In this document: in pieces, positions 1 through 23,943 of the stretch
How positions within the stretch are numbered: the stretch's first letter is position 1
Layout: every line of letters starts with the position of its first letter
Virus record (IMG/VR): IMGVR_UViG_3300045825_000345
Span: 1-23,943 of that record
DNA length: 23,943 nt
Strand: one strand, 5' to 3'
DNA from: a virus
Program-made: the position numbers and the translations under genes
Notes under the pieces: model-generated
Told to the model about the DNA's origin: nothing
Seen by the model: the letters and a program-made list of their open reading frames with translations, nothing else
Database searches by the model: none

Positions 1-50
1 GCGGTTTCGTCTTCGTCATCTTCGGGCGGTAGAGTAGGGCGAGTGGCCAT
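1..50 (-). CDS. Partial CDS, N-terminus only, runs off the left edge
   Basis: On the minus strand an ATG at 50 opens a frame that stays open to the window edge: MATRPTLPPEDDEDET. A GAGG Shine-Dalgarno lies 6 bases upstream, and the start is only 8 bases beyond the stop of the preceding 666-residue gene, so it looks like the next member of the leftward packaging/structural operon. In many tailed phages the portal gene follows the terminase at about this place, but 16 residues cannot establish that. Product unknown. Confidence 0.6.
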   Translation of the reverse strand, partial: MATRPTLPPEDDEDET

Positions 51-58
51 GGGAGTCC

Positions 59-2059
59 TCAGTTGAACAGTTCTGCGCGCAGGGCGTCTGCGATCTCTTG
101 AACGCGTGCTGGATTATAACCTTGAACTGGTGCTTGGGCAAGTCCTCCGGATGCGAAGCCCTCGCCACCTTTGGTGCGACCTTCATCCCAGAGCCCTTGG
201 AGACTCTGGCGCTCAGGCTCTGTCATGTAGTCGCTGAACACATGGCCCTTGTCCGCTAGCGTTTTGCGTTCAAGATCATTGAGCACGTCTCGGGTTCTGC
301 GGAGACCTGCATTCTCTATATCACCCACCTCGCTCCACTTACCGCTCTTGACGAAGTCCTGCACATAGGGCAGGTACTCCGCATTCGGCGCGCGGTTGGC
401 TTTGCCTTTGATTTGGACGATTGAAGGGTCATACTGCAAATGACGCAACCCGGTCACTGGGTCAAAGCGAGTTGATTTCATCTCACCTGGGCCAGCCTCT
501 ATCCCACGCGCTTGCATTCTTGCTTGCAGCTCAGGTGATAACTCACCCCATGGTAGTGCGCCCTCTGGGGCTTGAGTTCCAGGACGTACTTCAATCGTCG
601 TATGCGGAGTACCCTTGCTGTCCCGCAGACTGAAGATTCGGCTCCTGCCAGCTGCCACATCGTCACAATAACCCCCGACGCAGTGGCCCATGGTGTCGCC
701 TTCGTACTTCAGGGCGTCTTCAAGAGCCTTATTACCCTCAAAGCTATTGAACTGCACCATTGGGTCAGGTGAACCTTGATTAGGATGACCAAACCAACCT
801 GCATCTATACCTTCCCCATCTGGCCTCACAATACGCTTGAGGGTATAGCCGTTGTAAGGCTTTTCTTCTAGCGTATAGCCTGGAGGAAGCTCAGTGGCAA
901 CCTGCTTCTTCAACTCCACCCACCGGAACCCCTTCTCGGGGTAGTCCTTGTGGAGCACAGTCGCTGCGTTGTTGGCCTTGGCAGCGTTAGCCTCAACCTT
1001 CTGGGCTTCGCGCCATGCGTTGATAGCAGCCACACGCTCCACTGCCTGTGGTACGCTGACCTGTGGCAGGCTGCTGTACTTGAGCAGAAGTTCGGGCGGT
1101 AAGCCTGACGCTGGGTTAGTGGCGTTGCGCAGCTCGTCGATGAGGTGGTTGAAGCCGAGGTCTTGGGGTAGGCTGCGAGCTTCAGCTATGGAGTGTACTG
1201 GGGTATCAGGCGGCACCTTAGTGAGCCATGGATTGTTCGCAATGTTGGCATCAATCTCTGCAGGAACCCAAGAGTCGTTACCGACGATGGCACCTGCCTT
1301 GTTGTTGTACACCTTGATGTCTGCTGCCCCGTCCCATGCTTTTGCTGCAGGAGAAGTACCCATAGGCACCTGTCCAGGTTCCAAGAACTTGCCATGCATC
1401 TCGGGGCGGAAGTTCAGTGCCTCTGGGTTGACATGCAGCGTACCCCGCTCCGCTAGCGCACGGATTGGGTCACGCTCTGTCGCCATGTCGTTTTTGACGT
1501 AGCGCGTGAGCTGTTTGTCGATCCAGGCATCAACAGGGTTGGTCTTGGCAACAGCTGCTGCCCATTCCTTAGGTAATGTGCGCTGCACAACTCCATGGGC
1601 ATCAGATACAGAGCGGTACTTCTCAATGACGTCTTCGGGCAGGTTGCCCCAAATATCATCAACTCTACCTTTCTTAAGTCCAGCCAGCGCATCCTCCACA
1701 GATCCGGTCAACCAGTTGCCGCCGACGTTCTTGATGCTGGCACCCACAGGCATGCCCTTAGTCAGCTGTGCCACTTTGCTCAGTGGAGACATGAACTGCG
1801 GAGCTGCCATTAGCGCCTCTTCTGTCTCAGGCTTCATGCGCGTCGTCCAGCCCTTGCCTGATGTCAGATCTTCACCATAGGCTTTGCGCTCTATCGTCTT
1901 CTGTACCGCAGGAATACTGAGTAGGTCAGAGATCATAGCCACAGGCGGGTTGTCGTACCCGAAGGGCTTGCGTGCAAAGGAGTCAGCCTGTCCCAACTTC
2001 TCCGCTAGCCATGCTAGTGCCTCATTCTTGGTGGGGGTGGCTTGTATCTTAGACGGCAT
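59..2059 (-). CDS. PcfJ-like domain phage protein (666 aa)
   Basis: Function unknown. The recognisable part lies near residues 455-495, where MGHCVGGYCDDVAAGRSRIF is followed by SLRD and HTTIEV. This matches the C-terminal signature of PcfJ-like proteins, a family first named from a conjugative plasmid and common in phages, with no settled biochemical role. The N-terminal 350 residues show no domain I recognise. The C-terminus has a Gly-rich FASGGLA stretch of a kind often seen in phage virion-associated proteins. The start ATG overlaps the terminase large subunit stop by 11 bases, with a GAAGG ribosome site about 9 bases upstream, so translation is probably coupled to the terminase. Position between TerL and the next structural gene suggests a packaging or virion role, but this is inference. 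Confidence 0.85.
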   Translation of the reverse strand: MPSKIQATPTKNEALAWLAEKLGQADSFARKPFGYDNPPVAMISDLLSIPAVQKTIERKAYGEDLTSGKGWTTRMKPETEEALMAAPQFMSPLSKVAQLTKGMPVGASIKNVGGNWLTGSVEDALAGLKKGRVDDIWGNLPEDVIEKYRSVSDAHGVVQRTLPKEWAAAVAKTNPVDAWIDKQLTRYVKNDMATERDPIRALAERGTLHVNPEALNFRPEMHGKFLEPGQVPMGTSPAAKAWDGAADIKVYNNKAGAIVGNDSWVPAEIDANIANNPWLTKVPPDTPVHSIAEARSLPQDLGFNHLIDELRNATNPASGLPPELLLKYSSLPQVSVPQAVERVAAINAWREAQKVEANAAKANNAATVLHKDYPEKGFRWVELKKQVATELPPGYTLEEKPYNGYTLKRIVRPDGEGIDAGWFGHPNQGSPDPMVQFNSFEGNKALEDALKYEGDTMGHCVGGYCDDVAAGRSRIFSLRDSKGTPHTTIEVRPGTQAPEGALPWGELSPELQARMQARGIEAGPGEMKSTRFDPVTGLRHLQYDPSIVQIKGKANRAPNAEYLPYVQDFVKSGKWSEVGDIENAGLRRTRDVLNDLERKTLADKGHVFSDYMTEPERQSLQGLWDEGRTKGGEGFASGGLAQAPVQGYNPARVQEIADALRAELFN

Positions 2060-3632
2060 AGGGGTTTACCTTCACAGCATCGGGGCGTTTGCGGGGCAGG
2101 TCTTCGCGCACTGCTCGGGGCAGCGCCAGTAATCCCTCGTTCTTCAAGTATATGATAGCCTGAGTTGTGGTGTCAACGAGGTCGTCATGCTCACCCACCG
2201 GGAACTTGGCCATCTGTTTGAGCAGAGACTGTGCCCAGCTGACGTACTGTCCTGGATTCTTCTTCGACTCCGGTATCCACACCAGCCCCAACTCAATGAC
2301 AGGTGCAGCAGTATGCGCCCGCGTCACCTTGTCCGCGTTACCCGGGTTGTAGGGGATGACAGGCACCCCAGCTCTACGCAGGTCTTGGATCAAACTCTGT
2401 CCGGATGCCTTGGCCTCCACCAGCACTCTATCGGCCCTGCGGGGTTTGGTCGGGTGGCCCTCATGCGTCTTGCCCGTCGACCCACCGTACTCTGAACCCC
2501 ACTCATCCATCACCTTCGTCCGCAGGTCTGGGTACGACAGGTGCTCATCCCACGCATCCAGCAACATCGCGTTGCGTTTACTCTGGTGGCTGAAGATGCC
2601 CCAGACGGTACAGGCCGATGGGTCACCTGTGGTCTTTTCGGTGAAGGCGGTGTCGTAACTCTGTACCACAAACTCTAACTGAGGCACCTGTTTGTCTGCT
2701 GGCCACATCTGGAACGCAGACGTCTTCAGTAGCCCGCCCTCGGTTGGTGATGGGTTCTGCTGGAGCTGCCCCGATGCCCCATACTCCCCCAACAACTGCT
2801 TGAGCATGGTGAGCTCTGCCTCGCCAAAGCGCTCCGGACAGATGAGTTCCCCCTTCTTAGTACGGGGATCATACCCACCGAGCACCGTCTTGCGCTTAAC
2901 CCCGTCCCATTCCGCAGGGATACAGATGTGCTCCCACCCGCCTATGTCTTCCAGAATGTGGCCTGACACATCCTTCTCATGGAGTCGCTGCATGACAGTG
3001 ACCATGGCGTCCTTCTTGGGGTTGTTTAAGCGGGTAGACCAGACCTGATCGAACCACTCCAGGCACGATTCGCGCATTAGCTCCGATTGGGCATCCTGCG
3101 CGCCATGCGGGTCGTCCAGTAGCAGCCTGGATCCACCCTCCCCCGTTGCTGTACCCCCGACAGAGGTTGCTATCCGGTAGCCCGTCTTGTCGTTCTCAAA
3201 GCGCTGCTTGGCGTTCTGGTCGCCTGCAAAGGCAAACATATGCCCCCACCTTTCCTGGTACCACGGGGATTGAAGCAGTCGACGCGTCTTCAAGTTGTCT
3301 CTAGTGGACAAAGTGCCTGAGTAGGATGCACATAGGAACTTCTCCTCCGGCTTAGCTATCCACTCCCATGCCGGAAACATCACTGACACAATGGTTGACT
3401 TGCTGTGCCGAGGCGGGATGTTGATGAGTAGACGGCGGATGTCCCCTGCAGAAATCGCCTCTAGGTGCTCACATATCTCCTCTATGTGCCATGAACCTAC
3501 GAATGGGATGCCAGGTTCAACCACATGCCAACTCTGCTTCACAAACTCGTAGAGGTTCCCTTCTGCCGCCCGCCTCTCCTTCTCTGCCCGGATGAGTCCT
3601 AGGATGACAGCAGGGGACAGGGGTGCGTTCAT
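2049..3632 (-). CDS. terL: Terminase large subunit (TerL)
   Basis: The packaging motor: the ATPase translocates DNA into the prohead and the C-terminal nuclease cuts the concatemer. With the start at 3632 it is 527 aa, normal for TerL. The ATPase domain has a Walker A-like PPRHSKST (residues 73-80) and Walker B RLLLDDP (about 169-175). The nuclease half shows the spaced acidic residues of the RNase H-like fold: D in SYDTAF, E in VLVEAKASG and D in GEHDDLVD near the C-terminus. An open frame extends upstream to 3704, but its first 24 residues are Pro/Gly-rich and unconvincing. The ATG at 3632 forms an exact ATGA overlap with the upstream gene's stop, so I chose it. Terminase_6/gp17-like family. 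Confidence 0.96.
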   Translation of the reverse strand: MNAPLSPAVILGLIRAEKERRAAEGNLYEFVKQSWHVVEPGIPFVGSWHIEEICEHLEAISAGDIRRLLINIPPRHSKSTIVSVMFPAWEWIAKPEEKFLCASYSGTLSTRDNLKTRRLLQSPWYQERWGHMFAFAGDQNAKQRFENDKTGYRIATSVGGTATGEGGSRLLLDDPHGAQDAQSELMRESCLEWFDQVWSTRLNNPKKDAMVTVMQRLHEKDVSGHILEDIGGWEHICIPAEWDGVKRKTVLGGYDPRTKKGELICPERFGEAELTMLKQLLGEYGASGQLQQNPSPTEGGLLKTSAFQMWPADKQVPQLEFVVQSYDTAFTEKTTGDPSACTVWGIFSHQSKRNAMLLDAWDEHLSYPDLRTKVMDEWGSEYGGSTGKTHEGHPTKPRRADRVLVEAKASGQSLIQDLRRAGVPVIPYNPGNADKVTRAHTAAPVIELGLVWIPESKKNPGQYVSWAQSLLKQMAKFPVGEHDDLVDTTTQAIIYLKNEGLLALPRAVREDLPRKRPDAVKVNPYAV

Positions 3633-3820
3633 TCGAGGTCCCGCTTGATGCGCTCCAAGTAGACCACCGCATCCATCAACTCCTCCTGGAGGTGCTGGAG
3701 CCATCCCACAAGATCAATGTCCACACGCTCAGTAGTTACCCCGTACTTGGCCAATCCTACCTGAGAGCGTGAAAGAAACGCAGCACGCACCCGTTCAACG
3801 TTTTCATCAGGGCTTGTCAT
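3629..3820 (-). CDS. Small helical protein with MazG-like acidic motif
   Basis: A 63-residue protein (65 if the ATG at 3826 is used). AAGGTG lies one base from the first ATG but 7 bases from the second, so I prefer 3820. The sequence carries VGWLQHLQEELMDAVVYLER, an amphipathic helix with the EExxD spacing seen in MazG-type and related all-alpha NTP pyrophosphohydrolases. It is too short to be a full MazG domain and the second metal motif is missing, so enzymatic activity is doubtful. Similar short proteins occur beside terminase genes in other phages. It overlaps the small terminase subunit by 14 bases and the large subunit by 4 (ATGA), so all three are probably translationally coupled. Confidence 0.8.
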   Translation of the reverse strand: MTSPDENVERVRAAFLSRSQVGLAKYGVTTERVDIDLVGWLQHLQEELMDAVVYLERIKRDLE

Positions 3821-4274
3821 CGGCATTCACCTTGGCCATGATACTCTCCATCGTCTTAAGCTCGTTGTCCGACAAGTTGCGAAGGTTGACCCCGAGGTTG
3901 AGTGGGTTCTTTTCGTCCCCTTTCAACGTCACCGCTTGGAGCTTCGGATGGAGGTAACCTGCTACTTTCTCTGCTACTCCCGATGCTGCTCCCATCTGGG
4001 CCTGAGCAACGCGCAGTAGATACTCGCGCTTGTCACTGTCCTGCTCACCTTCCCGAGCGTTGAGTGCGATTTGGCCCTGATCGTAGGCCAACTTCATGGT
4101 AGTGAGCATCACCTCTAGAGGAGTAATGTCCATCGCTATCACCTTGTCCAACATCCGCTCCGTTAGACGCGCCTTAGCAAGCGCCGGGAGTGACGCCTTG
4201 GCATGGGCTACTACCAAGGAGGTATCCTTCTTCGGCCTACCGGCCCCTGTTCGCTTGCCGCCTGTGGTTGCCAT
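3807..4274 (-). CDS. terS: Terminase small subunit-like protein (TerS)
   Basis: 155 aa, two genes upstream of TerL and overlapping its neighbour. The N-terminus GKRTGAGRPKK is the basic Gly/Arg/Pro/Lys leader typical of one class of phage TerS/DUF5681-like proteins. It is followed by a helical core (TPLEVMLTTMKLAYDQ) and AGYLHPKLQAVTLKG, a combination that recurs in small terminase subunits of this class. TerS recognises the packaging initiation site and loads TerL. A strong Shine-Dalgarno (GAAGGGG) lies about 9 bases before the ATG. The call rests on pattern and position; it could also be annotated only as a conserved phage protein next to terminase. Confidence 0.78.
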   Translation of the reverse strand: MATTGGKRTGAGRPKKDTSLVVAHAKASLPALAKARLTERMLDKVIAMDITPLEVMLTTMKLAYDQGQIALNAREGEQDSDKREYLLRVAQAQMGAASGVAEKVAGYLHPKLQAVTLKGDEKNPLNLGVNLRNLSDNELKTMESIMAKVNADDKP

Positions 4275-4328
4275 GATTTAATTCCCCTTCTGATTCAAAC
4301 AATCAAACGCAGTTTGATATTTTATGGG

Positions 4329-4835
4329 TTATTCAACCGAATTCAAAGATTCTATCGCTATGACCTTTGTCAGTCCTTCAACGACTACCCTAGTGTCCCC
4401 CTCGTAAAAACCCGACAGCGCCCTGAGCTCCCCGCTTCTTACCCTATCGCTAAGGTCCTCAAAGAGCCAGCAATTGAAAGTTGCCAAGTCCACAGTCACT
4501 CGACAAATCATCGCACCAATGCGTCCAAACATGACCACATTCCAAGCCTTCCGATTCTGTCTATACATCAACACCGGAATGGCGCCTCCTGCCTGTTCTG
4601 CTTGTCGCAACGTCTGCTTCCACCACTTGTCTATTTCCAGCGTCTCGCAGCGCTTGACTTCAATCGCTAGATGCGAAAGTCCAGCAATGTCATGTCCGCC
4701 TTCGCGCGTTTGTTGCAAGTTCCGACGGAGAGCTGATTCCCCGAGCACGCTCTTGACCACATCTCCGAGTAGCTTCACAACTTCTCGTTCACCATCATGT
4801 CCCTTGTTTCGATTCCCGCCTGGTGCCAATGCCAT
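4329..4835 (-). CDS. PD-(D/E)XK endonuclease, Holliday-junction-resolvase-like
   Basis: 168 aa from the third of three tandem ATGs. AAAGGAG abuts the first ATG (4841) and is correctly spaced only for the third (4835), so that start is preferred. The fold signature is clear: E in GEREVVKLL (helix 1), D49 in EGGHDIAGL and E59-V-K61 in LAIEVKRCE, the D-(x)n-ExK core of the Hjc/VRR-type nucleases. It is the first gene of the terminase operon, lying just after the repeat-rich gap. A role in resolving replication or recombination branches before packaging is plausible; a packaging-accessory nuclease is the alternative. Substrate cannot be read from sequence. Confidence 0.82.
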   Translation of the reverse strand: MALAPGGNRNKGHDGEREVVKLLGDVVKSVLGESALRRNLQQTREGGHDIAGLSHLAIEVKRCETLEIDKWWKQTLRQAEQAGGAIPVLMYRQNRKAWNVVMFGRIGAMICRVTVDLATFNCWLFEDLSDRVRSGELRALSGFYEGDTRVVVEGLTKVIAIESLNSVE

Positions 4836-4926
4836 CATCATTCTCCTTTGAAAAATTCGCCTCTGAAAAATTTCAGAACTTACTGAACGCCCTTGAATCT
4901 CTTTATAACCCGTTATTGCGTCTTTA

Positions 4927-4946
4927 TAATCTGTAAGTCATTGATT
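4927..4946 (+). repeat. Left arm of 20-base perfect inverted repeat
   Basis: TAATCTGTAAGTCATTGATT here is the exact reverse complement of 5087-5106. The arms are 140 bases apart and the identity stops sharply on both sides. No flanking target-site duplication is visible. Confidence 0.95.
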
Positions 4947-5054
4947 TGTATGTATTTATAACAATATAACGTTTATAACATACACAATGTTTCATCTAAA
5001 AATCCCTCCCCCCGTACGAGTGTTATATTGTGTAGGAGTGTTTCTCTTTTTCCC

Positions 5055-5078
5055 GTTATAACGTTATAACGTTATAAA
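5055..5078. repeat. Tandem GTTATAAC palindromes (three 8-base units)
   Basis: Two exact copies of the self-complementary octamer GTTATAAC (5055-5062, 5063-5070) followed directly by GTTATAAA (5071-5078). It lies between the two arms of the 20-base inverted repeat. Head-to-tail A/T-rich palindromes of this sort are typical of protein-binding arrays (iterons or operators). Confidence 0.9.
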
Positions 5079-5086
5079 CCGTTTAG

Positions 5087-5106
5087 AATCAATGACTTAC
5101 AGATTA
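5087..5106 (-). repeat. Right arm of 20-base perfect inverted repeat
   Basis: AATCAATGACTTACAGATTA, the exact reverse complement of 4927-4946. Just beyond it, 5113-5127 (CGTTATA-A-TATAACG) is another odd-centred palindrome using the same GTTATA word. Confidence 0.95.
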
Positions 5107-5139
5107 GGTCCGCGTTATAATATAACGGTTTCACCCTGC

Positions 5140-7386
5140 TCACCCCTCAATCAGCACGTACGCTTTCGAAGACGTACCAAATTCCTGCGTTACTTGCTGG
5201 GTAGGGATTTCCCTAACCTCCCCTGCGTTCGCAAGCTCCTTCAAACAAGCAGCGATAGCGGCGCTTGCCCCGCGTCTGTCGTTCGCAAAGCACGAAACGC
5301 TTATCAATTTCTGCGAAATCAAGCTATATGGTATAACTCCTTTGGCCAACATCGCCAGCCACTTCGGGTCTTTTGTCGGGGGTTTTCCTGAGTTGAAGAA
5401 GGAGCGCAGCTTCTCGCGCAGGACGTTCATTTGCTTGGCATCCCCCTCTCCCACATCCCCGCGTTCGAAGCGCGAGGAGATGTAAGCCATATCAACTTCC
5501 ACAAATTCAATGGCCCATTTAGCATGAATTTCTGTGACCTGTGGCTTGGAGGGATTGCCCATCGCAGCCGCTAGTCCTGCCAGCCTCAGCGCCTTCAGAT
5601 GGGCGCGATTGAGCAGGCTCATGGATGCGCATTCTCCGTCCATCGCATTCATCCGCTTCACCACCTCTGCCTCAAACGCATCAAGTAACTTGGTAGCGGC
5701 ATCTGTCATGGGGATGTGGCAGTAGGTGGAGTTGCGGCTCATGTAGATGGCCGTCTCAACCGCTTTCAGCAGCTTGGCTAGAAGTGTGGGGTCCATGGTG
5801 AGGTTGCGCGATTTGCTGCCAATTTGTGCCCCACCTTGGTAGACGATGGTCAAGAAGCGTGGTACCAGGCCGTCCATGACCGACGCCTCTGTCAGCTTAT
5901 CAAAGAACGTCTCAGGGGTGGACACCCCGAGCATGCTGAAGGCAGGGGCGTCCAAGAGCTTTGTATTCTTCAGGCTATCAGAGTACACAATGGGGGACAG
6001 GGTTTTGAATTCCCCTGACTTGCTAAACAGGTCTAAGAGCGCGGCCTTGAGGGTGACTTCTGCCGCATTGGCCCGCGGGTCTGTCATGGCACACAGGCGT
6101 AGCCCGAACTCCCCAACAATGGCAAGGACCGACGGTATCTCCTTCTCCCCTAGCATGCGGACAAGGGCTGGGCCGGAGGCCAGGTTAGACGGCCCACGGA
6201 ATGTCTCAACCTCTGGGATGTGGGGACGCAGGGTCTGGTAAATGAGGTCAATGCCGTCCGACGCCCCCTCCTTCCCCTTGCCCGTCCCCGCAAGCAACAG
6301 TATGTATTGGTTGAGCCCGGTGTGGGAGATGTTGAAGTGACGGCCCATGACCCCTGCGCACCAGGAGATGGCGCCTGCGTAGGCGACCTCCTTTACGGGG
6401 TGGATGGATGCCCCATATATAAAGTCCGCCAAGTCCCCTAGAACGTCTGGTGGTCTTGGATAGCTCCTATTCACAACGCGGGGTGGTGGGTCTTTCGGTG
6501 GGGGGACTTTGAAGTTGGTGAAGTCGATGGGCTGGGGTTGATACTTCCGGATGTTCTGTATGGACGATTCCACATACGGGTCACGCGGGTTGTTTGCCTT
6601 CTGTCTCTGTCCCAGGTTACTTTGCCTGAAGAGGCGGGCGACCTGCTTGTCGTCACCAGAGTAGAACGCGAGGTGTGCCAGAAGCGCATGATCTGCCTCC
6701 GATTGTGACGGGTAGTCCCCATGCCACTTGCCTTCCCACAGTAACCGCACTGCTTCTGAATTGGCAGCATTGGCGATCTTCGTCAGCACCATATCGTCGG
6801 TGAGCACGGGCTGGTCAAACTTGGCATTGGGATTCTCTATCACTATGCGCTTGGCCAGCTTTAGTGCTGACACCGCCTCGTCCACCTTCCCCTGCCTCTC
6901 ATATATGGGGGCGGGAATGAGGACGTTGCCTGTAAAGATAGCGTAGCGCTTGGCATAGTACATCTCCATGCCCTTGATTTTGACGGCGTTGTCTACTTTC
7001 GCCTTCACTATGATGTGGTACCCCTGCCCGCTCTGACTGCGCTCTGTATACGACTGGAATGCCTGTACCCAGGACATAGACCGCTTATCCTGCTCTATCC
7101 ACATGGGGTCAGTGGCAGGCAGTATATTCCCATCCTCCCCCTTGGCTGCATCCAAATCAATGAACAGGTAGGGATCGGTTTCTGTGAATACCAGACCAAT
7201 GTGTGTGTACTGTTCGGTAAATAGCCCGTCCATGGCTTCCTGGAATGTGCCCCATGTAGAGGGATCGGTGCTGCTTGCTGCCTTGTAGGTTCGGGGATTG
7301 ATTGGGATCTTATTTTGGGCGCCGACCCACTGTGTAAGTTGGCGAAGTTCAAGCGGAATCGCTTCTATCTGCTCTGGTGATAGCAT
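5140..7386 (-). CDS. Primase-polymerase / DUF3987 helicase fusion (replicative primase-helicase)
   Basis: 748 aa, main replication initiator of the left arm. N-terminal half resembles archaeo-eukaryotic-type primase-polymerases of mobile elements: FIDLDAAK with D77-x-D79 as the metal site, SGQGYH (119-124) with the nucleotide-binding His, then RYAIFTGNV (147-155). A linker near 230-256 (ADHALLAHLAFYSGDDKQ, then RLFRQS) is like the PriCT region that follows such primases. The C-terminal half fits DUF3987 helicases, with a P-loop variant AGTGKGKE (366-373) in which the usual Ser/Thr after GK is Glu. The ATG at 7386 has no strong Shine-Dalgarno and is preceded by two copies of GGGCTGCCC. It probably primes and unwinds for the PolB encoded at the far end of the window. 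Confidence 0.88.
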   Translation of the reverse strand: MLSPEQIEAIPLELRQLTQWVGAQNKIPINPRTYKAASSTDPSTWGTFQEAMDGLFTEQYTHIGLVFTETDPYLFIDLDAAKGEDGNILPATDPMWIEQDKRSMSWVQAFQSYTERSQSGQGYHIIVKAKVDNAVKIKGMEMYYAKRYAIFTGNVLIPAPIYERQGKVDEAVSALKLAKRIVIENPNAKFDQPVLTDDMVLTKIANAANSEAVRLLWEGKWHGDYPSQSEADHALLAHLAFYSGDDKQVARLFRQSNLGQRQKANNPRDPYVESSIQNIRKYQPQPIDFTNFKVPPPKDPPPRVVNRSYPRPPDVLGDLADFIYGASIHPVKEVAYAGAISWCAGVMGRHFNISHTGLNQYILLLAGTGKGKEGASDGIDLIYQTLRPHIPEVETFRGPSNLASGPALVRMLGEKEIPSVLAIVGEFGLRLCAMTDPRANAAEVTLKAALLDLFSKSGEFKTLSPIVYSDSLKNTKLLDAPAFSMLGVSTPETFFDKLTEASVMDGLVPRFLTIVYQGGAQIGSKSRNLTMDPTLLAKLLKAVETAIYMSRNSTYCHIPMTDAATKLLDAFEAEVVKRMNAMDGECASMSLLNRAHLKALRLAGLAAAMGNPSKPQVTEIHAKWAIEFVEVDMAYISSRFERGDVGEGDAKQMNVLREKLRSFFNSGKPPTKDPKWLAMLAKGVIPYSLISQKLISVSCFANDRRGASAAIAACLKELANAGEVREIPTQQVTQEFGTSSKAYVLIEG

Positions 7387-7627
7387 AGGGGCTGCCCTGT
7401 CTAATTTATGTTGGAGGTGGGCTGCCCATTATGGTTGTTGCGTCTGTCCGTTACCACCCATTACGGTGTAAATAGCTTGGTGAATAGGTTATACCAATCG
7501 GACGTACCCACCCGATTAAAATTGATTTGGTATATTTAGGGTGAAGGTAGGGTTTACCCTATATGAGTATACTGGTATAGACCTACAATAAAGGCTCACA
7601 AACAAATTTTTCGAAAGGTACTTTATC
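7387..7627. promoter_or_regulatory. Divergent promoter/operator region between the two arms
   Basis: 241 bases separating the leftward primase from the rightward early genes. Contents: GGGCTGCCC twice (7389-7397, 7419-7427) next to the primase start; GGTTATACC (7487-7495) and GGTATATT (7529-7536); a 14-base palindrome TAGGGT-TT-ACCCTA (7548-7561); and TATACTGGTATA (7568-7579). Read on the minus strand, 7583-7566 is GGTCTATACCAGTATACT, 16/18 identical to the element at 14801-14818, and would supply a TATACT -10 for the primase. On the plus strand TACAAT (7584-7589) could serve the rightward genes, followed by a leader shared with 23076-23091. I found no good -35 boxes. Confidence 0.65.
7591..7606 (+). 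repeat. Shared 16-base leader AAGGCTCACAAACAAA, copy 1
   Basis: Identical to 23076-23091; the last 11 bases also recur at 8692-8702. All three lie shortly upstream of a start codon on the plus strand, with ribosome sites at or after their 3' ends. Here AAAGG (7614-7618) follows and the ATG is at 7628. Confidence 0.85.
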
Positions 7628-8176
7628 ATGTCTACTATCTACTCACAACGCTCTTCCGCAGTCCGCGCAGCTAAGAAAGCCTGCGGTCCTGACCAAGAGT
7701 GGGCCATCCGGATGTCAGGTGATGGCTTCACATTCATCGTCCTGGACATCAATGAGAAGTTCACTGGCGCATCTGCTGTCCTGGCAGACGAGGTTGAAGA
7801 ACCCACCCAGAAAGAAATCGACGAAAGCAACGACGACGACACCGTTAGCAACTTCAACATTCATGGCCAGACACACTGCCCACACTGTGGCATTCATCTG
7901 GGCAATGGCATTGGTGTAGACGGCGACGAAGTCAACGGCAAGCCCCTGTATAACAAGCAGTTCGAATTTGTCTGCCTTGCCTGCGGTGGCGAGTTCGGCG
8001 AAAAGATTGCTCACCGCGCCCTCAAGCCCTTCCAGTTGGCAAAGCAAATCGTAGGCGAGATGGTTGCTAAGGGCAACACCAGCCGCAAAGAAATCATCGC
8101 AGCTTGTGTAGCCGCTGGCATCAAGTACAACACCGCTGACGGTGCCCACTACGAAATGTGCGTCCGCAAAAGCTAA
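7628..8176 (+). CDS. Zinc-ribbon-like hypothetical protein, first gene of the right arm
   Basis: 182 aa, family not recognised. Residues 84-87 (CPHC) and 116-119 (CLAC) form two CxxC knuckles 28 residues apart, as in a zinc ribbon. They are preceded by an acidic linker (about 55-73, rich in E/D) and followed by a basic/helical C-terminus (SRKEIIAACVAAGIKYNT) that resembles the helical ends of small DNA-binding proteins. As the first gene after the divergent promoter region it is placed like an early regulator, but no function is shown. AAAGG lies 9 bases before the ATG. Confidence 0.85.
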   Translation: MSTIYSQRSSAVRAAKKACGPDQEWAIRMSGDGFTFIVLDINEKFTGASAVLADEVEEPTQKEIDESNDDDTVSNFNIHGQTHCPHCGIHLGNGIGVDGDEVNGKPLYNKQFEFVCLACGGEFGEKIAHRALKPFQLAKQIVGEMVAKGNTSRKEIIAACVAAGIKYNTADGAHYEMCVRKS

Positions 8177-8184
8177 CTGACGAT

Positions 8185-8221
8185 GGCAGGCGGGAGCCTG
8201 CCGAAACGCACTCCGGTGCGT
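8185..8221 (+). other. Two adjacent RNA hairpins, second with a cUCCGg tetraloop
   Basis: GGCAGGC (8185-8191) pairs with GCCTGCC (8196-8202) around loop GGGA. Then ACGCAC (8206-8211) pairs with GTGCGT (8216-8221) around TCCG, giving the extra-stable C(UNCG)G-type tetraloop. No T-run follows, so this is more likely an RNA processing or stability element between two genes than an intrinsic terminator. Confidence 0.6.
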
Positions 8222-8255
8222 CTTAGCAACCAACACACTTAACTGAAAGGCTAGT

Positions 8256-8642
8256 ATGAACTACACTAAACTCGAACAGTGGCGCAAGGCCACTCTGGAA
8301 CTCGCAGCTGTCAAGGAGCTGGAGATGGCGCTTCGCAAAGAGCTCTTCGCAGATGGCTTCATGGCCCCTGTCGAAGGCACCAACCTAATTGAACTCCAAG
8401 ATGGTTGGAACCTCAAAGCAACCCTCCCCTACACCCGATCGCTTGACCAAGCGAAGGTAGAGGAGACCCTGAAGCTGCTGAAGAAGGCGAAGGCACCAAT
8501 TACCCTGATCAAGACCAAGTACGAACTCAGCGTCACCGACTACAAGAAGCTGGACGATACTGTCCGCGGCATTGTGGACACAATTATCACCACCAAGCCC
8601 GGAACCCCCGCCATGGAGCTAGTGCCCCCGAAGGGCATGTAA
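8256..8642 (+). CDS. Phage-conserved hypothetical protein (128 aa)
   Basis: The pattern LRKELF...EGTNLIELQDGWNLKATL...KPGTPAMELVPPK is one I associate with a small phage protein family (DUF7173-like) found in replication/recombination modules, with no assigned biochemistry. The protein is mostly helical with many Lys residues in the second half and ends in a Pro-rich tail. AAAGG lies 6 bases before the ATG. It sits in the early right arm between the zinc-ribbon gene and the DUF932 gene, so it is probably expressed with DNA-metabolism genes. Family assignment from memory of the pattern, not from a search. Confidence 0.82.
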   Translation: MNYTKLEQWRKATLELAAVKELEMALRKELFADGFMAPVEGTNLIELQDGWNLKATLPYTRSLDQAKVEETLKLLKKAKAPITLIKTKYELSVTDYKKLDDTVRGIVDTIITTKPGTPAMELVPPKGM

Positions 8643-8651
8643 GTAGATACA

Positions 8652-8673
8652 GTAGAGGGCAACGTCCCTCTAC
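8652..8673 (+). terminator. Stem-loop downstream of the 128-aa gene (weak terminator candidate)
   Basis: GTAGAGGG (8652-8659) pairs perfectly with CCCTCTAC (8666-8673) around a 6-base loop. The following sequence (CTCCCCTAAAATT) lacks a clear T-run, so termination efficiency is doubtful; it may be an attenuator or mRNA end-stabiliser before the DUF932 leader. Confidence 0.45.
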
Positions 8674-8715
8674 CTCCCCTAAAATTGAATTTCACAAACA
8701 AAGAGGTATTTAATC

Positions 8716-9672
8716 ATGGCTCATGATCTTTCTATTCGTGCTGACGGGACCGCTGAAATGGCTTGGGTTGGCGAAACCCCTTGGCATGGTCTTGGACAGG
8801 AACTGGCAGCGGGTGCCGACATGGACACCTGGACCAAGGCTGCAGGCCTTGATTGGGGTGTCAACGAAGCGGTAGTAGAATTCTCCATCAACGACACCAT
8901 CAAGTCTTTCGACAACCGCAAGGTTCTGTATCGCAGCGATACAGAGGCTCCCCTGTCTGTGGTGTCTGACTCTTACAAGACTGTCCAGCCCGCAACCATC
9001 CTGGACTTCTTCCGCGAAGTCACAAGCAAGACCGATGCGCAGATGGAGACCGCGGGCTCCTTGGCTGGCGGCAAGGTCATCTGGGCACTGGCCCGTCTGG
9101 GCAAGGATGCAGCAGTCCGCGACGACATCATCGCACCCTACCTGATGCTGTCCACCTCCTACGATATGAGCATCCCGACCATTGCCAAGCTGGTGGCAAC
9201 CCGGGTGGTCTGTCGCAACACCATCCAAGTGGCGTTGGGTGAAAACAAGAAGCAGATCCGCATTCCCCACTCCACCGACTTCCGGGCAGAAGAGGTGCGG
9301 GCGGGGCTGGAGATCAGTCTCGACGAGTTCGACAAGTTTGCCCAGCGCGCCGGGATCCTGGCTGCTAAGCGCTTTGACCTGTCGGACATGGACAAGTACC
9401 TGCTTGCCCTCCTCCAGCCTGAGAAGGGCGAGATTGATGGGGACGCCATTCGCAAGTCCGCTGCCTATAAAAAGATCACCAGCCTCTTTGCTGGTGGCCA
9501 GATGGGAGCTGAGCAAGAGGCATCCAAGAATACTGCTTGGGGCGCACTTAACGCGGTAACCGAGTACATCGACCACATTAAGGGCAAAAATCAATCTGCC
9601 CGTCTCATGGACAGCTGGTATGGACAAGCGGGCCGCTTCAAAGAGCGTGCCTTGGACATCCTGTCCGCCTAA
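8716..9672 (+). CDS. DUF932 protein (phage/plasmid-like protein TIGR03299 type)
   Basis: 318 aa. The N-terminus MAWVGETPWHGLGQEL, then FDNRKVLYRSDTEAPLSVVSDSYKTVQP split over residues 56-90, is the classic start of the DUF932 family found in phages and plasmids. TRVVCRNTIQVAL (about 157-169) is a second family landmark. The biochemical role is not established; genes of this family usually lie among recombination and replication genes, as here. A ribosome site (AAAGAGG) overlaps the end of the TCACAAACAAA leader motif at 8692-8702, then ATG at 8716. It is followed directly by a strong hairpin, marking a transcription boundary. Confidence 0.92.
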   Translation: MAHDLSIRADGTAEMAWVGETPWHGLGQELAAGADMDTWTKAAGLDWGVNEAVVEFSINDTIKSFDNRKVLYRSDTEAPLSVVSDSYKTVQPATILDFFREVTSKTDAQMETAGSLAGGKVIWALARLGKDAAVRDDIIAPYLMLSTSYDMSIPTIAKLVATRVVCRNTIQVALGENKKQIRIPHSTDFRAEEVRAGLEISLDEFDKFAQRAGILAAKRFDLSDMDKYLLALLQPEKGEIDGDAIRKSAAYKKITSLFAGGQMGAEQEASKNTAWGALNAVTEYIDHIKGKNQSARLMDSWYGQAGRFKERALDILSA

Positions 9673-9691
9673 GCAATAGGGGGGCGTAGTT

Positions 9692-9740
9692 GGTGGGGGA
9701 TAAGCTCCCTGCCCGGCGAAATATCCCGCCCCCACCTTTT
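9692..9740 (+). terminator. Rho-independent terminator candidate after the DUF932 gene
   Basis: GGTGGGGG (9692-9699) is perfectly complementary to CCCCCACC (9729-9736), followed by TTTT (9737-9740). The 29-base loop is long but contains GCCCGGC. Its presence argues against a TTG/GTG start for the downstream endonuclease inside this stretch. Confidence 0.6.
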
Positions 9741-9758
9741 CCCAACCACACAGTATTT

Positions 9759-10325
9759 ATGTACTACACCTACTTTCATACCCGCAATGACACAGGCGCT
9801 GTGTTCTATGTTGGGAAAGGTAAAGGAGATCGTGCGCGCGATCAAAATCGTAACCCACAATGGAACGCTATTGTTCAAACTCACGGGCATCAAGTGCATA
9901 TAGCTGCTCATTGGGAAACAAACAAAGAAGCACTTGAGCATGAGAAGTTCTTAATCTTGTGCTTCAAAGATATGAATATTCAGCTAACAAATATGAATAA
10001 TGGAGGTGCTGGAAATGCGCCTGGAAAAGTGCGCCCTGATGATGTAAGGAAGAAAATTAGTGCCAGCCGTAAAGGCATAGTTTTCACTCCTGAAACAATT
10101 CAGAAAATGAGAGATTCTCATAAAGGAAAGAAACCTACTGACGAGACCCGCGCTAAGATGAGCGCTTCAAGAATGGGACATCAATTTTCAGAAGAGTCGA
10201 GAAAGAAGATTGGCGATGGCAATCGGGGCAAAGTCAGATCTGCAGAACTTCGTGAACGCATTAGCGCAAGTGTACTGAAAACACTTGCAAAGAAGAAATT
10301 TATCAACCAGAAAGAAAGAGAGTAA
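9759..10325 (+). CDS. GIY-YIG homing endonuclease 1 with NUMOD3 repeats
   Basis: 188 aa. The nuclease domain begins MYYTYFHTRND...FYVGKGKGDRARD, a variant of the GIY-YIG core (YTY...YVG). The C-terminal half has several NUMOD3-type DNA-binding repeats (KISASRKG, KMRDSHKGKKP, KMSASRMGHQFS, KIGDGNRGK). An in-frame TTG at 9690 would add 23 residues, but these are encoded by the terminator hairpin, so I start at the ATG at 9759 although no clear Shine-Dalgarno precedes it. It does not interrupt a gene. It is much more AT-rich than the DUF932 gene before it and lies 2 bases ahead of the Sak4-like ATPase. Probably a mobile intergenic homing gene. Confidence 0.92.
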   Translation: MYYTYFHTRNDTGAVFYVGKGKGDRARDQNRNPQWNAIVQTHGHQVHIAAHWETNKEALEHEKFLILCFKDMNIQLTNMNNGGAGNAPGKVRPDDVRKKISASRKGIVFTPETIQKMRDSHKGKKPTDETRAKMSASRMGHQFSEESRKKIGDGNRGKVRSAELRERISASVLKTLAKKKFINQKERE

Positions 10326-10327
10326 GT

Positions 10328-11020
10328 ATGGCAATCAAACTAACTAATGCCCGGGATGCAGCTGCATTGCACGGGGTAAAAACGCTCGTCTATGGACGGG
10401 CAGGAATGGGCAAGACTTATCTTGCCCGAACAGCTCCCAGCCCTGTTGTGATATCAGCAGAGTCGGGGCTGCTTTCACTACGGGATACTGCAATCCCCGT
10501 AATTGTGATTAAGACAGTTGCTGACCTACAGGATGCCTATAAATGGGCAACTGAAAGCAGCGAAGCTGCAGGATTTGAAACTTTGTACCTTGATTCAATC
10601 TCAGAGATAGCAGAGGTTGTGCTTGCCAGTGAAAAGGCAATCAACAAAGACCCGCGGGCAGCGTATGGCAACTTGATTGACATGATGCTCATAACTATCA
10701 AGTCTTTTCGCGACATCAGCGGCAAGCATGTGGTTATGACAGCCAAACAAGGCTCCAATACCGACCAGGTATCAGGAACCATCACCTATGGCCCTTCGCT
10801 TCCCGGCGCAAGGCTTGCAAATGAGATACCGTACTTATTCGATTTGGTCATGCAAATCGGCGTTGGGAAAACCCCTGACGCAGTTGAGTACCGTTACCTT
10901 CGAACCCACCCGGACATCCAGTCCGAGGCCAAGGACCGTTCGGGTGTCCTTGATACTTTGGAACCACCCGATCTTACCCACGTTTTCAACAAAATCCTTA
11001 ACACCTCGAAAGCAGCATAA
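10328..11020 (+). CDS. Sak4-like RecA-fold ATPase (single-strand annealing/recombination)
   Basis: 230 aa. Walker A GRAGMGKT (23-30) follows a short N-terminus; Walker B is LYLDSIS (about 86-92). The compact RecA-core layout with no extra domains matches the phage Sak4/AAA_24 ATP-binding proteins, which act with a phage SSB in annealing-type recombination. The next gene is a DUF669 protein, the usual partner, and the two are only 2 bases apart. Composition is lower in GC over roughly the first 530 bases than in the last 150, consistent with sequence exchange linked to the endonuclease just upstream. Alternative: a generic phage AAA ATPase. Confidence 0.88.
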   Translation: MAIKLTNARDAAALHGVKTLVYGRAGMGKTYLARTAPSPVVISAESGLLSLRDTAIPVIVIKTVADLQDAYKWATESSEAAGFETLYLDSISEIAEVVLASEKAINKDPRAAYGNLIDMMLITIKSFRDISGKHVVMTAKQGSNTDQVSGTITYGPSLPGARLANEIPYLFDLVMQIGVGKTPDAVEYRYLRTHPDIQSEAKDRSGVLDTLEPPDLTHVFNKILNTSKAA

Positions 11021-11022
11021 TC

Positions 11023-11574
11023 ATGGCAACCCTTAACTTCAACGCAAACACCGTCGCCCCACAAGAGGCATTTGACGTCCTTCCCGCAGGCTGGTACAAC
11101 GTCCGCATCACGGGTTCTGAAATGAAACCAACCAAGGACGGTACGGGCTCCTACCTGTCCCTGACGATGACGGTGATTGATGGGAAGGCCGCTAACCGCA
11201 AGGTCTTCGACCGCCTGAACCTGAATAACAAGAACCCGAAGGCGGTTGAGATTGCCTACCAGACCCTGAGCAGCATTTGCCACGCCACTGGCATCATTCA
11301 GTTGCAGGACAGCACCCAGCTGCATGGCATCCCCATGCAGGTCAAGCTCAAAGTGCGCCCAGCAGAGGGCGGTTACAGCGAATCCAACGAGACTAATGGA
11401 TACAAGGCTGTTGAAGGCGGGGCTGTGGTGGGCGGATCACCCGCGCAAGCGCCCGCTTGGGCCGCGCCTAGCCAACCCCCACAGCAACCGGCCGCAGCCC
11501 CTGCAGCCCAGCCTTGGCAAGCTGCTGCTGCCCCACAGGCAAGTGCCTCTGCATCCCCGCCTTGGGCTAAGTAA
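11023..11574 (+). CDS. DUF669 protein, probable ssDNA-binding protein
   Basis: 183 aa. The N-terminal domain (residues 1-115) has the DUF669 hallmarks: LPAGWYNVRITGSEMKPTKD, GTGSYLSLTMTVIDG, RKVFDRLNLNN and a SICHATG segment. The C-terminal 60 residues are a low-complexity Ala/Pro/Gln tail ending PPWAK, as in SSB-type proteins that have a disordered tail for partner binding. DUF669 genes regularly neighbour Sak4-type ATPases and Cas4-like nucleases in phages, as here, and are thought to serve as phage SSBs. Starts 2 bases after the ATPase stop. Confidence 0.9.
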   Translation: MATLNFNANTVAPQEAFDVLPAGWYNVRITGSEMKPTKDGTGSYLSLTMTVIDGKAANRKVFDRLNLNNKNPKAVEIAYQTLSSICHATGIIQLQDSTQLHGIPMQVKLKVRPAEGGYSESNETNGYKAVEGGAVVGGSPAQAPAWAAPSQPPQQPAAAPAAQPWQAAAAPQASASASPPWAK

Positions 11575-11589
11575 AGGCTGGTAATGATC

Positions 11590-11612
11590 GGGGATTGGCA
11601 ACAGTCCCCTTT
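11590..11612 (+). terminator. Weak hairpin with short T-run after the DUF669 gene
   Basis: GGGGA (11590-11594) pairs with TCCCC (11605-11609), then TTT. Five pairs only; likely a partial terminator or mRNA end signal. The next gene has its own strong ribosome site (AAAGGAG, 11620-11626). Confidence 0.35.
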
Positions 11613-11635
11613 CATTAACAAAGGAGAAAGACAGC

Positions 11636-12457
11636 ATGGGGAAAATAGTTGACGCCATTGACGCAGCAGTACTTGCTGGGCAAGAACAGGGTCATCGTGC
11701 CCACTTGGGGTGCTCAGGCATCGGAGAGGAATGTGCCCGCAAGATCTGGTACTCGTTCCGCTGGACCTCTCAGTCCACCTTTGCCCCCAACACCCTCCGC
11801 CTCTTTGAACGGGGCCACCTAGAGGAGGACCGCTTTGTGAAGTGGCTGCGGGCAGCGGGGGTAGAGGTGTTTCAGAACGATCCCAACACCGGCCGCCAAT
11901 TTCGCTTCAAAGGCTACAAGGGCCATGTGGGCGGGGAAATAGATGGAGTGGGCATCGGTATAATCTCTGACCAACCATACCTGCTCGAGTTCAAAACCCA
12001 CAATGAAAAGTCCTTCAAAGAGCTCCAAGCCAATGGGGTGGAAATGTCCAAGCCTATCCACTACGTTCAGATGCAGATGTATATGGGCCAGTACCAACTC
12101 CCCCGCGCTTTGTACCTTGCCATTGACAAAAACTCCGACCGCCTATATGATGAGGTGGTAGAGTTTAACAGGGCGATCTATGACAAGTATCTGGCACGCG
12201 CCCAGATGATTGTGGACGCCCCCGAACCCCCTCCCCGTTTGTCCAACAACCCCACCTGGTTTGAGTGCAAGTGGTGTGACCACCATGCGGTCTGCCATCT
12301 CAAAGCAGCGCCCCTGAAGAACTGCCGCACCTGTGCCCATAGCACACCAGTAGAGGATGGAGAATGGCAATGTGAATTTCCACCTGGAATTAACCCAATT
12401 CCTGAAGAACTGATGGTGACGGGTTGCCCAATCTATTACCAACATCCCATGGAGTAG
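11636..12457 (+). CDS. Cas4/RecB-like PD-(D/E)XK exonuclease with Cys cluster
   Basis: 273 aa. The nuclease core is readable in order: FERGHLEEDRF (H61, E63/E64), GEIDGVG (D103), LLEFKT (E118-F-K120) and HYVQMQMYMGQY (Q145/Q147), the RecB/Cas4 arrangement including the QxxxY-type motif. Cys33 (GEECARKIWY) together with C211, C214 and C220 (ECKWCDHHAVC) matches the four-cysteine Fe-S pattern of Cas4/AddB nucleases. A further C230/C233/C246 set follows and may bind a second metal. It probably resects DNA ends for the Sak4/DUF669 annealing system. The last 100 bases drop in GC content towards the homing endonuclease that follows 4 bases later. Confidence 0.92.
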   Translation: MGKIVDAIDAAVLAGQEQGHRAHLGCSGIGEECARKIWYSFRWTSQSTFAPNTLRLFERGHLEEDRFVKWLRAAGVEVFQNDPNTGRQFRFKGYKGHVGGEIDGVGIGIISDQPYLLEFKTHNEKSFKELQANGVEMSKPIHYVQMQMYMGQYQLPRALYLAIDKNSDRLYDEVVEFNRAIYDKYLARAQMIVDAPEPPPRLSNNPTWFECKWCDHHAVCHLKAAPLKNCRTCAHSTPVEDGEWQCEFPPGINPIPEELMVTGCPIYYQHPME

Positions 12458-12461
12458 TAGC

Positions 12462-13052
12462 ATGATGTTCTTATATATGCTAACTTTTTCAAATGGTAAG
12501 CAATACATTGGCCAGACTAAGAATTGCAAAGACCGATTTGCTGGTCATAAGTGTGATGCGCTAACCCACAATGTAGATATTCTTGTTTACAAGGCTTGGC
12601 GCAAACACGGAGATCCGATAATTAAAGTGCTTGCAGTTGTTGAAGACTATATGATTGACGAGACTGAGATCAAAGCAATTGCAGCGTATGGTACTCTAAA
12701 TCCTAATGGCTATAATTTGGCAAACGGTGGAAATACAACGCTGGGATTAAAGCATACCCCTGAACAGTGTGAACGAAATAGACAAGCTAGATTAGGCAAA
12801 CGCCCGTCAGAAGAAACACGGGCAAAATTAAGCAAGGCTAGAATGGGAAAACCTGTTTCTGAAGCTACTCGCTTAAAAATAAGCAACGCTCTCAAAGGTC
12901 GTGCAACTTGTCCCCAAACCCCTGAAGTTAGAGCTAAACGTACTGCGTCATTAACAGGCAAAAAACACTCACAAGAGACTAAAGATCGAATGTCAGTTAT
13001 TATGACTACTGTAAGAGCTACTAAATACTGGAATAGCAGAGCTAAATCATGA
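12462..13052 (+). CDS. GIY-YIG homing endonuclease 2 with NUMOD3 repeats
   Basis: 196 aa. GIY-YIG core: FLYMLTFSNGKQYIGQT (3-19), with FAGHK and a conserved GYNLANGG further on. The C-terminal region carries NUMOD3-like repeats (NRQARLGKRPSEETRAKLSK, then ARMGKPVSEATRLKIS and GKKHSQETKDRMS). Two in-frame ATGs (12462, 12465) follow GGAG; I take the first. It is wedged between the nuclease and the helicase and forms an exact ATGA overlap with the helicase start, so it is translated as part of the operon. GC content is near 33-40%, far below the surrounding genes. Mobile homing gene. Confidence 0.93.
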   Translation: MMFLYMLTFSNGKQYIGQTKNCKDRFAGHKCDALTHNVDILVYKAWRKHGDPIIKVLAVVEDYMIDETEIKAIAAYGTLNPNGYNLANGGNTTLGLKHTPEQCERNRQARLGKRPSEETRAKLSKARMGKPVSEATRLKISNALKGRATCPQTPEVRAKRTASLTGKKHSQETKDRMSVIMTTVRATKYWNSRAKS

Positions 13053-14626
13053 TACAAGTTAGACCCTATCAATTTGAAGCAGTTGATAGTATTTACCAAT
13101 ACTTTGGCACCCAGTCAGGCAACCCCGTCATAGCCATGCCCACAGGTACCGGCAAGAGCATTGTTATTGCTGAATTTATTCGAGGTGTTATTGAAAATTA
13201 CCCAAACCAGCGTATTGTGATTGCAACTCATGTGAAAGAGCTTATATCACAAAATCATGAAAAGCTAATGATACATTGGCCGACAGCACCTGCGGGCATC
13301 TTTTCTGCAAGTGTCGGCCGTCGGGAGGTCAGCCCCATTACCTTTGTGGGCATCCAGACGGTGGCTAAGCACGCGGCGAAGTTCGGCCACGTCGACTTGC
13401 TCATCATCGACGAATGTCATCTGGTTGGGTCTGGGGCAAATACCAACTACTTGCAGTTTATTACTGATCTCAAGAAAGTAAACCCAACTCTGCGGTGTAT
13501 TGGCCTCACCGCCACCCCTTACCGCTTGGGGATGGGTATGGTGACGGACGGCGGGATCTTCACCGACGTCTGCTACGACCTAACGGAACGCCAGACCTTC
13601 AACCGGATGATTGCCGAGGGCTTCCTAGCCCCGCTCATTTCCCGTAGAACGGTTATCGAACTTGACGTCTCCCAAGTCCACAAGACGGGAGGGGAGTACA
13701 AGCAGGACGAGCTCCAAGAAGCTGTGGACAAGGCGCCCATTACCGCAGCCGCTCTTGAAGAGGCGCTGAGCGTCGGCTCTGACCGCCAGCACTGGCTGGT
13801 CTTTGCTGCAGGTATCAGCCATGCCAACCACATCTCCGAGATGCTCAACCTCATGGGGGTTCCCGCAGCTGTGGTATCTGGTGATATGCCTAAGCCCGAG
13901 CGTGAGCGGGTGCTGAGGGAGTTCAAAGCAGGTACCTACAGGGCAGTTGTCAACAACAACGTCTTGACCACAGGGTTCGACTTTCCAGGCATTGACCTCA
14001 TCGTCATGCTCCGTCCCACCTCCAGTCCTGGCCTCTGGGTACAGATGCTGGGCAGGGGAACCCGCCCCTGTGAGGGCAAGGCCAATTGCTTGGTGCTGGA
14101 CTTTGCAGGCAACACCCGCCGTCTCGGCCCCATCAACGACCCTGTCATCCCGCGGAAGAAAGGGAGTGGGGGAGGGGGCACAGCTCCCGTCCGTCTGTGT
14201 GATGAATGCCAGACCTATAATCATGCCTCCGCCCGCGTCTGCGAATGCTGTGGACACATGTTCCCAGTGGTTATCAAGATCAGTGCTTCCTCATCTTTAG
14301 CGGATGTCATAGCGGATGACTTGCCGAAAATAGCAGACTTCAAAGTGGACAGGGTGGAGTACGGTGTTCATAACAAGGCCGGGAAGCCCCCTTCCATGAA
14401 GGTCACCTACTTCGCAGGGCTGCGCAAGTTCTCCCAGTGGATATGCTTTGAGCACCAGAGTTATGCCGCCCACCGAGCTAAGTTGTGGTGGGATGAAAGG
14501 GCGCCTGGACCCTGCCCCCAAACAGTGGCAGAGGCGCTGACGCGCATTTCTGATATCAAAACGCCCAGCCTTATCAAAGTCTGGATCAACACCGAACACC
14601 CCGAGGTCCTAGGCTATGAATTCTGA
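13049..14626 (+). CDS. SF2 DEAD/DEAH-type helicase with C-terminal zinc finger
   Basis: 525 aa. Motif I MPTGTGKS (30-37), motif II DECH (121-124), motif III TATPYR (154-159), then the second RecA lobe with VLTTGFDFPGIDLIVMLRP and MLGRGTRPC (motif VI). A four-Cys module LCDECQTYNHASARVCECC follows the helicase core. Overall like phage UvsW/ResIII-type helicases used in fork remodelling and recombination. The first 85 or so codons are AT-rich (35-38% GC at 13141-13260) and the rest is about 60%, with a sharp change near 13275-13310. That boundary is discussed under findings. Its 3' end overlaps the next small gene by 11 bases. Confidence 0.94.
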   Translation: MIQVRPYQFEAVDSIYQYFGTQSGNPVIAMPTGTGKSIVIAEFIRGVIENYPNQRIVIATHVKELISQNHEKLMIHWPTAPAGIFSASVGRREVSPITFVGIQTVAKHAAKFGHVDLLIIDECHLVGSGANTNYLQFITDLKKVNPTLRCIGLTATPYRLGMGMVTDGGIFTDVCYDLTERQTFNRMIAEGFLAPLISRRTVIELDVSQVHKTGGEYKQDELQEAVDKAPITAAALEEALSVGSDRQHWLVFAAGISHANHISEMLNLMGVPAAVVSGDMPKPERERVLREFKAGTYRAVVNNNVLTTGFDFPGIDLIVMLRPTSSPGLWVQMLGRGTRPCEGKANCLVLDFAGNTRRLGPINDPVIPRKKGSGGGGTAPVRLCDECQTYNHASARVCECCGHMFPVVIKISASSSLADVIADDLPKIADFKVDRVEYGVHNKAGKPPSMKVTYFAGLRKFSQWICFEHQSYAAHRAKLWWDERAPGPCPQTVAEALTRISDIKTPSLIKVWINTEHPEVLGYEF

Positions 14627-14801
14627 AGACACCAAGAAGCTCCATGAAGCACTCGTTTACGACTGCATCATCCGCACCTGCCTCAACTGCGAGTTCTTTA
14701 ACAAAGAGGCAGAGCGCTGTGGGAACTTCCCTGCATCTCCCGTCCCAGCCAAAGTGTTGGTTTTTGGGTGCCCACAGTGGATGCCATTCATCCCATTCTA
14801 G
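14616..14801 (+). CDS. Small Cys-rich protein (61 aa)
   Basis: Starts inside the helicase 3' end (11-base overlap). It contains CLNCEFF, a later C in ERCGNFP and a final C in FGCPQW, so it may bind a metal. Proteins with this C-x2-C...C...FGCPxW pattern and length recur as short phage hypotheticals. No function known. Translational coupling with the helicase is likely. Confidence 0.78.
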   Translation: MNSEDTKKLHEALVYDCIIRTCLNCEFFNKEAERCGNFPASPVPAKVLVFGCPQWMPFIPF

Positions 14802-14818
14802 GTCTATACCGGTATAAT
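14801..14818 (+). promoter_or_regulatory. Promoter/operator element GGTCTATACCGGTATAAT
   Basis: Contains the 12-base palindrome TATACCGGTATA (14805-14816) merging into a perfect TATAAT (14813-14818), immediately before the 80-aa gene and the queC operon. The same 18-base element is found inverted at 7583-7566 with 16/18 identity. No recognisable -35 box lies 16-18 bases upstream. If TATAAT is the -10, transcription would start at about the ATG at 14825, so a leaderless mRNA or start at the queC ribosome site is possible. Confidence 0.55.
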
Positions 14819-14827
14819 GGAGTCATG

Positions 14828-15067
14828 ATGAAATCTGAAATCAAAAATGGCGTCCGAAAGCCCCGTGAAGGTTCTGTGAACCGGCGGGTGTGGGACATAA
14901 GTGACGAGGAGTTTGCCGGCGGCAAACCACTCCTTCGTCGTTCTGTGTTGGAAAGATGCGGGGCAGAAGGGATCAATCTCCGAACCGCATCTGTAGAGCA
15001 TTGTGTGTGGCGTCGCTACACAGGTCTAGTTATTAACCCCAAGAAAGGAAAGAAAGATGGCAACTAA
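14828..15067 (+). CDS. Small basic hypothetical protein ahead of queC (79-80 aa)
   Basis: Not recognised. Basic ends (KNGVRKPREG and NPKKGKKDGN) flank a core VWDISDEEFAGGKPLLRRSV. Tandem ATGs at 14825 and 14828 follow GGAG (14819-14822); the second has the better spacing, so 14828 is given. An open frame to 14768 exists, but that would ignore the ribosome site and span the promoter-like element. The stop overlaps queC by 11 bases, putting it at the head of the deazaguanine operon. Confidence 0.75.
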   Translation: MKSEIKNGVRKPREGSVNRRVWDISDEEFAGGKPLLRRSVLERCGAEGINLRTASVEHCVWRRYTGLVINPKKGKKDGN

Positions 15068-15839
15068 AGCCTTGGTAGTTTTGAGTGGCGGGCAGGATTC
15101 TACCACCTGCTTGTTTTTGGCTAAGCAGCAGTATGATGAGGTTCACGCAATCACCTTTGACTACGGCCAGCGCCATGCCATAGAGATTGAGGCGGCGGTA
15201 AAGGTAGCCCGCATGGCGGGTGTCAAATCCCACGAGCTTGTGAAGGTACCCAATTGCCTCATCTCCATGTCGCCCCTGACATCTAATAACGAGTTGGAGC
15301 GGTATGAGAACGCGGAGCAGATGGAAGCGGTAATCGGCAATCGCCGGGAACTCACTTTCGTACCCATGCGCAATGCGCTCTTCCTGACCATTGCAGCCAA
15401 CCGGGCAGAGGCGTTAGGCATCCCTGTCATTATCACAGGCGTCTGTCAGATGGACAACGCCAACTACTCCGACTGCCGGGAGGTATTTATCTGGGCAACA
15501 GAGCACTACATCAATACCGCACTTGGGTCTGAGTCATCTCCGAATCGTATTCGCATTGAAACCCCACTCATGCGCATGGACAAAGCGGACTCCTGTACTC
15601 TTGCGTTCAACACTCCGGGATGCTGGGAGGCATTGGCCTACTCCCATACGTCTTACGACGGGAAGTACCCCCCTGTGGACATGAACCACAGCAACGTGCT
15701 GCGAGCAGACGGGTTTGAGAAAGCGGGGCTGCCGGACCCGCTTGTCCTGCGCGCCTTTGACGAGGGTGTTATGAACTTGCCCCGTACCGCTAACTACACA
15801 CGTGACGCACTTGCTGGGGCACAGAACTATGTTCGGTAA
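15057..15839 (+). CDS. queC: 7-cyano-7-deazaguanine (preQ0) synthase QueC, zinc cysteines missing
   Basis: 260 aa. QueC converts 7-carboxy-7-deazaguanine to preQ0 using ATP and ammonia. The ATP-pyrophosphatase loop SGGQDST (10-16), FDYGQRH (34-40) and the C-terminal LRADGFEKAGLPDP (215-228) identify it. Oddity: cellular QueC binds zinc with four cysteines in a C-x8-C-x2-C-x2-C cluster just before LRxxG. Here residues 195-215 (YSHTSYDGKYPPVDMNHSNV, then L) have none; aligned from LRADG, the four positions read T/S, V, N and N. The rest of the protein looks intact. It overlaps queE by 11 bases and has an AAAGGA ribosome site. Product assignment is firm; the state of the zinc site is the open issue. 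Confidence 0.93.
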   Translation: MATKALVVLSGGQDSTTCLFLAKQQYDEVHAITFDYGQRHAIEIEAAVKVARMAGVKSHELVKVPNCLISMSPLTSNNELERYENAEQMEAVIGNRRELTFVPMRNALFLTIAANRAEALGIPVIITGVCQMDNANYSDCREVFIWATEHYINTALGSESSPNRIRIETPLMRMDKADSCTLAFNTPGCWEALAYSHTSYDGKYPPVDMNHSNVLRADGFEKAGLPDPLVLRAFDEGVMNLPRTANYTRDALAGAQNYVR

Positions 15840-16518
15840 GAATATCATCATCTCCCAATCCCTCGATACCTACGGGGACTTGAATGTGATTGGGATCTTC
15901 TACACCATCCAAGGGGAAGGCCCATATGCGGGGTTGCCTGCGGTCTTTGTGCGCTTGGCTGGTTGCAACCTGCGCTGTACTTGGTGCGATACGGATTTTG
16001 AATCCAATCCGAAAGAGATGACGGCATTGGAGGTGCATGAAGAAGTCATGAAGCAGTCTCGTGGTCGGGCACAGGTCTGCGTCATTACGGGTGGGGAGCC
16101 GATGCTTCAGAACATCATCCCCCTCATCCGAGAACTCAACCGCTACCAACTGCGGGTCCAAATAGAGACCGCAGGGACGGTGTGGATCCCGGGACTAGAA
16201 AATGTAGACTTCTCCCTCGTCTGCTCCCCCAAGACGGGGCGGGTGCATGCCAAGATCCAGGAAAACTGTACCCATTTCAAGTACGTTGTTGGGGTGGGCG
16301 ATGTCATTGACAACGGTTACATTGTTACTGCCACCCAGCCTAAGGCTAAGCCTGCCCGCCTGGCATGGCCAGACAACCGGGCAACCATCTGGATCCAGCC
16401 CCGAGATGACCATGACGAGGAGAAGAACGCGGCCAATATCATATTCGCCCGAGACCTGTGCTTGGAATATAGCTACCGAATGGGCGTCCAGTTACACAAA
16501 ATCATCAACGTGGAGTAA
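15829..16518 (+). CDS. queE: 7-carboxy-7-deazaguanine synthase QueE (radical SAM)
   Basis: 229 aa from the ATG at 15829, which overlaps the queC stop; an upstream GTG at 15802 would add 9 residues with less support. QueE rearranges 6-carboxytetrahydropterin to 7-carboxy-7-deazaguanine. The radical SAM cluster motif is C46-NLR-C50-TW-C53, preceded by YTIQGEGPYAGLPAVFVRLA. ITGGEP (87-91) is the SAM-binding motif, and CSPKTG, IQPRDD and a C-terminal QLHKIINVE complete the family pattern. Canonical in length and motifs, in contrast to QueC and QueD on either side. Confidence 0.95.
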   Translation: MFGKNIIISQSLDTYGDLNVIGIFYTIQGEGPYAGLPAVFVRLAGCNLRCTWCDTDFESNPKEMTALEVHEEVMKQSRGRAQVCVITGGEPMLQNIIPLIRELNRYQLRVQIETAGTVWIPGLENVDFSLVCSPKTGRVHAKIQENCTHFKYVVGVGDVIDNGYIVTATQPKAKPARLAWPDNRATIWIQPRDDHDEEKNAANIIFARDLCLEYSYRMGVQLHKIINVE

Positions 16519-16522
16519 AATC

Positions 16523-16693
16523 ATGAACCAGAAGAAACTGAGTGAATGCAATCGTGAGAACATTGTCTGCCAGGACGGCCCCTTCAAGGGTGAGGTCCTG
16601 CGCTTCTCTATCAACGGCACCACTCTGGTGTTTACTGTCAAAGGCCAGACCGGCTATTACAAGAATGGATATTGGAATGCCCAAGTATCGTAG
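16523..16693 (+). CDS. Small hypothetical protein between queE and queD (56 aa)
   Basis: ATG 4 bases after the queE stop, with GGAG 7 bases upstream. The sequence (MNQKKLSECNRENIVCQDGP, then FKGEVLRFSINGTTLVFTVKG and YYKNGYWNAQVS) looks like a small beta-rich fold. It overlaps the start of queD by 17 bases in another frame. No known function; its fixed place inside the deazaguanine operon and good ribosome site support expression. Confidence 0.7.
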   Translation: MNQKKLSECNRENIVCQDGPFKGEVLRFSINGTTLVFTVKGQTGYYKNGYWNAQVS

Positions 16694-17132
16694 TACCAAG
16701 ACGTACACCGCAGAACGCGGGTACGCAGTTGCCTACCGCCAATGGCGGGCGGACAGCCATTGCAACCAAATCCACGGGTATGTCCTTGGGTTCCATTTTG
16801 AGTTTGAGGCGGACGATTTGGACGCACGTATGTGGGTCGTTGATTTTGGCTCATTGAAGCCTCTCAAGGCCAAGTTAGACGAGTGGTTTGACCACACCTG
16901 CTTGGTGGCCCAAGACGACCCCGAGTTTGCCACTTTCCAGATGCTTCATGACAAAAAGATGATCAAGATGGTAGTGGTAGAAAAGACGGGCTGCGAAGGT
17001 CTGTCCGAGTGGCTTTACCAGTACATTGATGAGATTTGGATGAAAGACAATGGGTACGCTGACCGCTGCCGCATCTCCAAGGTCGAAGTCCGGGAAACGC
17101 CCAGCAACGCAGCCTCTTACAACAGGAACTAA
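16677..17132 (+). CDS. queD: 6-carboxy-5,6,7,8-tetrahydropterin synthase QueD, atypical metal site
   Basis: 151 aa. QueD makes 6-carboxytetrahydropterin from the FolE product. Family marks: C29-NQI-H33-G (catalytic Cys and HG), VVDFGSLKPLK (54-64), FDH (D72-H73) and E107 in the TGCEGLSEW segment. The canonical zinc triad is His in AAH plus both His of HGH; here these read Y20, H33 and Y35. H28 (DSHC) might substitute. I associate the AYRQWRADSHC...HGY pattern with a phage QueD subgroup, from memory. Start: ATG at 16677 inside the preceding small gene; ATG at 16665 is possible. Stops 1 base before folE. Confidence 0.87.
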   Translation: MPKYRSTKTYTAERGYAVAYRQWRADSHCNQIHGYVLGFHFEFEADDLDARMWVVDFGSLKPLKAKLDEWFDHTCLVAQDDPEFATFQMLHDKKMIKMVVVEKTGCEGLSEWLYQYIDEIWMKDNGYADRCRISKVEVRETPSNAASYNRN

Positions 17133-17133
17133 G

Positions 17134-17682
17134 ATGCCCGAGAAAATCATCAAAGATCTCCTTGCCTTCATAGGCGAGGATCCGGAACGTGAAGGTCTCC
17201 AAGAAACCCCCGCCCGTGTGCTCAAGGCATGGAAGTTCTGGACACAGGGCTACCAGATGAATGCGGGGAGCATTTTGAAGGTGTTCGAGGATGGGGCTGA
17301 TGGATGCGACCAGATGGTGGTGCGGAAGAACATCCCGCTGTACTCCAAGTGCGAACACCACTTGGCTGACATCATCGGGACCGCCACTGTCGCCTACATT
17401 CCGAGGGGCAAGATTGTGGGACTGTCCAAGCTCGACCGTCTGGTCATCATGTACTCCCGTCGTCTCCAAGTCCAGGAGAGACTGACCAACCAGATAGCTG
17501 ACGCCATCCAAAAGCACCTTAACCCCATCGGGGTGGGTGTCTGGGTGAATGCTCGGCATATGTGTGTTGAATCGCGTGGGGTCCAGCACGCAGACAGCAC
17601 CACCATTACCACCGCGCTCCGTGGCGCGATGTTAGACGAGCCCGCAACGCGCTCAGAATTTTTGGCCCTGTGCCGTAACTAA
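17134..17682 (+). CDS. folE: GTP cyclohydrolase I FolE
   Basis: 182 aa, catalyses GTP to 7,8-dihydroneopterin triphosphate, the entry step to deazaguanines (and folate). Motifs are complete: EDPEREGLQETPARVLKAW near the N-terminus, zinc site SKCEHHLADIIG (C73, H76) with C144 in ARHMCVESRGV, GLSKLDRLV, and RRLQVQERLTNQIA. S155-T-T and the terminal RSEFLAL fit the family. Start MPEKI chosen because the ATG follows the queD stop by one base; the longer upstream frame lies within queD. Having its own FolE frees the phage from the host folate pool. Confidence 0.96.
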   Translation: MPEKIIKDLLAFIGEDPEREGLQETPARVLKAWKFWTQGYQMNAGSILKVFEDGADGCDQMVVRKNIPLYSKCEHHLADIIGTATVAYIPRGKIVGLSKLDRLVIMYSRRLQVQERLTNQIADAIQKHLNPIGVGVWVNARHMCVESRGVQHADSTTITTALRGAMLDEPATRSEFLALCRN

Positions 17683-17694
17683 GAAAGTACCATC

Positions 17695-17859
17695 ATGAAC
17701 TTTACCTTTCCCCTTGAAGCAGTGAACCTCATTCTCCACGCGCTGAGCAAGTTGCCTTACGAGCAGTCGGCCGATATGATTGCAGAAATTCGCAAGCAAG
17801 CCCAGCCCCAAGTGGACGCACTCCAGGCAGCCCCCGTAGCTACTGAAAGCGCTGAATAA
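17695..17859 (+). CDS. Small phage-conserved hypothetical protein (54 aa)
   Basis: [20 protein letters not shown] begins a short two-helix protein, followed by [20 protein letters not shown] and an Ala/Glu-rich tail ending ATESAE. Proteins with this N-terminal pattern (NLILxAL...PYxQ) recur as small ORFs in many phages, role unknown. It fills the folE-queF gap exactly: 12 bases after folE and 1 base before queF. Confidence 0.75.
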
Positions 17860-17860
17860 A

Positions 17861-18319
17861 ATGAAGCTCCATGAAAACCTGAATGCCTTGGGCAATTCAG
17901 CTGTCAACAAACCTCTATATGACAAGCCTGGTGCAGACAAGACCGTGCTGGAAAAGTTTCCTAATCCACACATGGTTATGAACGGGATTGGGGCGCTTGG
18001 TTTAGTCAACATTCGAGCGCCTGAATTTACATCGCTATGTCCTCTAACAGGTGCCCCTGATTTTGCAACCATTGTCATTGATTACGTTCCTAAGCAGTGG
18101 AATGTTGAATCTAAGGCGCTGAAGTTGTACCTTTATAGCTTTCGCAACGAAGGTGAATTTCATGAGTCGGTTATTTGCCGTATTTGCAACGACTTGGTGG
18201 AACTACTTGACCCAACTTGGATTCGGGTTAAAGGCGAATTCACACCGCGTGGCGGAATTCCATTCTGGCCAACTGCAATCTACGGTTCTTTGCCTGAAGC
18301 ATTCAAGCAAGAAGTGTAA
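17861..18319 (+). CDS. queF: NADPH-dependent preQ0 reductase QueF (type I, short form)
   Basis: 152 aa, the unimodular QueF type. It reduces preQ0 (nitrile) to preQ1 (aminomethyl). Nucleophile C60 in [10 protein letters not shown] with D67; the QueF motif E83-S-K-A-L-K88; E102 in FHES for substrate binding; and GEFTPRGGI near 130-138. All key residues are present with the spacing of the Bacillus enzyme. This step is needed only if preQ1, rather than preQ0, is the final base, so it predicts the DNA modification. GC content is low for the operon (about 42-52% by line), falling towards the homing endonuclease that starts 3 bases downstream. Confidence 0.95.
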
Positions 18320-18322
18320 GCA

Positions 18323-19099
18323 ATGAGCTTGCCTACCGCCTCAATGTGTGTCTATCAAGTTACCTGCTTGGTAACGGGTAAGCACTATGTTGGTCAAACT
18401 CGTAGGGGTTTGAAAGAGCGGTGGGCGGGCCATTTAACAGATGCTAAGTATCATCGGGGCTGTAAAGTATTTTCAAATGCACTGAAAAAATATGGTCAAG
18501 ATGCTTTTGTAGTTAGAGTTCTTGAAGTTTGCAATACAAGAGAAGCACTTAATCTTCGTGAGCAATACTGGATTGAAACTGTAGGCTGCTTGTTTCCAAA
18601 TGGGTATAACTTGAAAACAGGCGGAGATGTTCCAGTAGCTACTGAGTATCTTAAAGCAGCCATCTCAGCAGCCAGGCAACGGCCTGAAACCAAGGCAAAG
18701 GCGTCTGCATCAGGCAAAGCCATGTGGCAAGATCCTGCCTACATTGCTCGGCAAAAGAAGGCGCTTGCTATTGCCATGGCTCGGCCTGAGTACTTTGAAA
18801 AAATGTCGCATGCATCTGCTGCCTCTTGGAGTAATGAAGAAAAGAGAAAAAAGCAGTCTATGAAGCATAAAGAGCTCTGGCAAGACCCTGTTTTTAAGGC
18901 CAAGCGAATGCAAGATATGGCGCCCACAGGTGAAGCCCGGCTAAAGCAAAGGCAGGCCATGCAGACAATGTGGGCTGACCCAGTGTTTAGAGAACAAAAG
19001 CAGAAGGCACTAGCAGCGGCCGCCTCAACGCCTGAAGCAAAGGCCAAACGAAAAGCAACTTGGGCAAAAAAGAAAGAACAAAATGAAATTGGTACCTGA
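18323..19099 (+). CDS. GIY-YIG homing endonuclease 3
   Basis: 258 aa. GIY-YIG core CVYQVTCLVTGKHYVGQT (9-26), then R32/W34/H37 (KERWAGH), a catalytic-type E80 and GYNLKTGG. The remainder is a DNA-binding region with three spaced repeats built on W-(Q/A)-D-P-(A/V)-(Y/F): residues 135-140, 186-191 and 217-222, each followed by a basic helix, plus a related SWSNEEK at 168-174. This differs from the NUMOD3 repeats of the other two endonucleases. It lies between queF and dpdA and overlaps the dpdA start by 17 bases, so it was placed without breaking either gene. Confidence 0.92.
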   Translation: MSLPTASMCVYQVTCLVTGKHYVGQTRRGLKERWAGHLTDAKYHRGCKVFSNALKKYGQDAFVVRVLEVCNTREALNLREQYWIETVGCLFPNGYNLKTGGDVPVATEYLKAAISAARQRPETKAKASASGKAMWQDPAYIARQKKALAIAMARPEYFEKMSHASAASWSNEEKRKKQSMKHKELWQDPVFKAKRMQDMAPTGEARLKQRQAMQTMWADPVFREQKQKALAAAASTPEAKAKRKATWAKKKEQNEIGT

Positions 19100-20042
19100 T
19101 TTTAATCTCAACTTCTTCTTTTCAGGAGGGATGGGTCGAGTTGACTGGCATGAGGAGCGGCTTGTTGGTGAGATGCAATGTCGCCTACACTCATGCCATG
19201 GAAATTATTTGAAAGACGCAAAGCGATGGGCAAAGTTAGTTTCACGGCCTGATAATCAGATTCGATATTTCATGGCAGACTCTGGCGCGTTTACTTCTTG
19301 GAAAAGTGGACACAAGGTTGACATCAATGAGTTGCTTAAAATTTACGGCGATATTATGTCCCTCATTGATCTTAATAAGGTTACACCCTTTCTTATCAAT
19401 TTAGACGTCATTCCGGGAGCTGCAGGACGCACAGCTGACGCAGTTGAAGTAGCCGCCGCTATCCGAGAATCCGATGTCAACTTCAATATCCTGGTCAAAG
19501 AGTTTGGCGATCGCGTCATCCCGGTATTCCACCAGAATGAATCTGAGGCCCGGTTAGCAGAGGTTTGCAGCATGGCCAAGTACATTTGCGCTAGCCCCCG
19601 AAACGATTTACCCGAATGGACTCGGGTTGCCTGGTCTGAAGAAGTGCATCAGAAAATCCCGAAGGGCATTACTACTCATGGGCTGGCAACTACAGGCACC
19701 ACCATGATGTCTCGTGTGCCATGGTGGTCGGTTGACAGTGCCGCTTGGCTGTTCTCTGGCGCCATGGGAAAGGTTGACGTTCTTAACGGATCGAAGTTTG
19801 TTTCCCTTAACATATCACAGGAGTCCCCAGACCGCTACAACGCTGGGAAGCACTATGATAATGGGGACAAACACATCAAGGAGAAGATCGAAGAACGGGC
19901 CGCGTTCCACGGGATCTCTATTGACAAGTTGCGGACTGACCACATGGCCCGTAAGTTACTTAACGGATTGGAGCTGATAGAGTGGCTCAAGACTTTTAAG
20001 TTTGAAGAGCCTGACTTCCAACCTGCCTTATTTGATCTCTGA
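19083..20042 (+). CDS. dpdA: DpdA-type DNA-guanine transglycosylase (7-deazaguanine insertion)
   Basis: 319 aa. DpdA is the tRNA-guanine transglycosylase relative that swaps guanine for a 7-deazaguanine in DNA. Evidence: FMADSGAFTSW (63-73), equivalent to the DSGG(Y/F) acid/base motif of TGT with D66; LINLDVIPG (D108); PVFHQNE (148-153); ITTHGLATTG (196-205); and PWWSVDSAAWLF (213-224) where D218 is a good candidate for the nucleophile. Length and lack of the TGT zinc site fit the phage DpdA group. It follows the complete preQ1 pathway in the same operon, which makes the assignment much stronger. The first third is AT-rich relative to the rest. Confidence 0.9.
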   Translation: MKLVPDFNLNFFFSGGMGRVDWHEERLVGEMQCRLHSCHGNYLKDAKRWAKLVSRPDNQIRYFMADSGAFTSWKSGHKVDINELLKIYGDIMSLIDLNKVTPFLINLDVIPGAAGRTADAVEVAAAIRESDVNFNILVKEFGDRVIPVFHQNESEARLAEVCSMAKYICASPRNDLPEWTRVAWSEEVHQKIPKGITTHGLATTGTTMMSRVPWWSVDSAAWLFSGAMGKVDVLNGSKFVSLNISQESPDRYNAGKHYDNGDKHIKEKIEERAAFHGISIDKLRTDHMARKLLNGLELIEWLKTFKFEEPDFQPALFDL

Positions 20043-20051
20043 AAGAATAAA

Positions 20052-21017
20052 ATGCTAGACGCACTGAAATTCGTACACCGGGCAACGGCCGACAAGGATG
20101 TGGTCAGAATGCTTACCCACATTTGTGTCCATGACGGGAAGCTACAGGGGGCAGATAGCCGCATGGCGATTGAGGCCGACTGCCCGCAGTTGGCTGACCA
20201 CTCCTTTACAGCGCCTGCAGAGAAGTTTATCAAAGCGGTCATCGGCTGCAAAGGCGACCCCATTATTGTCTACAACGACGACGGTACTATTCGGGTTAGC
20301 CACAAGCGCTTCCGCGTCACCCTCCCAACCCTCAAGGTCACAGACTACCCGAGGCAGGAGTTCAAGCCAGAGGATGCGGTAGAAATTGAAACCCCGTCTG
20401 GGTTCATGACGGCACTCAAGAAGGTGCTGCCCTTCGTCAGCCAGGATGCCTCCCGCCCGTGGTCCCTCGGGGTTTGCCTTCGCCCCGACTACTTCTACGC
20501 AACCAACAACGTCACCATGGCCCGCGTTCCCGTAAAGTGGAATGGCCCCATCATCAACTTGCCCCGCTACGTGGCGCAGGAGTTGTTGGACATTGACCAG
20601 CCCATCCAAGAAATCTGGGCAAGCACCAACTCCATCTCCTTCAAGTTCAAGGGCGCCTGGATGCGCGCCCAACTCTACACCGACGCATGGCCCACAGGCA
20701 TTGTGAAGATGTTTGACATCGAAAGGGAGTTTGAGAAAGTACCAGAAGGATTGCTAGATGCAGTTGAACAGCTGCTCCCCTTCTGTCCTGACGTCAAGTT
20801 CCCGACCATCTATTTCAAACCCGACGGGATCACCACCGCAACGGGGCTGCAGTCGGCTGAGCTGGGGTTTGATTGGCATGGGGTAGGCATATATCGTGCT
20901 GAGGTCTTGCGCCTTGTGCTGCCGGTTGCGCGTGAGTGGACTCCGAGCGAATACCCCAAACCCGTATTCTTCAAAGGCGACGGGATTGAGGGAATGCTTG
21001 TGGGGGTGCGGAAATGA
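20052..21017 (+). CDS. Sliding-clamp-like DNA polymerase processivity factor
   Basis: 321 aa. The pattern resembles bacterial beta clamp (DnaN)-type proteins in distant form: LKFVHRATADKDVVRMLTHI, GADSRMAIEADCP, then ALKKVLPFVSQDASRPWSLG and FYATNNVTMARVP, which repeat the clamp-domain logic (helix, then a strand with genome-specific D/N-R). It is directly upstream of and overlaps (ATGA) the DNA polymerase gene, as expected for a processivity partner. Sequence similarity is weak by eye; a structure prediction would settle it. Confidence 0.72.
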   Translation: MLDALKFVHRATADKDVVRMLTHICVHDGKLQGADSRMAIEADCPQLADHSFTAPAEKFIKAVIGCKGDPIIVYNDDGTIRVSHKRFRVTLPTLKVTDYPRQEFKPEDAVEIETPSGFMTALKKVLPFVSQDASRPWSLGVCLRPDYFYATNNVTMARVPVKWNGPIINLPRYVAQELLDIDQPIQEIWASTNSISFKFKGAWMRAQLYTDAWPTGIVKMFDIEREFEKVPEGLLDAVEQLLPFCPDVKFPTIYFKPDGITTATGLQSAELGFDWHGVGIYRAEVLRLVLPVAREWTPSEYPKPVFFKGDGIEGMLVGVRK

Positions 21018-23035
21018 GGTTTGATTCAGAGGGTCTATTCTGGATTGACGAACCCGTGCCTGAGAAGGTACGAAAGACGAAGGTCTCCTACAAACGCACC
21101 CCACCTGCGCGTACTTGGGAGTCCCCAGAGTACCTGCCTGGAATAGAGGAGGCAGAGAGGTTCGACGTCGCCCTGTTCTTGGATGACGAATTAGTACAGG
21201 CAGCTATCTCCCGCGAGTGGTTGTTCTTTGACATCGAGTGCTACGTCAACTACTTCCTCATCTGCTTCAGGGGCAAACGCGAACGCAAAGTTGTGTACTT
21301 TGAGATGACGGAGAATAGCCCCCTTGACATTCCGAAACTGTCATGGGTAGTGCGCAACTTCTGTCTCATCGGGTTCAACAGTCGTGCCTATGACATGCCC
21401 ATGCTCCAGGCTGCACTCGGCGGGGCTAGTTGTACAGAATTGAAAGCGCTTTCCGACCGCATTATCGCAGACGAGGGGCCGGGTTGGCAACTCATCAAGC
21501 ACATGGAGGTTGGGGAAGAGGCACCTAACCACATTGACCTTATCGAGGTCGCCCCACTAGACGCCTCCCTCAAACTCTACGGGGGACGGTTACACGCAAC
21601 TAGGATGTGGGACTTGCCCTTTGCCCCTGCTATAGTTCTTAGCCGCCAACAGATGCTCATTGTCAGGTGGTATTGTGTCAACGATTTAGACTTAACGGAA
21701 ACCCTGTTTTATGGATTAGAGGAGCAGATCGCGCTCCGCTCCACCCTGAGCATGGAGTATGGGAAAGACCTGCGTAGCCTGTCTGACGCCCAAATCGCAG
21801 AAACGGTGATCTCAGGGGAACTCAAGAAACGCGGGGTCAAGGTGGGGCGGGTAGCAGTGGACATCGGAACCGTCCTTAAGTACAAAGCGCCCCCATTCAT
21901 CCAGTTTCAGACAGAGTACATGAGGCGGGTGCTCGCCCAGATCGAGGAGTTTGAGTTTGTAGTGGCAGAGGATGGGTACTCAAAGGCTCCCCAAGCGCTT
22001 GAAGAACTCCAAATCCATATCGGCAACAGCGTGTACCAGATGGGGATGGGGGGACTGCATTCGTGTGAGAAAGTAGCAGCCCATGTAACAGACGGTACCT
22101 TTACGCTAACGGACAGGGATGTGGCCTCATACTACCCAGCTATCATCCTGAATTGCAAGTTGTTCCCCGAACACCTAGGCGAGGAGTTCCTGGACGTCTA
22201 CCGAGAGTTGGTTGACAGGCGGCTAGCTGCAAAGCGGGCAAAGAATAAAGTGGTGGCGGACAGTCTCAAAATTACCATCAACGGAACCTTCGGCAAGCTG
22301 GGCTCGAAGTGGTCAGTGCTTTATTCTCCGAATCTTCTCTTCCAAGTCACCATTACCGGGCAGCTGGGACTTCTTATGCTCATAGAAGCCCTTGAGCTCG
22401 CAAGCATCGGGGTTGTATCAGCAAATACGGACGGTGTGGTGTCAAAGATACCTGCGGGGCTGGAAAACCGTGCAGCGACGGTTGTAGAAGAATGGGAGAA
22501 GATGACGGGGTTTGAGACAGAAGCAGTGGACTACGCCGCTCTCTACAGCCGCGACATCAACAACTACATCGCAGTCAAGAAAGATGGCAAGACGAAGAAC
22601 AAAGGCACCTACGCTAACCCGTGGTCAGAGTCCTTCCCATCCATCTTCCGGATGCACAAGAACCCCACAACTACCATCTGCATTGAGGCAGTGGAGCAGT
22701 ATTTGATTAAGCACACCCCGCTTGAAGATACCATTCGGGGATGTGGGGACGTTTGCAAGTTCGTTGCTATCCGGACGGTTAGGGGTGGGGCAGTCAAAGA
22801 CGGCCAGTACTTAGGCAAGGCCATTCGCTGGTACTACTCTAGCGATGGGGGTGGGGAGATGATTTATGCATCCACAGGCAATAGGGTTGCAAAATCGGAA
22901 GGCGCCAAGCCCATGATGACCCTCACAGACGGGGTGCCCGAAGACGTTGATTACCAGTGGTATGTGAATGAGGCTGCGGGGATGCTGGGCGATCTAGGTG
23001 TTAGTGAATTCCAATCGGTAGCTGAAAGCGATTAA
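21014..23035 (+). CDS. Family B DNA polymerase (phage type)
   Basis: 673 aa. Exonuclease motifs: Exo I FFDIECY (D73, E75), Exo II GFNSRAYDMPML (N122, D127), Exo III CVNDLDLTETLF (D224, D226). Polymerase motifs: A TDRDVASYYP (366-375), B KITINGTFGKLGSKW (419-433), and C SANTDGVVSK (469-478), where D473 replaces the usual DTDS with NTDG. It is shorter than T4-type PolB, in line with compact phage PolB enzymes. The ATGA overlap with the clamp-like gene suggests coupled translation. Must accept or tolerate deazaguanine-modified template if DpdA acts during replication. Confidence 0.95.
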   Translation: MRFDSEGLFWIDEPVPEKVRKTKVSYKRTPPARTWESPEYLPGIEEAERFDVALFLDDELVQAAISREWLFFDIECYVNYFLICFRGKRERKVVYFEMTENSPLDIPKLSWVVRNFCLIGFNSRAYDMPMLQAALGGASCTELKALSDRIIADEGPGWQLIKHMEVGEEAPNHIDLIEVAPLDASLKLYGGRLHATRMWDLPFAPAIVLSRQQMLIVRWYCVNDLDLTETLFYGLEEQIALRSTLSMEYGKDLRSLSDAQIAETVISGELKKRGVKVGRVAVDIGTVLKYKAPPFIQFQTEYMRRVLAQIEEFEFVVAEDGYSKAPQALEELQIHIGNSVYQMGMGGLHSCEKVAAHVTDGTFTLTDRDVASYYPAIILNCKLFPEHLGEEFLDVYRELVDRRLAAKRAKNKVVADSLKITINGTFGKLGSKWSVLYSPNLLFQVTITGQLGLLMLIEALELASIGVVSANTDGVVSKIPAGLENRAATVVEEWEKMTGFETEAVDYAALYSRDINNYIAVKKDGKTKNKGTYANPWSESFPSIFRMHKNPTTTICIEAVEQYLIKHTPLEDTIRGCGDVCKFVAIRTVRGGAVKDGQYLGKAIRWYYSSDGGGEMIYASTGNRVAKSEGAKPMMTLTDGVPEDVDYQWYVNEAAGMLGDLGVSEFQSVAESD

Positions 23036-23050
23036 AATTCTCCATTAGAC

Positions 23051-23095
23051 GGGTATACCAGCAGTTGTCATAATTAAGGCTCACAAACAAAGGAG
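23051..23095 (+). promoter_or_regulatory. Promoter/leader region of the terminal small-gene cluster, with leader copy 2
   Basis: GGTATACC palindrome (23052-23059), CATAAT (23069-23074) as a possible -10, then AAGGCTCACAAACAAA (23076-23091), identical to 7591-7606. AAAGGAG (23089-23095) overlaps its end and serves the GTG at 23103. CATAAT aligns in register with TACAAT upstream of the first copy. Confidence 0.6.
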
Positions 23096-23102
23096 TTACA
23101 CT

Positions 23103-23219
23103 GTGAACCCATTCTATCTTGAACGCCTGTTTCGCAAGCTCGGTGAGCCTTGGTGGTTCTGGCCGCTCGTCATGTCTGTCCTCTTCGCACTGGTTGTGGT
23201 CGGGAGCAGCTTCACATGA
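23103..23219 (+). CDS. Tiny membrane protein (38 aa), GTG start
   Basis: GTG follows AAAGGAG by 7 bases. MNPFYLERLFRKLGEPWWFW leads into a hydrophobic segment (WPLVMSVLFALVVVGSS), so a single membrane helix with a basic, probably cytoplasmic, N-terminus. Stop overlaps the next start (ATGA). Function unknown. Confidence 0.75.
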   Translation: MNPFYLERLFRKLGEPWWFWPLVMSVLFALVVVGSSFT

Positions 23220-23398
23220 GGTTCATTTTGACAGGGCTTGCGGGCCTACTCATGCTCTTCTCCTTTGTCGGTATCGCTGGGTTCACAGCCGGTGTGGTCA
23301 CCCGGGTTCTACCCGATGCAAGATGCATCAATAGCGAGTGTGCCGACCCCTGCAAGACCTCGGCGCGCTTTGTGCGTCACGCGGGGTGTCTGAAATGA
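23216..23398 (+). CDS. Small membrane/secreted Cys-containing protein (60 aa)
   Basis: MRFILTGLAGLLMLFSFVGI starts with Arg and a long hydrophobic stretch: a signal-anchor or signal peptide. It is followed by a short hydrophilic region with four cysteines (CINSECADPCK, then C near the end), which could form disulfides if exported. Coupled by ATGA to genes on both sides. Function unknown. Confidence 0.75.
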   Translation: MRFILTGLAGLLMLFSFVGIAGFTAGVVTRVLPDARCINSECADPCKTSARFVRHAGCLK

Positions 23399-23517
23399 GT
23401 TGGCATGACACCCAGTTTGATACAGGTGACGAGGAGCGTATCCTGCAAAAGGTTCACGACATTGAGTGGGCTATTTTGATGATATGCATAGCGGTTGTTG
23501 TGAGTTACTTCTTATGA
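23395..23517 (+). CDS. Tiny tail-anchored membrane protein (40 aa)
   Basis: MSWHDTQFDTGDEERILQKV gives an acidic soluble part, followed by a C-terminal membrane segment AILMICIAVVVSYFL. ATGA overlaps at both ends. Function unknown. Confidence 0.7.
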   Translation: MSWHDTQFDTGDEERILQKVHDIEWAILMICIAVVVSYFL

Positions 23518-23690
23518 CCTACGTCACTAAAAAAGACCTGTCATGGTTCGAACGCCACCGCGAAGCCGCACGCGAGTTGAAAGACTTGCGCAAAGAGCAT
23601 GAAAAGCTCGCTCAGACGTTTGCGGCACTGGTTTATGATAATGCCAGGATGAAACGACAGTTAATTGCAGTTAAGGAAGCACTGGAATGA
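23514..23690 (+). CDS. Small coiled-coil protein (58 aa)
   Basis: MTYVTKKDLSWFERHREAAR continues into a highly charged helix (ELKDLRKEHEKLAQTFAALV) with heptad-like hydrophobic spacing, ending KEALE. Probably a small oligomeric coiled coil. An ATG at 23466 lies inside the previous gene in frame, but the ATGA-overlapping start fits the cluster pattern. Function unknown. Confidence 0.72.
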   Translation: MTYVTKKDLSWFERHREAARELKDLRKEHEKLAQTFAALVYDNARMKRQLIAVKEALE

Positions 23691-23815
23691 AAACCCTACG
23701 ACAAATCATCCACCTATCAGCATTTTTTGGTGTCGTTGTTGTGATGTTTATACCAACGCTAATCTTGCTTTGCATGGAAAAAGAAGCACATAGGAAAACT
23801 GATTATGACCATTAA
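23687..23815 (+). CDS. Tiny membrane protein (42 aa)
   Basis: MKTLRQIIHLSAFFGVVVVM then FIPTLILLCMEKEAHRK: one transmembrane helix with a basic N-terminus and charged C-terminus. Starts by ATGA overlap. Resembles small spanin/holin-like or lysis-accessory proteins only in general shape; no family recognised. Confidence 0.65.
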   Translation: MKTLRQIIHLSAFFGVVVVMFIPTLILLCMEKEAHRKTDYDH

Positions 23816-23943
23816 AGAAACCATCCTGCCGCTTGCAGATGAAATGGAGCAGAAAGGCGTAGATGTTGAAGCCGCAGTGCTAACCAACGCCCCGCTAAAA
23901 GAAACGCTAGAAGCACACGCTAAAGCCCGAGCCGCCCTGTGCG
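23805..23943 (+). CDS. Partial CDS at right edge
   Basis: Starts within the previous gene (11-base overlap) and remains open to the window end: MTIKETILPLADEMEQKGVD followed by VEAAVLTNAPLKETLEAHAK and ARAALC. Helical, acidic/basic, 46 residues visible. Product unknown. Confidence 0.6.
   Translation, partial: MTIKETILPLADEMEQKGVDVEAAVLTNAPLKETLEAHAKARAALC

Follow-up and report, generated by a model that had tools for sequence, protein, structure and literature searches.

The sequence analysed here, a single strand of 23,943 bases from virus record IMGVR_UViG_3300045825_000345 (hereafter the window), carries all genes between positions 7628 and 23035 on the + strand. These encode a Cas4-domain exonuclease, an SF2 helicase, a Sak4-like annealing protein, a DUF669 single-strand binding protein, a dpdA-like transglycosylase, and what we take, from position and our own reading, to be a clamp, a polymerase and a queD product. 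A 7-deazaguanine gene set is also present, comprising QueC, a radical-SAM QueE-like protein, the QueD-like protein, FolE and QueF; with the dpdA-like gene it occupies positions 15057-20042, and it suggests a phage whose DNA carries 7-deazaguanine modification, in which case the endonucleases described below must tolerate or cut modified DNA. The gene order is broken by three endonuclease genes of the GIY-YIG/NUMOD type, named HEG1, HEG2 and HEG3 (Table 1).

HEG2, which encodes 196 amino acids and lies exactly where an endonuclease reading frame had been placed by the original prediction, separates the exonuclease gene from the helicase gene, and its stop codon overlaps the helicase start (ATGA). 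Its product matches the GIY-YIG domain (Pfam PF01541) at 25.7 bits against a cut-off of 22.6, contains the NUMOD3 motif, of the DNA-binding repeat type (1.9e-11), and matches homing endonuclease family PHROG 314 (3e-34); residues Y5, Y15, R25, E69 and N85 are conserved across four endonucleases. The gene stands between two intact reading frames, outside any intron or intein, and an intron origin was rejected because a search of the window against Rfam returned no match. On these features HEG2 is a predicted free-standing GIY-YIG homing endonuclease gene. Its distribution is sporadic, the gene being absent from the junction in phages L025, L026, L251 and L330 and in 12 further phages. A protein search for a second carrier gave a best identity of 38%, with none at this junction among the matches listed; none was found by scanning helicase, exonuclease and neighbouring-gene alignments, and no plasmid match was found.

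An unsupervised two-state model (HMM) of GC at third codon positions (GC3), supplied with no positions, divided the + strand genes so as to leave exactly three low-GC3 tracts, at 9786-10633, 12338-13312 and 17906-19469, each of which overlaps one endonuclease gene. Across the second tract GC3 falls from about 0.68 to 0.32. This tract consists of the last 39 exonuclease codons, HEG2 and the first ~88 helicase codons, so that the composition spills over ~120 bases of the exonuclease gene and up to ~260 bases of the helicase gene. After amino-acid correction, GC-ending codons number 11 of 36 in the exonuclease flank, where 22.6 are expected, and 27 of 84 in the helicase flank, where 52.9 are expected (z in Table 1); the lowest value in the corrected background of 2335 88-codon windows is -2.55, and among the 5' ends of ten further genes of the window z ranges from -2.4 to +1.3, with no comparable dip. 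The compositional observation is confirmed. The AT-rich tract had been proposed at 12360-13310, and both of its ends fall within about 20 bases of those given by the model. Recounted by line, GC is 60% at 12301-12360, 42% at 12361-12420 and 62% at 13321-13380, as first given; inside the endonuclease gene (12481-12540) 33% becomes 35%, and in the helicase gene (13141-13260) 35-38% becomes 37-38%, all within two percentage points.

Table 1. Endonuclease genes of the window, their neighbours and the associated segments of low GC3.
Feature	Position	Strand	Evidence or remark
HEG1, endonuclease gene (NUMOD3; homing endonuclease family), TTG start	9690..10325	+	PHROG 314, 6e-21; Pfam NUMOD3
Sak4-like annealing-protein gene, low-GC3 first 102 codons, downstream of HEG1	10328..10633	+	z -5.5
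Cas4-domain exonuclease gene	11636..12457	+	PHROG 1990, 3e-106
Exonuclease gene, low-GC3 3' end (codons 235-273), upstream flank	12338..12454	+	z -4.0; HMM boundary 12338
HEG2, predicted free-standing GIY-YIG endonuclease gene with NUMOD3 motif	12462..13052	+	
SF2 helicase gene (ResIII/Helicase_C)	13049..14626	+	Pfam; PHROG 16
Helicase gene, low-GC3 5' end (codons 1-88), downstream flank	13049..13312	+	z -5.9; HMM boundary 13312
Helicase codons 20-37, native-composition patch with Walker A (AMPTGTGKS)	13106..13159	+	inside low-GC3 flank
QueF-like gene, upstream of HEG3, low GC3	17861..18319	+	z -5.7
HEG3, GIY-YIG endonuclease gene	18323..19099	+	Pfam GIY-YIG 6e-10
dpdA-like gene, low-GC3 5' end (first ~110-129 codons)	19083..19469	+	z -6.5

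Even with the endonuclease codons taken out, the flanks of the three endonuclease genes remain the strongest low-GC3 segments, with scores in descending order of 34.4, 25.9 and 16.8, compared with 8.0 for the fourth segment and a 99% level of 12.9 in shuffles. The third strongest is the 5' end of the Sak4-like gene beside HEG1. HEG1 itself is missing in L025, L250, L251 and L330, and a search for a second carrier of it found none. Over the first 102 Sak4-like codons the similarity of the window to relatives is 0.58-0.65, lower than the 0.70 seen among those relatives.

The helicase gene of the window has the strongest 5' dip among 165 homologues, its first 78 codons differing from the rest by -0.32 in GC3; the mean for the remaining 164 is +0.03 (s.d. 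0.06), with -0.20 as the second strongest dip. That second dip belongs to a Comamonas contig (L161, 8001-8234), where a non-endonuclease insert, possibly clamp-like, adjoins. The first 12 relatives have the exonuclease and helicase genes together and a 5' dip in none of the 12 helicases; one of them, L019, carries between the two genes a short insert that is not an endonuclease gene. Likewise, in the closest relatives (L025, L026, L251 and L330, with 68-73% helicase identity), which have the empty junction, there is no dip, and GC3 over the same stretch is 0.53-0.58, compared with 0.35 in the window. An AT-rich helicase 5' end in homologues lacking the endonuclease, which would have told against the original prediction, was looked for and not found.

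The same prediction held that the first ~85 helicase codons should be divergent, and this was not borne out. Protein identity of codons 1-78 to the HEG2-less L025 and L026 is 65-71%, which is not unusual; in a tree of codons 1-88 the window stays in the phage clade to which the rest of the gene assigns it, with no detectable shift of topology between the two segments; and clade-specific derived residues are kept at 6 of 11 sites there and at 33 of 54 elsewhere (p 0.74). The best identity to an outsider is 0.71 over codons 1-78 and 0.59 over codons 81-525, so that the window's lead is smaller at the 5' end, in what is a low-power comparison. Since these codons belong to the same clade and show normal identity, the donor, if there was one, must have been a related phage, and a related phage of lower GC is what homologous repair would need.

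Nor does the Walker A motif appear clearly imported, as had been supposed, its codons forming the only stretch of native composition within the tract. GC3 is 0.21 over helicase codons 1-19, 0.78 over codons 20-37 and 0.23 over codons 38-77. A scan for such a patch within the helicase tract gave p 0.009, the patch having been picked after the data were seen; with the codons fixed, the contrast of patch minus flanks in the window ranks first of 160, and none of the 159 homologues, low-GC ones included, has one as large. The helicase tract might thus be discontinuous, the Walker A codons having kept or regained the recipient sequence and both sides having been replaced, although we consider this rather unlikely. 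Were it so, conserved motifs would serve, when homing takes place between diverged phages, as sites of crossover or as islands spared from replacement, and a homing event would rewrite the gene on either side of its best conserved part.

It is HEG3 that gives co-conversion in the window its strongest support. Phage L330 carries a HEG3 homologue, 81% identical, at the same site (region 17861-19469 of the window, 8807-10957 of L330), and in both genomes dpdA begins within the final codons of HEG3. Identity of the window to L330 is 0.77 over dpdA codons 1-125, and to phages without HEG3 it is 0.42-0.63; past codon 125 the excess identity to L330 is gone. The best breakpoint falls at codon 108-111, and none of 20,000 block-permutation shuffles was as extreme. 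In the tree of codons 1-125 the window and L330 are joined (support 92/96), and trees that place the window beside L186 or L025 can be rejected (p 0.0009 and 0.0017). Past codon 125 L330 instead joins the HEG3-less L186 (86/95), the pairing of window and L330 not being formally rejected there (p 0.08). Low GC3 extends to dpdA codon 108 in L330 and to about codon 129 in the window, and the composition step in dpdA hence lies near a recombination breakpoint. The sharing of HEG3 and the dpdA 5' end, with the grouping lost after the breakpoint, indicates that the endonuclease gene and the downstream 5' end travelled together; judged from these alignments and trees, HEG3 and the first ~110-125 dpdA codons are co-inherited by the window and L330. 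For queF, upstream, neither identity nor trees gave excess identity or a signal of shared ancestry between these two phages. At folE (17134-17679) the window, L330 and L186 group together, far from L025 and L251; we regard this as a separate mosaic exchange, with no endonuclease gene adjoining.

Endonuclease inserts in other phages bear on how general such spill may be. L330 has a fourth endonuclease gene, HEG4 (L330 11931-12683), between its clamp and polymerase genes and 40% identical to HEG2; its low GC3 spills upstream into the clamp gene and not into the polymerase gene. At the exonuclease-helicase junction itself, three other phages carry inserts that are apparently HNH-type nucleases, with a helicase dip of -0.11 in L099 and none in L173 or L076, and it looks as if endonuclease genes have landed at this junction more than once. 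We rejected a general rule by which an endonuclease gene would depress GC in its downstream neighbour, the spill of HEG4 being upstream only and two of these junction inserts lacking a dip. Spill is common, yet it varies in side and size.

Our preferred explanation, to which we assign a probability of roughly 0.74, is that HEG2 was brought in together with its flanks by homologous recombination from a related phage of lower GC, that is, by co-conversion. The putative HEG2 enzyme would cleave the allele that lacks its gene in a phage infecting the same cell; the break would be widened, and repair would copy the endonuclease gene with flanking donor DNA, amounting to ~120 bases of the exonuclease gene and 190-260 bases of the helicase gene, possibly in patches. 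Such a cut, at its presumed position and repaired from a presumed donor, with HEG2 acting as HEG3 is supposed to have acted, would account for the observed steps in composition, the empty sites and the parallels at HEG1 and HEG3. Co-conversion, as originally proposed, gains from the lack of a dip in HEG2-less homologues and from the co-transfer seen in the trees at HEG3; its corollaries of a divergent helicase 5' end and an imported Walker A do not stand. Against it at HEG2 are the lack of a detectable change in ancestry over helicase codons 1-88, the native Walker A patch, the mixed results at other junction inserts and the one-sided spill of HEG4 in L330, and the case there is a purely compositional one, a second carrier at the junction not having been found.

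The clade-specific residues and normal protein identity of helicase codons 1-88 would equally follow from synonymous change in place, and the flanks may have drifted to low GC after HEG2 arrived, for instance if repeated cuts were mended by an error-prone process or codon selection beside the insert was relaxed, with no import from a donor. We think this unlikely: in-place change does not produce a composition step near a change of tree topology such as that at HEG3, it sits poorly with HEG4 in L330, which has no dip downstream, and it would have to spare the Walker A patch. A slightly smaller chance attaches to the endonuclease gene having been a passenger, not the driver, in a low-GC block placed by chance mosaic recombination between related phages. 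Mosaicism occurs elsewhere in the clade, as the folE grouping and the divergent dpdA and clamp genes of L026 attest; against its being fortuitous here, all three low-GC3 blocks (3/3) coincide with endonuclease genes and none lies elsewhere.

The two remaining explanations are far less probable. Gene starts are sometimes AT-rich, and the helicase 5' end might be a conserved feature of the gene, such as an unstructured translation start. That idea is already refuted by the 164 homologues, none of which falls below -0.20, and the tract moreover runs to helicase codon 88 and upstream into the exonuclease gene. An assembly chimera must be considered for a metagenomic contig, the window being a virus record of 23.9 kb, and is just as improbable: no reading frame is broken at any of the three sites, and the HEG3 junction recurs in L330, an independent contig.

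Most of what is known of co-conversion by phage homing endonucleases comes from crosses of T4, and the mechanism is not new; the copying of flanking coding DNA along with a homing endonuclease gene is an established case (PMC2988022). What the window adds is its apparent replication at three genes in one natural genome. Each has a footprint of ~0.1-0.4 kb in the adjoining genes, and for one of the three a second carrier and the trees confirm it. Since such footprints are measurable in composition, third-position scans could map homing events and tract lengths in metagenomic phages, where they show selfish genes apparently replacing the 5' ends of genes for recombination and DNA modification.

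The free-standing Seg and Mob endonucleases of T4 cleave genes nearby, at some distance from their own, and their homing leaves co-conversion tracts that have been sequenced, SegA adjoining uvsX, SegE adjoining uvsW and SegG adjoining gene 32 (PMC2988022). The likeness lies in an intergenic GIY-YIG gene adjoining conserved recombination or replication genes, HEG1 standing beside the annealing-protein gene and HEG2 beside the helicase gene. Here, by contrast, the tract is read from composition, cleavage, target and homing are predicted, and the phage belongs to another clade than the T4-like phages, being related to Queuovirinae-type phages and having a 7-deazaguanine gene cluster. Unlike intron-type homing, the endonuclease genes of the window stand between, not inside, reading frames, and without an Rfam match. 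Barth, Dunham and Seed (2023) described endonuclease genes that border exchanged DNA in ICP1-like and diverse other phages (PMC10448857), and the window resembles that allele exchange in having endonuclease genes at the boundaries of exchanged DNA, beside essential genes; the ICP1-like islands, however, exceed 10 kb and are bracketed by two endonuclease genes, whereas here single genes appear to carry ~0.1-0.4 kb of their neighbour.
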